Shown piece by piece: positions 1-64,000 of a stretch of DNA of 64,000 nucleotides. The position numbers and the translations under genes were made by a program. The notes below the pieces were generated by a model. The model did no database searches. It was not told the DNA's origin and saw only the letters and a list, made by a program, of their open reading frames with translations. Source of the stretch: an uncultured Verrucomicrobiota bacterium (lineage in GTDB: Bacteria > Verrucomicrobiota > Verrucomicrobiia > Limisphaerales > UBA9464); assembly GCA_903922605.1 (NCBI GenBank), contig CAIXUG010000062.1, positions 1 to 64,000 of the forward strand, written 5' to 3'. Within the stretch, counting starts at the first letter, position 1. Every line of letters starts with the position of its first letter.

Positions 1-590
1 ATCAGGATCGGGGCAAGCACATTGTTCAGGTCGTGGGCGACTCCACCGGCCAGTGTGCCAATACTTTCCATCCGCTGCGCGCGAAACATCTGCAGCTCGG
101 CCTTCTTCCGGGCCGAGATGTCCGTGTTGATGTCCAGAACGGACACCGGCTGGCCCATGCCATCACGCACGAGTGTCCAGTGCGCTTCGACAATCAGGGT
201 GCTGCCGTCCTTGGCGATCTTGTTCAGTTCGCCCGTCCACTCGCCGGTACGGGAAACCTCCTGAAACGCCTGCTCGAACGCCTTCGGATCCGTCTTTAAG
301 AGCGTTTCGGCTGACCTCCCCATAGCCTCCTCGGCCGTCCATCCGTAAAGGCGTTCGGCGCTCTTGTTCCAGTAGGTGATGCGATGCTCCATGTCGCGCA
401 CCAGAATGGCGTCCTGCGCCTTGTTGAGCAGTGAGGCCTTCTCCCGCAACTGCTCGTTCAGGCGCTGCAACTCCTGGGCGTGCAGCACCGCGTCGACGCT
501 CAACTGTGCGGCCTGGTTTGCCTGCAAGCTGGGATCGCTGTCGCCGGCCGCTTCAGCTTTCGGTCCGGGACTTGGGTTGGAATCGTTCAT
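1..590 (-). CDS. PAS-domain sensor histidine kinase, C-terminal part beyond window
   Basis: The reverse strand reads open from an ATG at 590 to the left edge, giving 196 residues of a longer protein. An N-terminal low-complexity stretch and a short coiled-coil-like segment (about residues 35-58) lead into a PAS domain (about 58-160, with NKSAERLYGW and the DITxRKKAE-type PAC ending). A HisKA dimerisation box follows: residues 173-196 contain GTLAGGVAHDLNNVLAPIL, with the likely phospho-accepting His at 186. No signal peptide or membrane segment is visible, so the visible part is probably cytoplasmic. The ATP-binding domain, and any receiver domain, must lie outside the window. Histidine kinases with this DLNNVL-type H-box sense a ligand or redox state through PAS and signal to a response regulator. 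The stimulus cannot be told from sequence. The family call is secure; the full architecture is unknown. Confidence 0.9.
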   Translation of the reverse strand, partial: MNDSNPSPGPKAEAAGDSDPSLQANQAAQLSVDAVLHAQELQRLNEQLREKASLLNKAQDAILVRDMEHRITYWNKSAERLYGWTAEEAMGRSAETLLKTDPKAFEQAFQEVSRTGEWTGELNKIAKDGSTLIVEAHWTLVRDGMGQPVSVLDINTDISARKKAELQMFRAQRMESIGTLAGGVAHDLNNVLAPIL

Positions 591-862
591 GAATCTGGGG
601 CAGTTTTGGACGACCAGAAGCTCTCCTGCTGGATGAGCGGGCTTCACCTTGAGTGTCGGCTCCCAGCGTTGAAGCGACAGAGCCGCCCTTGGCGAAAGCC
701 ATCCCTTTTTTGATCCGCCGGGTTCCCTCGGCGCGGCTGTGGACCGGGGCTGTTTCCGGACGACTGCCGGTTCACCAGTACCTTGGGGCTGCCGTGCTGC
801 AAAGAGGCGCCACGCCCGTCCGCCCGGCTTTACTTCATCCGGCGCGTCCGTATTTTGGCGGT

Positions 863-1171
863 GTGGAACTCACCGTGGATTCCTTCCAAGCGGAGCTGGC
901 CGACGCCCTCAAGAATTACGACCGTCACGTGGTCTGTCTGGAGAAGGTGCCGGAGGAGTGCGACGCCTCGCTGCGCTCGCTCCTGCAAAAGGCCATCAAC
1001 GCCTATCAGGGGCGCGGGGCGGACATGCGGCACGGCATCGCGCTGGATCGCCACGTGACCATCATCCTGAGCCAGTCGGAAGGGGAACGGCCGCTCTGCG
1101 GCATCTATTTCAACCTGCACTCGCCCTACAACCGTCGGGCTCCGGTCAAGGCGAGCCGCGAAACGGTGTAA
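863..1171 (+). CDS. small hypothetical protein (102 aa)
   Basis: I do not recognise this protein. I start it at the GTG at 863 (first residues MELTVDSFQAEL). The reading frame extends upstream, but the upstream translation is Arg/Pro-rich with no coding character, whereas from 863 on it looks like a compact globular protein. It is soluble, with mixed charge, a helical first half (LADALKNYDRHVVCLEKV) and a basic C-terminus (PYNRRAPVKASRE). No cysteine metal site, signal peptide or membrane segment is seen. It lies between the divergent histidine kinase and the initiator tRNA, with no partner that would suggest a function. Real but uncharacterised is the most likely status. Confidence 0.55.
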   Translation: MELTVDSFQAELADALKNYDRHVVCLEKVPEECDASLRSLLQKAINAYQGRGADMRHGIALDRHVTIILSQSEGERPLCGIYFNLHSPYNRRAPVKASRETV

Positions 1172-1332
1172 CTGCGAACGGCGAACAGGGAACGGCGTGC
1201 CTTTGTTGGCAGCCCACGCCAATGACGGTACGAATATCCCGTAGCGCGCTGTTCGAAATTTGCCGTTCGAAGTTTATCGAGAAGGCTCTTGCCTCACCCA
1301 AGACCGTCTCCTAGGTTCCGCCCGCTTCGGAT

Positions 1333-1409
<77 letters not shown>

Positions 1410-1414
1410 ATTTT

Positions 1415-1450
1415 AAACGGCCGGTTCGGCAACGGACCGGCCGTTTTTCT
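1415..1450 (+). terminator. Rho-independent terminator after tRNA-fMet
   Basis: A perfect 11-bp stem (1415-1425 with 1436-1446, AAACGGCCGGT pairing with its complement) and a 10-nt loop run into a T-rich tail. It starts five bases after the tRNA CCA and separates the tRNA from fabG. Confidence 0.9.
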
Positions 1451-1535
1451 TGGAACCGCTGCGGGCGGTTGCCCGGGCTGCCACAGTTCCGGCATTGACT
1501 CCGGTCCGGCAATTTCCGACTTCTCTGCGCGTTCA

Positions 1536-2279
1536 ATGAGTACGCTTACCGAGCAAATTGCGGTCGTCACCGGTGCCGGTCGCGGCATCGGTCGCGCGAT
1601 TGCCCTCAAGTTTGCCGCCGCCGGGGCGGACGTCGTGTGCGTGTCACGCACCGTCGAGAATTCCGAGAAGGTCGCCGCCGAGGTCCGCGCGCTGGGCCGG
1701 CGCGCCTGGGCGTTCGCGGTGGATGTCAGTGATCCGGCCGCCATTGCCGCCGCCGGCGAGAAGATCCTGGCCGAGGCGGGCCGGGTGGATGTGCTGGTCA
1801 ACAACGCGGGCGTGACCAAGGACGGCCTGCTCATGCGCATGAGCGAGGCGGACTGGGACACGGTGCTGAACACGAACCTGCGTGGCGCCTTCCTGCTGAC
1901 CAAGGCCTTCACCCGTGCCTTCCTCAAGCAGCGCAGCGGCCGCATCATCAATGTCGCGAGCGTCATCGGCCTCATCGGCAACGCCGGCCAGTGCAACTAC
2001 GCGGCGAGCAAGGCCGGTCTGATCGGTTTCACCAAGTCCGTCGCCAAGGAGTTCGGCTCCCGGGGCGTGACCTGCAACGCGATCGCGCCCGGCTTCATCG
2101 AGACCGACATGACGGCGGTGCTCGATCCCAAGCTGAAGGAGGCACTGCTCAAGCAGATACCGCTCGGCACCCTGGGCCAGGGCGACGATATCGCCGAGGC
2201 CGCGCTCTATCTGGCCGGACCCGGGGGACGCTATGTGACGGGTCAGGTGCTGACCGTGGACGGCGGAATGGTGATGTGA
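1536..2279 (+). CDS. fabG: 3-oxoacyl-[acyl-carrier-protein] reductase
   Basis: FabG reduces the 3-keto group of acyl-ACP with NADPH in each round of type II fatty-acid elongation in the cytoplasm. The 247-residue protein is the family length. The Rossmann nucleotide motif TGAGRGIG is at 12-19, NNAG at 89-92, and the catalytic Ser142, Tyr155 and Lys159 lie in NVAS and YAASK. The C-terminus ends in the family's VDGGMVM. Together with acpP and fabF immediately downstream on the same strand, this is the classic fab cluster order. No Shine-Dalgarno sequence stands out before the ATG at 1536. SDR enzymes are diverse, but sequence and context together make FabG the clear choice. Confidence 0.95.
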
Positions 2280-2358
2280 GCGAGAATTTTTCCCGCAACA
2301 GGGCTTGACGCCCTGTTGCCCCACCCCTAGACAAACCCCGCAAAACAACGAACGAACT

Positions 2359-2604
2359 ATGGCTGAAAAATCCATCGAGCAACGCATCAAGGACATCATC
2401 GTCGAACAGCTCGGCGTCAACGCCGACCAGGTGACCCCTGAGGCCAAGTTCATCGAGGACTTGGGCGCGGACTCCCTCGACACCGTCGAGCTGGTCATGG
2501 CGCTGGAAGAGGAATTCGGCACCGAGATCCCCGACGAGGAGGCTGAGAAGCTCCAGAGTGTCGGCGACGTCATCAAGTTCATCGAGGACCTGCAGTCCAA
2601 GTAA
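2359..2604 (+). CDS. acpP: acyl carrier protein
   Basis: An 81-residue acidic protein starting MAEKSIEQR. It carries the growing acyl chain on a phosphopantetheine arm attached to Ser39, seen in the motif [12 protein letters not shown]. Length, charge and the [14 protein letters not shown] helix match AcpP throughout. I take the ATG at 2359 because it gives the standard N-terminus; the frame runs upstream to 2305 without ACP-like sequence. It sits 79 bp after fabG, is followed by a hairpin terminator and then fabF, and serves as substrate for both neighbouring enzymes. Confidence 0.97.
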
Positions 2605-2627
2605 CCCGGACGGTCGTTGGCGTGAAG

Positions 2628-2654
2628 GCAGCCGGCCAGCTCCGGCTGCTTTTT
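2628..2654 (+). terminator. hairpin terminator after acpP
   Basis: GCAGCCGG (2628-2635) pairs with CCGGCTGC (2642-2649) around a 6-nt loop, followed by five Ts. It may be partial, setting a high acpP to fabF transcript ratio, because fabF starts 90 bp further on. Confidence 0.8.
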
Positions 2655-2743
2655 CATTTTTCGCGTCCCCGTGTCACGCGGCCGTCACGGTTTTTTTCTT
2701 TGCCCCCGGCCCCGCTTTTTGCGGCTAATGCCCCTCCAAAACT

Positions 2744-4000
2744 ATGAGTTCATGGTCTGATCGTCGTGTTGTCGTCACCGGCATTGGCTGCGTCTCCAGC
2801 CTGGGCCATGACATCGGGACGCTGTGGCAGAACGTCCTGGCCGGCCAGTGCGGCATCGACCGGGTGACGAACTTTGACATCACCGGCTACGACAGCCAGA
2901 TCGCGGCGGAGGTGAAGAACTTCGACCCGACGCCCGCCTTCCCGTCGCCCAAGGAGGTCCGGCGCACGGACCGTTTCTCCCATTTCGGCGTCTATGCCGG
3001 CTGGGGTGCGCTCAAGGATTCCGGGCTGGACCTGACGCAGGAGAACCTCGACGAGATCGGCGTCTTCCTCGGCTCCGGCATCGGCGGCCTGAACACGACC
3101 GAGGAGCAGCACAAGGTGCTGCTCGCGAAAGGCCCCGGCCGGGTCTCGCCGTTCATGATCCCGATGCTGATCCTGAACATGGCGTCGGGCCTGTTCTCGC
3201 TCTACTACAAGCTGCGCGGTCCCAACTTCGCCACCTGCTCCGCCTGTGCCACCTCCACCCACGCGCTGGGCGAGGCCTGGGCCACGATCAAGCGCGGCGA
3301 CGCCAGCGTGATGTTCGCCGGCGGCACCGAGGCCACCATCGTGCCCCTGGGCATGGCCGGTTTTGCGGCGATGCGCGCCATGAGCACGCGCAATGCGGAG
3401 CCGAAGAAGTCCTCCCGCCCGTTTGACCAGGGCCGCGACGGTTTTGTGATGGGCGAAGGTGCCGCCGTCCTCGTGCTCGAGGAACTGGAGCACGCCAAAA
3501 AGCGTGGCGCGCGGATCTACTGCGAGGTTTCCGGCTACGGCAATACGGCCGACGCCAACCACATGACCGCGCCCGATCCCGAGGGCGAAGGTGCTGGTCG
3601 CGCCATGCGCATGGCCCTGCGCCATGCCGAACTCCGGCCCGAACAGATCGACTACATCAACTGCCACGCCACCAGCACGCCCGTGGGTGACCTGTGCGAG
3701 GTGCGGATGATTAAACACGTCTTTGGCGAACACGCCTACAAGCTGGCCGCCAGCGCCACCAAGAGCATGACCGGCCACATGCTGGGTGCGGCGGGTGCCA
3801 TCGAGATGGCGCTCTGCTGCAAGGCGGTCGAGGCGCAAGTCGCGCCCCCGACCATCAATCTCGACAACCCGGACCCGGAAGCCGACCTGAACTTCGTGCC
3901 CAACACGCCACAGGAACGGAAGATCGACGCCTTCGCCAACAACTCCTTCGGCTTCGGCGGCCACAACGCGATCATCGTGGGCAAGCGGTTCGTGGGTTGA
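2744..4000 (+). CDS. fabF: 3-oxoacyl-ACP synthase II (beta-ketoacyl-ACP synthase)
   Basis: Condenses malonyl-ACP with acyl-ACP in fatty-acid elongation. The protein has 418 residues, normal for FabF/KAS II. The catalytic Cys168 sits in CSACATSTHA, the decarboxylation histidines are His308 (NCHATSTPVGD) and His345 (KSMTGHMLGAAG), and the supporting Lys is at 340. The C-terminal NNSFGFGGHNA motif is present. It follows fabG and acpP on the same strand. Its 3' end is closed by a strong bidirectional terminator shared with the convergent pseudopilin gene. KAS I (FabB) is the alternative, but the length, the cysteine context and the place in the acpP cluster favour FabF. Confidence 0.95.
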   Translation: MSSWSDRRVVVTGIGCVSSLGHDIGTLWQNVLAGQCGIDRVTNFDITGYDSQIAAEVKNFDPTPAFPSPKEVRRTDRFSHFGVYAGWGALKDSGLDLTQENLDEIGVFLGSGIGGLNTTEEQHKVLLAKGPGRVSPFMIPMLILNMASGLFSLYYKLRGPNFATCSACATSTHALGEAWATIKRGDASVMFAGGTEATIVPLGMAGFAAMRAMSTRNAEPKKSSRPFDQGRDGFVMGEGAAVLVLEELEHAKKRGARIYCEVSGYGNTADANHMTAPDPEGEGAGRAMRMALRHAELRPEQIDYINCHATSTPVGDLCEVRMIKHVFGEHAYKLAASATKSMTGHMLGAAGAIEMALCCKAVEAQVAPPTINLDNPDPEADLNFVPNTPQERKIDAFANNSFGFGGHNAIIVGKRFVG

Positions 4001-4016
4001 AAGCGCTGACCAACGA

Positions 4017-4049
4017 AAAGGGCCATCGTCATCAAGACGATGGCCCTTT
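4017..4049. terminator. bidirectional terminator between fabF and the pseudopilin gene
   Basis: A perfect 14-bp stem, 4017-4030 with 4036-4049 (core GGGCCATCGTC), and a 5-nt loop. It is flanked by A-rich sequence on the left and T-rich on the right, so it can terminate both fabF (+) and the convergent gene ending at 4074 (-). Confidence 0.9.
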
Positions 4050-4073
4050 GGGCGCCGGGTTGTGGGCGGGAGC

Positions 4074-4946
4074 TTACTTTTTAATGCTCATGGTTTTCGC
4101 TATCCACTGATAGTCGGCCGGCCAAGCCGCGCCACCACCCCAGCCCGTAAAGCGGACCGGCTGGACCGTGCCACGATCCTTGGGATTGCCCCCCAGCCAC
4201 TTGTGAGGTTCGGAATGGCCATCCGCGAAGGAAAACGTGCCGCCCCCATTGTGAAAGGAGGCGGGCAGATCACCCCAACTGGTCCCGCCGGGATCAATGT
4301 CGAAAAAGCCATCGTTCAGGCTGTCGGGGTGTTCGTCCAAAGTAACCATGATGTCGGCCGGCACCGGACAATCCGCCAGCTTCAGAAATTTCCTGTAATT
4401 GGAATTGAGGTAGAGTGACGGATCGACCGACGGACTAGGCGAGACCCTGCCCCAATAGGCGTTCATGGAAATGCTGCGGTTGCGCTTGGTGTAGCCCGCT
4501 TTTTTCTGGGCGGGCGACAGCAGGGTGTCCGACGGACAGCGATAGGAGTTCACGACCCCGCCGGAGTACTTGGCGAGGACGCCATTCTGGACCCAGGTAT
4601 CATTCGTCACGCTTTCCCAGCTTACGGCGGTTGATTTTTGCCACTCGATCACATTGTTCACCCAGTTTCGGAACGTTTTTCCGGAAATCTCCGCCTCGGT
4701 TTCGGCGATTCCGAAATTGTTCGCCGCACCATCCTGATAATCGCCGGCATAGAGCTGCCAGGCGAGCATGATGGTCTTGCCGTTGTTCAGGCAGGCGATC
4801 TGTTGCGCCTTGGTTTTTGCCTTGGCCAAGGCCGGCAGCAGCATCCCGGCAAGGATGGCGATGATGGCAATGACCACCAGCAGTTCTATGAGGGTGAAAC
4901 CGGAGCGCTTTCGTCGCGCCACCCGGGAAAGAAAGTTCGGGTACAT
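4074..4946 (-). CDS. type II secretion/pseudopilin-like protein with H-X9-DG motif
   Basis: A 290-residue protein with a class III (prepilin) signal: a basic leader with Gly16 then Phe17 and Glu21 in [16 protein letters not shown], the site cut and N-methylated by a PilD-type peptidase. The hydrophobic helix anchors it in the inner membrane with the C-terminal domain outside. The C-terminal part has the H-X9-DG motif (HNGGGTFSFADG), followed by a tryptophan-rich tail, the hallmark of the large PVC pseudopilin-like family (H-X9-DG, TIGR04294). I chose the ATG at 4946 (MYPNFLSRV) because the upstream extension lacks coding character. The precise role of these abundant proteins is unknown. No secretion-ATPase or pilus genes are nearby, so it is an orphan locus. 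Confidence 0.88.
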   Translation of the reverse strand: MYPNFLSRVARRKRSGFTLIELLVVIAIIAILAGMLLPALAKAKTKAQQIACLNNGKTIMLAWQLYAGDYQDGAANNFGIAETEAEISGKTFRNWVNNVIEWQKSTAVSWESVTNDTWVQNGVLAKYSGGVVNSYRCPSDTLLSPAQKKAGYTKRNRSISMNAYWGRVSPSPSVDPSLYLNSNYRKFLKLADCPVPADIMVTLDEHPDSLNDGFFDIDPGGTSWGDLPASFHNGGGTFSFADGHSEPHKWLGGNPKDRGTVQPVRFTGWGGGAAWPADYQWIAKTMSIKK

Positions 4947-5034
4947 AGGTAGGGCAATCTGTGGGGTGAACGCCACACAGTCGCACGAACCCGGACTGCG
5001 CGCAAGTCCGATCTCCGGGCGGTGCCTCGTCAGG

Positions 5035-5109
5035 GCGCATTTTCTCCTGGTGGTCACCCGCTGACCTTGGAGGGAAAGTCTGCCCCGGTGAACGCGGACC
5101 GACTCCCAT
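5035..5109 (-). repeat. solo end of the ~285-bp inverted-repeat element
   Basis: From GCGCATTTTCTCC at 5035, through CCGCTGACCTTGG, to GAACGCGGACC near 5100, the sequence follows the reverse complement of the right end of the element at 23113-23396 (GCGCATCTTTTCACC, CCGCTGACTTTCG, GAACGCGGGCC). Similarity stops soon after 5109, so only about a quarter of the element is present. It is best read as a decayed or deleted copy in reversed orientation. Confidence 0.65.
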
Positions 5110-5151
5110 CCTGGTGATCAATACCATTTCCTTGAAAGAAACGGTACCTTG

Positions 5152-5244
5152 GTAGGGACTTCGCGCTGCGAAGTCCCCGTCGCCGAGCGCAGCGTCAGGC
5201 GACGGAACGATGCCGACGGTCTCCGCACGCTCTGCCGCCCCTAC
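5152..5244. repeat. GTAG-headed hairpin repeat (REP-like)
   Basis: GTAG at 5152-5155 overlaps a perfect 10-bp hairpin, GGGACTTCGC (5155-5164) with GCGAAGTCCC (5168-5177). A second stem follows (CGTCGCC with GGCGACG, about 5179-5204), and the tract ends near CTAC at 5241-5244. The right boundary is uncertain because that CTAC lies in the loop of another small stem. The GTAG-plus-hairpin layout resembles REP elements. Confidence 0.6.
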
Positions 5245-5293
5245 AGGGCGGGGACGGCGCAGCGCACCGGCCCCACCATCTGTATTCCACGGT

Positions 5294-8200
5294 TCACCGT
5301 TTGGCCGGCCCCTCGTGGCTGGTGGCGAGATACGCCAGCACCGACGCGAGCTCCTTGTCGCCGAGCGACTCAAAGCCAGTCGGCATGATGGATTGGTTCG
5401 ACGATTCGAGGCTCGCGATCTCCTTGCGCTGGACGACGTGCTTCAGTCCCGTGAGGTCGGTCAGTTCCACGCTCGTCTGCGTTTCCGCATCCAGGCGTCC
5501 GGCATAGGTGTCACCGGCTTTTGTCGAAAGGTTCCAGAGGCGGTAGTTGGCCTCCACCGAACGGTTCGGGTCGAGGATGTCGGTGAGGATGTCCGCCTTC
5601 GGACGCGCGCCAACACCGGTCAGCTCGGGCCCGATGCTCGCGCCGGCCCCGTTGAACTTATGGCAGACGGCGCAGTTCTTGGTGAAAGCCTCCTTGCCCC
5701 GCGCCACGTCACCCTCGAGTTCGGCGGCGGGCAGGAATTTCTTCACGACTTCCGCACGGTCGGCCGAGATGGCCTGGCCTCCGTTGGCCAGTTCAGCCGC
5801 GCGGCGGGCGATGCCAGAATCGCGGCTGGAGCGGAGCTGCTGCCAGCTCTCAGGCCCGAGGTCATTGCGCAGGATCGCGCCACCGGCGATGGCATCGAGC
5901 AGTGCACCGGACCATTCGGGCCGGCGCAGCAGGGCACCGATGGCGCCGCGTTTCTGGCCCGTGGAAAGGCGCGACCAGGCACCGATAATTTCACCGGCGG
6001 TCGCAGGCTGCTTGCTCTCCGAGAGCGCATTCAACATCCCACCGCCAAACATGGGCGCGGCTTGCGGCGACACCTGCTCCAGAACGGCTTTGACCGTGTC
6101 GGTCGTATCCGCGAGACGGACGAGATTCCGGGCGGCGGTCAGGCGTGCCGCATCCGCCAGCGAACCGTCGGCCAGTTGGGTCCGCAGGCTCTTGATCGAG
6201 GTGGCGAGCTGGTCGGCAAAGAGGTTGAGCGCGCCCCATTTCTGGGCGAGCACGAGCAGCCTGTCGCGGGACGCGGGCGCGAGCGCCTTCATCGTGTCGG
6301 TGAGTTTCGTCCGGTTCTCATCACCCAGATCGGGTTTGCGACCCTCCGGCCAGCCAGCGGCCATTCCGTCGAGAATGGCTGCGGCGGTGGCGGGTGCGAG
6401 ATTGGGCAGCGCGGCCACTGCGTCACAGACATTGTCCGGAGTTGCGCTGGCGTAGTGCCGCGACACGACCCGGAAGGCCTCATTGGCGGCATCAGGAAAG
6501 GGGTCCGTATTCGCCAGAACGGCCTTGCCGAAGCCACCAAGTTGATGCGCCCCGGCCGCCGTGGCCGCCTCGCGTAGCCAGCGATCGTTGGCATTTGCCG
6601 GCACACGCAGCAATTCGGCCACGGCACCGCCCGCCGCCTCGTTGTCGGGCATTTCGGCGAGCGCCAGCAACGCGGCGAGCCTCACCTGGGCATCGGCATC
6701 CGCCAGCGCACCGGAATCCAGCAGCGCGGCCACCGACTCCTCATTGCGTGGCAGCACCCCGATCGCCGCCCGGCGCACCCCGGCGCTGGGATGCTTCAGG
6801 GCCGCCACCGCCTCGTCACCGACCGCCCCCAGGCCATTGAGCGTCCAGAGCGCATGAATCGCCCCGACATTCAGCCCGACCTCGTCCACCGAGCGGTCCT
6901 TCGTGAGCGCGACGAGCGCCGGCACGACATCCTCCTGGCCGCGGCCGACCAGCAGACGCTGGGCGTGGAAGCGCCAGAGCTGGTTGTCGGTCTTCAGCGC
7001 GGCCACCAGCGCGGCCGGAGCGGCTTTGGCGAGCTGCGGTGCCTGCGTGGGTGTGCCGGTGTTGGAGGTCACCCGGAAAATGCGTCCGTGGTGCTTGTCG
7101 CGAAGCTTCGTCTCGTAGGCGTTGCCCTTGCCGTTCTTGAAACCCTGCGGCACCGGGTTGTGCTGCACGATGTAGTTGTACCAGTCGATAACCCACACCG
7201 CCCCGTCGGGGCCGACTTCGGCCACGATTGGCGCGCACCACTCGTCATCGCTGGCGAGGAAGCTGCCGAGGTTCACGGCCTTGTAATCCGCGCCATTGCC
7301 CTCCAGGCGGAAATAACCGATCAGGTGCCCGGTCGGCTCGCAGACGAAGGAGATTTTGTTCCAGAACTCCTTCGGGAAAGCGCGGGCCGTGTAAAGGGCG
7401 TGGCCCGCACCCGCCGTGTACATGCCGTGCTGGTCCACCTGCCGCACCTTGTCGGTGATGGGGTAGAACGCCTGCGAATCGGCGATGGTCTCCATGCGCG
7501 CCGCGCTCCAGCCGGACACGGCCTCGTAAAAACGGTTCGGGATGGCCATGTACCAGCTCGCGTTGCGGTTCGCGGTCGAGCCGAAGACGGTGCCATCCTC
7601 GCTCAGGCCGAGACCCCAGGTGTTGTTGTTGCTGGAGCGGAGATATTCGAGCGCCGAACCGTCGGCCTTGAAGCGGTACACGCCCTGGCCGAACTCCAGA
7701 TGCTTGCCGCCGACCTCACCATTGAAGCCGCTGTAGCCGACCGTGCCATAGATCCAGTTGTCGAAGCCGTAGCGCAGGTTGCTCGCGGTGGCGTGCGTGT
7801 CGCCCATGCCCCAGCCGGAGAAGAGCACCTTGCGCACGTCGGCCTTGTCGTCGCCATCCGTATCCTGGAGGAACAGGGTATGGTTGCCTTCCAGCACGAT
7901 CACGCCGCCGTTGGCGAAGCAGATCGAGCGCGGGATGCTCAGCTTGTCGGCGAAGACGGTGAACTTGTCGGCCTTGCCGTCGCCGTCCGTGTCCTCGCAG
8001 ATCTTGATGCGGTCACGGCCCTGCCCGTCGGGCTGCTGCTCGTTCGGATAGTCGATGGTCTCGGCAACCCACAGGCGGCCACGTTCGTCCCAGGCCAGCG
8101 CGATGGGCTTGGTGATATCCGGTTCGCCCGCCCAAAGCTGCGAGGTGAACCCGGGCTGCAGCACGACGTGCTTCGCCGACTCGGCGGGCGACAGCGGCGC

Positions 8201-8410
8201 CTGCATCGTGGTGATCGGATCGGTCTGCGTGCCCCAGCGCGCGCCGGCGACGTAGTTGGGCAGCGGATCGGGCGAGTTGGTGTAGGCAAACGGAGGCAGG
8301 CCGGTACGGGCCTTCAGCGGATGGACATCCCCGCCATCGGCAATGGCGGAGCCGGTGGCCAGGAAGGCCGCTGCGGCAGTCAGGGCGAGCGTGGAGGAAC
8401 AGGACTTCAT
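5294..8410 (-). CDS. exported membrane-bound dehydrogenase with HEAT-like repeats and C-terminal cytochrome c domain
   Basis: A 1038-residue exported protein of the PVC-specific family that joins three parts. First, after a signal peptide (residues 1-24, ending SAIADGGD), comes a beta-propeller resembling soluble sugar dehydrogenases (Piru_Ver_Nterm, TIGR02604; about 85-440, with repeated DGDGKAD and DTDGDDKAD loops). Second is an alpha-helical HEAT-like region (about 460-870). Third is a C-terminal heme-binding domain with C913-A-V-C916-H917 (TIGR02603 type), including the NGAGASIGPELTGVG loop. Such proteins are thought to oxidise sugars or similar substrates in the periplasm and pass electrons to cytochrome c, but none has a well-established substrate. 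It is transcribed alone, away from the gene at 8745. A second member of the family lies at 35857-39528. Function is inferred from domains only. Confidence 0.88.
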   Translation of the reverse strand: MKSCSSTLALTAAAAFLATGSAIADGGDVHPLKARTGLPPFAYTNSPDPLPNYVAGARWGTQTDPITTMQAPLSPAESAKHVVLQPGFTSQLWAGEPDITKPIALAWDERGRLWVAETIDYPNEQQPDGQGRDRIKICEDTDGDGKADKFTVFADKLSIPRSICFANGGVIVLEGNHTLFLQDTDGDDKADVRKVLFSGWGMGDTHATASNLRYGFDNWIYGTVGYSGFNGEVGGKHLEFGQGVYRFKADGSALEYLRSSNNNTWGLGLSEDGTVFGSTANRNASWYMAIPNRFYEAVSGWSAARMETIADSQAFYPITDKVRQVDQHGMYTAGAGHALYTARAFPKEFWNKISFVCEPTGHLIGYFRLEGNGADYKAVNLGSFLASDDEWCAPIVAEVGPDGAVWVIDWYNYIVQHNPVPQGFKNGKGNAYETKLRDKHHGRIFRVTSNTGTPTQAPQLAKAAPAALVAALKTDNQLWRFHAQRLLVGRGQEDVVPALVALTKDRSVDEVGLNVGAIHALWTLNGLGAVGDEAVAALKHPSAGVRRAAIGVLPRNEESVAALLDSGALADADAQVRLAALLALAEMPDNEAAGGAVAELLRVPANANDRWLREAATAAGAHQLGGFGKAVLANTDPFPDAANEAFRVVSRHYASATPDNVCDAVAALPNLAPATAAAILDGMAAGWPEGRKPDLGDENRTKLTDTMKALAPASRDRLLVLAQKWGALNLFADQLATSIKSLRTQLADGSLADAARLTAARNLVRLADTTDTVKAVLEQVSPQAAPMFGGGMLNALSESKQPATAGEIIGAWSRLSTGQKRGAIGALLRRPEWSGALLDAIAGGAILRNDLGPESWQQLRSSRDSGIARRAAELANGGQAISADRAEVVKKFLPAAELEGDVARGKEAFTKNCAVCHKFNGAGASIGPELTGVGARPKADILTDILDPNRSVEANYRLWNLSTKAGDTYAGRLDAETQTSVELTDLTGLKHVVQRKEIASLESSNQSIMPTGFESLGDKELASVLAYLATSHEGPAKR

Positions 8411-8744
8411 GGTGATGAAACAGGATGACGGCAGATGAGCGTGATTCTACCCGCCTCCCTCCGGAAGGCGATGAACCTTTGCGCGAATTACATGAGCAAT
8501 TTTCCCGGTGACTGCCTCCGGCTTGGAAGCCGGAAATGGGCATGGAGCAGAAATTCACCGAACCGCTGACGCACGGTTCACTGCCGCCCAGCGCCTTGTA
8601 TGGAGGAACTCACCGTGGGGAGCATTCTGAGCGCTCATAGTTATCAGACATAATGACAACCGCAGTCTTCACTTGACTGAGCAGGCACTCGCTTGAGGCT
8701 CTGACCTCAATCAGCCTATCAGCCTAATCCCAGACCAACCCTGC
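8411..8744. other. divergent intergenic region, no gene seen
   Basis: These 334 bp separate two divergently transcribed genes and must contain both promoters. An AT-rich CATAAT at 8649-8654 could be a -10 box for the rightward gene, but no convincing -35 goes with it. I see no hairpin, repeat or RNA gene here. Confidence 0.4.
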
Positions 8745-9737
8745 ATGAACCTGAAGATCGAATGCGCCTGCGGTCAGAAGATCGCCTTCGAAGTTGAACC
8801 GGAGAACGGGGCCATGCCCTGTGCGCTGCCCTGTCCCAGTTGCCAGGCGGATATCACCGGCCTGGCCAACGCGGAAATCCAGCGGCAGTTGGCCGCAGTG
8901 TCGGCGACGGCACCGGCTGCCGCCCCGGTGGGGGCGCGGTTGCGGGTCTCGATGCCGGCCCATGCGCCGACGGCGGCTCCAGCGGCTCCGGTGGCCGTGA
9001 CAACCACGGCGGCTCCGGAGGCCCCAGTGGAGCCACCACGCCCCTCACGCCCAGTCCCCCGGCCCCTGTCAACGGGGCCGTACGTCGGCGACGACGGCGA
9101 AGCCAGCCCCAAGGCCTTTCTGCTGGGCGTGGTCGGTGTCTTCATTGGCACCCTGGCCGGCCTGGCGGTCTGGTACCTGCTCGCCCAGGCGGGGCTGACG
9201 CTGCGGATACTGGCGATTCTGGTGGCCGTGGGAGCTGGCTTCGGCGGGCGCCTTTTTTGCCGTGGAGGGGACAAGGGGCTGGGGGGCGTCGCGGCAGTAT
9301 TGGCGGTGATCGCCATGTTTTTCGGCGGTGCCATCACCCTTAACAAGTCGGTCGTCGAGAAATATAGCCTGAACGACAAGGAACTGCGGGAGTCCTTTGA
9401 TGAGGAAGTCAAGACGGCCAAGGCGATCACCAAGGAGATTCCCACCGGCACCGATGAGGAGATCCGCCATTATCTGGCCAAGGGACAAAGTGGCGCGGCC
9501 GAAATCACGGCGGAGGATGTGTCGGATTTTCGCACCAGCGAGGAGTTCAAGGGGGCGAAGGACTTGGCCAGCGGGAAGATCACCTTTGAGTCCTACGCGC
9601 AGAATTTCCACAAGGCGTTCACCGACGCGACCAAGGGTGCCTCGAAAGTCGTGGGCGCCTTTGGCGCCTTCCGGATGATGTCAATCTGGCTGATCGCGCT
9701 GATCGGAGGCACCGCTTACAAGATTGCCGCCGGCTGA
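8745..9737 (+). CDS. zinc-ribbon multi-pass membrane protein of unknown function
   Basis: I do not recognise a named family for this 330-residue protein. Its N-terminus has a zinc-ribbon-like cysteine set (Cys7, Cys9, Cys26, Cys30, Cys33: CAC, then CALPCPSC). A Pro/Ala/Val-rich linker follows (about 50-110). Next are three close hydrophobic segments (about 124-146, 151-172, 178-199), a charged soluble stretch (about 200-300) and a last membrane helix near 308-326. The layout of N-terminal cytoplasmic ribbon, flexible linker and membrane domain is common among PVC hypothetical proteins. The start is the ATG at 8745, which places the first ribbon cysteines at the normal distance. It is divergent from the dehydrogenase and convergent with the flavoprotein gene at 9781, so it appears monocistronic. 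Confidence 0.75.
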   Translation: MNLKIECACGQKIAFEVEPENGAMPCALPCPSCQADITGLANAEIQRQLAAVSATAPAAAPVGARLRVSMPAHAPTAAPAAPVAVTTTAAPEAPVEPPRPSRPVPRPLSTGPYVGDDGEASPKAFLLGVVGVFIGTLAGLAVWYLLAQAGLTLRILAILVAVGAGFGGRLFCRGGDKGLGGVAAVLAVIAMFFGGAITLNKSVVEKYSLNDKELRESFDEEVKTAKAITKEIPTGTDEEIRHYLAKGQSGAAEITAEDVSDFRTSEEFKGAKDLASGKITFESYAQNFHKAFTDATKGASKVVGAFGAFRMMSIWLIALIGGTAYKIAAG

Positions 9738-9780
9738 TTTGCAGGGCCCACGTGATTCTCATGCGCCCGGCGGAGTGGCA

Positions 9781-11040
9781 TCAGGCATAACGGTCCGGGT
9801 TGAGCAGCGTGAGATCGAACGACGGCTTTTCGCCGCTGAGGATTTCGCTGACCAGTCGGCCCGTGACCGGACCCAGGCTGAGGCCCATCATCGCGTGACC
9901 GGTGGCGAGGGTGAGGTTGGCGTAGCGCGCCGTGCGGCCGACGTAGGGCATGCCATCCGGCGAACACGGCCGCAACCCGCGCCACGGCCGGATGCCGGAA
10001 AAATCCGCCGCTCCGAATTTCGGATAGTACTTCGTGGCCGCTTTGATGATGCCCTGCACGCGCACAGGATTGATGTCCTCGTTCAAGCCCGCGATCTCCA
10101 TGGTGCCGCCAAAGCGCAGCGTACCGCCCATGGGCGTCACAGCAACGCGTGCCTCGGTGAAGATGGAGCAGATCCGTGGCAACTCGCGCGGTTGGGTGAG
10201 CGTAAGGCTGTAGCCCTTGCCGGCCTGCAACGGAATCTTCAGCCGAAGGTCGCGGGCGATCACGGGCGACCACGAGCCGCCACAGAGCACGAATTCGTCC
10301 GCGACAAATTCGCCGGCCGACGTTTTGACGGCGGTGATGCGTGACGCCTGTTGCGCGAAGCCCGTGACCTCCGCATTCCAGACGAACTTCACACCAAACG
10401 CCTCCGCCTGCCGCTTCAACCCTGCCATGAACCGGCCCGGCGACAGGTGACAGTCCTTCGGGAAATATACCCCACCGGCGATGTCCATGGTCACGTCGGG
10501 ATCAAGCTCCGCGACGTCGTCAGCGTCGAGCACCTCGGCCGGCACGCCGAGCGCATTGGCCTGGGCGGCATACTTCGCCTCGTCATCCAGCGCGTGCTGC
10601 GTCTTGCACAGCATCACGAGGCCCTGCTGCACGAGGCCGAAATCCATGCCCGGCAGCGCGGCCAGCTCTTCGAAACAGGTCCGGCTCGCGAAGCTCAGGT
10701 CACGGATCACCGGCGCGGAACGGGAAACATGCGCCGGTGTCGAGGCTTGCCAGAATTTCAGCGCCCAATCCAGCAGCTCAAAATCGAGGCGAGGCTTGAT
10801 GTAGAAGGGCGATTCGGGATTCCACATCCACTTCAGCCCGAGCGCGACCATGCCCGGCGCGGCGAGCGGCACGAAATGGCTCGGAACGACCATGCCCGCA
10901 TTGCCAAAGGAACAGCCGTCATGCAGTTCCGGGCTGCGGTCAATCACCGTCACGCGGTGCCCGCGCCGGGCCGCGTAATAGGCCGTACACAGCCCGATGA
11001 CCCCGCCGCCAATGATGATGATGTGCTTCGTGCCCGACAT
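9781..11040 (-). CDS. FAD-dependent D-amino-acid dehydrogenase-like oxidoreductase (DadA family)
   Basis: A 419-residue flavoprotein. The FAD-binding GGGVIG is at 11-16 in a beta-alpha-beta fold (IIIIGGGVIGLCTAYYAARR), and a DAO-type core has SFGNAGMV near the flavin, as in DadA. The C-terminal GIRPWRGLRPCSPDGMPYVG and GHAMMGLSLGP motifs are typical of D-amino-acid dehydrogenases, which oxidise D-amino acids to 2-oxo acids and pass electrons to the quinone pool at the inner membrane. D-hydroxyproline dehydrogenase belongs to the same family and cannot be excluded. I use the ATG at 11040 (MSGTKHIIII), since it gives the normal short lead to the Rossmann motif. No racemase, dehydratase or transporter is adjacent, so the physiological substrate is open. 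Confidence 0.85.
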   Translation of the reverse strand: MSGTKHIIIIGGGVIGLCTAYYAARRGHRVTVIDRSPELHDGCSFGNAGMVVPSHFVPLAAPGMVALGLKWMWNPESPFYIKPRLDFELLDWALKFWQASTPAHVSRSAPVIRDLSFASRTCFEELAALPGMDFGLVQQGLVMLCKTQHALDDEAKYAAQANALGVPAEVLDADDVAELDPDVTMDIAGGVYFPKDCHLSPGRFMAGLKRQAEAFGVKFVWNAEVTGFAQQASRITAVKTSAGEFVADEFVLCGGSWSPVIARDLRLKIPLQAGKGYSLTLTQPRELPRICSIFTEARVAVTPMGGTLRFGGTMEIAGLNEDINPVRVQGIIKAATKYYPKFGAADFSGIRPWRGLRPCSPDGMPYVGRTARYANLTLATGHAMMGLSLGPVTGRLVSEILSGEKPSFDLTLLNPDRYA

Positions 11041-11290
11041 TGCCGCCGCAGCGTGGCCGGGTGCCCATGCCAAGTCTTGTCCCGAATCGGCGATCACCCC
11101 GGCAAAGCACGCATAATGGTGGCCACCCCGCCAACCAACTCCATTCACCTTTTGGGTGCCGGTAGCCAGTTCCCTGCCTAAGCCGGTCAGTTCCCCAGGT
11201 TCAGCACGCCCAAGGGGCCGCCGATGGTTACCAAAAGAACAGCCTTGGCTACCGGCTGGTATTTGGCCGACGGCTGGTTATCCTGCCCGC

Positions 11291-12871
11291 GTGAGCTCCC
11301 GCCCGCCCAAGATCCGGTTACGCAAATTGCGTACGCTGGTGGCGGTCGTCTTTGCGCTGGGCAGCGTCTTGTGGTCGGCCTTTTCCATCCGCGGCTGGTT
11401 CGCGGAGCAGCAGCCGCCGTCCAACATGCCGTGGACACTGCGTGGCCGCCCGCAGCGTCCACCGGAACTGGCCGATGCGCCGGTCCCGAAGCCCGTCCTG
11501 GCCCAGGCGGCCTTTGCCAGCCGCCAGTCCACCGCCGGACTCACCAATGCCGCCGCGCTTTTCAACACGACTGGTTTCTGGACGGTCCACCTGCAATTCA
11601 CCCCGGAGCAGTGGGCGGCCATTGAACCCCACCAGATTCAGCCGCTCGAACAGCAGCGCTTCGGCGGCCGGATGGATCTGCGCAACCCCGCCGCCAAACG
11701 GAACGGACTGGCCGGTGTGCGCGGGGTGGAGTTTGAGTGGGTCCATGCCGCCGTGGAATTCGAGGACCGCACGTTTGCCGACGCGGCGGTCCGCTACAAG
11801 GGCAATGGCACCTACCTGCGCTCCCAACGCGGCACGAAGCGCCCGTTCAAAGTGGACCTCAACAAATACGACAAGACCAACGGGCTGGCCCAGCGCACGA
11901 CGCTGAACTTTGCCAACCTGGTCGCCGACGACTCGTTCATCCACGACGCGCTGGCCTACGAGATGTTCCGGGCCGCCGGAGTGCCCGCGCCCCGCACCGC
12001 CTTCGCCCGCCTCTGGATCACCACCGGCCAGGCCCCGCCGAGCTATCTGGGAGTTTATGAGCTGGCCGAGAACCTGGACGGGGATTTCGCGAAAGAACGC
12101 TTCGGCACGCGTCACGGCGCCATTTTCAAACCGGTCACCCATGAGCTCTTCAGCGATCTGGGGGATGACTGGTCGGCCTATCAGGGCATTTACGACCCGA
12201 AGGAGAAGATTACCCCCGCGCAATCGGGACGGGTCATCGAATTTGCCAAACTGCTCACCCACGCGGACGATGCGACCTTTGCCGCCCGGGTCGGCGAGTT
12301 CATCGAACTGGACGAGTTCGCCCGCTTCCTCGCCGGGATGGTGCTGCTATCGAGCTACGACGGTTTCCTGAACAACGGCCAGAATTTTTACCTGTGGCTG
12401 AGCCCCGAAACCCAGCGGTTCCAGTTCATCCCCTGGGACCTCGACCATGCCTGGGGCGATTTCAGCGTCGCCGGTTCGCCCCCGGATCTGGCGCACGCCA
12501 GCATCTGGCATCCGTGGATGGGTCGGCACCGCCTGCTCGAACGCATCATGATCGTGCCGGATTTCGAAACCCGCTACCGGCGCGCACTGGAGGACATGCT
12601 GACGACCGTCTTCGCCCCCAAACACCTGTTGCAGCGGGTGAATGAACTCGCGACCCAGCTGCGCCCGGTCGTGGCCGAGGATGCGCCCCGGAAATTTTCC
12701 CGCTTTGGACCGGCCGTGACGGAGACGCGTTACGAGACTCCCGGCCACGATGGTTCCAATTTCGGGTGGAACCACCCGCCGTTCCCGCTGAAATGGTTCA
12801 TTACCGAGCGCGCCCGTTCTGTGCGGGACCAACTGGACGGCACCAGCGAAGGCGTGCTGCTCAAGCATTGA
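11291..12871 (+). CDS. membrane-anchored CotH-like protein kinase
   Basis: A 526-residue protein with one N-terminal membrane segment (about 16-36, after KIRLRKLR), so the rest is probably outside the membrane. The CotH domain (PF08757) is recognised by an early YKGNGTYLRSQRGTKRPFKV segment, the YLGVYELAEN strand and WDLDHAWGDF at about 381-390, where the Asp residues would bind metal/ATP. CotH proteins are atypical kinases first known from Bacillus spore coats and are frequent in secreted bacterial proteins. The target here is unknown. The GTG at 11291 is preferred over starts from 11156, because the longer version would fill the divergent promoter region with Arg/Pro-rich sequence. It is divergent from the flavoprotein gene and followed, after 192 bp, by purL. 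Confidence 0.82.
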   Translation: MSSRPPKIRLRKLRTLVAVVFALGSVLWSAFSIRGWFAEQQPPSNMPWTLRGRPQRPPELADAPVPKPVLAQAAFASRQSTAGLTNAAALFNTTGFWTVHLQFTPEQWAAIEPHQIQPLEQQRFGGRMDLRNPAAKRNGLAGVRGVEFEWVHAAVEFEDRTFADAAVRYKGNGTYLRSQRGTKRPFKVDLNKYDKTNGLAQRTTLNFANLVADDSFIHDALAYEMFRAAGVPAPRTAFARLWITTGQAPPSYLGVYELAENLDGDFAKERFGTRHGAIFKPVTHELFSDLGDDWSAYQGIYDPKEKITPAQSGRVIEFAKLLTHADDATFAARVGEFIELDEFARFLAGMVLLSSYDGFLNNGQNFYLWLSPETQRFQFIPWDLDHAWGDFSVAGSPPDLAHASIWHPWMGRHRLLERIMIVPDFETRYRRALEDMLTTVFAPKHLLQRVNELATQLRPVVAEDAPRKFSRFGPAVTETRYETPGHDGSNFGWNHPPFPLKWFITERARSVRDQLDGTSEGVLLKH

Positions 12872-13063
12872 GGGCTTCAGAGAAACCGGTAAGGGGCTGT
12901 CTCTCAGTTGGAAACAAAGTCCCTGGACCTGATCTGACACCACGCAAGGAGACTCCGCCCGACTGGCCGGCCAGTGAGCCCTCGCCGAAACGCTTGTCGG
13001 TGGCGGCTGAATCCCTAATGTCCGCCCACACGTCTCGGCCCTCCGGCCGTCGTATCCCTTTTG

Positions 13064-15406
13064 ATGAGCGAACCTGCGATCACTCCGGAACTCGTCGCGA
13101 AGCATAACCTGACTTCGGACGAGTATCAGAAAGTCCTCGAAATCCTCGGCCGCGCGCCGAGCTACACCGAGCTGGGCATCTTCTCGGTCATGTGGTCGGA
13201 GCACTGCTCCTACAAGAACACGCGCCCGGTGCTGAAGACCTTCCCGACGAAGGGCGCGAACATCCTCGTCGGCGCGGGCGAGGAAAACGCCGGCATCATC
13301 GACGTCGGCGATGGGGTGGCCATCGCCTTCAAGATCGAGTCGCACAACCATCCCAGCGCCGTGGAACCGTTCCAGGGGGCCGCGACCGGGGTGGGCGGCA
13401 TCATCCGCGACATTTTCACCATGGGTGCCCGCCCGGTGGCGGCCCTGAACTCGCTGCGTTTTGGCGAACTTTCGAATCCTGCGGTTCGCCGGCTGTTCTC
13501 CGGGGTTGTCTCCGGCATTGCGCACTACGGCAACTGCTTCGGCATCCCGACCATCGCGGGCGAGGTGTATTTCGACAAAAGCTACGAGGGCAACCCGCTG
13601 GTCAACGCCTTCGCGCTCGGTGTGTTGCGCCACGACCAGATCACGCGTGGCGCGGCGCACGGCGTGGGCAATCCGGTGTTCTACGTCGGCCCCGCCACGG
13701 GTCGCGACGGCCTCGCGGGTGCGGCCTTTGCGTCGCAGGATCTGACGGAGGAATCCGCCGAACAGCAGCGCGGCGCGGTGCAGGTGGGCGATCCCTTCAT
13801 GGAGAAGCTCGTCTGCGAGGCGTGCCTCGAACTGCTCGCCACCGGCTGCGTCGCCGGCATGCAGGACATGGGCGCCGCCGGCCTGACCTGCTCGACCTGC
13901 GAGACCGCCGCGCGGGCGGGCACGGGCATCGAGATCGAGTTGGACAAGGTGCCGCAGCGGGCCCCGAACATGTCCAGCTACGAGATCATGCTCTCCGAAT
14001 CGCAGGAGCGCATGCTCATCGTGGTCCACAAGGGCCGCGAGGAGGAGGTTAAGAAGATTTTCGACAAGTGGGACCTGCCGTGGGCCGAGATCGGCATCGT
14101 GACCGACACCGGCCGCATGGTCGTCCGCCACGGTGGCAAGGTGGTCGTGGATGTCCCCGCCGCCAAGCTCGCCGACGAGGCGCCCGTCTATCAACGCGAG
14201 TCCAAGGAAGCCACCTACATGGCGGGCGTCCGGGCGTTCCGCCTCGACGGCATCGCCGACACGAAAGATCCCGTGGGCGACCTGAAGAAGCTGCTCGCGA
14301 GCCATTCCATCGCTTCAAAGAACTGGGTTTACCGCCAGTACGACCACATGGTCCGGGACGGTTCCATCGTGTGCCCCGGCAGTGACGCGGCGGTCATCCG
14401 CATCAAGGCCGACAGCCTGCCCATCACGCAGGCGGAATATGCCGCCAAACAGGCCGGAACCAAACCGGCGGAGAGTCCGAAGTTCGCGGACAAACTGGTC
14501 GCCTTCACGGTCGATTGCAACGGCACCTACGTCTATCTCGACCCGTACGAGGGCGGTAAGGCCGCCGTCACCGAGGCCTGCCGCAATCTCGCCTGCACCG
14601 GCGCGCTGCCGCTCGGCTCGACCGACAACCTCAACTTCGGCAATCCGCACAATCCGGAGATTTTCTGGCAGCTCAAGGAATCGGTGCGCGGCCTGGCCGA
14701 GGGCTGCCGTGCTTTCAACGCCCCCGTGACCGGCGGCAACGTCTCGCTCTACAATCAGCGCGGCGCGCTCGGTTCCATCGACCCCACGCCCACCGTTGCG
14801 GTCGTCGGCCTCATCGATAAGCCGGAACACGTCACCACGCAGTGGTTCAAGGACGAGGGCGATGCGATCCTTCTGCTGGGCTCCCCGGTGGACCTTGCGG
14901 ACCCGTTGCAGGGCCTCGGTGGGAGCGCCTGCCTCCAGGTGATTCATGGCCATAAGAACGGTCTGCCGCCGCGCGTGGACCTCGAAGTGGCGCAGACACT
15001 GCACACGACGCTGCTCGGGCTCATCCGCGAAGGTGTGATCAAGAGTGCGCATGATTGCAGCGATGGAGGTCTCGCCGTCGCGGTGGCCGAAAGCTGCTTC
15101 AGCAACCAAGTCGCCAAGGAGAGCTTCCGCTTTCTGGGTGCGACCGTTGATCTGAGCCAAGTAAAAGATTCGCGCCTGGACGCGCTGCTCTTCGGCGAGA
15201 CCCAGAACCGGGTGGTCATCTCCGTCGCCGCGACCGATGCGGGACGCGTGGCCAAGCAGGCGCAACTGCTGGGAGTGCCCGCGCTGATCATCGGCAAGGT
15301 CGGCGGCAGCACGCTGACGGTGAAAACCGTTGGCGGTGAATTCACCGCCCCGGTCGCCGACCTGCACAGCGCCTGGTGGAACAGCATCGCCCAGGCGATG
15401 GCGTAA
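13064..15406 (+). CDS. purL: phosphoribosylformylglycinamidine synthase subunit PurL
   Basis: Catalyses the ATP-dependent conversion of FGAR to FGAM, step four of purine synthesis. At 780 residues this is the small PurL, which lacks the glutaminase domain and works with separate PurS and PurQ; neither is in this window. The family N-terminus [15 protein letters not shown] is at 37-51, and the [17 protein letters not shown] motif and tandem AIRS-like halves ([22 protein letters not shown]) are intact. The ATG at 13064 gives the standard N-terminus MSEPAIT. It is followed 46 bp later by the FG-GAP/UnbV gene, with no clear functional link. Confidence 0.97.
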
Positions 15407-15452
15407 CCGGATTCCACTCGCCGCCACTTCTCCCCTGGGTGAAATTTCCGGC

Positions 15453-18400
15453 GTGAATCCCCTTCGAAACTGGCGACGCGCACTGGGCTTGGCCCTGCTG
15501 GTCGCCTTTTCTTTTGGAGTTCTCGCCGCGCCGCGCCTGACGCCATTGGAATCGCCCATCGGCGACGGCAAGCCTGGCTTCACCCGGCTTACGGCGGAAC
15601 AGACTGGGATCGCGTTTACCAACCGGGTCCCGGGCGAACGCTGGCTCACCAACCAGATTTACCTCAACGGCTCCGGCGTCGCTGCTGGCGACGTGGATGG
15701 CGATGGCCGACCCGACGCCTTTTTTGCCGGGATGGCCGGCGGCTCGGCGCTGTTCCGCAATCTCGGCGGCTGGAAGTTCACCAACATCACCGCCAGCGCC
15801 TTTCCGCCCGACGCCTGGCGCAATCTGGACGCGACCGGCTGCGTGCTGGCGGACCTGGATGGCGATGGCGATCTCGATCTCGTGGTGAACACCGTCGGCC
15901 AGGGTACCCGGCTGTGGTTCAACGACGGCAAGGGCCATTTCACCGAGGCTCCGCCGATCAATCCCGGGCGTGGCGGCATGTCGCTCGCGGTGGCCGATGT
16001 GGACGGCGACGGCGACCTCGACCTCTACGTGGCGAACTACCGCACCAGCTCACTGCGGGACGACCCGATGCCCAATCTCAAGGCGCGTACGGAGGGCGGT
16101 CGCACGCGCATCGTCAGCTACAACGGCCGCTCCACCAGCGAACCTGACCTGATTGGCCGCTTTACGCATACGCCGGGTGGCATCCGCGAAAACGGCGAAC
16201 CCGACGTGCTGTTTCTCAACGACGGCCAGGGGCATTTCACTCCCGTGAGCTGGACCGACGGCGCCTTTCTCGATGAGGACGGCAAACCGCTGACCGCCGT
16301 GCCCTCCGACTGGGGGCTGAGCTGCCTGCTGCGCGATTTCACGGGTGATGGACGGCCCGATCTCTACGTCTGCAATGATTTCCAATCGCCGGACCGCATC
16401 TGGATCAACGAGACCGCGCCGGGCGGTCCCCTGCGGTTCCGCGCGGCCAGTTCGCTCGCCATCCGGTCCATCAGTGCGTTTTCGATGGGCGTGGATGTGG
16501 CGGACGTGAACCGCGACGGGCACGACGACATCTTCGCGCTCGACATGCTGAGCCGCGACCACGTCCGGCGGAATGTGCAGGTGGACGGCATTCCACCGAA
16601 CCTGGCCGAGATCGGGCGCATCGCTGACCGCCTGCAATATTCCCGCAACACCCTTCAGCTCGGCCGGGGCGACGGGACCTTCGCCGAGATCAGCCGCCTG
16701 GCGGGTCTTGCCGCCAGCGAATGGTCGTGGACACCGGCCTTTCTCGACGTGGATCTGGACGGCTGGGAAGACCTGCTCATTTCCAACGGCCACGAGCTGG
16801 AGATGATGGATGCCGACATCATCGACCGCGCCGAAGTCGAGAAGTCCAAACGCAAACTGTCCGCCCGCGAGCAGCTGGAGCTGCGCCGGCTGTTCCCGCG
16901 CAACAACGTCGCCAAGGCGGCGTTCCGCAACAACCGCGACCTCACCTTCACCGATGTGAGCAAGGAATGGGGCTTCGACCTCACCGAAGTCAGCCACGGC
17001 TTGGCCCTGGCCGACCTCGACGGCGATGGCGATCTCGACGTGCTGCTCAACGACCTGAACGGGCCGGCCGCCATCCTGCGCAACAACACGTCCGCCCCCC
17101 GTCTGGCCGTGCGGCTGCACGGTGCAGGCGCGAACACGCACGGGTTGGGCGCAAAGCTCCGCGTGCTCGGCGGCCCCGTCACGCAAACCCAGGAACTGGT
17201 GGCGGGTGGTCGCTACCTGAGCAGCGACGACGCGATGCGGACGTTTGCCGCGGGCAATGCCCAAGCGCTCACGGTCGAAGCCACGTGGCGTTCCGGCCGC
17301 AGGTCAGTCGTTGAAAACGTAAAGCCCAACCAGCTCATCGAACTTTCGGAAGCCGACGCGATCGCATCACCAGCTCCCAACTCCCAACTCCCAACTCCTC
17401 TTTTCACTGACGTCTCCTCCGCCCTGAACCACATCCATCACGAGGAGGCGTTTGAAGATTTTGCCCGGCAGCCTTTGCTGCCGCGCAACCTTTCCCAAGC
17501 CGGCCCGGGTGCGACGTGGGCCGATCTCGATGGCGATGGGCGCGATGACCTGCTGGTCGGCAGCGGCGCGAATGGAACACTCGCCGTGTTCCACAACGAC
17601 GGTGGCGGGAAGTTTTCGGCGCTCACCAATGCCGTATTGGCCAAACCGGTGCCCCGCGATCTGACGACCATTCTCACCAGCGGCCCGTTGATCCTCGCCG
17701 GTTCGGCCAACTACGAGGACGGCACAACCAATGGCGGCACCTTGCGCCTCTGGGATCTCGGCCGGGACGCGGCCGGCAGCAGCGTGCTCGGACAGGATTT
17801 CAGCGTTGGTCCGCTCGTCATGGCCGACGTGGATGGCGACGGCACGTTGGAACTGTTCCTGGGCGGGCGCGCCCTACCCGGTCGCTGGCCCGAACCTGCC
17901 CCCTCGCTGCTGCTGAAGTCGGTCAACGGCCGTTTCACCGTGATGCAGCGCTTCGAGGGGCTTGGCCTCGTCAACGGCGCGTGCTTCACGGATATCGACG
18001 GCGACGGCGATGCGGATCTCGTGCTGGCAACCGAATGGGGACCGATCCGGATTTTTCGCAATGACGCCGGCAAGTTCACCGAAGTCACCCAGCAGCTCGG
18101 CCTGGCCGCCTACACCGGCTGGTGGAACAGCGTGACCACCGCCGACCTGGATGAGGATGGACGTCCCGACCTCATCGCAGGCAACTGGGGCTGGAACCTT
18201 TTCCCCACCGTGACCCCGGCCGGCACCGCGCTGCCGCAGCTTCCGATGATGCCCGTGCGGAGGTGCCGCTTTGGCGATCTCAATGGCGATGGCGTCACCG
18301 ACATTATCGAATCCTATTTCGACGCGGCCGGCCGGGAACTGCCCGTGCGCCGGGCTGACTCGGCCTTCGCGGCGCTGCCCTTCCTGAGGGACCGCTTCCC

Positions 18401-19142
18401 CAGTCGCGCAGCGTATGGGGCGGCGACGCTGGGCGAGCTATATGGCGACACGCTCACCAAGCTGCCGGTGCTGGAGGCGCGCTGGTTTGCCACAACCGTG
18501 TTCCTGAACCGGGGCGACCACTTCGAGGCGCACGCGCTGCCGCCCGAAGCCCAGTTCTCACCCGCCTTCGGCCTCGCGATCGCGGACTTCGACGGCGATG
18601 GGCACGATGATCTGTTTCTGGCGCAGAATTTTTTCCCGGTGCATCGCGAGGATGCCCGCCAAGATGCGGGCCGGGGACTGCTTTTGCGCGGCGACGGTCA
18701 CGGGAACCTCATGCCGGTACCCGGCGAGACCAGCGGCTTGCTGGTTCATGGTGAAGGGCGGGCGGCGGCGGTCGCGGACTTCGATGGCGACGGTCGCACG
18801 GATCTGGTCGTCACGCAAAACGGTGCGGCCACGAAACTGTTTCACAACGACGGAGCGAAGCCCGGCCTGCGGGTTCATCTGGACGGCACAGGCCCAAATC
18901 CTCACGCCATCGGGGCATCCGTGCGGCTGGCCTACGGCGAGCGTCGCGGACCTTGGCGGGAAATTCACGCGGGCTCGGGCTACTGGAGTGGCGACAGCGC
19001 AACCGTGGTGCTGGGTCTGTCGGGCATGCCGACGCGGATCGAGGTGCGCTGGCCCGGTGGCAAACTCACGGCGACCGATCTGCCCACCGGAATGACCGCC
19101 GTGTCCGTGGACACTGAGGGTCATCTGCGCCCGCTGCGATGA
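15453..19142 (+). CDS. exported protein with two FG-GAP/VCBS + ASPIC/UnbV modules
   Basis: A 1229-residue secreted protein. I start at the GTG at 15453 because it gives a clean signal peptide (VNPLRNWRRALGLALLVA, cleaved near VLAAP); the open frame continues back into purL. The body is many FG-GAP/VCBS blades of the DVDGDGRPDAFF type. Two modules are visible. Each is a run of blades closed by an ASPIC/UnbV domain (PF07593), at about residues 549-631 and 1136-1224 (IEVRWPGGK is the typical motif). A linker with three CTCCCAA heptamers (17374-17394) lies between them. Such proteins form calcium-binding propellers and are very common in PVC and marine bacteria. Binding or enzymatic roles are not established. 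Followed by a REP-like inverted pair. Confidence 0.88.
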   Translation: MNPLRNWRRALGLALLVAFSFGVLAAPRLTPLESPIGDGKPGFTRLTAEQTGIAFTNRVPGERWLTNQIYLNGSGVAAGDVDGDGRPDAFFAGMAGGSALFRNLGGWKFTNITASAFPPDAWRNLDATGCVLADLDGDGDLDLVVNTVGQGTRLWFNDGKGHFTEAPPINPGRGGMSLAVADVDGDGDLDLYVANYRTSSLRDDPMPNLKARTEGGRTRIVSYNGRSTSEPDLIGRFTHTPGGIRENGEPDVLFLNDGQGHFTPVSWTDGAFLDEDGKPLTAVPSDWGLSCLLRDFTGDGRPDLYVCNDFQSPDRIWINETAPGGPLRFRAASSLAIRSISAFSMGVDVADVNRDGHDDIFALDMLSRDHVRRNVQVDGIPPNLAEIGRIADRLQYSRNTLQLGRGDGTFAEISRLAGLAASEWSWTPAFLDVDLDGWEDLLISNGHELEMMDADIIDRAEVEKSKRKLSAREQLELRRLFPRNNVAKAAFRNNRDLTFTDVSKEWGFDLTEVSHGLALADLDGDGDLDVLLNDLNGPAAILRNNTSAPRLAVRLHGAGANTHGLGAKLRVLGGPVTQTQELVAGGRYLSSDDAMRTFAAGNAQALTVEATWRSGRRSVVENVKPNQLIELSEADAIASPAPNSQLPTPLFTDVSSALNHIHHEEAFEDFARQPLLPRNLSQAGPGATWADLDGDGRDDLLVGSGANGTLAVFHNDGGGKFSALTNAVLAKPVPRDLTTILTSGPLILAGSANYEDGTTNGGTLRLWDLGRDAAGSSVLGQDFSVGPLVMADVDGDGTLELFLGGRALPGRWPEPAPSLLLKSVNGRFTVMQRFEGLGLVNGACFTDIDGDGDADLVLATEWGPIRIFRNDAGKFTEVTQQLGLAAYTGWWNSVTTADLDEDGRPDLIAGNWGWNLFPTVTPAGTALPQLPMMPVRRCRFGDLNGDGVTDIIESYFDAAGRELPVRRADSAFAALPFLRDRFPSRAAYGAATLGELYGDTLTKLPVLEARWFATTVFLNRGDHFEAHALPPEAQFSPAFGLAIADFDGDGHDDLFLAQNFFPVHREDARQDAGRGLLLRGDGHGNLMPVPGETSGLLVHGEGRAAAVADFDGDGRTDLVVTQNGAATKLFHNDGAKPGLRVHLDGTGPNPHAIGASVRLAYGERRGPWREIHAGSGYWSGDSATVVLGLSGMPTRIEVRWPGGKLTATDLPTGMTAVSVDTEGHLRPLR
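17374..17394 (+). repeat. heptanucleotide tandem repeat (CTCCCAA)x3 inside a CDS
   Basis: Three perfect 7-mers plus a partial fourth, read as PNSQLPTP in the linker between the two modules of the FG-GAP protein. Because 3 x 7 = 21 nt, the array keeps frame. Confidence 0.85.
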
Positions 19143-19171
19143 ATGGCGGCGAAGCGGGCAACACCAGCAAA

Positions 19172-19293
19172 GTAGGACGGTGCGTCCCGCCCGTCCTCCA
19201 ATCTCTTTCCCAGCGCCTTCCATCGGTCTTCCAAAAAACGACCGCTGCCGGTACGAAGAAAAATCAGAGGACGGGCGAGACGCACCGTCCTAC
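19172..19293. repeat. inverted pair of GTAG-headed REP-like hairpins
   Basis: The left arm 19172-19198 (GTAGGACGGTGCGTCCC, continuing CGCCCGTCCTC) and the right arm 19267-19293 are reverse complements over 27 positions with one mismatch, around a 68-nt spacer. Each arm starts (in its own direction) with GTAG and forms a stem GGACGG/CCGTCC. It lies between the UnbV-type protein and the TRIC-type gene, which converge, so it may also act in termination. A related pair lies inside the dehydrogenase gene at 37153-37253. Confidence 0.85.
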
Positions 19294-19309
19294 TGGCCAG
19301 ATCGCGGCC

Positions 19310-19960
19310 TCAGGAGATGTTTCCCGGCGAAACTTCACGAAGCGGCGACGTCTTCCAGTTGTAGTGAATCGCCAGCAGGCGGAAGACGAACGTGCTCGCG
19401 ACCGCCACCGTGCCCGCCGCCGGGGCGGACACGCCGAACTTCACCACCAGCGTCACGAACAGCACGCACCCCGCAGTGGCCGCGAGCGCATAGAACTGCC
19501 CTGCGCGGAAAATGATCGGCTCCTCGCGCACGATGATGTCGCGCAGCAGCCCGCCGCCGGCCGCATTCACGACCCCGACCAGGACCGCCGCCGGCGCGCT
19601 CAGCCCCGCCTGTAGGGAGAGCTGCGAACCGATCACGCCGTAGGCGGCCAGACCGAGCGCGTCGATCACGCTGAAGACCAGGTTGAAGCGGTCGTGCCAG
19701 TGGCCGAACCACCAGCCGAAGCCGCACGCCACCGCCACGGTCGGCAGGTAGCGCCAGTCCCGCAGCATGAGCGCCGGGCCGTTCTGGAGGAAGAGTCCGT
19801 CACGCAGCAGCGCACCTCCAAGGCCGGTCACCAGGGCGAGAAAGAAGACCCCGACAATGTCGTAGTTGCGCCGAATGGCCGCAATGGCCCCGGTCACCGC
19901 AAACACAAAGGTCGCGGCGAGGTGAAACCACTGGGGCAGCTGGAAGACCGGCGAGTCCAT
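19310..19960 (-). CDS. TRIC-channel/UPF0126 family membrane protein
   Basis: A 216-residue integral membrane protein with about six to seven hydrophobic helices. It has the family's internal duplication: ALVTGLGGALLRDGLF in the first half and VVNAAGGGLLRDIIV in the second, each with the GGxLRD signature. Members are the bacterial relatives of TRIC cation channels, and E. coli YicG of this family is reported as a glycine exporter. Whether this one moves cations or glycine cannot be decided from sequence. The ATG at 19960 (MDSPVFQLPQWF) is chosen because everything upstream in frame is an Arg/Pro-rich overlap with scpB. It lies 49 bp downstream of scpB on the same strand and may be read with scpA-scpB. 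Confidence 0.88.
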   Translation of the reverse strand: MDSPVFQLPQWFHLAATFVFAVTGAIAAIRRNYDIVGVFFLALVTGLGGALLRDGLFLQNGPALMLRDWRYLPTVAVACGFGWWFGHWHDRFNLVFSVIDALGLAAYGVIGSQLSLQAGLSAPAAVLVGVVNAAGGGLLRDIIVREEPIIFRAGQFYALAATAGCVLFVTLVVKFGVSAPAAGTVAVASTFVFRLLAIHYNWKTSPLREVSPGNIS

Positions 19961-20009
19961 GCAGATCAGGTTTTGCCCGTTGGCCGGCCAATCATGGCCG
20001 TCCCGCCAT

Positions 20010-20792
<783 letters not shown>

Positions 20793-20842
20793 CTAGAAAG
20801 GGTGTGGGGCGTAAAGACGAGTGCGGACGCGGATCGCTGGAT

Positions 20843-21679
20843 TCACGCAGACTGGGGTTGGTCGGTGGCAACTGCCACCGGCACAGCCTCGGGCAGAACA
20901 TCGGGAGCGGGAACCTCGGTGGGCATCTCCGGAGGAAGGGTTGCCGCCGGTATTGGCGCGGCGGAAACCTCGATCTCGCCAAAATCACCCTCCTGCCGGA
21001 GCACGAGCTGCTTCATGCGGGTGAGTTCGAGCACGGCCAGGAACGTCACCACCACCTCGGTGCGGCTGCGGGCCGCCTCGAACAGTTCGCTGAATTTCAG
21101 CGTGCCCCGCTCCGCGAGCAGCGTGCGCAGCGTTTCGATCTTCTCGCTGACGGTGTAGGGATCGGCGTCGATCTCGCGGATGTCATCCCGGGCGTTGAAA
21201 CGCTTGAGGATCAGGCTGACCGCGCCGACGAGGTCGAACACGGAAACCGCGCCACGGGCCGGTTCGGTCTCGGCGGTGAATTCCAGCTTCGCGGGCCGGC
21301 GTTCGTAGGTGTTCTCCCGGTTGCCCTCGCAAATCTGGAGCTGGGCGGCGGCGTCCTTGAACTTCTTGTACTCGACCAGCCGCCGGATCAGCTCCCAGCG
21401 AGGATCCGCCTCGTCCTCCTCCTCGCCTTCGACCTGCGCCTGCTGCTCAACCGGCAGCAGTTCGCGGCTCTTGATGTAGAGCAGCGTGGCGGCCATCACG
21501 ACGAATTCGCCCGCGACCTCCAGGTCGAGCTCGCGCATCTGCTCGATGTAGGTGATGAACTCGGTCGCGATCTTGGTGAGGTTGACCTGGTAAATGTCCA
21601 CCTCCTGCTTCTTCACCAGGTGAAGCAGCAGGTCGAGCGGGCCTTCAAAGACCTCAAACTGGACGCGATATTCGCTCAT
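20843..21679 (-). CDS. scpA: segregation and condensation protein A
   Basis: ScpA is the kleisin that bridges the SMC heads and binds ScpB. The 278-residue protein has the N-terminal kleisin motif FEGPLDLLLHLVKKQEVDIY (residues 10-29), the LLYIKSRELLP helix and a C-terminal winged helix (TLKFSELFEA, VVTFLAVLELTRMKQL), then a Pro/Ala/Val tail. The ATG at 21679 (MSEYRVQF) gives the usual start; the 26 codons upstream in frame do not look coding. It forms an operon with scpB. The smc gene itself is not in this window. Confidence 0.95.
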   Translation of the reverse strand: MSEYRVQFEVFEGPLDLLLHLVKKQEVDIYQVNLTKIATEFITYIEQMRELDLEVAGEFVVMAATLLYIKSRELLPVEQQAQVEGEEEDEADPRWELIRRLVEYKKFKDAAAQLQICEGNRENTYERRPAKLEFTAETEPARGAVSVFDLVGAVSLILKRFNARDDIREIDADPYTVSEKIETLRTLLAERGTLKFSELFEAARSRTEVVVTFLAVLELTRMKQLVLRQEGDFGEIEVSAAPIPAATLPPEMPTEVPAPDVLPEAVPVAVATDQPQSA

Positions 21680-21753
21680 TGGATGGCCGGACGGATTCCG
21701 GTCAGGCAGGGCAGCGTAGGGGCGGGCATGGAGCCTTGGCAACGGCGGGTTGC

Positions 21754-22245
21754 TCACTTCCCGGCGGCCTGCCGCGCCGCGTGCCGCCGCCGGATCGCCT
21801 CCTCCACCGGATGCAGGAGCCAGAGTGCCGCGAGCGCGAGCACAAAGGGGATGAGCGCCAGCCGCCAGAGCCCCGCCCCGCAGGCCAGCCCGAGCGCGGC
21901 GGAAATCCAGATCGTCGCCGCCGTCGTCAGCCCCTGCACTTTCTGCCCGGTCGGGTCGCGCAGGATCACACCGCCACCCAGGAACCCGATGCCGGTGACA
22001 ATGCCCTGGATCGCCCGGCTGACGGCGTTGGCATCAAAATCGGTCGCCATCAGGGACAGTTCGGAGGTCACCAGCGTGATGGTCGCCGCTCCCAGGGAAA
22101 CCAATGCCTGCGTGCGCAGCCCCGCCGGCTTGGAGTGCATTTCCCGGTCGAAACCCACCGCCGCGCCGAAAACGGCCGCTGCGCCCAGCCGCAACACCAC
22201 TTCGGAGGTTGGCAGCAGGTGAGCCAGATCAACGGCGGTGGACAT
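21754..22245 (-). CDS. MgtC/SapB family membrane protein
   Basis: A 163-residue protein with about four to five membrane helices. It has the family motifs REMHSKPAGLRTQALVSLGA (residues 34-53), GIGFLGGGVIL and VQGLTTAATIWISAALG. MgtC proteins modulate magnesium homeostasis and membrane ATP synthase in pathogens, but most environmental members are untested. The length fits the short form without the C-terminal ACT-like domain. It lies upstream of scpA on the same strand, 74 bp away, possibly co-transcribed, and is divergent from the SDR gene. Confidence 0.9.
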   Translation of the reverse strand: MSTAVDLAHLLPTSEVVLRLGAAAVFGAAVGFDREMHSKPAGLRTQALVSLGAATITLVTSELSLMATDFDANAVSRAIQGIVTGIGFLGGGVILRDPTGQKVQGLTTAATIWISAALGLACGAGLWRLALIPFVLALAALWLLHPVEEAIRRRHAARQAAGK

Positions 22246-22337
22246 GGGCGGAGAATAGGATGGCTGGTCCGGGCCGGCAACGGACCGTTTCGTCGCGGGA
22301 CTGGCCAGTCACCGGAAGCGCAGATACGCTCCGCGCC

Positions 22338-23108
22338 ATGTTTTCCCTCGCAGGCAAGACTGCCCTGGTGACCGGGGCCGGCTCCGGCATCGGCGCCGCC
22401 ACCGCCGAAGTGTTCGCGCAGGCCGGCGCGTTCGTGTTCGTCGCGGACGTGAACATCAGCGGCGGCCAGCAGACCGTCGCCACCATCCAGGCCGCTGGCG
22501 GCAAGGCGGAATTCGTGACCCTCAACGTGGCGGACGAGGCGGCCTGTACGGCCCTCTCCGAGCAGATTCACACGCGGCATCCCGCACTGGATGTGCTCGT
22601 CAACAACGCCGGCATCGGCTTTGTGGGCACGCTTCTCACGACCACCGGCGCGGATCTGGACCGCATGTACGCCGTCAACGTGCGTGGCGTTTTCAACGTC
22701 TCCAAAGCCTTCGTGCCCGCCATGCTGAAACAGGGTCGGGGCTCGGTCATCAACCTGTCCTCCACCGCCGGCACCGAAGGCCTGAAAGACCGTCTGGCCT
22801 ACGCGATGACCAAGCACGCCATCACCGGCTTCACCCGCTGCCTGGCGCTCGACCACGCGACCAGCGGCCTGCGGGTCAACTGCCTCTGCCCCGGCCGGGT
22901 CGAAACCCCGTTTGTGAAGGCCCGGCTCGCGGAATACCCCGATCCCGAAAAGGCCTACCGCGAAATGTGCTCCACGCAGGCCAATGGACGCATGGCCCAG
23001 CCGCGTGAAATCGCCGCCGCCGCGCTGTATCTCGCGAGCGACGAGAGCGCGTTTGTGACCGGCTCGGCCCTGGCGATTGATGGCGGCTGGACCGCCGGCA
23101 TGTTCTGA
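22338..23108 (+). CDS. short-chain dehydrogenase/reductase
   Basis: A classical SDR of 256 residues. The cofactor motif is TGAGSGIG (12-19), NNAG is at 89-92, and the catalytic Ser142, Tyr155 and Lys159 are in place (LSSTAG, YAMTK). It ends in IDGGWTAGMF. An Asp after the second beta strand (VADVN) favours NAD(H) over NADP(H). It resembles SDRs acting on sugar acids or hydroxy acids, but the substrate cannot be assigned. The ATG at 22338 gives the standard MFSLAGKTALVTG start. No pathway partner is adjacent. An inverted-repeat element begins 5 bp after the stop codon. Confidence 0.88.
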   Translation: MFSLAGKTALVTGAGSGIGAATAEVFAQAGAFVFVADVNISGGQQTVATIQAAGGKAEFVTLNVADEAACTALSEQIHTRHPALDVLVNNAGIGFVGTLLTTTGADLDRMYAVNVRGVFNVSKAFVPAMLKQGRGSVINLSSTAGTEGLKDRLAYAMTKHAITGFTRCLALDHATSGLRVNCLCPGRVETPFVKARLAEYPDPEKAYREMCSTQANGRMAQPREIAAAALYLASDESAFVTGSALAIDGGWTAGMF

Positions 23109-23112
23109 AGGG

Positions 23113-23396
23113 GCGCACTTTTCACCGTGATCGGCTTCGGGCATAAGGAGCGCGGGCGAAGTCAGGTGGCCGTTCCCCCTCACCCCGGCCCTCTCCCGCC
23201 GGGAGAGGGAGAATGGTCGCCCGCCGGTCGGCGAAGGCAGGCGCGGGATTGGCCGGGAAACCTTCCCTCCAGCCGGCGGCATCCCCCGGTGTTTCCCTCT
23301 CCCAGCGGGAGAGGGCAGCGTGAGGGAGAACGGCCCGCGTTCATCAGGGCGACTCTCCCCCGAAAGTCAGCGGCTGACCACGGTGAAAAGATGCGC
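23113..23396. mobile_element. MITE-like element with terminal inverted repeats, copy 1
   Basis: A 284-bp non-coding element. The ends are imperfect inverted repeats, left GCGCACTTTTCACCGTGATC and right (complement) GCGCATCTTTTCACCGTGGT. Inside are palindromes such as CCCTCTCCCGCCGGGAGAGG and a second CTCTCCCAGCGGGAGAG. A second copy of nearly the same length is at 35490-35776 and a solo end is at 5035-5109. No transposase is encoded, so movement would need a protein from elsewhere. I could not define a target-site duplication with confidence. Confidence 0.75.
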
Positions 23397-23464
23397 TCGT
23401 TCCGAAGTGGTGAGCCTCTTTGCGGTTGCGAATGGCGGCGGTTGCTTCAAAACACCGCTGTCCC

Positions 23465-24607
23465 ATGAACTTCCGCACGTTTTCCACCTTCCTGTCGGCC
23501 ACGGTTGCCGCCGCCACGCTGCTCGCCCAGGCGCCGGCCCCCGCCACCACACCGGCCACCAACGCCGTCCCGGTGCGACGCCCCCAGGCTCCGCCGGTGC
23601 GTTCGCCGGAGGTCGGCCCTGATCGCACCGTGACCTTTCGCCTGCGTGCCGCCAAAGCGGCCGAGGTGGTGCTCAACGGCCAGTGGCCCAACGGCCGCAC
23701 CAACCTCATCAAAGGAACGAACGACATCTGGAGCGTCACCGTTGGACCGATCGAGCCGGGCGTGTGGGAATACAGCTATGTGGTGGATGGGCTCGCCATG
23801 ATCGATCCCAAGAATCCCGCGATCAAACCGCAGCGCGAGCCGAACACGAGCATCCTGCAGCTGCCCGGACAGCCGCCCTTGCTGACCGATTTCCAGGATG
23901 TGCCGCACGGGGTGGTCCACACCCATACCTACCGCTCCAAATCGCTGGGGCGTTTGCGGGAACTGGCCGTCTACACGCCGCCGGGCTATGAGCAGCATCC
24001 GGACACCAAGTTCGTGACGCTCTACCTGCAGCACGGCTCCGGGGACAATCAGGCCACCTGGGTCGCGCACGGCAAAGCGCACTGGATCATCGACAACCTC
24101 ATTGCCCAGGGCAAAGCCCTGCCCATGGTCGTCGTGATGATGGATGGCCACGCGGCCATCCCCGGTGGCAACCAGGGGGATGGTACCGCCCTCTTCGAGC
24201 GTGATCTGCTGGAGGATGTGCTGCCCTACGTGGAGGCGAACTATCGCGTTCGTTCCGAGGCGGCCAGCCGCGCGATCGTGGGCCTGAGCATGGGTGGCGG
24301 CCAGTCGCTCACCATCGGCCTGAATCACCTGGACACCTTTGCGTGGGTGGGTGGCTTCAGTTCCGCCGCCCCCTCCAAGGAAGCGGTGGCCACCGCGCTG
24401 GCCGATTCCTCGGCCACGAACGCCAAGCTCAAGCTGCTCTGGATCGGAGTCGGCAAGGACGACTTCCTGCTGAAGCGCAACGAAGAGTTCATCGCGGCAT
24501 TGAAGGAAAAGGGCATCCAGTACGAATGGCACCTCACCGAGGGTGGCCATAGCTGGCCGGTGTGGCGGACGTATCTGGGAGAGATCGTACCGAAGCTGTT
24601 CCGCTAG
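23465..24607 (+). CDS. exported esterase (Fes/EstD-like alpha/beta hydrolase) with N-terminal E-set domain
   Basis: A 380-residue secreted hydrolase. It has a signal peptide (residues 1-22, cut near LLAQAPA), an Ala/Pro-rich linker and an immunoglobulin-like E-set/CBM48-type domain (about 50-135; VTFRLRAAKAAEVVLNGQW, YSYVVDG). The esterase domain follows. Nucleophile Ser275 is in GLSMGGGQS, the acid is likely Asp in GVGKDDFLL, and the His is in EGGHSWPVW. This E-set plus esterase layout is shared with enterochelin-esterase-like and feruloyl/acetyl-xylan esterases that act on plant polysaccharides, which suits an environmental carbohydrate degrader. The substrate is not determined. The ATG at 23465 gives the signal peptide. 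Confidence 0.88.
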   Translation: MNFRTFSTFLSATVAAATLLAQAPAPATTPATNAVPVRRPQAPPVRSPEVGPDRTVTFRLRAAKAAEVVLNGQWPNGRTNLIKGTNDIWSVTVGPIEPGVWEYSYVVDGLAMIDPKNPAIKPQREPNTSILQLPGQPPLLTDFQDVPHGVVHTHTYRSKSLGRLRELAVYTPPGYEQHPDTKFVTLYLQHGSGDNQATWVAHGKAHWIIDNLIAQGKALPMVVVMMDGHAAIPGGNQGDGTALFERDLLEDVLPYVEANYRVRSEAASRAIVGLSMGGGQSLTIGLNHLDTFAWVGGFSSAAPSKEAVATALADSSATNAKLKLLWIGVGKDDFLLKRNEEFIAALKEKGIQYEWHLTEGGHSWPVWRTYLGEIVPKLFR

Positions 24608-24622
24608 CCCGCCGGTACCGGC

Positions 24623-25390
24623 TCAGAGGCCGGTAGGGTGGTCTAGAAATTCCCACGGCAGCCCAAATTTTTCAGCCAGTTCCGCCGCGAGCGCCTTCAC
24701 GCCGAAAGTCTCGGTCGCGTAGTGCCCGCCGTAGAACGCGTTGATCCCAACTTCTTCCGCGAGGGCGAAGCTCCAGTGCGGGCCTTCGCCCGTGATGAAG
24801 GTATCCACGCCTTCGCGCGCTGCCTGGGCCAGTTCCGATCCCGCGCCGCCGGTGCAGATGCCGATGCGCCGGCATGCATCCTTGCCCCCGGGCAGCACCG
24901 TCGGTGCATGGCCAAGCACTTCGGCCAGGCGGGTGGCCAAGACCTCACGCTTCAAAGGGTTGGTCAGGGCAACCTGCACGCCAATCGGGATGCCTTTGCT
25001 CAGGAAAAACGGCTCCCACTGCGCAAAACCAAGCGCGTTCGCCAGTTGCGCCGCATTTCCCAGCTCCGGATGGCCATCCAGTGGCAGGTGCTGGGAATAG
25101 ACCGCGAGATTGTGCTCGCAGAGCTTGCGGATCAGGGCGTAACGCCGGCCCGTCCACGGCAGCGTCTGGCTCCAGAAAAGGCCATGATGCACGAGTAGCA
25201 GGTCGGCCCCGGCGGCGATGGCGAGCTCGACCGTCGCCAAGGAGGCATCCACGGCCGCGGCGATCCTGGTGACCTGACCCGAGTTCTCGACCTGTAGGCC
25301 ATTCCAGGCCCGGTCGTAGTCGGTGAAATTCGCCGGAGTCAGCCGATGTTCGCAGTGGGCGACAATGGAGGCGAGCGGTGCGGAAGCCAT
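24623..25390 (-). CDS. Nif3-like dinuclear metal centre protein (GTP cyclohydrolase type 2/NIF3 family)
   Basis: A 255-residue protein of the widespread Nif3 family with conserved metal ligands: His68 and His69 in LLLVHHGLFW, Asp105 in SQHLPLDGH, and the C-terminal GGHYATETFGVKAL histidine and glutamate. The family folds as a toroidal hexamer with two metal ions. Its in vivo function is still unsettled despite the GTP cyclohydrolase label. The version here is the short form, without the inserted PII-like domain. It is convergent with the esterase gene, with only 15 bp between the stop codons; a small stem (TACCGG at 24616 with CCGGTA at 24630) sits in that gap. Confidence 0.9.
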   Translation of the reverse strand: MASAPLASIVAHCEHRLTPANFTDYDRAWNGLQVENSGQVTRIAAAVDASLATVELAIAAGADLLLVHHGLFWSQTLPWTGRRYALIRKLCEHNLAVYSQHLPLDGHPELGNAAQLANALGFAQWEPFFLSKGIPIGVQVALTNPLKREVLATRLAEVLGHAPTVLPGGKDACRRIGICTGGAGSELAQAAREGVDTFITGEGPHWSFALAEEVGINAFYGGHYATETFGVKALAAELAEKFGLPWEFLDHPTGL

Positions 25391-25447
25391 GGGCGGAGCC
25401 TGTCAGGCCGGACCCACCACGTAAACCACGGCCAAAGTGCCAGGTCG

Positions 25448-28135
25448 TTACGGTGCGGCCGTGACGGTGATCCGGAAAAAGCCGGTGGCGTTGCCCGCCG
25501 GCAGTGGCAGCTCGACCCATTCGTCCGCCGCCGCATAGAACGGGGCGTTCTCAGGGATGTCCACCGGCTGCCAACTGCCATGTGCCAGATCCGTCAGGGT
25601 CTCCACGGTAAAGCAGCGGTTGGCCTTGCGCAGGAAGCGGATCCGGGGCTTTGCCTGAGGACCGGCCAGCATCTGTGGCCGCCAGGCAACCACCGGATCC
25701 AGCGGTGATTCCCCGAGCAGATACTCCGCCTCGTTGGAAAGCCCATCACCATCGGGGTCGGCCGTCAGGGCCGCCGCGGCACTGGTCGTATCGGCAAAGT
25801 AGTTGGTGGCCCAGGAGGCATAGGAGACCCGCGCCGGCACGTCGTTGGTGATCCAGTCGCCGACCAGGCTGATGGCGGCCTGGTTGAATTCCGAAGTCGC
25901 GAGCGGCGGCATGTGCAACGATTGTCCCTCATAGGTCAGCCGGTTGTAGACGGACGATTTCGGCGCGTTTCCCGGATGCACCACAAAGGTGTCGCCCTGC
26001 GCATCGACCTGCTCCATCGCCACGCTCCATACCATGCCGGCGTCCTCCAGCGGAGTCTGCCAACGGGCATCCCAACTTGCCCAGGTCGGGCCTCCAGGCT
26101 GATGGCAATGCGTGCAGTTGGCGCTGAGGTAGGAACGCACGCGCCAGTCCCGGCTCCAGCGCTCATCCCCTACCGCAGCCAATCGCGGCACAAGGTTGAC
26201 GGCGGCCGGAGCGCCCGCCACGCAGCCGGCGGCAATCAGCTGCTGGATCTGGTTGGTGGTGCCCGTGGTGCCGCTCGTGATCTGGCTGAGCTGGTCGCTG
26301 CGGAAGCCGAGCGAGTAGCCGGCGGTGGAGTTGTGGCAAAGCAGGCACTCGAAGTTGCCGGGGTAACGCCAGATCTGCGTCTTGATGACGCCCGAATCCA
26401 TCACGGGAATGGCCTCGGTGATCCCTGCCGGCGGCACCAGCGTCGCATCGCGACCATCCGCATCCCAGCGATAGGTGACCGCATAGATGCCGTTGGTCGT
26501 GCGTTGGATGAGCCGCGTTTCCAGCCGGCGGGCGGTCGCGGTGTCCTGCCGGTTTGTCGGCAGGTCGAAATGCTTCACCCAAAGAGTTCCCACCGGGGCA
26601 TCCCAGGGGCCGTTGGTGCGAAAGCCAAACGTGGCCTCGGCAGTGGGCAGGCGGAACCAGCGCTGCTTGAGCGCGTAGTCCGACCAGAATGGCGAGTTGA
26701 TCTCGTAGGGCGTGATGCCATCCGCCGGGGTCAGCTTGGCCAGATCCTTGAACACGCCGGTCTGTGAAAGTTTGGCCGGCGGCGGCGACGGCCATTCGTC
26801 CACCGCAGTGATCACGGGAGCCCCGACTCGGATCAGCCGGTTGATTTTCCCGGAGAAGACGTTGGCAATCAGGATCTCGCCTGTGACGGGATCCTGTCCC
26901 AGCGCGCTGATCCCGGGTTCAAAGGCCAGCCAGCTGATCTGCGGTGATGGAACCGACGGCTGAACCGCACCGATGGCGCCGTTGAGGTCGGCAAACACCC
27001 AGGCACCATCCAGTTCCAGATAGGCCTTGCCCCGGTAAAGCAGGCCACCGGTGATTGCCCGTAGCGTGTTGGTATGGGGATAGTCAACCAGCGGGTCGAT
27101 CAACCCGTTGGGGGGGACCCAAAAGGGCCAGTTCATGGAACCCTCGCGCCAGACCCAGCCGTAGTCGCCTCCGGAAACGATGTGGTTGACCTCCTCGCGC
27201 AATTCCTGCCCCACATCATTGGCGTAAATGTCGCCATAGACGGGGTCGATCCCGAAACGCCATGGATTACGGAGGCCGATCGCGAAAAATTCGGTGCGCA
27301 CCTTGCCCGGATCGAGCACAGGCCAGATCACATTCGTGCCCCCGACCACATAGTTGGTCGCGCCGATGAAGGGGTTGTCGGCGGGCACCGCGTAGGTGCC
27401 GGGATTGACCGCCGGATGCGGGTTCGGCGGGAGGCTTCCGGGACGCTGATCCACATCGAGGCGGAGGATCGCGCTGTAGAAGTCGCCGTCGAGATGATGT
27501 GTGTTCTGGTAACTGTCATAGGCCCCGCCGCCGTCACCCAGCGACACGTAAAGATTGCCGTCCAGGCCGAAATGAAGATCACCGGCATTGTGCGCATAAT
27601 CCACGTCCGCCTGGGTGATCAGCGGCTGTTCCGAACCGGGGAGACCAAGGTCGGGATTCGCCGGGTCGATCGAAAAGCGCGACAGACGGTCACAGAAGAC
27701 GGCATTGGTCTGTCCGGTCGGAAGGTACCCGGTATAAAAGACGAAGAACTGGCGGTTGGTCTGCCAGCCAGGGTGAAACACCAGCCCCAGCAGGCCCACT
27801 TCCGAACTGTAGTACGGCCACACCCGGTCCCGCAGGTCCAGAAACACGGACAAGGTCGGCGCGGCCCGGTTGGTGAGCACATAGATGACGCCCAGCTGGT
27901 CCGCGAAGAACATCCGGTTGGTGTCGCCCGGCGGGCTGGTGATCACCACCGGCCGCAAAGGGGGCAGGCCAGGAAACGCCTCGCGCACCACAAAATTGGC
28001 GGGCCGGTAATCCGCAGGCAGATTGAGGGCTGCCGGGGGCACGCGCGCGGCGAAGGCACAGGCCGTCATGGCCCACAGCGCGGCCAGGAGCAGCCACCCC
28101 CTCAGAACCGTTCTTAATTGTAAACGTTGGGCCAC
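25448..28135 (-). CDS. exported sorbosone/glucose-dehydrogenase-like protein fused to a c-type cytochrome region
   Basis: An 895-residue exported protein. It has a signal peptide (start GTG at 28135; VLRGWLLLAALWAMTACAFA) and a six-bladed PQQ-type sugar dehydrogenase propeller (about 35-430; MFFADQLGVIYVL, GLLGLVFHP, GDGGGAYD, FAIGLRNPWRFGID). A second region (about 440-770) carries two heme c motifs, CLLCH near 597 and CTHCH near 674. Near 793 is a DPDGDGLSNEAEYLLG segment of the thrombospondin-3-like kind, and the tail is a C-terminal beta domain. The fusion would let sugar oxidation feed electrons directly to attached hemes in the periplasm. Upstream starts back to 28501 overlap the divergent glycosyltransferase and are rejected. 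Substrate unknown. Confidence 0.82.
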   Translation of the reverse strand: MAQRLQLRTVLRGWLLLAALWAMTACAFAARVPPAALNLPADYRPANFVVREAFPGLPPLRPVVITSPPGDTNRMFFADQLGVIYVLTNRAAPTLSVFLDLRDRVWPYYSSEVGLLGLVFHPGWQTNRQFFVFYTGYLPTGQTNAVFCDRLSRFSIDPANPDLGLPGSEQPLITQADVDYAHNAGDLHFGLDGNLYVSLGDGGGAYDSYQNTHHLDGDFYSAILRLDVDQRPGSLPPNPHPAVNPGTYAVPADNPFIGATNYVVGGTNVIWPVLDPGKVRTEFFAIGLRNPWRFGIDPVYGDIYANDVGQELREEVNHIVSGGDYGWVWREGSMNWPFWVPPNGLIDPLVDYPHTNTLRAITGGLLYRGKAYLELDGAWVFADLNGAIGAVQPSVPSPQISWLAFEPGISALGQDPVTGEILIANVFSGKINRLIRVGAPVITAVDEWPSPPPAKLSQTGVFKDLAKLTPADGITPYEINSPFWSDYALKQRWFRLPTAEATFGFRTNGPWDAPVGTLWVKHFDLPTNRQDTATARRLETRLIQRTTNGIYAVTYRWDADGRDATLVPPAGITEAIPVMDSGVIKTQIWRYPGNFECLLCHNSTAGYSLGFRSDQLSQITSGTTGTTNQIQQLIAAGCVAGAPAAVNLVPRLAAVGDERWSRDWRVRSYLSANCTHCHQPGGPTWASWDARWQTPLEDAGMVWSVAMEQVDAQGDTFVVHPGNAPKSSVYNRLTYEGQSLHMPPLATSEFNQAAISLVGDWITNDVPARVSYASWATNYFADTTSAAAALTADPDGDGLSNEAEYLLGESPLDPVVAWRPQMLAGPQAKPRIRFLRKANRCFTVETLTDLAHGSWQPVDIPENAPFYAAADEWVELPLPAGNATGFFRITVTAAP

Positions 28136-28226
28136 GGGTTTAACCGGCGGACTGACGCGTCTATTGACGGCATTGGCGCACCAAGGTTGCAAACTTTTCA
28201 CGCGACCGGCTGAATCCCCCCGCCGC

Positions 28227-29072
28227 ATGGATTCGCCGACCGGCCCACCGCTCGCCATTGTGATCCGCACGCTGAACACCGCCGACACGTTGTCGCAGGT
28301 GCTGGCGAAGCTGTCCCTGCGCCCCGGCGACGAGCTCATCGTGGTGGATTCCGGCTCCACCGACGGCACCCTCGATCTGGCGCGCTCGGCAAAAGCCAGA
28401 ATCGTGCCGATCAACGCCGCGAATTTCACGTATGGGCGCGCCCTGAACGTGGGGTTTGCCGCCGCGCAACCGGACTGGGTTCTGGCCCTCAGCGCCCACA
28501 CCGTACCGCTGCGGCCCGACTTCCTCGACCTTTATCGGGCTGCCATTACCCGCCGTTTCCAGCCGAATGTGGCCGCCGCCGTGGGCCCGGTGCTGGCCAG
28601 CGAGGTGGACCGCACCCTCCCGGGAGGCGTGACCCATTTCGAGCTGGAAGACTTTGCCCGGGGGTTCGGCTTCGGCGCGGGCAATCCCAACTCCCTCTAC
28701 CGCCGCTCGCTCTGGGAGCAGCACCCGTTTGACGAGGCGCTGGGTGGCGGTGAAGACCTCGACTGGTATGTCTGGGCCCTGCGGCAGGGGCATTCCATCG
28801 CGGCGGTCCATGCCGCCGAGGTGCTCTACATCTCGCGGCGTTCCTTCGGCGCGTTTTACCGCAAGGGCAGGGTGGATTTCCGCGCCGCCGCCCGGCTCAT
28901 CCAGCCGCATTCGCCCAGCGCGGCCGGGCTGGTCATCCGCGGGGCCAAACTGATGCTCTACGCGGCGCTCGGGAAAACCGACTGGCACGGGGCCAAGGGC
29001 AGCCTGGCCCATGGCCTGGGTAACTACGTCGAAGCGCGCGCCTTGCGGAAGGCCGGCAAGCTGGCCGGATAA
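28227..29072 (+). CDS. family 2 glycosyltransferase
   Basis: A 281-residue GT-A fold enzyme. The nucleotide-sugar site is seen in LAIVIRTLNTADTL and VVDSGSTDGTLDLA (residues 9-52), and the acceptor/catalytic segment in FGAGNPNSLYRRS and GGGEDLDWYVWALRQGH. No membrane helices are predicted by eye, so it is probably cytoplasmic or peripheral. It likely transfers a sugar to a lipid-linked glycan. It opens a small polysaccharide cluster (28227-34161) with two GT4 enzymes and a flippase. It is divergent from the sugar-dehydrogenase fusion, with a 91-bp shared promoter region. Confidence 0.88.
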   Translation: MDSPTGPPLAIVIRTLNTADTLSQVLAKLSLRPGDELIVVDSGSTDGTLDLARSAKARIVPINAANFTYGRALNVGFAAAQPDWVLALSAHTVPLRPDFLDLYRAAITRRFQPNVAAAVGPVLASEVDRTLPGGVTHFELEDFARGFGFGAGNPNSLYRRSLWEQHPFDEALGGGEDLDWYVWALRQGHSIAAVHAAEVLYISRRSFGAFYRKGRVDFRAAARLIQPHSPSAAGLVIRGAKLMLYAALGKTDWHGAKGSLAHGLGNYVEARALRKAGKLAG

Positions 29073-29097
29073 CCGACCGCCCGGGCGACGGAAGCCG

Positions 29098-30249
29098 TCA
29101 CCGTTCCAGCGACCGGATCGCCTGCGCCATCCCGCGCAGGTATTCCCCCAGCGTGAATTTCCGCTCGAACTCGGCCCGATGCTGCCGTCCGTCGGCGGTT
29201 TGCACCACCGTCAGCAGGGCGGTGGCGGCCTGCGCCGGCTGGCGCGGTTCGACCAGCCCTGGACTGCCGGCGGGGAGCATCTCGGGGATCGCCCGCCAGC
29301 GGGTCGTCACCACCGGCAGGCCGTAGGCCATTGCCTCCGCTACCCCGAGCGGTTGCCCCTCGTTGGCATAATAGGTGGGGAACAGAAACACATCCGCCGC
29401 CCGCAGCGCCGCCGCCTTGGACTCGCCCTGCAGAAAGCCGACGTGCTCCACCCAGCCGGCCATGCCCCGGTCACGGACGAGCTGATGGAACTCTCGCTCC
29501 AACTCCGGCGTGGGAAAGGTGCCTCCCACCGTAAGCCGGAATTTCAGCGGCCTGGACTCCTTCGCCCCCAAAGCGTTAGCCAGGGCGACCGCCTCCACGG
29601 CGTCAAACACGCCCTTGTCCCGCACGCACAGGGCCATGAACAGCACCCGCACCTCGCCGCCTTCCGCCTGCCGCCGGGCAAAGCGGACGGCCCGTTCCAG
29701 GCCAAGGTTAGCGGCAAAATCGGGGCACGGGTCGGCTACGCCATTGCTGACCACCGCGATGCGCCGGGGGTTCAGCCGCTCGGCGTCCGCCCGGTTGGCC
29801 TCCGCCAGTACGATGCTGAGGCTTACGCCGCCCAAGAGGCGTTGCGACAGCCAGCGCTCCCACGGTCGGGCCTGCGTGGCCAGCCACTCGCCCATGCCCA
29901 CCGCTTCCCAGTGATACACGAGATGGCGAAACCAGGGGCGCAGCAGGGTCATGGCCACCCAGTCGCGATAGAGCGGCGTTCGTTTCGGCGGGGAAGGCAC
30001 ATAGTAGAGCGTGGTTACGCCATGCCGCCACCGCGCCCGGATCGCCTGCGCGCAGAAGCGCAGCAACCGGGGCAGCTTGCCCGAGCGCGCCGTGCCGACA
30101 TCCTCCAGACCCTCCGAGAGCCGCGCATCCACGTGGATGACTTCGATGCCCAGCGCCGGATCGGCGCGCAGTCCCTCGACCAGATATTGCACCATCTGGC
30201 TCTGCCCGTGGAGCGGGGGCGGCACATGGGCAAAGACGAGCAGCTTCAT
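29098..30249 (-). CDS. family 4 glycosyltransferase
   Basis: A 383-residue GT-B enzyme. The N-terminal donor-independent domain begins MKLLVFAHVPPPLHGQSQMV (the glycine-rich acceptor loop). The C-terminal domain has the GT4 signature FPTYYANEGQPLGVAEAMAY, where the E-x7-E glutamates contact the nucleotide sugar. The ATG at 30249 gives the normal start. It is convergent with the GT2 gene and divergent from the M20 hydrolase. It most likely acts in the same surface-glycan pathway. Confidence 0.9.
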   Translation of the reverse strand: MKLLVFAHVPPPLHGQSQMVQYLVEGLRADPALGIEVIHVDARLSEGLEDVGTARSGKLPRLLRFCAQAIRARWRHGVTTLYYVPSPPKRTPLYRDWVAMTLLRPWFRHLVYHWEAVGMGEWLATQARPWERWLSQRLLGGVSLSIVLAEANRADAERLNPRRIAVVSNGVADPCPDFAANLGLERAVRFARRQAEGGEVRVLFMALCVRDKGVFDAVEAVALANALGAKESRPLKFRLTVGGTFPTPELEREFHQLVRDRGMAGWVEHVGFLQGESKAAALRAADVFLFPTYYANEGQPLGVAEAMAYGLPVVTTRWRAIPEMLPAGSPGLVEPRQPAQAATALLTVVQTADGRQHRAEFERKFTLGEYLRGMAQAIRSLER

Positions 30250-30365
30250 TGGCGCGCGGGATTGAGCCTCGCTCCGGCGGAATTGAAAACCCGAATCCGC
30301 CGGCCCGTGGCATCCCGGCAATTTTCCTGCCCCCCTGTCCGGGAAGCCGCTAAGGTTCCCGAACT

Positions 30366-31508
30366 GTGGCCGCCGCCTCCAACACCGTCCGCCTGCTGCT
30401 GGACCTGATCGCCCTGCCCAGCGTGAACCCGGCTTTCCTGCCCGCCGGCGACGCGCGGACTGGCGAAGCCGGCGTGGCCGCCTTTCTCGGCGATTACGCG
30501 CGGCGCGGCGGGCTGGCGGTCGAATTCCAGGAGGCGGCCCCCGGCCGCTCGAACCTGCTGGCCCGCCTCACGCCTTCCGGCCCGGTGAAGCAACGCGTGC
30601 TGCTCGCCCCGCACCTCGACACCGTCGGCCTGCCCGCGCTGGACGATCTGCTACGGCCCAGGATGGCCAAAGGACGCATCACCGGCCGCGGCGCCTGCGA
30701 TACCAAGGGCTGCGTCGCCGCCATGCTGTCCGCCCTGCTCGCCGTGGCCAAGTCCGGCGTGCGACCGGCCGAAACCGAGATCCTTTTTGTCGGGCTCGTG
30801 GATGAGGAAAACGGCCAGACCGGCTCCCGCCACTACGCACAGCATGGTCCCAAGGCGGGGCTGGCCCTCGTCGGCGAACCGACCCGGCTGGAGGTCGTCA
30901 CGGCGCACAAGGGCGATGTCTGGCTGCAGCTCAAGACGCTGGGGCGCAGCGCCCACGGTGCCACGCCGCATCTGGGTCGCAACGCGGTTCACGCCATGGC
31001 CCGGGTGGTGGAGGCGCTCCAAACGGATTACGCCGCCAGCCTCAAGTCCCGGTCGCATCCGCTGCTCGGCTCGCCCACGGTCAACGTCGGCTCCATCCGG
31101 GGCGGCACTCAGCCCAATATCGTGCCCGCCGAGTGTGTCATCTCGATCGACCGCCGCACCCTGCCCGGCGAATCCGAGGCCGGCGTCCGGCGCGAGATCG
31201 CCGCGCTGTTGCGCCGCTACAAGCTCAAGGCCGACTTTGAAAACCTGCGGTTCGCCGCCTGTCATCCGCTCGAGACGGATCCCAAGCTGCCCTTGGTGCA
31301 GGCGCTCTGCCGCGCCGCAAAACGGAAGCGTACGGTGGGAGTCCATTACTTCTGTGACGCGGCCCCGCTCGCCGCCGGCGGCATTCCCAGCGTCGTGTTC
31401 GGCCCCGGTGACATCGCCCAGGCCCACACCGCCGACGAATGGATTTCTGTCACCAGCCTCGAACGCGGCACGGCGATTCTGGAAAAGTTTATGCGCGGTC
31501 TCGCTTAA
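30366..31508 (+). CDS. M20 family metallohydrolase (ArgE/DapE/CPG2-like)
   Basis: A 380-residue amidohydrolase/peptidase with a GTG start. The zinc site is complete: His83 and Asp85 (APHLDTVG), bridging Asp112 (RGACDTKG), catalytic Glu147 with metal-binding Glu148 (VDEENG), a VGEPT motif, and a C-terminal His in AQAHTADEW. The dimerisation domain (about 175-290) is present, with GRSAHGATPHLGRNA. It could be acetylornithine deacetylase, succinyl-DAP desuccinylase or a less specific aminoacylase. There are no arginine or lysine genes here to decide, and it leads into a glycosyltransferase-flippase pair, so an N-deacylase role in glycan or peptide processing is possible. Confidence 0.85.
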   Translation: MAAASNTVRLLLDLIALPSVNPAFLPAGDARTGEAGVAAFLGDYARRGGLAVEFQEAAPGRSNLLARLTPSGPVKQRVLLAPHLDTVGLPALDDLLRPRMAKGRITGRGACDTKGCVAAMLSALLAVAKSGVRPAETEILFVGLVDEENGQTGSRHYAQHGPKAGLALVGEPTRLEVVTAHKGDVWLQLKTLGRSAHGATPHLGRNAVHAMARVVEALQTDYAASLKSRSHPLLGSPTVNVGSIRGGTQPNIVPAECVISIDRRTLPGESEAGVRREIAALLRRYKLKADFENLRFAACHPLETDPKLPLVQALCRAAKRKRTVGVHYFCDAAPLAAGGIPSVVFGPGDIAQAHTADEWISVTSLERGTAILEKFMRGLA

Positions 31509-31517
31509 AATGAGCGA

Positions 31518-31591
31518 AACTCAAAGTTCCAAGCTCAAATCCGAGCGCCGTCGTAGCCTCAACTTTGAATTTTGAGCTTTGAGCTTTGAGC
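31518..31591. repeat. inverted heptanucleotide arrays between genes
   Basis: Right side: TTTGAAT followed by three perfect TTTGAGC units (31564-31591). Left side: degenerate complementary 7-mers CTCAAAG, TTCCAAG, CTCAAAT (about 31519-31540). Together they form a long AT-rich hairpin after the M20 gene stop. The same heptamer in the opposite sense occurs inside the next gene at 32250-32277. Confidence 0.75.
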
Positions 31592-31612
31592 TTAGCCTTT
31601 TGATTTTCCTCC

Positions 31613-32860
31613 GTGCGCGTCGCCTTTCTCACTCATGAGCCGTTTTTCCCGCCCAGCGGCGGCGGATCGGCCGAGGCCGTCTATCTCATCGAGGAGTTCG
31701 TCCGGCGCGGGCACGATGTAAATCTCTTCTGCCCCGAATTTCCGGAATACCGGTCGGTCTCCGGCCAGTTCCACATCGCCATCCATCCGTTCACCGGTTG
31801 GGAGATGGGCCGCTACACGCGGTTCCGGAATCTGAAGTATCTCCGCTATCCCAACGCTCTGGCGTCGCTTGTCTGTCGCACGCTCGAGGCCCAGCGGCGG
31901 ATGCGCCGGGAGGAGTTCGGTTTCGACCTGATCTTTGCCCAGCACACGATCTCGGCGGTCGCGGCCGGTCGTTTGCGGGCCCGGCTGCGTGTGCCGGTCG
32001 TGCTCAACTTCCTCGATTACCTCACCGGCTTCATGGAGACGTGGCCGAGCTGGGTGATGCCGGGACCGGTCGTCCGTGCGCTCACGCGCTACGAGCTGGG
32101 CCTCCCGCGCCGCTACTCCGTGGATGGCATCCTCACAGTCTCCACTCCGCTCGCCGAACGGTTCGCCGCCACGGGATTTCCGGCGGAACGCATCCGCGCG
32201 ATCCAGTATGGATACGATTCGAAGCTGTTTCGGCCCGTAGAAGAGGGTGAAAGCTCAAAGCTCAAAGCTCAAAGTTCCGCTCCAGTGGTCGTGATGCACG
32301 GGTCCTTTGATGAACATCATCTGGGGGCGATTGCGCGCGGAGCCGTCGCCCGGGTGTTCGCCCGCCGGCCGGAAGTCACGTTCCGCTTTGTGGGCCGCGA
32401 AACCCCGGCGCTGCTCCGCTTCGCGAAAGACGTGCGTGCGGCCAATCCCGGCGTGCGGCTCGAACTCATCGGTTTCGTGCCATACGCTGAGGTCGCGCGG
32501 CATCTGACCGGTGCGGATGTCGGCATTGTGCCTTACGAGGAATCCAACGGGACGCACTGCGCCTTTGTGGCCAAGGCGGTCGAGTACCTGGGCTGCGGCC
32601 TGCCAGTGGTGAGCACGCCATTGGAGAATCTGCGGCGCTATTTCGCGGAGGAGCCGGCCATCCGCTTTGCCGGCTTTGACGGGGCTGGCTTTGGTGACGC
32701 GATTCTGGCCTGGTTGGAGCAGCCGGCCGCAAGCCGTCGCCAGCTCGGGCTGGCGGCCAGCAGTCGCGTTGCCCGTGACCTGGACTGGCGTGTCGTGACC
32801 GGTCATGCGGTCACGTTTGCGGAATCGGTGGTGGAGGCTTCGGCGAGAAATCGGTCGTGA
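31613..32860 (+). CDS. family 4 glycosyltransferase
   Basis: A 415-residue GT-B enzyme, GTG start. The N-terminal glycine-rich PPSGGGSAEAVYLIEEFVRR is the GT4 acceptor-side loop. The C-terminal donor domain has YEESNGTHCAFVAKAVEYLG followed by GLPVVSTPLENLRRYF. It shares a GTGA start/stop overlap with the flippase gene, so the two are translationally coupled. An in-frame heptamer array (32250-32277, read about as SSKLKAQSS, residues 214-222) sits at the hinge between the two domains, where extra residues should be tolerated. It is predicted to build the glycan that the next protein exports. Confidence 0.88.
   Translation: MRVAFLTHEPFFPPSGGGSAEAVYLIEEFVRRGHDVNLFCPEFPEYRSVSGQFHIAIHPFTGWEMGRYTRFRNLKYLRYPNALASLVCRTLEAQRRMRREEFGFDLIFAQHTISAVAAGRLRARLRVPVVLNFLDYLTGFMETWPSWVMPGPVVRALTRYELGLPRRYSVDGILTVSTPLAERFAATGFPAERIRAIQYGYDSKLFRPVEEGESSKLKAQSSAPVVVMHGSFDEHHLGAIARGAVARVFARRPEVTFRFVGRETPALLRFAKDVRAANPGVRLELIGFVPYAEVARHLTGADVGIVPYEESNGTHCAFVAKAVEYLGCGLPVVSTPLENLRRYFAEEPAIRFAGFDGAGFGDAILAWLEQPAASRRQLGLAASSRVARDLDWRVVTGHAVTFAESVVEASARNRS
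32250..32277 (+). repeat. heptanucleotide tandem repeat (AAAGCTC)x3 plus variant, inside a CDS
   Basis: Three perfect AAAGCTC units and a variant AAAGTTC fill 28 nt of the glycosyltransferase gene. It is the reverse complement of the array 660 bp upstream (TTTGAGC units). Twenty-eight nt is not a multiple of three, so the flanking sequence must supply the frame. Confidence 0.85.
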
Positions 32861-34161
32861 ACGAATCGAAATCCAGTTTCTTCCGTCAGGGCGCGTGGCT
32901 CTCCGCCGCGACTCTGCTGACCGGCGGCTTCATGATCGGGGCCCAACTCATCGGGAATACGATGGGTCGCGAGCAATTCGAGATTTTAATCATGATGCTG
33001 CGGCTGTTTCTGGTGCTGGGCATTCCCAGCGCCGGCCTGCAGATCGTCTTTGCCCAGCAGACCGCCGCCGCCGTCACTCCCGAATCGCAGCGCCAGTTGG
33101 CCGCCACGCTCCGCCGGGTGCTGCCGGGAGTGTTCGCGCTCTGGCTGGTGATGCTGCTGGTCGCGATCTTCTGCCGCGAAGGGCTGGCCCGCCAGTTCAA
33201 GCTCGGTGACGGCCGGGTGCTCTGGCCGACCCTCGGGGTCGCGCTGACCTGGCTGACACTGCCAGTCTTCCGTGGTGTGCTGCAGGGGCGCCAGAATTTT
33301 GGCGCCCTCGGCTGGGTCTCCCTGCTGGATGGCGCCGGCCGCATCACGGCCACGGGACTGATTGTGCTCGCGTGGCACGGGCAGGCCGCCGGCGCCATGC
33401 TGGGGGCGCTGACGGGCCAGGTGTTTTCGATGGGCGTCGCGGTATGGGCAACGCGCGATGTCTGGCGCGTTCGTGGGGCGGCGAAGGTGGACTGGGCGGT
33501 CTGGTTCCGTCGCGTGCTGCCGTACACGCTGGGCGCAGCCGGGCTGATCGTGCTGGCCAACTTCGACGTGATCTTCCTCAAGGCAGCCATTCCCGGGACC
33601 AAGGCGGATGAGTTTGATCTGGGGGAGCTTTATCTGCCGGCCTGGATGATCGGCTTTGCCCTGACCCAGATCACCGTGCCGCTCGCGATGGTGATGTTCC
33701 CCAAGATCGCCCGCAGCGCCGCCACCGGCATCAAGTCGGACGCGCTGACACTGACGCTGGTGGGCACGGCCATTCTGGGCGGGCTGAGCTGGGTCGGCGT
33801 GCTCCTGCTGCCCAAACTGCCGCTGCAAATCCTCTTCTTCCGCACACCCGCCAACTGGGCCGCGGCGCCGATGGTGCCCTGGTGCGTCTTTGCGATGCTC
33901 GCCTACGCGCTGGCCAACGTGCTCGTGAACGACCAGCTCGCCCGGTCACGCTTCGCGGTCGTGCCGTGGATCGTCGCTGTCGCCGTTGGCTACGTGGCGC
34001 TGCTCGTCGTGCTCACGCCGCACCTGCTGACAATGGAACCGTTCAGCGCCTATCGCGTCGTGGCCGGCGTGATCGGCGGGGCGAACCTGCTCCTGCTGGG
34101 CGTGGCAGCGTTCCTCACTTGGGGAAGGCCGACTAAAACACCCGCGCCCAGAGCACCTTGA
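32857..34161 (+). CDS. polysaccharide flippase (MATE/MOP superfamily, Wzx-like)
   Basis: A 434-residue inner-membrane protein with about 12 hydrophobic helices and short polar loops, starting MNESKSSFFRQGAWLSAATL. The pattern is that of lipid-linked oligosaccharide flippases in the MOP exporter superfamily, which move glycan units from cytoplasm to periplasm. The GTG start overlaps the stop of the preceding glycosyltransferase by 4 bp. Its 3' end overlaps the convergent methyltransferase gene by 29 bp. No polymerase (Wzy) or chain-length regulator is seen, so the rest of the pathway lies elsewhere. Confidence 0.85.
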   Translation: MNESKSSFFRQGAWLSAATLLTGGFMIGAQLIGNTMGREQFEILIMMLRLFLVLGIPSAGLQIVFAQQTAAAVTPESQRQLAATLRRVLPGVFALWLVMLLVAIFCREGLARQFKLGDGRVLWPTLGVALTWLTLPVFRGVLQGRQNFGALGWVSLLDGAGRITATGLIVLAWHGQAAGAMLGALTGQVFSMGVAVWATRDVWRVRGAAKVDWAVWFRRVLPYTLGAAGLIVLANFDVIFLKAAIPGTKADEFDLGELYLPAWMIGFALTQITVPLAMVMFPKIARSAATGIKSDALTLTLVGTAILGGLSWVGVLLLPKLPLQILFFRTPANWAAAPMVPWCVFAMLAYALANVLVNDQLARSRFAVVPWIVAVAVGYVALLVVLTPHLLTMEPFSAYRVVAGVIGGANLLLLGVAAFLTWGRPTKTPAPRAP

Positions 34162-35425
34162 GGTAGCGGCTTTCGGGGCAGTTGGACATCACCGGGTGAT
34201 CCTCGCCCGCGCCGGTGCGGTCCACGAACTGGAGCTTGCGGCCGACCCGGTGCGCCGCGCGGATGGTCATGCGTTCGAAGTCTTCCGCGCTCAGTTGGCC
34301 CGAGCACGAGCAGGTCACGAGCAGGCCACCCGGCTCGGTGATCACGACACCGAGCGAATTCAGGTCCTCATACTTTTCCATGCCTTCCTTCTGCTCCAGC
34401 TCGTCGCGGCTGAAGATCAGCTTCGGCGGGTCCAGCACCACCACGTCGAACTTCTTGCCGTCCTTCCGCATCTGGCGGGCGTAGCTGTAGGCGTCGCAGT
34501 GGACCCATTCCACGCGGGCCTGGTTCAGGTTCGCGTTGCGCTTGGCGGAGGCGATCGCCTTCTCGTCGAGGTCCACGCCCGTCACCTCGGCGGCGGCACC
34601 GGTCATCTTTGCCGCCAGGGCGAAGCCACCCGTATAGCAGCAGAGATCGAGCACGCGCTTGCCCTTGGACCACTGGGCCATCCGGCGGCGATTCTCGCGC
34701 TGGTCACAGAAGAAGCCGGTCTTGTGGCCCGCCGCGAAGTCCACCTCGTAGCGGATGCCGTGCTCGCGGATCTTCACCGTGCGCACGGGGTCGGACTGGT
34801 GTTCCTCCACGTGCATGCGCTCGCTGCCGGCGATGGCGGGATCCACCTCGATGACCGTGCGCCTGGTGCCGAGCCGCGCGTGCAAGGGTGCGAGCAGTTC
34901 CGGCAGGCGCTTCCAGATGCCGAGGCTGTGGACCTGCACGCTGAGCACGTCGGCAAAGCGGTCCACGATCAGGCCGCTCAGGCCGTCGCCGTCGGAATTG
35001 ATCACGCGAAAGGCGTCGGTGGTCGCGGGCAGATCGAGCACGGCGAGCCGCAGATCGAGCGCGCGGTGCAGCAGGATGGTGAAGACGGATTCATCCACGG
35101 GCTCGTCGCCGTGGTGGATCACGCGCAGGGGCACGCGGGCGCCGGGATTGTACAGGCCCGCGCCAAAGGGCCGGCCATTCTTGTCGAAGACGTGGACGAG
35201 ATCGCCGGGCTTGGCCCCCTCCGACACGTCCCCGAGCATCGCGGGATAGACCGAGGGCTGGTAGCTGAAGGTCCGCATCTGCACCCACGGTTTGGGCCAG
35301 TTTTCGCTGCCGGCGGGCGGCAGTTTCGGCGGCGCGGGCGGGCGCAGCGGCTGGGCGTGGAAGCGCACCGGACGCGGCGCCGGGCGGTCGTAACCCGGCC
35401 GACGCGAATAATTGGACTCGTTCAC
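34133..35425 (-). CDS. class I SAM-dependent rRNA large-subunit methyltransferase (RlmI-like)
   Basis: A 430-residue enzyme. It has a basic, proline-rich N-terminal extension (about 1-50), a PUA domain for RNA binding (about 50-130; KPGDLVHVFDKNGRPFGAGLYN) and a Rossmann methyltransferase domain with RVLDLCCYTGGFALAA (SAM loop), GVDLDEKAIASAKRN, and DPPKLIFSRDEL. The C-terminal GGLLVTCSCSGQLS carries cysteines typical of m5C RNA methyltransferases of the RlmI/Cfr-like COG1092 group. RlmI makes m5C1962 of 23S rRNA in E. coli. The GTG at 35425 (NESNYSRRP) is the likeliest start. The stop lies inside the end of the convergent flippase gene. Confidence 0.85.
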   Translation of the reverse strand: MNESNYSRRPGYDRPAPRPVRFHAQPLRPPAPPKLPPAGSENWPKPWVQMRTFSYQPSVYPAMLGDVSEGAKPGDLVHVFDKNGRPFGAGLYNPGARVPLRVIHHGDEPVDESVFTILLHRALDLRLAVLDLPATTDAFRVINSDGDGLSGLIVDRFADVLSVQVHSLGIWKRLPELLAPLHARLGTRRTVIEVDPAIAGSERMHVEEHQSDPVRTVKIREHGIRYEVDFAAGHKTGFFCDQRENRRRMAQWSKGKRVLDLCCYTGGFALAAKMTGAAAEVTGVDLDEKAIASAKRNANLNQARVEWVHCDAYSYARQMRKDGKKFDVVVLDPPKLIFSRDELEQKEGMEKYEDLNSLGVVITEPGGLLVTCSCSGQLSAEDFERMTIRAAHRVGRKLQFVDRTGAGEDHPVMSNCPESRYLKVLWARVF

Positions 35426-35489
35426 CGGCCTTGCGTAAGCGCAGCAGGCCATTGGACGCAACGCGTTTCGTGAGTGGGGCCAGAATCGC

Positions 35490-35776
35490 GCGCAGCTTTT
35501 CACCGCAGCTGGCCTTGGAGATTGGGCGGGCGGGCGGAGTCGGGTGGCCGTTCCCCCTCACCCCGGCCCTCTCCCGCCAGGAGAGGGAGAATTGTCGTCC
35601 GCCGGTCGGCGAAGGCGGGCGCGGGATTGGCCGGAGAATCTTCCAGTTAGCCAGCGGCATTCCCGGCGGTTCCCTCTCCCAGCGGGAGAGGGCAGGGTGA
35701 GGGAGGACGGCCCGCGTTCGTCAGGGACGACTTTCCCTCCGAAATCAGCGGCTATCCGCAGTGGAAACTGTGCCCG
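35490..35776. mobile_element. MITE-like element with terminal inverted repeats, copy 2
   Basis: A 287-bp non-coding copy of the element at 23113-23396, in the same orientation. The match is strongest across GTGGCCGTTCCCCCTCACCC and the two CTCTCCC/GGGAGAG palindromes, and continues to the ends (left GCGCAGCTTTTCACCGC). The right terminal repeat is more diverged than in copy 1. It fills most of the 431-bp gap between the methyltransferase and the second giant dehydrogenase and probably carries or displaces their promoters. No open reading frame of note is inside. Confidence 0.72.
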
Positions 35777-35856
35777 CTGAGATCCAAATTCAAAACTGGT
35801 CTCTACCGCCCACCACTGTGGCTTGAAGCCGCCGACAATCGGCGCAGTCTCTCCCC

Positions 35857-38800
35857 ATGCCGTCCCCGTTTCACCTCCCCGGACTCCTGATGGCGCTGGC
35901 CGCATTTTCGGCGGATGTGGCGCTGGCCGATCCGTCCGCAGTCACGATCGTGACCAACGCCGCACCGGACGCGCTTACGGCGCAGGCGCGACTCGCCGTC
36001 GCCCCGGGACTGAAGGTGGAGCTGTGGGCCGGCGAACCGCTGGTGCAGAACATCACCAGCTTCTGCTTCGACAGCCTCGGTCGCGCCTATGTTGTGGAGA
36101 CGGGCCGTCGCCGCACCAGCGTCTTTGACATTCGTGGCCTCCAGCCATGGCTCGATAACGACTACGCGCTCCGCACGGTCAATGACCGCGAAGCCTTCCT
36201 GAAACGCGTGCTGACACCCGGCGATCCCGACCACGAAAAGTTCCTGGGTGCGGTGGTGAAGCGCGGTGGCCTGGAGGATTTCAACCACGACGGCGTGGTG
36301 GACGCCCGCGATCTCGAGGTTGAATCCGAGCGCATCCGCCTCGTGTGGGATGCCGACGGGAAAGGCCGCGCCGATCACGCCGTGACTTTTGCGGACGGTT
36401 TCAACTCGCCCGTGAGCGGCGTCGCCGCCGGCGTGCTCGCTCAGGGGACGAATGTTTGGTTTACGTGCATCCCTGACCTGTGGCGGCTGAAGGCAGCAGA
36501 TGGGAGCGCGGAGATGGGAGATGGAAAATCAGCCACAGCCGCCTCGCGTGAGAAGTTGCTCACGGGTTTTGGCGTCCACATTGCTTTTGGCGGGCATGAC
36601 CTGCACGGGCTCATCAAAGGGCCCGATGGGCGCATCTACTTCAGCATCGCAGACCGGGGTTCGTGCGTGACCAACCGCGAGGGCAAAGTGATTGCTCTGC
36701 CGGACTGTGGCGCGGTGTTCCGCTGCGAACCGGACGGCGCGAACTTCGAGATTTTCGCGCAGGGCCTCCGCAATCCCCAGGAGCTGTGCTTCGACGACTA
36801 CGGCAACCTGTGGACCGGCGACAATAACGCCGACGGCGGCGACAAGGCGCGCTGGACGCTGGTGCTGCAGGGCGCGGATTACGGCTGGACCATTGGCTGG
36901 CAATGGCTGCCGAAACTCGGCGCGTGGAATTCCGAACGGCTCTGGCACACGCGCGAAAGCAACACGGCGGCCTACATCGTCCCGCCCGTCGCGCACATCG
37001 GCCATGGCCCGGCGGGCATCGCGTATTATCCCGGCACCGGTATGCCCGCGCGCTTCGATCGGCATTTCTTCATGAGCGATTTCCCGGGCGGCGTGCGGGC
37101 CTTCGCCGTCGAGCCGGATGGAGCGTTCTTCAGGGTCGTGCCGGAACCCGAAGCAGGACGGGCAGCCCGCCCGTCTTCTGACCTTTCTGCCGTCCCTGCG
37201 GAGCGAACGGCCAACAAAGACGAAATGGTGAACGGGCGGGACGCCCGTCCTACTTTGACGGCCTGGCAGGAGGATAATTCCGCAGCGAATCTCACCGGCA
37301 AGGTGCTCTGGGACCTCTCGCCGGTGGATGTGGCGTTCCCGCCCGGTGGCGGCGTGACTGTGGCCGATTGGGTGCAGGGCTGGGACAAGACCGGCAGGGG
37401 CCGGCTCTGGCATGTCTTTGATCCCGCGCTGGCGAACGACCCCCTCATCGCCGAGACCAAACGCCTGCTGGCCGAAGGCATGACCAAGCGCAACGAGAAG
37501 GAACTGCTCGCCCTGCTCGGCCATCGCGACCAACGCGTGCGCCTGGAGGCGCAGTGGGAACTGGCAAGCCGTGGACCCGAAGTCTGGAAAGGACTGCGGC
37601 AAACCGCAGGAACGGCGCCGAGCATCCTGCCGCGGCTGCATGCGTTATGGGCCTTGGAGATGGTGGTGAGGCACACTCCAAACCGTGATTTCGTACCCGA
37701 ATTGACGGAACTGCAGAGCCTGCTGAACGACCGTGAGCCCCTGATCCGTGCTCAGACCGCAAGGGTGCTGGGCCACGCTCATCTGGTAGCGGCACAGAAC
37801 CCTTTGCTCCAATTGTTTGCCGACTCAGACGCCCGCGTTGCCGGTGCGGCGGTCTCTGCTTACCGGGATATTTTTTCTGCCTTCAGCCAGAATCCTGAAG
37901 GCGGGTTGCGCTATCGCACGAGCTGGCAGGAGCGGTTGTTCCAGTGGCTGCCACAGTCGCTGCAGCAGCGAATCCCCCAACCGAACGCCCAAGGCGCCGT
38001 CGTCTGGCCCACGTATCCGTTGGCGACTCTCTTGGACAGTGCGGCCGGGCTGGAACCGACGGTGCGACATAGTGCCATCCAGTTGCTGATCGAGGTCGGA
38101 ATAACCGCCGGGACCGGGAACTCCGCCATGTTTCTGGGGAATTACAAGATGCTCGAACATGGCACCAACACGAACGCCCGCCTGAGTCTGTTGCTCGCCG
38201 AACGGCGGCTGGGTTTGGACGAGATATCGTCATTTCTGGACGACCCTTCACCGGTGCTCGTCTTGGAGGCTGCCCGCGCCATCAACGACGTGCCGATCAC
38301 CAATGCGTTGCCCGCGCTGGCCGGATTGCTGGAACCGGCAGCGTTGGATCACGTGACTTGGGACTCCGGCGTGACGAACTTCACCCGCGACGAATGGCAG
38401 ACCTGGATGCTTCGCCGCGCGGTGAACGCCCATTTCCGTCTCGGCAACGCCACGAATGCGGACGCGCTCGCCCGCTTCGCCGTCCGCGCGGACACGCCGG
38501 AAAGCGTCCGCGTCGAGGCGCTCGACGATCTCGCGGACTGGGCGAAGCCGCCGGGCCGCGACAAGATTGTGGGTTTGTGGCGACCGCTGCCGTGGCGTGA
38601 TCCGGCGCCACCCAGCCAGGTGCTCGCTGCCATCTGGCCGCAACTGGCCGGCGACGGCTCGACCAACGTTGTCCTGGCGTCCCTGCGGGCCGGAGCGGCC
38701 CTGAATATTGCCGGTTTCCCCGCCTTGCTGGCCGCCTTGCAGCAGCATCCCAGCGCCAGCGTGCGTGCCGAAGTCACGCGGCTGGCGGCAGTGGGAAAAA

Positions 38801-39528
38801 CGGCATCCGTGGGCGATCTGCTGGTGACGCTGGCGAACGGAAAGCCGGCGGAGCGACAGGCGGCCTTTTCCGCCCTGGGTGCGTCTGCCGAGCCCGCCGC
38901 CCTCCGGACGCTGGCCGATTGGGTGCAACAGATGACAGCGGGCCAGGTGGCGGCGGAGTTGCAACTGGACATTCTCGACGCGGCCACCAAGGCCGCACAG
39001 CCCTCCGGCAACCCTTCCGGCAGTGCGGCCTCCACGCTGCGTATCGCACTCACCGCCTGGACCAACTCACTTCCGAAAACCGATCTGCTGGCATTGTATC
39101 GCCCGGCCCTGACCGGCGGCGACGCGGCGCGCGGGCGCAAGCTGTTCACCGAGCGGCAGGACCTGGCCTGCTTTCGCTGCCACAAACTCCAAGGTGAGGG
39201 CGGCGAAGTCGGGCCGGAACTGGCCGGCATCGGTCGCACCAAAGGCCGTGAGTATGTGTTGCGCTCGATCCTCTTCCCCAACGCGGAGATCGCCGCCGGC
39301 TTTGAGAACGTGGTGATCACCCTGAAGGACGGCTCCAGCGTCACCGGCGTTCTAAAGTCCGAATCGGACACGGAGCTGGTCGTGCAATCGCCCGAGGATG
39401 GCCGGGTGACCGTGAAAAAGGCCGCGATCGCAACGCGCGAACGCGGCCCTTCGGCCATGATTGAGGGACTCGGGGAACTGATGAACCCGCGCGACCTGCG
39501 CGACATCGTCGAAGCACTCGCCGAGTGA
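35857..39528 (+). CDS. exported membrane-bound dehydrogenase/HEAT/cytochrome c protein, second family member
   Basis: A 1223-residue protein of the same PVC family as 5294-8410. It has a signal peptide (1-24; GLLMALAAFSADVALAD), a dehydrogenase propeller (about 45-520, with LRNPQELCFDDYGNLW and GDNNADGGDKARW), HEAT-like helices (about 540-1080) and a heme c domain with C1105-F-R-C1108-H1109. An EGGEVGPELAGIGRTKG loop and a closing beta region follow. It is longer than its relative. Part of the excess is an in-frame insertion at about residues 433-466, encoded by a REP-like inverted pair (37153-37253). A smaller one near residues 214-223 comes from 7-mers AGATGGG (36498-36525). Both sit in surface-loop positions of the propeller region. 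Likely a periplasmic sugar or alcohol oxidase feeding cytochrome c; substrate unknown. Confidence 0.87.
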   Translation: MPSPFHLPGLLMALAAFSADVALADPSAVTIVTNAAPDALTAQARLAVAPGLKVELWAGEPLVQNITSFCFDSLGRAYVVETGRRRTSVFDIRGLQPWLDNDYALRTVNDREAFLKRVLTPGDPDHEKFLGAVVKRGGLEDFNHDGVVDARDLEVESERIRLVWDADGKGRADHAVTFADGFNSPVSGVAAGVLAQGTNVWFTCIPDLWRLKAADGSAEMGDGKSATAASREKLLTGFGVHIAFGGHDLHGLIKGPDGRIYFSIADRGSCVTNREGKVIALPDCGAVFRCEPDGANFEIFAQGLRNPQELCFDDYGNLWTGDNNADGGDKARWTLVLQGADYGWTIGWQWLPKLGAWNSERLWHTRESNTAAYIVPPVAHIGHGPAGIAYYPGTGMPARFDRHFFMSDFPGGVRAFAVEPDGAFFRVVPEPEAGRAARPSSDLSAVPAERTANKDEMVNGRDARPTLTAWQEDNSAANLTGKVLWDLSPVDVAFPPGGGVTVADWVQGWDKTGRGRLWHVFDPALANDPLIAETKRLLAEGMTKRNEKELLALLGHRDQRVRLEAQWELASRGPEVWKGLRQTAGTAPSILPRLHALWALEMVVRHTPNRDFVPELTELQSLLNDREPLIRAQTARVLGHAHLVAAQNPLLQLFADSDARVAGAAVSAYRDIFSAFSQNPEGGLRYRTSWQERLFQWLPQSLQQRIPQPNAQGAVVWPTYPLATLLDSAAGLEPTVRHSAIQLLIEVGITAGTGNSAMFLGNYKMLEHGTNTNARLSLLLAERRLGLDEISSFLDDPSPVLVLEAARAINDVPITNALPALAGLLEPAALDHVTWDSGVTNFTRDEWQTWMLRRAVNAHFRLGNATNADALARFAVRADTPESVRVEALDDLADWAKPPGRDKIVGLWRPLPWRDPAPPSQVLAAIWPQLAGDGSTNVVLASLRAGAALNIAGFPALLAALQQHPSASVRAEVTRLAAVGKTASVGDLLVTLANGKPAERQAAFSALGASAEPAALRTLADWVQQMTAGQVAAELQLDILDAATKAAQPSGNPSGSAASTLRIALTAWTNSLPKTDLLALYRPALTGGDAARGRKLFTERQDLACFRCHKLQGEGGEVGPELAGIGRTKGREYVLRSILFPNAEIAAGFENVVITLKDGSSVTGVLKSESDTELVVQSPEDGRVTVKKAAIATRERGPSAMIEGLGELMNPRDLRDIVEALAE
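36498..36525 (+). repeat. degenerate heptanucleotide repeat (AGATGGG)n inside a CDS
   Basis: Four consecutive 7-mers: AGATGGG, AGCGCGG, AGATGGG, AGATGGA. They are translated as ADGSAEMGDG in the dehydrogenase, a low-complexity loop. Confidence 0.6.
37153..37253. repeat. REP-like inverted pair read in frame inside a dehydrogenase gene
   Basis: The left arm (AGGACGGGCAGCCCGCCCGT from 37155) and the right arm (37232-37253, ending CGGGACGCCCGTCCTAC) are near reverse complements around about 50 nt. The right arm, read in reverse, starts GTAG and folds as ACGGGCG/CGCCCGT. Its core matches the intergenic pair at 19172-19293. The open reading frame passes through without a stop, adding GRAARPSS on one side and NGRDARPT on the other. 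Confidence 0.85.
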
Positions 39529-39533
39529 GACGC

Positions 39534-39634
39534 CGGTCAGTGGCGACGCAGCTCAAGGTACGTAGAATCGCCGTTCGCGGGCGTCTGCAGGTCGATGACG
39601 TAGCCGTCGCCGGTATACACGCCGATCTGGGTCG
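39534..39634. repeat. 101-bp block identical to 42436-42536
   Basis: The last 33 codons of the first delta-60 gene are identical base for base to the end of the second gene; the next base differs. This points to recent duplication or gene conversion. Confidence 0.9.
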
Positions 39635-42242
39635 GCGTACCGCCGGTCAGCTGCTCTCGCTGATAGATCTCGTAGGTCAGCCCCGGTTGCGTCTCCAGCG
39701 CGACGCGAAACTGGCCGGCACTGACATCCTTCGTCCGCAAAGAAAAGTCGGAGTCGCGGGGGATGCGATGCAGGTGCCGGGACAGTTCCAGGTCGAACGA
39801 CTCGTTAAGCACCGTGTGGAGCAGCACAGAGTCATCGGCCAGAGCAGCCATCGCGGTCGCTTCATAGCTGTAGCCTCCTGCCGAGGGTAACACGCACTTG
39901 AAACTGTAATCCCGTTCGCCGGTGGTTTTCCAACGCCAGAGCTCGACCGTGCTGCTGATGAAGTTGTCCACCAGTGAGCGGTAGATGACCTGACCTCCGG
40001 AAGTGCGAACCATCAAATGATTCGGCCCGTCGAGCAGAAAGAAATCAGCGGTTGATCGTGAATAAGGGTAGCTGTCATCGAAGACGGTCAGGACGTTCCC
40101 ATCCTCATCCAGCCGGAACGCCGGCATGCCGACCAGCAGCTTGCCATCTGACTCCACAAAAATGTGCCGCACTCCAATGGTCCGCGCCTGGAACGCCGGA
40201 TCGGCCGAGCCATCGGCCAGCAGGCGCATCAGGCCCAGGCTGGGCGGATTCGTAAGGATCTGACCGGTACCGTAGGTGCGCTCCCCGGCGATGAGCACCC
40301 GCCCGTGCAGGTCGAGCGCCATCGCGTCCACAAATCGGGGCGCCACCACGGGAGACTGGAACGTCGTATCCAGAGTGAGGTCGGCATTCAGACGGGCAAG
40401 CCGGAAGGCCGGCGCATCGCCCACCTTGGTGAACGGGCCCGCGATCAGCAGCTTGCCGTCCGGCAACGGGAGCGCCGTGGACACCTGGACGATGTCCAAG
40501 CTGGGAAAGGGGCGGACCACCAGGTTGCCCGAGCGATCCAGCTCGGCGAGTCCGTAGGCAGGATTCCCCGCCAGTTCGGTGAAATCACCCGTCACCAACA
40601 GCCCACCACCGGGCAACGGGACCAAGGTTTCCACATGCCCCTGTCCCTTGACCACACCGCCGACGCCGAAACCGGAATCCAAGCTGCCATCCGGCAGCAG
40701 TCGTCCCACCAGGGCAGTCTCCGAGGTGTCATTGTCATAGGGATTTCCGCTCCCGACCAAGATACGGCCATCAGGCAACGGTACCAGGTGGGTGACATAG
40801 ATGAAATTCGTGAGGGCACGACTGAACGCCAGATCTTCGGTGCCGGGCTGCGGACTGCGGGCGGCCAGATTGACGGATGGAAATTCCAGCTTCTGCGAAC
40901 CGAACGCATTGCTGAGTACCAGGCTGAAATCCCCCAGCTCACTGCCGTTGGTGATCGCGAGACGCAGACCACGGTTGGTGGCACCGGTGATGGGTGTCCC
41001 ATCCCGCAGCCATTGCAGCGTTGGCTCCGGCGTGCCATCCACCCGGGCAGTCAGATAGAGCGCCTCGTTCGTTGCCACGTGCCGTGGTGCGGCAGTGATG
41101 TTGGCCTGCAGTGCCACCGTATTGGTTGACTCCGGCGTGTATGCCTGCAGCCGAGCAATGCCAGGACGCGCCACCCCGTTCACCTTGCGAAAATCGCCGG
41201 AAATCCAAAGGCGGCCCTGACTGTCCAGTTCCATGGCACTGACGAGCGGCCCGTCCAACTGAACGGTGAAAGTATCGTCCAAAGTGCCGTCTGCATTCAG
41301 GCGGATCAGTCCCGAGGCCGGCGAAGCACCCCAGCTTGTAAAGTTGCCCCCCACGATGGCCTTGCCATCGGGCTGCATGAGCAATGGTGCCAGGTTGAGC
41401 GGGAAATTGGAGAGGTTTGGCATCCGCCGGGTGACCGTCCCCTGGGCGTCGATCCAGGCGAGCTGATCTTCCAGTGCCACGACTGCGGAATCATCCGGAA
41501 GGGTTGCAACCGAGACCGGTTGGGAGTTCAACCTTCCGCTATCGCTCAGTCTGAGACCCAGGTCAGGACTCGGATTCCAAGTCGGGTCCAGCGAACCGTC
41601 GGCCAGGAGGCGAAGCAGGCCAAGACGGTCCGCCGGAGCCGAGGCATGGAAATTGCCGATGACGATGTAGCGCCCCTGGCGGTCGCCTGCCGCCTGGATG
41701 GAGAGACTGCCCGAGCCCGAGGAAGTGGAAGTATCCACCGCCGGCAGCGGGACTTTGATCCGGAAGCCCGGGTCAATGGAGCCATCACCATCCACCTTGC
41801 GGGCATTTGTCTGATCGAATGCCGTCACTGAACCGTCATCCTGCCCAATCAGGGCGCCCTGAAAAAGCGGCGAAATTCCCAGCGGACCGGATTGGGAATA
41901 GGAGCCGTCGTCATGTTGCAAAAGCAGCCCGGAGTTGCTCAATACGGCCAGACCGCCAGAAGGCAGGGGACCCAAGGTGGACATCCATGTCACTGGTACT
42001 GGGAGTTGCCAGTCAGGATCCAGACTTCCGTCGTTCCGCAGCCGGAGCACCGGAAAGGTCGGGGAAGACAGGTAGGCCTGTCCACCCACCACCGTGAATC
42101 CCGAGATGTAGTTGGTGCCCAGTTCGGGCCGCGGGGAAAATCCGAGGTCCAGCTCACCGTCGGCGACGGACCGTGATGTCAGAACTGATGCAAGCGTGAG
42201 CACCAGCCCGGCCCGCCAGACAAAACCTCTCCTTGTATTCAT
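39537..42242 (-). CDS. exported delta-60 repeat protein with Ig-like domain, paralogue 1
   Basis: A 901-residue secreted protein. It has a signal peptide (RAGLVLTLASVLTSRSVADG), then delta-60 repeats (TIGR02608) of about 50 residues around the motif DGSLDPxF/W, from residue 28. An Ig-like domain interrupts them (about 380-465; TPEPTLQWLRDGTPITGATN), and more delta-60 blades follow to about 800. It ends in a C-terminal beta domain shared by its two neighbours (YEIYQREQLTGGTPTQIG to YLELRRH). Delta-60 repeats form beta-propeller-like folds in large secreted proteins; no enzymatic site is visible, so adhesion or ligand binding is likely. It is first of three tandem paralogues on the minus strand (39537-47963). 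It is convergent with the dehydrogenase, with only 8 bp between stops. Confidence 0.87.
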   Translation of the reverse strand: MNTRRGFVWRAGLVLTLASVLTSRSVADGELDLGFSPRPELGTNYISGFTVVGGQAYLSSPTFPVLRLRNDGSLDPDWQLPVPVTWMSTLGPLPSGGLAVLSNSGLLLQHDDGSYSQSGPLGISPLFQGALIGQDDGSVTAFDQTNARKVDGDGSIDPGFRIKVPLPAVDTSTSSGSGSLSIQAAGDRQGRYIVIGNFHASAPADRLGLLRLLADGSLDPTWNPSPDLGLRLSDSGRLNSQPVSVATLPDDSAVVALEDQLAWIDAQGTVTRRMPNLSNFPLNLAPLLMQPDGKAIVGGNFTSWGASPASGLIRLNADGTLDDTFTVQLDGPLVSAMELDSQGRLWISGDFRKVNGVARPGIARLQAYTPESTNTVALQANITAAPRHVATNEALYLTARVDGTPEPTLQWLRDGTPITGATNRGLRLAITNGSELGDFSLVLSNAFGSQKLEFPSVNLAARSPQPGTEDLAFSRALTNFIYVTHLVPLPDGRILVGSGNPYDNDTSETALVGRLLPDGSLDSGFGVGGVVKGQGHVETLVPLPGGGLLVTGDFTELAGNPAYGLAELDRSGNLVVRPFPSLDIVQVSTALPLPDGKLLIAGPFTKVGDAPAFRLARLNADLTLDTTFQSPVVAPRFVDAMALDLHGRVLIAGERTYGTGQILTNPPSLGLMRLLADGSADPAFQARTIGVRHIFVESDGKLLVGMPAFRLDEDGNVLTVFDDSYPYSRSTADFFLLDGPNHLMVRTSGGQVIYRSLVDNFISSTVELWRWKTTGERDYSFKCVLPSAGGYSYEATAMAALADDSVLLHTVLNESFDLELSRHLHRIPRDSDFSLRTKDVSAGQFRVALETQPGLTYEIYQREQLTGGTPTQIGVYTGDGYVIDLQTPANGDSTYLELRRH

Positions 42243-42290
42243 AGCCTTGGGGAATCTTTGTGCGCCGATAACAAAGCGTGCGCGAGCATG

Positions 42291-42320
42291 TTTTTCAAGT
42301 GTAAATTTACGGCTATAAAC
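42291..42320 (-). promoter_or_regulatory. conserved upstream element of delta-60 gene 1
   Basis: Read on the minus strand: GTTTAT, 4 nt, then GTAAATTTACACTTG and an A-tract. GTAAATTTAC is a perfect palindrome. The element ends 49 nt before the ATG. Equivalent sequences occur at the same distance before the other two paralogues, so it is a candidate promoter or operator. Confidence 0.55.
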
Positions 42321-42360
42321 ATTGCATGGACCGCGCCGGCATCGGCCCCCTACGGCAATA

Positions 42361-42384
42361 ACCCGCCGGTTTTTGCCGGCGGGT
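42361..42384 (-). terminator. terminator of delta-60 gene 2
   Basis: A perfect 9-bp stem ACCCGCCGG/CCGGCGGGT (42361-42369 with 42376-42384) and a 6-nt loop, followed on the minus strand by TTATTG. It separates gene 2 from the promoter of gene 1. Confidence 0.75.
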
Positions 42385-42438
42385 TTGCGGGACGGTCATC
42401 CGAGATTTTTGCGGGTCTGACGCCGCGCCGGCACGCGG

Positions 42439-45138
42439 TCAGTGGCGACGCAGCTCAAGGTACGTAGAATCGCCGTTCGCGGGCGTCTGCAGGTCGATGA
42501 CGTAGCCGTCGCCGGTATACACGCCGATCTGGGTCGCCGTGCCGCCGGTCAACTGGTCGCGCCGGTAGACTTCGTAGGAGAGACCCGGCTGGGTCTCGAG
42601 CGCGACGCGGAACTGGCCACCACTGACATCCTTCACCCGAAGGGACATATCTGAATCGGGCAGAATCCGATGCAGGCGCCGGGCCTGATCGGGAGTCGGC
42701 TCATGGTAGCTCGTCGGACTCACCAAAGCATTTAAGAGGACTGAGCCATCCGCCAGGGCCGTTGCCGCTGTCACATTGATTTGCCCCGGATATCCCACCA
42801 GCGGATCGATGAGCGCGCATTGGAAGTTGAAGTCCTGTTCCCCTGTGGCCTTCCATCGCCAGAGCTCCATCACATTGATGGGCATCTGGTGCTTGAGCGA
42901 CCGATAGATCACCCCACCCTCCGGAGTCCGGACCATCATGTGATTGGCCTCCTCGGATAGGGAGAACACCTCATCGGACGACGCGTAACGATAAACACCC
43001 TCTTCGAAAGCCGTGATCAGATTTCCATCCTCGTCGAGGCGCAGGGGCGGCATGCCGACCAGCAGCTTGCCGTCCGGTTCCACAAAGATGCTCCGGATGC
43101 CATTGGTCCGCGCGTGAAAGGCCGGATCGGGGGAGCCATCGGCCAGGAGGCGGTTCAGGCCCGCCCGCGGAGGATCGGTGAGGGATCCGCTAAAATACAT
43201 GCGTTCCCCGGCGATGAGCACCCGACCGCGGGCATCCAGTGCCAGGGCGTCCACGAACTCCCAATACGTCAACGGATAATGGAAGGCGGGGTCCAAGGTG
43301 AGATCGGCGTTCAGCCGGGCCAGCCGGAACGCGGGCGCACCACCGACCGTGTTGAAGCGTCCGGCAATGATGAGTTTCCCGTCGGGCAGCGGCAGCGCGG
43401 TGGACACATGCGCGATATCGAGGTTTGGCCACGCGCGCGCGACCAGTTTCCCGTCACGATCCAGCTCGGCCAGCCCTTGGGCCGGCTGCCCGCCTAGCTC
43501 GATGAATTCACCGGTCACCAGCATCCCGCCTCCCGGCAGCGGCACGAGCGTTTCCACCCGGCCCCGGCCCCTGACTACGCCCGCATCACCAAAACTGACG
43601 TCCAGCCCACCGTCGGCCAGCAGCCGTCCCACGAGGGCGGTTGTCACGTTGGTGTCCGCACCGCCGACCCCGCTGGCGACCAATATCCGGCCATCGGGCA
43701 GCGGCAACAGCTGGATGATCTTGTCGAAATTGGTCAGGGCGCGGCTGAAGGACGCGTCCTCAGTTCCGGGACGCGGACTGCGCACCGCCAGCGCGGTGGC
43801 CGGAAAATCGAGCTTCTGCGAACCGAAGGCATTGCTGAGCACCAGACTGAAAGCGCCCAGTTCATTGCCTTTCGTGATGCTCAGGCGCAGGCCGCGATTG
43901 GTCGCGCCGTCGAGGGGGATGCCATCCCGCAACCATTGCAACGCCGGCACCGGAATGCCATCCACTTTGGCGGTGAGATACAGCGGCTCGTTGGTCGCCA
44001 CGCGCGCCGGGGCCGCCGTGATCTGCGCCTGGAGTGACACCGCATTGGTCGGCCCCGGCTGATACGCCTGGATTCGGGCGATTCCCGGGCGCTCAATTCC
44101 ATTCACCTGGTGAAAAAACCCGCTGAACCAAAGGCGTCCCTGGGTGTCCAAGTACGTTTGGCTCACGAAGGGGTTGTCCAGTGTCACGGAAAAGGAGGAA
44201 TCCAAAGAACCGTCAACATTCAGGCGGATCAGCCCCGTAACCGGCACGTTTCCCCATTTGAAGAAATCGCCACCCACGATGACTTTGCCATCCGGTTGGA
44301 CGATGGGAGTGGCAAAAAGACGGTTGCCCGCCGGATTGACGAGCCGCCTGGTTACTTTCCCCCCGGCATCGATCCAGACGATTTCCTGGTCCAAGATTAT
44401 CAGCACCGAATCTTCCGGCAGGGCGCTGATTGCCAGGGGCACCAGCAGGCCATTGCCGTTCACATCGGCTTGCAGGTCAGACGTTGGATTCCAGCCAGCA
44501 TCCCAAGTCCCATCCGCCAAAAGGCGGATCATCCCCGAGTGCACCGCCGGAGCGGGCGTCTGGAAGTCACCAATGATGACATAACGTCCCTGACTGTCGG
44601 TCACCCCACCTTTGAACGGAATCCCGTTCGAAGCTTTCTGCAGCGGAACCCGGATCCGGAAGGCCGGATCAACCGTGCCATCCGCCCTGACCCGGCTCAC
44701 ACCGTCCAATGAAATCAAGGTGACCGATCCATCATCCCCGGGCAGGACGCTCCCCAAGGGGGGCACCCAACTCCCTCCCACAATGGGCTTCACATAGGAG
44801 TCGTCATCGTATTGGATGATGCAGCCGAAGTTGAAGGCCATGGCCAGCCCCCCGGAGGGCAGGCCGCTGATCGCGGCTGCGCCTTTCCGGGGATAGGCAA
44901 GCTGCCAGCCGGCATCAAGGCTGCCATCCTCGCGCAGCCGGCTGACCTCCAGACCGGGATTGGACAGGTAAGCCTGCCCGCCAACCACCGCGAAAGTCGT
45001 GGGGGAGTTGCTGCCCACCTCGGGCGGCGGGGCGAATCCCAGGTCCAGCTCACCGTCGGCGAGGGCCACTGCGGTCGAAACCGCGGCGAGGGTGGACGTG
45101 AGCCAGGCGCGCAAAATGGAACTCCTCCTAGTTTTCAT
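42439..45138 (-). CDS. exported delta-60 repeat protein with Ig-like domain, paralogue 2
   Basis: An 899-residue paralogue of the genes on both sides, with the same order. The signal peptide is ILRAWLTSTLAAVSTAVALA; delta-60 repeats follow (DGELDLGF, DGSLDAGW, DGTVDPAFR), then an Ig-like domain (about 380-465; VPALQWLRDGIPLDGATN), further repeats, and the shared C-terminal domain ending YLELRRH. The C-terminal 33 codons are identical in DNA to paralogue 1, whereas most of the rest has diverged. It has its own upstream element and terminator, so the three genes are separate transcription units rather than an operon. Function unknown; probably cell surface or secreted. Confidence 0.87.
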   Translation of the reverse strand: MKTRRSSILRAWLTSTLAAVSTAVALADGELDLGFAPPPEVGSNSPTTFAVVGGQAYLSNPGLEVSRLREDGSLDAGWQLAYPRKGAAAISGLPSGGLAMAFNFGCIIQYDDDSYVKPIVGGSWVPPLGSVLPGDDGSVTLISLDGVSRVRADGTVDPAFRIRVPLQKASNGIPFKGGVTDSQGRYVIIGDFQTPAPAVHSGMIRLLADGTWDAGWNPTSDLQADVNGNGLLVPLAISALPEDSVLIILDQEIVWIDAGGKVTRRLVNPAGNRLFATPIVQPDGKVIVGGDFFKWGNVPVTGLIRLNVDGSLDSSFSVTLDNPFVSQTYLDTQGRLWFSGFFHQVNGIERPGIARIQAYQPGPTNAVSLQAQITAAPARVATNEPLYLTAKVDGIPVPALQWLRDGIPLDGATNRGLRLSITKGNELGAFSLVLSNAFGSQKLDFPATALAVRSPRPGTEDASFSRALTNFDKIIQLLPLPDGRILVASGVGGADTNVTTALVGRLLADGGLDVSFGDAGVVRGRGRVETLVPLPGGGMLVTGEFIELGGQPAQGLAELDRDGKLVARAWPNLDIAHVSTALPLPDGKLIIAGRFNTVGGAPAFRLARLNADLTLDPAFHYPLTYWEFVDALALDARGRVLIAGERMYFSGSLTDPPRAGLNRLLADGSPDPAFHARTNGIRSIFVEPDGKLLVGMPPLRLDEDGNLITAFEEGVYRYASSDEVFSLSEEANHMMVRTPEGGVIYRSLKHQMPINVMELWRWKATGEQDFNFQCALIDPLVGYPGQINVTAATALADGSVLLNALVSPTSYHEPTPDQARRLHRILPDSDMSLRVKDVSGGQFRVALETQPGLSYEVYRRDQLTGGTATQIGVYTGDGYVIDLQTPANGDSTYLELRRH

Positions 45139-45183
45139 ATATCGGGAAACCGTTGTACGGACAGATTAATCTCAACGGCTCTC

Positions 45184-45215
45184 CTTTTGCAAGCGTTAAG
45201 ATTACATTCATAAAC
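45184..45215 (-). promoter_or_regulatory. conserved upstream element of delta-60 gene 2
   Basis: Minus-strand GTTTAT, 4 nt, GTAATCTTAACGCTTGC then AAAA, ending 46 nt before the start codon. It matches the elements upstream of genes 1 and 3, with one extra base in the spacer. Confidence 0.55.
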
Positions 45216-45232
45216 TATCCGGCACCACCGAA

Positions 45233-45261
45233 AGAAAAACCCGCCGGCTGGCCAGCGGGTT
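45233..45261 (-). terminator. terminator of delta-60 gene 3
   Basis: On the minus strand CCCGCTGG and CCGGCGGG pair (45240-45259, one wobble), followed by TTTTTCTTTC. Strong Rho-independent form, 57 bp after the stop of gene 3. Confidence 0.8.
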
Positions 45262-45317
45262 GGAATCATTCGAAACTTTTATGCAGCTCAGACGCCGCAG
45301 GAATTTCCGCCGGCGAC

Positions 45318-47963
45318 TCACTGGCGGCGCAGCTCGAGATAGCCGGCGTTTCCGGTCGCGGGCGTCTGCAGGTCGATGACGTAGCCATCACCGGAATACG
45401 CGCCAATCTGGGTCGGCGTGCCGCCGGTCAACTGGTCACGCCGATAGATTTCGTAGGACAATCCTGGCTGGGTAGCCAGCGAGACATGGAACTGGCCGTC
45501 GCCGATGCCCTTGCTTTGCAGGGCGAGATCGGAATCGCGCGGGATCCGGCGCAGACGGAACGCCTGATCATTGGTCGTGAGCAGGATGGAATCGTCGGCC
45601 AAGACGGCCATGGCTGTCACGGGACTGTCGAAAACGCCATTGGTGGTCAACACGCTCTGGAAAGAAAAATCCCGCTCGCCCGTGGGCTTCCATCGCCAAA
45701 GCTCGGCCGGCCCCTGCCCACTGGTGTCCTCCCAGGATGGATAGACAACGCCTCCGGCAGCCGTCCGGGCCATCAGATGGTTGGCCTCAGTTGCCGAGCC
45801 CACACTGTAGCCAAAAACCGCATACCGATCGACGTCATCTTCGAACAGAGTCAGCACATTCCCATCCTCGTCCAGGCGGGCCGGTGGCATCCCCACCAGC
45901 ATCTGGCCTTCCGGTTCCATGAAGATCGCGCGCAGCCCATTGGTACGGACGTGGAAAGCCGGATCCGGCGAACCGTCGGGCAGCAGGCGTTGGAGCCCTA
46001 CCAGAGGCGGGTTGGTGACTGTTTCATGGGCGTAAACGCGTTCTCCGGCGATCAGCACGCGCCCGTGGGCATCCAAGGCGAGCGCATCCACAAACTGCCA
46101 GTCCAGCAGATGGGCTTGAAATGACGTGTCGAGCGTCAGGTCGGAGTTTAGCCGGGCGAGGCGGTAGACCGATACACCGTTCACCTGGGCAAAGCGTCCG
46201 GCGATCATCAGCTTGCCGTCGGGCAACGGCAGTGCGGTGGACACGTGCGGAATGTCCAGGTTCGGAAACGGACGTACCACCACTTTTCCACTGCGATCCA
46301 GCTCGGCCAGACCATAGGCGACCTGCCCGCCCAAATCGGTAAACTCGCCGGCGACCAGCAGCCCGCCGTCCGGCAACGGGATCAGTGTTTCCACACGCCC
46401 CCGACCAGCAACGACACCCCCCTGGCCAAAGCTGGCATCCAGACTTCCGTCGGCCAGCAACCGCCCCACGAGGGCCGTTTCCGGGCTTTGATCAGGATTG
46501 GGGTTTTCGCTGGCGACCAATATGCGTCCGTCCGCCATTGGCACGAGTTCGTTGACCCTGTTGAAATTGGTCAGGGCACGGCTGAAAGCCATGTCTTCGC
46601 TTCCCGGGTGCGGACTGCGCGCCGCCAGGGTGACCGAGGGAAACTCCAGCTTCTGTGAGCCGGAGTCATTGCTGAGCACGAGGCTGAAAGCACCCAACTC
46701 GCTGCCGTTCGTGATGCTCAGGCGCAGCCCGCGATTGGTGGCGCCTGGGATCGGGGTGCCGTCCCGCAACCATTGCAGCGTTGGCTCCGGCTGTCCGTTC
46801 ACCTGAGCGGTCAGGTAGAGCACCTCGTTCGTCGCCACGTGCGCCTGGGTCGCCGTGACCTGTGCGGTGAGGGCCGTCGTATTGCTGGGCGGCGTGTAGG
46901 CCTGGATGCGGGCGATGCCCGGCCGGTCCACTCCGTTCACCTTGCTGAACCCGCCGACAAACCACAGCCGCCCTCGGGCATCCAACTTCATGGTTTCCAG
47001 GAAGGGGCGGTCCACCCCGGCCGAAAAGCTGGGGTCCACGGTACCATCCGCCTTCAGCCGGACCAGCCCCGGGGCCGACTCCCCGTTCCAGGCGTCAAAA
47101 TTGCCCGCCACGATGATTTTGCCGTCCGGCTGCACGATGGGGGGCAGAAAATAGGATTTGTTGTTGGCCAGGTTCGGGACCCGCCTGGTGACTGTGCCAC
47201 CGGCATCGATCCACACCAAATCCCTGAACAGGACGAGCAGCACCGAATCCTCCGGCAGCGCCGTGATCGCAAACGGCGCCGAAAGGCCGCTGACGTCCGC
47301 ATACGGCTGCGGGTTCCAAGTGGTGTCCAGCGAACCGTCGGCCAGGAGCCGCATGCCTCCGAAGCGCATGTCGGGGGCCGGTGTCTGAAAGTCGCCGATG
47401 ACGACGTAACGTCCCTGCCCGTCGCGGATGCCGCCTCTGAGGCTCGGAAAGTTGCTGCCCTGCAAGGAAACCTTGACCCGGAAGGCCGGATCTATGCTGC
47501 CGTCGGGCAACACCTTTTGGGCATTGTACCCCGAAGAAATGACGGTCACCGAACCGTCATCCTGCGGCAGTACGCTGCCCACCGTGGGGTCCAAGATCCC
47601 GCCCACCCGGGGGCTGAAGTGGGAACCGTCATCATATTGGATGAGGAAACCGGATTCATATGCCACCGCCAAGCCGCCCGCAGGCAGGCCGACGATGACA
47701 TTCGCCCCCCAGTTGGGAGAAGCCGGCTGCCAGCCTTCGTCCAGACTGCCATCCTCGCGCAGCCGGATGACGGGCCGCTGGGAGGCGCCCACGTAGGCCT
47801 GGCCACCGACCACCGCCAGCCCGCTGATGAAATTGCTGCCCAGCTCGGGCGGCGGGTTGAAACCGGGGTCCAGCTCGCCGTCGGCGAGGGACCGTGATGT
47901 CAGAAATGCTGCGAGCGTGAGCAGCAGCCCGGCCCGCCAGACAGAACCTCTCCTTGTTTTCAT
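45318..47963 (-). CDS. exported delta-60 repeat protein with Ig-like domain, paralogue 3
   Basis: An 881-residue member of the tandem set. The start MKTRRGSVWRAGLLLTLAAF at 47963 aligns with MNTRRGFVWRAGLVLTLASV of paralogue 1; the in-frame upstream extension has no counterpart and is left out. It has delta-60 repeats (DGELDPGF, DGSLDEGW, DGTVDPSF, DGSLDASF, DGSPDPAF), an Ig-like domain at about 360-445 and the shared C-terminal domain ending YLELRRQ. Its 5' region is closer to paralogue 1 than to paralogue 2, while paralogues 1 and 2 share the 3' end, which suggests a mosaic history. No catalytic motif is visible. Confidence 0.87.
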   Translation of the reverse strand: MKTRRGSVWRAGLLLTLAAFLTSRSLADGELDPGFNPPPELGSNFISGLAVVGGQAYVGASQRPVIRLREDGSLDEGWQPASPNWGANVIVGLPAGGLAVAYESGFLIQYDDGSHFSPRVGGILDPTVGSVLPQDDGSVTVISSGYNAQKVLPDGSIDPAFRVKVSLQGSNFPSLRGGIRDGQGRYVVIGDFQTPAPDMRFGGMRLLADGSLDTTWNPQPYADVSGLSAPFAITALPEDSVLLVLFRDLVWIDAGGTVTRRVPNLANNKSYFLPPIVQPDGKIIVAGNFDAWNGESAPGLVRLKADGTVDPSFSAGVDRPFLETMKLDARGRLWFVGGFSKVNGVDRPGIARIQAYTPPSNTTALTAQVTATQAHVATNEVLYLTAQVNGQPEPTLQWLRDGTPIPGATNRGLRLSITNGSELGAFSLVLSNDSGSQKLEFPSVTLAARSPHPGSEDMAFSRALTNFNRVNELVPMADGRILVASENPNPDQSPETALVGRLLADGSLDASFGQGGVVAGRGRVETLIPLPDGGLLVAGEFTDLGGQVAYGLAELDRSGKVVVRPFPNLDIPHVSTALPLPDGKLMIAGRFAQVNGVSVYRLARLNSDLTLDTSFQAHLLDWQFVDALALDAHGRVLIAGERVYAHETVTNPPLVGLQRLLPDGSPDPAFHVRTNGLRAIFMEPEGQMLVGMPPARLDEDGNVLTLFEDDVDRYAVFGYSVGSATEANHLMARTAAGGVVYPSWEDTSGQGPAELWRWKPTGERDFSFQSVLTTNGVFDSPVTAMAVLADDSILLTTNDQAFRLRRIPRDSDLALQSKGIGDGQFHVSLATQPGLSYEIYRRDQLTGGTPTQIGAYSGDGYVIDLQTPATGNAGYLELRRQ

Positions 47964-48011
47964 AGCCTTAGGGAATTGTTGTGCGCGGGCAACAGACCAC
48001 CCGCACGTATG

Positions 48012-48043
48012 TTTTGCAAGCGTAGATTTACACTTATGAACGT
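48012..48043 (-). promoter_or_regulatory. conserved upstream element of delta-60 gene 3
   Basis: Minus-strand GTTCAT, 4 nt, GTAAATCTACGCTTGC then AAAA, ending 49 nt before the ATG. Third occurrence of the shared element. Confidence 0.55.
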
Positions 48044-48074
48044 ACTGATGACGACGCCGGTACCACCTCACTTC

Positions 48075-48104
48075 AATAAAAATCCCGCCGGTTTAGCCGG
48101 CGGG
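48075..48104 (-). terminator. terminator of the Gfo/Idh gene
   Basis: A perfect 8-bp stem CCCGCCGG/CCGGCGGG (48084-48091 with 48097-48104), 5-nt loop, and ATTTTTATTG on the minus strand after it. Confidence 0.85.
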
Positions 48105-48135
48105 TTAGCGGGAGACTGATGAAAGACTTCCCGGC

Positions 48136-49248
48136 TCAGACGCCCCGGAAATTCGGCAGGCAGATCTTCTCGCCGCCGCGCATCGAGGACTCGTGGGCGA
48201 GGATGCCCACCATTGTCCAGTTCACGGACTGGTAGAGGTCGGGGAAGCTCGGCCGGTTCTCCGCCACGGCGGAGATGAACTCGTGCGCAAGGTGCGGGTG
48301 GCTGCCGCCATGGCCGCTGCCCTGGATGAACGACAGGTGCGCATTCTCGGTCATGTCATACACGCCCTTGGTCGTGAAGGGCCGGATCGGCTCCGGCAGC
48401 AGGTACGCGTAGTCGGGGATCTTCACCTTCTCGACCGATTCTCCACCGAGATGCAGCACCGGGTCATCATGCTCGGTGAGCTGCCATTCGAACGAGGTCT
48501 CGGACCCGTAGCAGTCAAAGCTCTCGCGGTATTGGCGCGCGGCATCGAACAGATAGCGCGTCACCTCGCCGGCGACATCCTGGTTTCGGACCTTGAAATG
48601 TGCCGTCTCGAACGAGAAGGGCGAACCGTACTTCGCGATGCGCGCCTCAGAGATACGGCCCGAGCCGAGGCAGGACACGAATTCCGCCTCGCCGTTCACG
48701 ATGCCGAGGCAGGGCGAGACGCAGTGCGTGGCATAGTGCATCGGCGGCAGGCCTTCCCAGTAGCCGGGCCAGCCCGCCATGTTCTGGAGATGGCTGCCGC
48801 GCACGAACTGGATGCGGCCGAGCTTGCCGGTATCCCGCAGTTCGCGGACGTAAAGGTATTCGCGGCTCCACACCACGGTCTCCATCATCATGTAGCGTTT
48901 GCCGCTCTCCTTGGAGGCCTTCACGATCTCGCGGGCCTCCTCGATGGTGGTGCAGGCCGGCACGGTGCAGGCCACGTGCTTGCCGGCGCGCAGCGCGGCA
49001 ATGGACTGCGATGCGTGCAGGTGGATCGGCGAATTGATGTGTACCGCGTCAACATGGGGATCCCGCAGCAGATCCTCGAAGCTCTGGTAGCGCTTCTCCA
49101 CGCCGAACGCCTTGCCGACCTGCTCCAGCTTCTCCTTCGAGCGCTGGCAGATGGCGTACATGTTCGCCTGGGGGTGGCGCTGGTAGATGGGGATGAATTC
49201 GGACCCGAATCCGAGACCGACGATGGCAACGTTGATTTTACGGCTCAT
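48136..49248 (-). CDS. Gfo/Idh/MocA family oxidoreductase with altered EKP motif
   Basis: A 370-residue NAD(P)-type oxidoreductase. The Rossmann GLGFGS is at 11-16 after a short lead, and the C-terminal substrate domain has HYATH and GSGHGGSHPHLAHEF. In most family members the cofactor/catalytic motif is E-K-P. Here the aligned positions are Thr95-Val96-Pro97 (HVACTVPACTT), so the catalytic lysine is missing. It has no signal peptide, unlike the relative at 61395. The start at 49248 (MSRKINVAIVGLG) gives the normal spacing to the Rossmann motif. It may be a divergent oxidoreductase or a binding/isomerising protein that keeps NAD(P). It stands alone on the minus strand with its own terminator. 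Confidence 0.85.
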   Translation of the reverse strand: MSRKINVAIVGLGFGSEFIPIYQRHPQANMYAICQRSKEKLEQVGKAFGVEKRYQSFEDLLRDPHVDAVHINSPIHLHASQSIAALRAGKHVACTVPACTTIEEAREIVKASKESGKRYMMMETVVWSREYLYVRELRDTGKLGRIQFVRGSHLQNMAGWPGYWEGLPPMHYATHCVSPCLGIVNGEAEFVSCLGSGRISEARIAKYGSPFSFETAHFKVRNQDVAGEVTRYLFDAARQYRESFDCYGSETSFEWQLTEHDDPVLHLGGESVEKVKIPDYAYLLPEPIRPFTTKGVYDMTENAHLSFIQGSGHGGSHPHLAHEFISAVAENRPSFPDLYQSVNWTMVGILAHESSMRGGEKICLPNFRGV

Positions 49249-49420
49249 GGAAGAAATGGCTCCGCCCGGCAAGCATGGCACCCGGAAGGGCACGGACTGG
49301 CTAAACGGTGCCGCCTAGCTAACTCGCCCCCCAAAATCAGCGTCAACGCGATAATGCCCGAAATCGGTCTTTTCGCTGAGCATCTGCGCTCTACGGCTGA
49401 GTTTTTGCGCGGGGTTGGCC

Positions 49421-51316
49421 CTATTCCCCAAGGTATTTTGCCAGGAAGGCATCCATTGCATTGTAGAACTCCAACTTCGCCTCTTTGCTCTGAAAGCCAT
49501 GCCCTTCCTTGGTCTTCGTCTTGTACTCGTAGGTTTTGCCGGCGCGGCTCAGGGCTGCCGCCATGGCGTCACCCTGTTCGATTTCCACCCGGGTATCATA
49601 AATGCCGTAATACATCAGTACCGGCGCCTGGATCTTGTCCGCAAGGGCGACGGCCGAGGGAGCCTTGAGAACCTCCGCATCGACGCTGCCGCCCAGCAGC
49701 CGGCGCACCTGCGCTTTGGTGTTCCCATCCGCGTTGCGGTAGGCCTTCTGCATCAGCTTCGGATCGGTGACACCAACGTAGTTCACGCCGCAGCGGTAGA
49801 GCTCCGGCGTCAGGCAGAGGCCGATCATCGTAGCATAGCCGCCGTAGCTGGCGCCATAAATGCCCACCCGTCTGGGGTCGGCGTAACCTTGGGCGATGGC
49901 CCATTTCACGCCGTCCGTCAGATCGTCCTGCATCTTGCCGCCCCACTCGCCGAAACCGGCGGCCATGAGTTTCCCCCCGAAGCCTTCTGACCCGCGAAAA
50001 TTGACTTGCAGCACGGCGAAGCCGCGGTTGCAGAGGAATTGGACCTCCTCATCGAAACCCCAGTAATCACGCGCCTGCGGGCCACCATGCGGATGGAGGA
50101 TCAGAGGCAGGTTGCGCGGTTCCCGTCCGGCTGGCAGCGAGAGATAGCCGTGGATGAGCAGGCCATCACGGGCCTTGAACTCGATGGGACGCATTTCGGC
50201 CATCTGCTCCGGCTTGATCCAGGGCAGGACGCGGCTGAAGGCGTCCAACCGCCCCTTGTCCAGGTCAAAAACGTAATACATGCCCGGATCACGGTCGCCA
50301 CTGGCCAGCACCAGCGCCTTGTGCCAGTCGTGGTCGAAGCTGTGAAACCCGACCGAGCCTTTGCCTAGCGCCTTGCACGCTCCTTCATAAAGCGAGGCGA
50401 ACTCCGGATCGAGCGGTTCAACCCGATAGCCGTCCGCGAAATATCCCACCGCCATCGGCCGCCGGTGCCGGCGCGAAAGGTAGACGCGGTTTACATCCAC
50501 ACCCGGGGGGGCGAACAGTTCACGGACAAATTCCTTCTTCTCCACGTCGAACGCCCACAGTGCGTCGGTGTCACGGCCCCGGTTGGAGGCGACATAAAGC
50601 GTGTGGCCGTCGTAGTCGAACTCCATCGGCTTGAAGGTTTCGCCCTGCATCTTTTCTTTCCACAGCTCGGTGAGCGGGGCGCCTTTTTCATGGCGGTACA
50701 GCCACGTCGCGCCATCCGGGTCGGACCGGCGTCCCAGCCTCACGACACCCTCCTGATCCGTCAGCCACTCGTACACATGATCCATGGCGCTCTGCACCAG
50801 TTGGCTGCTGCCGCTCTGAGTGTTGAGTGTGTGGACCGATGGGCCGCGCATGTCCGAAGGGCTCGTCTTCCACCGCTGGTCGGCGATGAGGATGTGTTTC
50901 GGATCGTTATCAAGCAGGTCAAGAAGCTGAAAGGAGTCACCCTTCGGCTCCACCAAGATGCGCAGCCCGGAACCGTCGGCGGCAGCGGTAAACAGTTCTC
51001 CAGTCCAGTAGCCATCCTTTTGGAGCAGCAGGATGAGCTGGTCATTGCCCTTCCAGGAGAACGCAGCCAGCTGATAGGTGCGATCAAATGCCATCCTTAC
51101 CAGCTTGCCGGTTTTCAGATCCTGAACCGCGAGCTTTTTCTCCCAGCCGTCGGCGGACTCAAAGGCGATCTTGGTGCCGTCCGGCGAAAGCTCGGCCTGA
51201 CGACAGGCGGGCGGACGAAAAAACTCCTCCACCGGAATCTTAGCCGGTGGTGCCGCCACCAGAGGAAGGGTTGTGGCCAGGAAAAGACTGAGCAGATGAG
51301 AGGTCAGACGGGACAT
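49421..51316 (-). CDS. exported prolyl oligopeptidase family (S9) peptidase
   Basis: A 631-residue secreted serine peptidase. It has a signal peptide (LLSLFLATTLPLVAAPPA), an N-terminal beta-propeller (about 40-370; LSPDGTKIAF, TLYVASNRG) and a C-terminal alpha/beta hydrolase. Nucleophile Ser490 is in YGASYGGYA, the acid is likely Asp in YYGIYDTRVE, and the His is in KEGHGFQSKE. The HPHGGPQ oxyanion segment is present. The size and order match acylaminoacyl-/dipeptidyl-peptidase-like S9 enzymes that cleave short peptides in the periplasm. It is a single gene upstream of the Gfo/Idh gene on the same strand, with 172 bp between. Confidence 0.92.
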   Translation of the reverse strand: MSRLTSHLLSLFLATTLPLVAAPPAKIPVEEFFRPPACRQAELSPDGTKIAFESADGWEKKLAVQDLKTGKLVRMAFDRTYQLAAFSWKGNDQLILLLQKDGYWTGELFTAAADGSGLRILVEPKGDSFQLLDLLDNDPKHILIADQRWKTSPSDMRGPSVHTLNTQSGSSQLVQSAMDHVYEWLTDQEGVVRLGRRSDPDGATWLYRHEKGAPLTELWKEKMQGETFKPMEFDYDGHTLYVASNRGRDTDALWAFDVEKKEFVRELFAPPGVDVNRVYLSRRHRRPMAVGYFADGYRVEPLDPEFASLYEGACKALGKGSVGFHSFDHDWHKALVLASGDRDPGMYYVFDLDKGRLDAFSRVLPWIKPEQMAEMRPIEFKARDGLLIHGYLSLPAGREPRNLPLILHPHGGPQARDYWGFDEEVQFLCNRGFAVLQVNFRGSEGFGGKLMAAGFGEWGGKMQDDLTDGVKWAIAQGYADPRRVGIYGASYGGYATMIGLCLTPELYRCGVNYVGVTDPKLMQKAYRNADGNTKAQVRRLLGGSVDAEVLKAPSAVALADKIQAPVLMYYGIYDTRVEIEQGDAMAAALSRAGKTYEYKTKTKEGHGFQSKEAKLEFYNAMDAFLAKYLGE

Positions 51317-51420
51317 GGTGAAGTAGGGTCAGACATCTGAAAGCGACACGGCCTTTGGATATGAACGCCGGGGTGGCGCGGTGAAAGCCGAAAGTTACGG
51401 CCGGCTGCTAAAACATGCAC

Positions 51421-53418
51421 TCAGGCGCGGGGGGCCATTCGTTTGGCCCGTTGGTGGACGAAATTCCACACGGCCAGACCGGACCCGGTGGCGACAATGA
51501 AGGCGAAGAGCGCCGCGTCGCCGACCCAGTCACGGGTCTGGAAAATCACGACGAACGGCGTCTCCGGCACGCGCGCAATGCCCGCCAGCCAGCGTCCCTT
51601 GTAGCGGTTGTGGCGCTCGCCCACGGGATCGCGATAGAAAGAATCGGAGACGGCGACCGCCTCCCCTTCGGATAAGGCCAGCAACCGTGCGAACGCCGGG
51701 TGCTCGGCGGCCATCACCGGCTCGTGCTCCCGAAAGGCGGGATGCAGCATCACCACAAAGTCCGGCAGTCTTGGCAACGGCGCCATGTCGGGCGGCGGCG
51801 GATTGTTATCGGTGGCGGCGATCAGCACGGTTTTGCGTTCGGCGTTGCTGAGCGCGGCCTGCCGCTCGGTGGTCGTGGTGGCCACCGTGGCGACCAGCAC
51901 GCCCGCAATCCGGCCCTGCGCATCCCGGACCACCCGGCTGATGCCGAACTTGTGCAGGCCATCGTTCACGCCCTGGTACACCCGACTGAAGTGGACCTCG
52001 CCGTCACCCGCCCCCGCCCGCCGGATTGCACCGAGATAGTAATCTCGAAAGGCGACGTTCGTGATGCGGCTGCCGACCGGCCAGTGCGCCAGCATCTGCC
52101 CGCGCGCATCGAGCAGGTACCAGTTCTCGGAGTGCAGCCAATGCGCCGCCGGCGCCCGGAGCGCCGCGCCCTGAAGTCCGCCCAACCAGCCGTCGCACGC
52201 CCGCCAGTCGTGCGTGTTCACGAAGTGGCGCAGCTCTGCCGAATCCGCCGCCTGGGTGACCGCATGGCCCACTTCGGCCAGTTCCGCGTGGATTGCCAGC
52301 CCCGCCAACTGCGCCGCCTGCGCGTTGCTCGCCAGCAGGTCGTGCCGGAACAGTCCCGCTGCCACGGACAGCAGGGTCAGGAGGACAAAGAGCGTCGTCA
52401 CCGCCACTGCCTGTGCGGGCCGGCGCCGGCACCAGCGGGTGAAACGTCCCGCCAAACCAACTGGCCGGGCCCGCACCGGTTCACGGCGCAGGTAGCGCCC
52501 GAGGTCCGCCGCCAGCTCCTTCGCCTCGCGATACCGGTGCCCCGGCTCCTTCGCGAGACACTTGAGACAGACGGTTTCCAGGTCGCGGGGAATGGCCGGA
52601 TTGAGTGTCCGGAGCGCGACTGGCTCCTCATTGAGAATCTTGCGCTGAACATCCGCGACCGTGGCGCCGGTGAAGGGCGGCCGACCAGTGAGCAGTTCAT
52701 AGAGGGTCGCCCCGAGCGCCCACACGTCGCTGCCGACACCCACATCCTTGGTCCGGCCGGCGGCCTGTTCGGGCGAGGCATAGAGTAGTGTGCCGACAAA
52801 ATCCCCCGAATGGCTGAGGTCGCTCGGGCCTGCCAGCGACCGGGCCAGGCCGAAGTCGGTGACCTTGGGTTGGCCGTAGTCGTCGAGCAGCACGTTCGCG
52901 GGCTTGAGGTCGCGGTGCAGCAGACCCCGCGTGTGCGCGTAGTGGATGCCATCCGCCACGCTACGGACGTAGCTCGCCGCGCGGTCGGGCGGGAGCGGAC
53001 CGAGCTTCACGAGGGTGTCGAGGCCCGCGCCGGAGATCAGCTCCATCGAGTAGAACGGCTGCCCCTCGCATTCGCCGACCTCGTGCAACGTGACGATGTT
53101 GGGATGCTGCAGCCGGGCGACGGCCTGGGCCTCGGCGCGAAAGCGCTTCAGTTCTGCCTCGGTGGCGAACGCACCCGTGCGCAACAGCTTCAGCGCGACC
53201 AACCGGTCCAGCCCCTGCTGCCGCGCTCGGAAGACCACCCCAAAGCCGCCCTGCCCGATGCGCTCCAGCAGTTCGTAACCCCCAAAGATTTTGTTGGCCG
53301 GAAGGCCGTTGCTCTCGGCGGGAGCTTTGACCGCCAGCCCGAGCAGGCAGCGCGGGCAAAACCCGTGCGCCGATTCCGGCAGGGCGGAACCGCATTCGGA
53401 GCAATGCGTGACAATCAT
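51421..53418 (-). CDS. transmembrane serine/threonine protein kinase with extracytoplasmic Cache-like sensor
   Basis: A 665-residue receptor kinase. It has an N-terminal zinc ribbon (Cys6, Cys9, Cys21, Cys24) and a Hanks-type kinase domain (about 48-310) with GQGGFG (55-60), Lys77, HRDLKPAN (catalytic Asp170) and DFG (188-190). A membrane helix (about 336-357) leads to an outer domain resembling dCache sensors (FRDYYLGAI, then GISRVVRDAQGRIAGVLV), and a second membrane helix lies near the C-terminus (about 635-655). All catalytic residues are intact. It lies 181 bp downstream of the sigma-factor gene on the same strand. Kinase plus ECF-like sigma pairs are common in Planctomycetes and Verrucomicrobia, where phosphorylation is thought to control the sigma factor. 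The signal is unknown. Confidence 0.92.
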   Translation of the reverse strand: MIVTHCSECGSALPESAHGFCPRCLLGLAVKAPAESNGLPANKIFGGYELLERIGQGGFGVVFRARQQGLDRLVALKLLRTGAFATEAELKRFRAEAQAVARLQHPNIVTLHEVGECEGQPFYSMELISGAGLDTLVKLGPLPPDRAASYVRSVADGIHYAHTRGLLHRDLKPANVLLDDYGQPKVTDFGLARSLAGPSDLSHSGDFVGTLLYASPEQAAGRTKDVGVGSDVWALGATLYELLTGRPPFTGATVADVQRKILNEEPVALRTLNPAIPRDLETVCLKCLAKEPGHRYREAKELAADLGRYLRREPVRARPVGLAGRFTRWCRRRPAQAVAVTTLFVLLTLLSVAAGLFRHDLLASNAQAAQLAGLAIHAELAEVGHAVTQAADSAELRHFVNTHDWRACDGWLGGLQGAALRAPAAHWLHSENWYLLDARGQMLAHWPVGSRITNVAFRDYYLGAIRRAGAGDGEVHFSRVYQGVNDGLHKFGISRVVRDAQGRIAGVLVATVATTTTERQAALSNAERKTVLIAATDNNPPPPDMAPLPRLPDFVVMLHPAFREHEPVMAAEHPAFARLLALSEGEAVAVSDSFYRDPVGERHNRYKGRWLAGIARVPETPFVVIFQTRDWVGDAALFAFIVATGSGLAVWNFVHQRAKRMAPRA

Positions 53419-53515
53419 GTGGAGCTGGTCAACCGCAGATTCGGTGACAACGTAACAAAGGCGCGGCCAACCGAACAGCACAGCACAACGTATCGGCCCC
53501 TCCGTGCATCTCAGC

Positions 53516-53585
53516 GTAGCAGCCGACTTGAGGAGGCTCTGATCTCCTTAACAATCAGATAGAGCCTCGTCACCTCGGCTGCTAC
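53516..53585. repeat. GTAG-headed REP-like inverted pair between sigma factor and kinase genes
   Basis: The left arm GTAGCAGCCGACTTGAGG (to about 53542) and the right arm ending GGCTGCTAC at 53585 are imperfect reverse complements. The tract starts with GTAG and ends with CTAC. It lies in the leader between the two minus-strand genes and may affect how much transcript continues into the kinase gene. Confidence 0.8.
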
Positions 53586-53599
53586 CACGGCTGCATGGC

Positions 53600-54349
53600 T
53601 CACTCCGCGAACACCGCGAGCAGTTGCCGCAGTTCCTCCTCGACCTCCGCCTCGCCACCGACGGTGCGGGCGATGCGCGCGCGCAGCGTTTTGCCGAAAT
53701 CCTGCCGCAGCCGGCTCACGGCCATCTTCACCGCATCCTCCGATTTGCCGATCTGCGTGGCCACCTCGGCATATGGACGCGTGCTGTCCGCCCCGGGCAG
53801 AAAACCGCGCAACGCCGTGAACAGCTCGCCGCGTCCGCCCCGCTCGTAGCCCGCCTTCAGTTCCTCCTGTACCTGGTCGAGCAGGGTGAAAGCCCATACG
53901 CGGTCGAAGAGCTTCTCCGGCGTCAGGTCGTGGCCCGGCTCGGCCTGGTAGCGTCCCTCGGCCTCGCCGAGATCGGGCAGACCGAGCGCGATGTGCTGAA
54001 TGTGTCCGCCGCGCTTTTGCGCCGTCGCCTTCTCGCGCTCATGGCTGACGAAGTTCTGAAGGGACGCCAGCAGCCACGACCGGAACTTCCCGCGCTCCGG
54101 CGAGATGTCCTTGAGGACGCGCCGCGTTACCACGCGCTCGGCAAAGAAAGCCTGGGTCAGATCCTCGGCCTCCTCCGGAGAATGCCCCCGCCGGCGTAGG
54201 AAGGCGTAGAGGGGGTACCAATAGTCGCCGCAGAGCCGTTCGAGCGCCGCCTCGCCACCCGGCGCGCGGCTTTCGGCAGCGGCAGCGACGACGCTCCAAT
54301 GCGTTTCCGTAAAACGCGCCGCTTCCGGGGAACGACTGCTGACAGGCAC
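53600..54349 (-). CDS. ECF-like RNA polymerase sigma factor
   Basis: A 249-residue sigma-70 family protein of the extracytoplasmic-function type. Region 2 is about residues 38-75 ([29 protein letters not shown]) and region 4 about 190-232 ([20 protein letters not shown], the promoter -35 recognition helix). A longer linker of about 80 residues joins them, as in kinase-associated PVC sigma factors. No anti-sigma gene is adjacent. Instead a receptor-type protein kinase follows on the same strand, which suggests control by phosphorylation. Its regulon cannot be named from this window. Confidence 0.9.
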
Positions 54350-54450
54350 AAAATCGAGCTTGCAGGAATCCTTGGCCGGCGTCTGCGATGAAAAATCGCT
54401 CGCCAGACCCCCGGCTTCGGCCCGATAACCTGTGCTTTGGAAGCTCCGCC

Positions 54451-55992
54451 ATGAACGAACAAATCGTCATCCTCGACTTCGGCAGCCAGTACACCCAGGT
54501 CATCGCCCGCCGCGTGCGCGAGGCGAACGTCTATTCCACCATCCTGCGCTTTGACACGCCGGCGGCGGAAATCGCCAGGCTCAACCCCAAAGGCATCATC
54601 CTCTCGGGCGGTCCGAGCAGCGTGTATGCGGCCGACGCTCCCCTGCCCGACAAGGCCATCTTCGGCCTGGGCATCCCGGTGCTCGGCATCTGCTACGGGG
54701 TGCAGATCTTCGCGCACTTCCTTGGTGGCAAGGTGGAAAAAGGCCAGCGCCGTGAGTACGGCAAGGCGGCCCTGACCATCCGCGATGGCACCTGCGCGCT
54801 GTTCAAGAAGCTGCCCAAGTCGCTGCAGGTCTGGAACAGTCACGGCGACAAGCTCACAAAGATGCCGAAGGGCTTCAAGACGGTCGCCACGACCGACAAC
54901 TCGGAATTCGCCGGCATCGAGGACCGCGCGCGCCGGCTCTACGGCATCCAGTTCCACCCCGAGGTCGTCCACACGCCGCGCGGGAAGGACATCCTCAACA
55001 ATTTCATCCACGGCATCTGCGGCTGCGGCCGTGCGTGGACGATGCACAACTACCTCGACCAGGCCGTGGCGGACATCCGCAAGCAGGTCGGCAAGGATCA
55101 CGTGATCCTCGGCCTGTCGGGCGGCGTGGATTCGAGCGTGGCGGCGGCGCTGTTGCACAAGGCCGTCGGCGACCAGCTCACCTGCATCTTCGTGAACAAC
55201 GGCCTGTTGCGCGCCCGGGAGGCCGAGGTGGTGCAGGAGGTCTTTGGGAAGCACTTCAAGATCCGCCTGCAATACGAGGATGCCTCGGCGCTTTTCCTGA
55301 AGAAGCTCACGGGCGTCACCGATCCCGAGACCAAGCGCAAGGTCATCGGCAAGGCGTTCATCGACGTGTTCCAGGCGGCCACGAAGAAGGCGGGCAAGGC
55401 GAAGTTCCTCGCGCAGGGCACTCTGTACCCGGACGTGATTGAGTCCGTGCCCATCGGTGGCAATCCGGCGCACATGATCAAGAGCCATCACAATGTCGGC
55501 GGCCTGCCGAAGAACATGAAGTTCGCCCTCGTCGAGCCGCTGAAATGCCTCTTCAAGGACGAGGTCCGCCAGCTCGGCCTCGAACTCGGCCTGCCGAAGG
55601 AGATCGTGTTCCGCCAGCCCTTTCCCGGTCCCGGCCTCGCGGTGCGCTGTCTCGGGGACATCACCGAGGACAAGCTGCGCATCCTGCGCCGCGCCGACGC
55701 CATCGTGGTCGAGGAGATGAAGGCCGCGGACCTGTACTACAAGACGTGGCAGACCTTCGCCGTGCTGCTGCCGGTACGCAGCGTGGGCGTGCAGGGCGAC
55801 GAGCGCACCTACGACTGGACCATCGCGATCCGCGCCGTGGAATCACAGGACGGCATGACCGCCGACTGGGTGCGGGTGCCCTACGACCTGCTGGAGAAGA
55901 TCTCGCTGCGCATCACGAACGAGGTTCGTGGACTAAACCGAGTAGTGCTGGATCTCACCAGCAAACCGCCGGGCACGATCGAGTGGGAGTGA
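54451..55992 (+). CDS. guaA: GMP synthase (glutamine-hydrolysing)
   Basis: Converts XMP to GMP with ATP and glutamine, in the cytoplasm. At 513 residues it is the standard two-domain enzyme. The N-terminal glutaminase has Cys81 (GICYGVQ), His169 and Glu171 (FHPEV). The ATP-pyrophosphatase domain has the P-loop [10 protein letters not shown] (221-230), and the C-terminal dimerisation domain has [11 protein letters not shown] and ends KPPGTIEWE. The ATG at 54451 gives the normal [13 protein letters not shown] start; the 21 in-frame codons upstream are unlike the family. It is divergent from the sigma-factor gene, and no guaB is nearby. Confidence 0.97.
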
Positions 55993-56336
55993 AGCGGGCT
56001 ACAGGCCAGCCTCAACCACCTTACGGGTGAACCTTTCCAGCGCGGTTGCGATCGGATGAGGTTTTCGAACGGGCCGTCTCAATGCAGGCCTTGAACCGCA
56101 GGATAGGCAGCCCGTCGCGGACGGGCTCTGGAAGTAGCGCAGATTTGCAATCTGCCGTATCGCGGGTTTGCAACCCGCACCGGCACCGGGATTTCCTAGG
56201 CGCGTCCGGGCATTCCACCCCGTGCAGATTAAAAATCTGCGATACAGCAGGTTGCAAACCTGCGCTACACCCGCGCCGCGCCTCTCTCTCTTCGAATGGG
56301 CTGACACCAGCCACGGTGAAACGATGCTCCCCGCGC
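55993..56336. other. gene-free region between guaA and the pseudopilin gene
   Basis: Apart from the GTAG-type inverted repeat at 56134-56268 I see no gene. At about 56300-56330 the string CCACGGTGAAACGATGC resembles the right end of the ~285-bp inverted-repeat element (CCACGGTGAAAAGATGC), perhaps a remnant end, but the match is too short to be sure. Confidence 0.45.
56134..56268. repeat. GTAG-headed REP-like compound inverted repeat
   Basis: The left arm (56134-56178) is GTAGC followed by hairpins GCAGATTTGCAATCTGC and GCGGGTTTGCAACCCGC. The right arm (56224-56268) is the inverted equivalent, ending CTGCGCTAC. Each hairpin is a 7-bp stem with a TGC or similar loop. About 45 nt separate the arms. 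It lies between guaA (+) and a convergent pseudopilin gene. Confidence 0.88.
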
Positions 56337-57074
56337 TCACCACCACAGGAAGCCGGGGTCGGGTTTGTACCCCTGCCAGTTGGCCATCTCCTTGGGGAAC
56401 TTGTAGTTCTCCACGTGGATATCGCCGAAAAGCATGTTCTCGTAGCGCTTCCCCCGGTAGCTGTGCCAGACCGTCTGCGGCTTGTTGACATCGCGATTGG
56501 CGTGCCAGGCCCAGTCGCCAAGAATGATCTTGTTCACGGGGCTCCGTGCGATCTCCGACTCACGGATGGGCGTTCCAGCCACGGTGCCTTTGTTCAGGGA
56601 GTCGCCAGTCACATGCTGCACGCCGAAATTTTCGCCGGCCCATTCGACGAGGTAGCTGTTGCCCCAGCCCGTGAAGCAGGTCTTCACCTGTGTGTTCAGG
56701 GAGTCACCGGTATCGGCCGGACAGTGGAAAACCTCCACCGCACCGACGTATTTGTTCAGCGGCCGGTTGGTCTCCTGCGTCTTGCCACCGTAATCGGCGG
56801 CATTGCCGGAAGCGTTGGCATTCGTCCAATATTTGCCACCGAAGTCGGCCCAGCCCGAATGCACGGGGAAAAACTCCCGGTTGTCGTCCGCATAGAGCTT
56901 GAAGGCCAGGCCGATCTGCTTCTCATTGCTGATGCACTTGACCGAGTTGGCCTTGGACTTGGCCCGCGCCAGCGCCGGCAGCAGCATCCCGGCGAGGATC
57001 GCGATGATGGCGATGACGACCAGCAGCTCGATGAGGGTGAAACCCGCACGGCGCGATGAGAGGGTGAGGTTCAT
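56337..57074 (-). CDS. type II secretion/pseudopilin-like protein
   Basis: A 245-residue protein with a prepilin signal [11 protein letters not shown] then [16 protein letters not shown] (cleavage after Gly11, Glu16 at +5). The mature protein has an inner-membrane helix and an extracytoplasmic domain. The C-terminal part has [16 protein letters not shown], a variant of the usual H-X9-DG tail (here GDIH). ATG 57074 is chosen for the compact leader; 23 codons upstream in frame do not resemble one. It is one of three such genes in the window, none beside secretion machinery. Likely minor pseudopilin or a PVC surface protein of unknown use. Confidence 0.87.
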
Positions 57075-57304
57075 GGGCGGGAAGTTCGGCAATGGCAGGA
57101 AGCAGTTACCCTCCCTGACTCCCACCGGCAAGCAACGCTTCACCGAAGTTCCACCCGTTCTGGGGTAGGCCGATCCGGATTAGCCACCCATAGAAAAGCC
57201 GTCGTGTTCAACGGGGATAATCCGGCCAGCGGTAAGATAGGCTGCGCATGCCTGCGGCAAAACGCATCGGAATGCTATCGGGCCGCAAAACGAGGCGGCA
57301 GCTC

Positions 57305-58030
57305 CTAGGCGCGTGGGCCAGGCAAATCGGGCGTCGCTGACGCGTCGCTGCGAGGCCGCGAGGCCAGGGACCGACGGTGCCGGCGCCAGCCAAGGAATCC
57401 CGCAGCGACCACGAAGGCCCCGGCGGCATAGGTGGCGGGCTCGGGCACGGACAGGTTGTCGAGCCCGAAGTCGTTGCCAGTGCCGGTGGCATTCTTGTTC
57501 GTGTCGATGAACAGGATCGTGGCGCTGGTGGCTCCGGCGGTGAACGTGTAGAAAATTTGTGACCAGCTCGTGGTCGCAGTAAAGGCGCTGGAGACGACGT
57601 TCGAGGAACCCGAAACGGCCATGATGACGACGGTGGCAGCCGAGCTGACCGGACTTTCCGCGCTCACCAGCCAACCACTGACAGTATATTGTCGCCCCAC
57701 GGTAAGACCAGTAAGCGTCTGGCTCACCACGTTGGTCGTCGTGGCCCCGCTGGCACCGTTCACCCAGAGCGCGTTGGTGCCCCCACCCGTCGGTACGCCG
57801 ACATTGTTGGTCGCACTGGTAAAACCGGCCGCTGCCGGGCTGCCGGCGATCTTGTAGTTACCCTGGGTGGTGATGGTGCCGGTGCCGTATTGCGTCGTCC
57901 AACCGGTGATGCCGCCCTCAAAGCTGCCGTTGCTAAAGAGGTTGGCCTGCGCGAAGCCAGCCACACTTCCAAAGCAAAGCCAAACTGCACAGACCAAAAG
58001 TCGGTGGCAGTTCAGGAGTTTGGATTCCAT
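57305..58030 (-). CDS. PEP-CTERM sorting-domain protein
   Basis: A 241-residue secreted protein. It has a signal peptide (LLVCAVWLCFGSVAGFAQA), a central beta-rich domain of carbohydrate-binding-like character (FSNGSFEGGITGWTT, TVSGWLVSAESPVSS, NDFGLDNLSV), and the PEP-CTERM tail VPEPATYAAGAFVVAAGFLG then WRRHRR (about 195-220). That tail is recognised by exosortase, which removes it during export to the cell surface, often with exopolysaccharide. Unusually, 21 more residues (SLASRPRSDASATPDLPGPRA) follow the arginine cluster, where the family normally ends. The ATG at 58030 gives the signal peptide. No exosortase gene is in this window. Confidence 0.85.
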   Translation of the reverse strand: MESKLLNCHRLLVCAVWLCFGSVAGFAQANLFSNGSFEGGITGWTTQYGTGTITTQGNYKIAGSPAAAGFTSATNNVGVPTGGGTNALWVNGASGATTTNVVSQTLTGLTVGRQYTVSGWLVSAESPVSSAATVVIMAVSGSSNVVSSAFTATTSWSQIFYTFTAGATSATILFIDTNKNATGTGNDFGLDNLSVPEPATYAAGAFVVAAGFLGWRRHRRSLASRPRSDASATPDLPGPRA

Positions 58031-58120
58031 GTATCTCACGCGCTGAAATTTGAGCATTCCCCCGGAATGTCCGTCAATGGTTGTTGGGGTTCCCGACACC
58101 TGAGGAATTCCAAGGCATAA

Positions 58121-58137
58121 CCTTAGCGATGCTAAGG
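58121..58137. promoter_or_regulatory. perfect palindrome upstream of the PEP-CTERM gene
   Basis: CCTTAGC (58121-58127), GAT, GCTAAGG (58131-58137): a 7-bp perfect inverted repeat 91 bp upstream of the PEP-CTERM start codon, in the 136-bp gap to the next gene upstream. The shape suits an operator for a dimeric regulator; a short hairpin terminator of the upstream gene is the alternative, though no T-run follows. Confidence 0.45.
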
Positions 58138-58166
58138 GTATCCTCGTGTAATTCCCTAGGGAGGCG

Positions 58167-59795
58167 TCAGCGGGCGCTTTGTATCTGGCGAAGCAGGTCG
58201 AGTTCTTCGGGCAGGAGCCCATCCTTGGGGAAGCCGTCCAGGGCGCGCCGCAATTCGCTGTGCAAACCGGCCCGCTGATAGGTCAGCGCCGCGACCAGCC
58301 GGAAGCGCGGATGGATGCGGGACCAGTCGGGCCGGCTCTCGATCCGGGCGAGCGCCAGGTCCGTGCGGTTCAGCAGGGTGTTTCGCAGCACGGCGGCGAG
58401 GACGGATTCCGCATGCGGCCCCGTCGGCTCGGGCACGCCGGCCGCGTTCATCTGCTGCAGGCAGCGCGAATAGGCCCAGACGCCAAACCAGTCGGAGGCC
58501 GGATCGTCGTGGGAAAGCTTTTTCGCGCCGGCGGCGATCCAGTCCAGCCGGTGGAAGCGCTCGCCAAGCTCGTAGAGCCGCCGTCCGCTGGTGTCGCGGA
58601 GTTCCGATTCCTCGTTCAAGTGCAGCCAGGCCTCCGCCTCAAATTCCACATAACCCTTGTCGGCGGCGAGCCGCGCCAGTCCGAGGAGACGCGGCGGCGA
58701 GCCCTGGGCGGCGGCGAGGGCCGTCATCACCCGGGCTCGGGCGGTGTTGGTGTCGCCCTGCCCGAAGGAGGCGACGGCCGCGAGGCCGGCCTGCAGGTCG
58801 CCGGGCAGCTTCCGGCTCGGGTCGCTGACCAGCTGGTCCAGCTCGGCCCAGCGGCGCTGGGCGCAGAGCTGGTCGGCCTGGATGAAGAACAGTCCCACGT
58901 GGGTGCGGCTGGCGTCTGCCAGCGCCGGGGTGACGAGGTTGACGCCCTGGTTGGCCAAGGCGTTGGCAAGGTCAAGATTCTCCGGCTCCGCCTGGAGCCG
59001 GGCGACCAGCGGGGCGGCGTTCCGGGTGCGACCGGCCAGCAGGTCGGCGACCGGCTGCCAGGTGGGGAGCCAGCGGTTGGTAGGATAATGCTCGAAGGAA
59101 GCGGCGGCAAAGGCGGCGTTGGTGCCGGGCTGGGTCAGCAGGTAGCCTTGCGCCGTATAATCGCCTGCGCCGGCCAGCTCCACGATCGTCCGTCGGCCGG
59201 CGACCACCTCGCGTGGCGAGGCCGATTCGCACCCGATCACGGCCACGGCCAGCCGCTCGGTCGGCGTCCGGCTGCGCACGCGGGCCCGCTCCAGGAGGGA
59301 TTCCACCGCGCTGGCATTGGTCTCCAACGACGCCAGCGTCACCAGGATGGCCAGGCGGTTGGTCAGTTTTGGGCCCGCCTGGAGCAATTGCCGGCGGGCG
59401 GCCTCGGGGCGGCCCAGCAGGAGGTTGTAATGCGTGAATTCTAGGCTCGCCGACAGGCTGGGCTCGGGGACCAGCGCGAAGTAATTCAGCCAGTGTACCA
59501 GCGCCCTCGGATTGGAATACGCGGAATAGGCCCGCGCCAGCTGCAACTGGCCGTTCGGGTTTGAGATCTGAACCTGGAGCGCCGCCTCCGCCTGGGCGAT
59601 GGCCGCATCAATCTGCCCCGCCGCCAGCAGCTCGGCCGCCGCCTGCGCGTAGCGGTCGGCCCGCTGGCGCGCGAGCTTGCGATACACCGCGGCGCCCCCG
59701 ATGAAGCAGCCGGGGATCGCCAGCACCACCGCCAGGCCGATCACCAGCCAGAACCAGCGGGAGCGCCGCCGCAGCAGCGCGGAGCCCAAGGACAT
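58167..59795 (-). CDS. membrane-anchored helical-repeat (TPR-like) protein
   Basis: A 542-residue protein with one N-terminal membrane helix (about residues 15-37; FWLVIGLAVVLAIPGCFIGG). A long alpha-helical Ala/Leu/Arg-rich region follows, with TPR-like pairs such as RYAQAAAELLAAGQIDAAIA and PNGQLQLARAYSAYSNPRAL. No catalytic motif is seen. Such proteins usually scaffold others at the inner membrane, with the helical part outside or inside depending on orientation; I cannot decide which. The ATG at 59795 is preferred, with 59843 a possible longer start. It lies upstream of the PEP-CTERM gene on the same strand and is divergent from hflX. Confidence 0.75.
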   Translation of the reverse strand: MSLGSALLRRRSRWFWLVIGLAVVLAIPGCFIGGAAVYRKLARQRADRYAQAAAELLAAGQIDAAIAQAEAALQVQISNPNGQLQLARAYSAYSNPRALVHWLNYFALVPEPSLSASLEFTHYNLLLGRPEAARRQLLQAGPKLTNRLAILVTLASLETNASAVESLLERARVRSRTPTERLAVAVIGCESASPREVVAGRRTIVELAGAGDYTAQGYLLTQPGTNAAFAAASFEHYPTNRWLPTWQPVADLLAGRTRNAAPLVARLQAEPENLDLANALANQGVNLVTPALADASRTHVGLFFIQADQLCAQRRWAELDQLVSDPSRKLPGDLQAGLAAVASFGQGDTNTARARVMTALAAAQGSPPRLLGLARLAADKGYVEFEAEAWLHLNEESELRDTSGRRLYELGERFHRLDWIAAGAKKLSHDDPASDWFGVWAYSRCLQQMNAAGVPEPTGPHAESVLAAVLRNTLLNRTDLALARIESRPDWSRIHPRFRLVAALTYQRAGLHSELRRALDGFPKDGLLPEELDLLRQIQSAR

Positions 59796-59952
59796 TCCGG
59801 TCACGTCCGCAGTTTGGGCCGAGAGTCCGCGCGGCCCAAACAAAATTGCGCCACGCCCGCACCGGGTAAACCACCGGGCTTGTTCGCCCGCCGGTTTCCG
59901 TTAGGGTAGCGCGACACTTTGGAAACGTCCGAGCCGCCCGCCGCCATCGCCC

Positions 59953-61242
59953 TTGAAAGCCCTCGTCGAAACCGCCAGCCGCAAGACCGAACGCGCCTTC
60001 CTCATTGGCGTGGAGCTGAAATCGCGTTCCGCGTGGGACGTGCGGGATTCGCTCGATGAGCTGGCCGAGCTCGCCAGCACCGCCGGGGCCGCCGTCATCG
60101 GCGACGGCACGCAAAAGCTCGAATCGCTGCATCCCGGCACCTACATCGGAGGCGGCAAGGCGGCGGAATTCGCCCTGTATTGCAAGGAGCAGGCCGTGGA
60201 CACGGTCATCTTCGACGATGAGCTGTCCGGCGCGCAGGGCCGCAACCTGGAAAAGATCTTCGACTGCAAGCTGATCGACCGCACCGCGCTCATCCTCGAA
60301 ATCTTCGCCCAACGCGCCCGCACCCGTGAGGGCAAGTTGCAGGTCGAGCTGGCTCAGCTCGAGTACATCCGCCCGCGCCTCACCCGGTACTGGACGCACC
60401 TTTCGCGTCAGCGCGGTTCCACCGGCTCCATCGGTGGCGAAGGCGAATCACAGCTGGAATCTGACCGCCGCAAGACTTCCGAACGCATCCTCAAGATCAA
60501 GGAGGAGCTCGATCTCGTTCGCAAGCAGCGTGCCACGCAGCGGTCGGGCCGCCAGCGCCACCAGTGGCCGCTGGCCTCCATCGTCGGCTACACCAACGCC
60601 GGCAAGTCCACCCTGCTCAATGCGCTCACCGGCGCGGACGCGCTCGCGGAGGACAAGCTTTTCGCCACGCTGGACCCGACGACGCGCCGGCTCCGGCTGC
60701 CGACGAACCAGAACGTCCTTCTCAGCGACACGGTGGGGTTCATCCGCAAGCTGCCGCACGGTTTGGTCGAGGCGTTCAAGGCGACGCTGGAGGAGGTCGT
60801 CGAGGCCGAACTTCTGGTTCACGTCGTGGATGCCAGCCATCCGCACGCGGACCAGCAGATTCAGGCGGTGAACCAGGTGCTCGGGGAAATCGGCGCGGCC
60901 GACAAACCGACGCTCATGGTGTTCAACAAAGTGGACCGCGAGGCCGGGGCCGCGATGGCGGAACGCCTGGCGGCGCAGTTCGCCAAATCGGTCTGCATCT
61001 CGGCGAAAACGGGCGCGGGTTTTCCGGAACTGAGGGCCGAGCTGGGCGTCATGCTCCGGCCCATCCGTGACTTTGTGGCGCTGGAAGTGCCGCACGACGC
61101 GCCGCAGGTCATCGCCCGCCTGCATGCGGTCGGGCAGGTCGTGGACCGTGACTACAGTGGTGAACGCGCCCGGTTCCGCGTGCGGCTTCCGCCCCATCTG
61201 CGGTCAGAATTTCTGCAGTTCATCGTCGCCGAGGCGGCGTGA
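59953..61242 (+). CDS. hflX: GTPase HflX
   Basis: HflX is a ribosome-associated GTPase that splits stalled or hibernating 70S ribosomes, often after heat or antibiotic stress. The 429-residue protein has the N-terminal HflX subdomain I (about 30-110; GTYIGGGKAAEF), the coiled-coil subdomain II (VELAQLEYIRPRLTRYW, then GGEGESQLESDRR) and the G domain with G1 GYTNAGKST at 212-220, G3 DTVGFIRKLP and G4 NKVD. The start is a TTG at 59953, giving MKALVETASRKTERAF; no ATG or GTG lies in a better place. Confidence 0.93.
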   Translation: MKALVETASRKTERAFLIGVELKSRSAWDVRDSLDELAELASTAGAAVIGDGTQKLESLHPGTYIGGGKAAEFALYCKEQAVDTVIFDDELSGAQGRNLEKIFDCKLIDRTALILEIFAQRARTREGKLQVELAQLEYIRPRLTRYWTHLSRQRGSTGSIGGEGESQLESDRRKTSERILKIKEELDLVRKQRATQRSGRQRHQWPLASIVGYTNAGKSTLLNALTGADALAEDKLFATLDPTTRRLRLPTNQNVLLSDTVGFIRKLPHGLVEAFKATLEEVVEAELLVHVVDASHPHADQQIQAVNQVLGEIGAADKPTLMVFNKVDREAGAAMAERLAAQFAKSVCISAKTGAGFPELRAELGVMLRPIRDFVALEVPHDAPQVIARLHAVGQVVDRDYSGERARFRVRLPPHLRSEFLQFIVAEAA

Positions 61243-61394
61243 GCTGGCAGCGGTGCCAACTGACGCTCTGGTTCACTGGCTCACTGACCTACTGACCCAC
61301 TCGCCCCTCCCCGCCTCCCCCGCATGAGGTAGAGGACGCTGCTTGACCGGATTCGCTTGAATCCATGAGCTTCCTTGGCGTCACAAAATAGCTC

Positions 61395-62702
61395 ATGAAT
61401 TCACCAACGACTGTCATTTCCTCGCGCCGCGACTTCATCCGCACCTCGGGCACGGCGGCCGCCCTGGCACTGGCCGCCCCCGGGCTCATCATCAAGGAGT
61501 CCGCCTTCGCCCAGAACGTCGACACGCTGAAGCTCGGTCTCGTGGGCTGTGGCGGTCGCGGCACCGGTGCCGCCGGCAACGCGCTCACGGCGGATGGCAA
61601 CTGCGTGCTGCACGCCGTCGCCGATGCCTTCCCCGAGCCGGTCGAGAACACCATCCGCGGCCTGAAGACGGACTTCGGCAACCGCATCACGGTGACGCCC
61701 GAGACCACGTTTGTCGGCCTCGACGCCTACAAGAAGCTCATCGACTCGGTGGACGTCGTGTTGCTGGCCACGCCGCCGGGTTTCCGCCCGTTGCACCTGC
61801 GGTACGCGGTGGAGAAGAGCAAGCACATCTTCTGTGAGAAGCCGGCCGCGACCGATCCTGTCGGCATCCGGCACGTGATGGAGTCGGTGAAGATGGCAAA
61901 GGAGAAGAAGCTGAACTTCGTCTGCGGCTTCTGCTGGCGCAGCGACCTGCCGCGCCGCGCGCTCTACGAGCAGATTCACAATGGCGCCCTCGGCGACGTG
62001 ATGCACGTCTATGGCACCTACCTCACCGGCCCCGTGAAACCGATGCCGGGTGCCGCCTCCCGCAAGCCCGGAATCGGTGACCTGGAATGGCAGCTCCGCA
62101 ACTGGATGAACTTCTCCTGGCTGGCCGGCGACGGCTTCGTCGAGCAGTGCATCCACACCGTGGACAAGCTGGCGTGGACCATGAAGGACCAGCCGCCGAT
62201 CAAGTGTACCGCCACCGGCGGTCGCATGATCCCGAACAACGAGGGCAACATCTTCGACCACATGACGGTCGTGTACGAGTATGCCAACGGTGTCCGCGCC
62301 ACGATCGCCCAGCGCCAGATCCCCGGCTGCTACAGCGACAACTCCGACTACATCGCCGGCACCAAGGGCTACGCCCAGAGCGGCTGGGGCACGCCGGTCA
62401 TCAAGGGTGAGAAGCCCTGGCGCTACCAGAGCGACAAGAAGATCGACATGTACGTGGTCGAGCATCAGGAGCTCTTCGCCAGCATCCGCGGCAAGGGTGC
62501 CTACCGCTTCGATGGCGACTGGCTCGCCTCCAGCACGCTGCAGGGCATCATGGGCCGTATGGCCGCCTACAGCGGCCAGGAAGTGACCTGGGAGCACATG
62601 CTCGCCTCGAACGAAGACCTGCACCCGCAGGGCCCGCTAAGCCTGGACATGAAACTCGACATCATGCCGATCCCGGTCCCGGGCCGCTACAAGGTCGCCT
62701 GA
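61395..62702 (+). CDS. Tat-exported Gfo/Idh/MocA oxidoreductase
   Basis: A 435-residue enzyme with a twin-arginine signal (SSRRDFIRTSG at 9-19, then AAALALAAPG), so it folds in the cytoplasm and is exported with bound NAD(P). The Rossmann GCGGRG is at 51-56, and the normal EKP motif is kept (Glu148-Lys149-Pro150 in FCEKPAATDP). The C-terminal alpha/beta domain has DGFVEQCIHTVDKLAW, with the likely catalytic Asp and His. Family members act on sugars, inositols or glycosides. The sugar isomerase/epimerase gene directly downstream on the same strand suggests the two process the same exported sugar or its keto form. A strong terminator separates them. Confidence 0.92.
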   Translation: MNSPTTVISSRRDFIRTSGTAAALALAAPGLIIKESAFAQNVDTLKLGLVGCGGRGTGAAGNALTADGNCVLHAVADAFPEPVENTIRGLKTDFGNRITVTPETTFVGLDAYKKLIDSVDVVLLATPPGFRPLHLRYAVEKSKHIFCEKPAATDPVGIRHVMESVKMAKEKKLNFVCGFCWRSDLPRRALYEQIHNGALGDVMHVYGTYLTGPVKPMPGAASRKPGIGDLEWQLRNWMNFSWLAGDGFVEQCIHTVDKLAWTMKDQPPIKCTATGGRMIPNNEGNIFDHMTVVYEYANGVRATIAQRQIPGCYSDNSDYIAGTKGYAQSGWGTPVIKGEKPWRYQSDKKIDMYVVEHQELFASIRGKGAYRFDGDWLASSTLQGIMGRMAAYSGQEVTWEHMLASNEDLHPQGPLSLDMKLDIMPIPVPGRYKVA

Positions 62703-62716
62703 ATTTCCTCCGCCAC

Positions 62717-62752
62717 GCGCCGCGTTCCCCCGAACGCGGCGCTTCTCTTTTT
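62717..62752 (+). terminator. terminator between the Gfo/Idh and isomerase genes
   Basis: An 11-bp perfect stem, 62717-62727 with 62732-62742 (GCGCCGCGTTC), a 4-nt loop and TTCTCTTTTT. It is placed 14 bp before the next start codon, so it may attenuate rather than stop read-through. Confidence 0.85.
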
Positions 62753-62765
62753 ATCCCTGCCGCCC

Positions 62766-63656
62766 ATGAACCGCCGCTCCTTCCTCGAACTCACCGCCAC
62801 CACCGCCGCACTCGCCGCGACCACACCGCTCGCCTTCGCCGAGGACGCGCCCAGAAAGCGCGCGCTCAAAAAGGGCATCATGTACGGCACCGTGGGCGTA
62901 CACGGCACCGTGCTGGAGAAGTTCAAGGCGGTGAAAGCGGCTGGATTTGACGGAGTCGAGCCAAACAGCCACATGGACCAGGAGGAGGTGCTGCGCGCCC
63001 GCGACGCCACCGGTCTGGAAATGGCCAGCGTCTGCTGCAGCACGCACTGGGCGAAACCGATCACCCACCCCAGCAAGGACGTCCGCGCCGCCAGCGTCGC
63101 CGGCCTCAAGCAGGCCTTGCAGGATGCGAAGCGCTACGGCGCGACCTCGGTGCTCTTCGTGGCCGGGGTCGTGAACGACCAGATTCCCTATGAGGACGCC
63201 TACAAGCGCGCCCAGGCCGAGCTGATCAAGGTCACGGACTACGCCGAGGAGCTGGGCGTGTTCATCTCCATTGAGAATGTCTGGAACAATTTCCTGCTCA
63301 GCCCGGTCGAGGCGGCGCGGTTCGTGGACGAGCTAAATGCCGATTACGTGGGCTGGCACATGGACATCGGCAACGTGATCAACTACGGCTGGCCGGAGCA
63401 GTGGATCCGCACGCTCGGCAAGCGCATCCAGCGCCTGCACATCAAGGAATACAGCCGCAAGAAGGCCGACAAGGAGGGCAAGTGGGCCGGCTTCGACGTC
63501 GAGTTCCTCAAGGGCGACAACAACTGGCCCGCCGTGATGAAGGCGCTTGATGACATCGGCTACACCGGCTGGGGGATCGCGGAGCAGGGCGGCGGTGGCA
63601 CCCCCGAAGGCCTGCGCAAGCTCAGTGACGAGATGGACCGAATATTTGCGAGCTAA
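62766..63656 (+). CDS. exported sugar-phosphate isomerase/epimerase-like TIM-barrel protein
   Basis: A 296-residue protein of the xylose-isomerase-like AP2Ec fold. It has a Tat-type signal (MNRRSFLELTATTAALAATT), strand-end metal ligands in FISIENVWNN and VGWHMDIGN, His-Ile-Lys-Glu near HIKEYS, and IAEQGGGG at the end of the barrel. These would bind one divalent metal and catalyse sugar isomerisation or epimerisation. It follows the exported oxidoreductase at 61395 on the same strand; such pairs are frequent in PVC genomes and probably act together on a periplasmic sugar. The substrate is not known. Confidence 0.9.
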   Translation: MNRRSFLELTATTAALAATTPLAFAEDAPRKRALKKGIMYGTVGVHGTVLEKFKAVKAAGFDGVEPNSHMDQEEVLRARDATGLEMASVCCSTHWAKPITHPSKDVRAASVAGLKQALQDAKRYGATSVLFVAGVVNDQIPYEDAYKRAQAELIKVTDYAEELGVFISIENVWNNFLLSPVEAARFVDELNADYVGWHMDIGNVINYGWPEQWIRTLGKRIQRLHIKEYSRKKADKEGKWAGFDVEFLKGDNNWPAVMKALDDIGYTGWGIAEQGGGGTPEGLRKLSDEMDRIFAS

Positions 63657-63848
63657 CTCTTAGGCGGGGAGCATATTACGCAACGGTGCACCTTCTCTTG
63701 TCGCGGGTTGTCGTTAACGGATTGCCGGAGTTGAAGATCGCTGGCCCCAACTCCTCGACGGCCTCGTTCCAGCCGAGGTATCGCACGTTGAGTTTGACAA
63801 CCACCACACAGATGGATAAACGTCGGTTGTCCCACCCCCGAATCAGTC

Positions 63849-64000
63849 ATGAAAAAAAATAAAGCCTTGGAGCAAAACCCCGCTCGTTTTGCGTTCACTT
63901 TGATTGAGCTGCTCGTGGTCATTGCGATCATTGCGATCCTGGCCGGCATGCTGTTACCCGCCTTGGCCAAGGCCAAGGACAAGGCGCAAAACACGGTCGA
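63849..64000 (+). CDS. pseudopilin-like protein, N-terminal part only
   Basis: The first 50 residues are visible before the window ends. The leader [15 protein letters not shown] is followed by [16 protein letters not shown] with Glu at +5, then [16 protein letters not shown]. The residue before the cut is Ala15 rather than Gly, which prepilin peptidases accept less well. It is the third such gene in the window. The C-terminal domain, which would show an H-X9-DG motif, lies outside. Confidence 0.85.

Follow-up and report, generated by a model that had tools for sequence, protein, structure and literature searches.

Three adjacent genes for probably exported, repeat-rich proteins in an uncultured Verrucomicrobiota bacterium form a tandem array which, with a probability of about 80%, arose by in-situ duplication, diverged under purifying selection and was then reshaped by ordinary homologous recombination between the repeats. 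In this course of events a genus-specific branch of delta-60 propeller proteins would have been duplicated in place, the repeated unit consisting of the end of an oxidoreductase-like gene, a hairpin, an upstream element and the gene itself, as still legible in the spacers. In the diverged copies, a short non-reciprocal exchange rendered genes 1 and 2 identical over their terminal 101 bp, probably from gene 2 to gene 1 and after the split from the congener that shares the locus. In that congener, crossing-over between repeats would have left one gene, with the upstream region of gene 3 and the coding region of gene 1. Each gene would be transcribed from its own upstream element. The locus exemplifies a known, ordinary process and not a diversity-making machine. 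The genes and their flanks within the window (the whole stretch of DNA analysed, 64,000 nucleotides) are as follows:

35857 to 39528, plus strand: PVC-type heme-binding CxxCH protein (TIGR02604, TIGR02603), convergent with gene 1; flank also present in the congener
39537 to 42242, minus strand: gene 1, 901 amino acids; leader, delta-60 repeats, Ig-like segment, delta-60 repeats, C-terminal domain
41127 to 42161, minus strand: predicted N-terminal beta-propeller of gene 1 (345 residues, mean pLDDT 84.9, pTM 0.85)
42439 to 45138, minus strand: gene 2, 899 amino acids; paralogue with 61% amino acid identity to gene 1
45318 to 47963, minus strand: gene 3, 881 amino acids counted from the ATG (917 if counted, as by the ORF caller, from an in-frame GTG further upstream); paralogue with 62% amino acid identity to gene 1
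48136 to 49293, minus strand: oxidoreductase-like gene (weak NCBIfam matches, all below cut-off); flank also present in the congener

The architecture that an earlier, sequence-only reading had proposed for the three proteins was borne out: all 3 ORFs are complete; they start with a hydrophobic leader, continue with delta-60/DUF5122 repeats that flank an Ig-like segment, and finish with a C-terminal domain. Each protein matches PF17164 (DUF5122; 144.8 to 176.3 bits, curated cut-off 27) and TIGR02608 (delta-60 repeat; 104.8 to 141.5 bits, curated cut-off 76.5), and the three agree with this family in score, gene 1 also in its predicted N-terminal propeller, with no family-defining feature that differs. 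Reg_prop, another propeller model, exceeds its cut-off in genes 1 and 2. Of the Pfam Ig models tried (I-set, Ig_3, Ig_2), matches to all three proteins stay below the cut-offs (I-set 21.7, 15.8 and 21.5 bits versus 23.7; Ig_3 at most 22 versus 30); by these scores the segment is similar to Ig domains only, the gathering cut-off being missed. A Foldseek search with the N-terminal model of gene 1 returned designed as well as natural propellers among the best matches, and the model superposes on 9m8k_B (VIA-align Z 25.9, rmsd 2.9, 277 aligned), a receptor-complex chain that we take to be G-beta. The full-length model of gene 1 was poor (pLDDT 53.4) and was left out of the fold search. A second propeller beyond the Ig-like segment is suggested by the repeats, not by a good model; the strongest DUF5122 stretches are residues 594-628 (gene 1) and 585-619 (gene 2). 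All three N-termini show RR, a hydrophobic stretch and small residues ahead of DGELD. We note that the hydrophobic stretch is in each case preceded by T-R-R (starts at 42242, 45138 and 47963), which to our mind resembles the twin-arginine export motif. Taken together, predicted propeller, Ig-like segment and leader suggest that the three proteins most likely have a binding or scaffold role outside the cytoplasm.

The view of a duplicating locus is supported by the spacers, which repeat, in degraded form, the sequence ahead of gene 3 and point to tandem duplication in situ:

47964 to 48135, minus strand: region ahead of gene 3, which aligns with the sequence upstream of the congener's copy; hairpin 48084-48104, upstream element 48012-48041
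45139 to 45317, minus strand: spacer between gene 3 and gene 2; degraded 3' end of the neighbouring gene (45286-45314), hairpin 45238-45261, upstream element
42243 to 42438, minus strand: spacer between gene 2 and gene 1; the upstream unit again in degraded form, with hairpin 42362-42383 and upstream element 42291-42320

Both spacers align to the region ahead of gene 3, hairpin and element included. The spacer between genes 3 and 2 contains a copy, ~26 bases long, of the end of the oxidoreductase-like gene (p<=0.0005 by base shuffling), while the spacer between genes 2 and 1 matches the congener's version of this gene end (p=0.0015) and, without reaching significance, the window's own (p=0.065). 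It is this content from which the extent of the duplicated unit is read. A hairpin precedes each gene, as had been claimed; a terminator scan shows no overall excess (7 sites versus a mean of 6.8 in shuffled sequence). Likewise, each gene has its own upstream element, although the copy of gene 2 aligns with a shift of 1 base and is therefore missed by the pattern. In the 5.3-Mb genome the 30-base element pattern is matched with up to 3 mismatches at genes 1 and 3 only, and the hairpin pattern has two sites, both at the locus. A genome-wide regulon for the element was rejected, since both of its sites lie at the locus. A scan for sigma-70 promoters gave 0 sites (mean 1.7 in shuffles). The element (42291-42320, 48012-48041) has a near-palindromic GTAAAT-type core next to a TTGMAA box and is possibly a regulator site.

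The congener, an uncultured Verrucomicrobia bacterium (contig CAIVQH010000032.1), is the nearest of seven congeners by the oxidoreductase-like gene (98% versus 91-96%). It carries a single copy of the family, denoted s4, between the same two flanking genes, and its genome yields one match at E<=1e-30. The paralogue pairs share 61-63% amino acid identity, 66-68% DNA identity (78-85% in codon window 840-900) and a 4-fold-site identity of 0.46-0.50; s4 and gene 1 share 89% identity and a 4-fold-site identity of 0.75. A whole-gene quartet likelihood comparison is won by the grouping of gene 1 and s4 by 135 log units; taken over its full length, s4 is the orthologue of gene 1. The branching order of genes 2 and 3 is weakly supported (bootstrap 57). 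The dS amounts to 1.03-1.19 between paralogues and 0.41 between gene 1 and s4, and of six further orthologues in the neighbourhood five lie at 0.23-0.44; judged by divergence, the duplication predates the species split. Orthology is nevertheless a mosaic, as dS between gene 1 and s4 is near or above 0.9 in windows at codons 90, 360 and 900, matching paralogue levels. Further along the flank, a peptidase-like gene (49421-51316) has 73% amino acid identity and a dS of 1.39 to its syntenic counterpart in the congener, a probable allele replacement.

The region upstream of s4 is of gene-3 type up to GCGCACAA and of gene-1 type thereafter; the switch lies 15 bases before the start codon, and a few single sites on either side break the pattern. 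The congener copy hence joins the upstream region of gene 3 to the coding region of gene 1, the outcome expected of a deletion through crossing-over between repeats. The same structure would also result if extra copies had been inserted in the lineage of the window. It would likewise be seen with an ancestral single copy and later import of the others, a less likely course.

Paralogues that have diverged more than the two species themselves may also suggest a foreign source: the array, or genes 2 and 3, could have been acquired through homologous recombination with a divergent relative that has this locus too, in which case the single copy of the congener would be ancestral. Similar replacement seems to occur nearby, as the peptidase-like gene exceeds five other flanking genes in dS (1.39 versus 0.23-0.44). 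In addition, the family is found in only two of the eight genomes of the genus, source genome included, at E<=1e-30 as well as E<=1e-60, and the absence of a copy from the other six at both thresholds (one of the six is only 54% complete) speaks for import. We consider such an import unlikely. The spacers hold the locus's own neighbour end and hairpin, so the array was built behind that gene, either at this place or in a very closely related organism; it is this content, together with the divergence of the paralogues, that makes an ancestral single copy with later import the less likely course. Moreover, the best match outside the genus among the genomes of the order reaches 552 bits, versus 1646 for s4 (2 candidates scored per genome in the order, up to 18 in the family).

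A wider survey places the duplication most likely within this genus. The paralogues and s4 are mutually closer (60-62% and 89%, respectively) than to seven other members compared (at most 44%), and a tree splits the window's genes and s4 from the outgroup members with support 100. The family is detected in 5 of 50 genomes at family level (E<=1e-60, up to 18 candidates scored per genome) and in 5 of 320 at order level (profile of the three proteins, E<=1e-60, 2 candidates scored per genome and hence not used for copy numbers), own genome included in both counts. A further close copy is absent from the source genome, where the next best match has an E of 1.5e-10. A contig search queried with one protein returned no relative; queried with the alignment, it returned the congener contig and three weak matches (Spirochaetales, Methylococcaceae and Geodermatophilus by name). 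The genome of another genus (70% complete) harbors four homologues, each on a contig of its own; contig ends cut two of these homologues, a third stops 367 bases away from such an end, and an array may have broken the assembly here as well.

Recombination between the duplicates is seen at the 3' ends of genes 1 and 2:

39534 to 39634, minus strand: conversion tract at the end of gene 1, covering the final coding bases, the stop codon and 3 further bases; all 101 bp match gene 2 exactly
42436 to 42536, minus strand: partner tract in gene 2, the probable donor

The two tracts are indeed 100% identical, as first noticed from the letters, and the end of gene 3 is only 82% identical. The identity spans 20 consecutive polymorphic sites, compared with a maximum of 11 in 2000 permutations, and 4-fold sites of genes 1 and 2 agree at 18/18 positions inside the tract versus 138/320 outside (Fisher p=5e-7, for a region picked once the tract was known); these two results rule out chance. 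Genes 1 and 2 show no difference in the last 95 columns and 18 in the 95 before, whereas gene 1 and s4 show 13 and 4, respectively. For columns 2640-2733 the quartet likelihood favours the pair of genes 1 and 2 by 15.4 log units and the orthologue tree is rejected (AU p=0.004); all 10 informative sites unite genes 1 and 2 against gene 3 and s4, compared with 244 orthologue-type and 54 other sites in the rest of the gene (p=8e-8). Within the tract, s4 resembles gene 3. The proposed gene conversion is thus real as a tract between paralogues over the last ~95 bp, in which gene 1 groups with gene 2 instead of s4. The sequence-only reading would have been contradicted by uniform divergence and by the same identity in distant homologues; divergence is uneven along the genes, and the 101-bp identity is missing from the congener's orthologue as well as from distant homologues (25-33% amino acid identity in the C-terminal domain). 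The terminal identity is the product of local gene conversion.

The exchange most simply ran from gene 2 to gene 1 after the split from the congener. Direction and timing are a matter of parsimony, because one congener alone carries the locus; another possibility is an older exchange between genes 1 and 2 combined with one of gene-3 type in the congener. The assemblies consist of many contigs, and an exact repeat of 101 bp is a spot where short reads may be misjoined, though a misjoin does not generate identity.

Concerted evolution of bacterial paralogues by gene conversion is described in PMC6053082. The present locus shares with it the exchange of sequence between adjacent duplicates, presumably by homologous recombination, but here the exchange is limited to ~100 bp and the remainder has diverged. 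Concerted evolution of whole genes is not observed, with the 4-fold identity among paralogues staying below that to the orthologue (0.46-0.50 versus 0.75); paralogues are more alike than orthologues only for genes 1 and 2 and only in the last 95 bp. The claim that the locus is maintained by gene conversion could accordingly not be upheld, given paralogue dS above 1 and low 4-fold identity across the genes. Conversion occurs mainly above 80% identity according to PMC3924818; the genes considered here have 66-68% DNA identity, with 78-85% in codon window 840-900. Among the papers listed in a literature search on gene conversion, propeller paralogues and C-terminal sorting, none dealt with the locus or its C-terminal domain.

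Other mosaic signals come from regions selected after inspection of the data (5' end, columns 1080-1440, columns 2160-2610). Genes 1 and 3 are more similar at their 5' ends, as had been stated: 24/30 4-fold sites agree in the first 60 codons versus 141/303 elsewhere (p=4.6e-4 before correction for regions and pairs examined). The longest-run permutation test for this pair places the top run at columns 638-659 (10 sites, p=0.005), not at the 5' end. Around the Ig-like segment (columns 1080-1440), agreement between gene 1 and s4 drops to 32/63 4-fold sites versus 338/432 elsewhere. Both signals are possibly older exchanges. Columns 2160-2610 show the reverse: here the 4-fold sites of gene 1 and s4 agree almost throughout (71/72 versus 299/423 elsewhere), possibly due to a recent between-species exchange.

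Antigenic-variation cassette systems such as vls and pilE combine mosaic paralogues with silent, promoterless donors, an exchange that is concentrated in variable regions under diversifying selection, and a high rate of variation within a population. The sequence-only reading had suggested that conversion generates binding diversity, and a system of this kind, yielding variable binding surfaces, would share with vls and pilE the mosaic paralogues at one locus. It could also account for the signal in the Ig-like segment, where columns 1080-1440 hold 17 orthologue-type and 18 other informative sites versus 227 and 46 elsewhere (p=1.6e-5); the quartet test for this segment, however, still prefers the orthologue tree (AU 0.94). 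Furthermore, all three copies are full ORFs, each with its own upstream element, no silent copy was found in the genome, as is evident from the absence of any further close copy (next best E 1.5e-10), and there is no sign of exchange targeted to variable regions. The one sure tract sits in the C-terminal domain and makes these domains more alike. Purifying selection on the copies is clearly indicated by a dN/dS of 0.16-0.28 over the whole gene in six pairs; in 11 windows between gene 1 and s4 the ratio ranges from 0.06 to 0.59 and never exceeds 1, with the top value where dS is just 0.017. A cassette system was therefore not favoured, on account of the missing silent copies and the low dN/dS, and we regard a diversity function as very improbable. 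Nucleotide-level constraint at the 3' end without any conversion is scarcely credible as the source of the 101-bp identity: other pairs are also somewhat more similar there (4-fold sites 10/14 for gene 3 with either gene 1 or gene 2, p=0.11; 12/15 for gene 2 and s4, p=0.016), but the end of gene 3 is just 82% identical and the orthologue s4 differs from gene 1 at 13/95 terminal versus 4/95 preceding sites.

The C-terminal domain that carries the tract had been called unusual, a description that does not hold within the source genome, as related domains end many other ORFs. An extended profile of the domain gives 49 matches in the genome at E<=0.01, including the three paralogues (39537-39764 in gene 1), and for the best 30 of the 49 the distance from the end of the match to a stop codon is in all 30 cases no more than 16 residues; 11 of the 30 had themselves served as profile seeds. 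The profile, the second of two, was seeded with 8 ends from the same genome found by the first profile (two of them with first-round E-values of 0.014 and 0.026) and did not include two of the ten sequences from the first alignment. The source genome thus has the domain at many C-termini, and not at this locus alone. Across the phylum, 35 of 115 sampled genomes, own included, match it at E<=1e-4 and 80 do not. Pfam offers no credible family for any of ten domain members or of four other ends tried. Hits to AAA_lid_6 (0.018) and WS_DGAT_cat (0.1), each in one member of ten, and to Laminin_G_3 (0.049, below cut-off), in one of the four ends, were taken as chance.

The locus provides a clean case in which old bacterial duplicates have undergone partial gene conversion; the orthologue of the congener serves as an internal control, and the duplication unit can still be read in the spacers. 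It also draws attention to a C-terminal domain that lacks a credible Pfam match and ends 30 of 30 ORFs (best 30 of 49 matches). A tentative and rather doubtful proposal is that this domain serves many Verrucomicrobiota proteins as an unnamed export, anchoring or assembly domain. Conversion between neighbours would then preserve its fit to a common partner, and the remainder of each protein could diverge freely. If true, the array would amount to an experiment of nature: recombination would conserve the tag but not touch the cargo.
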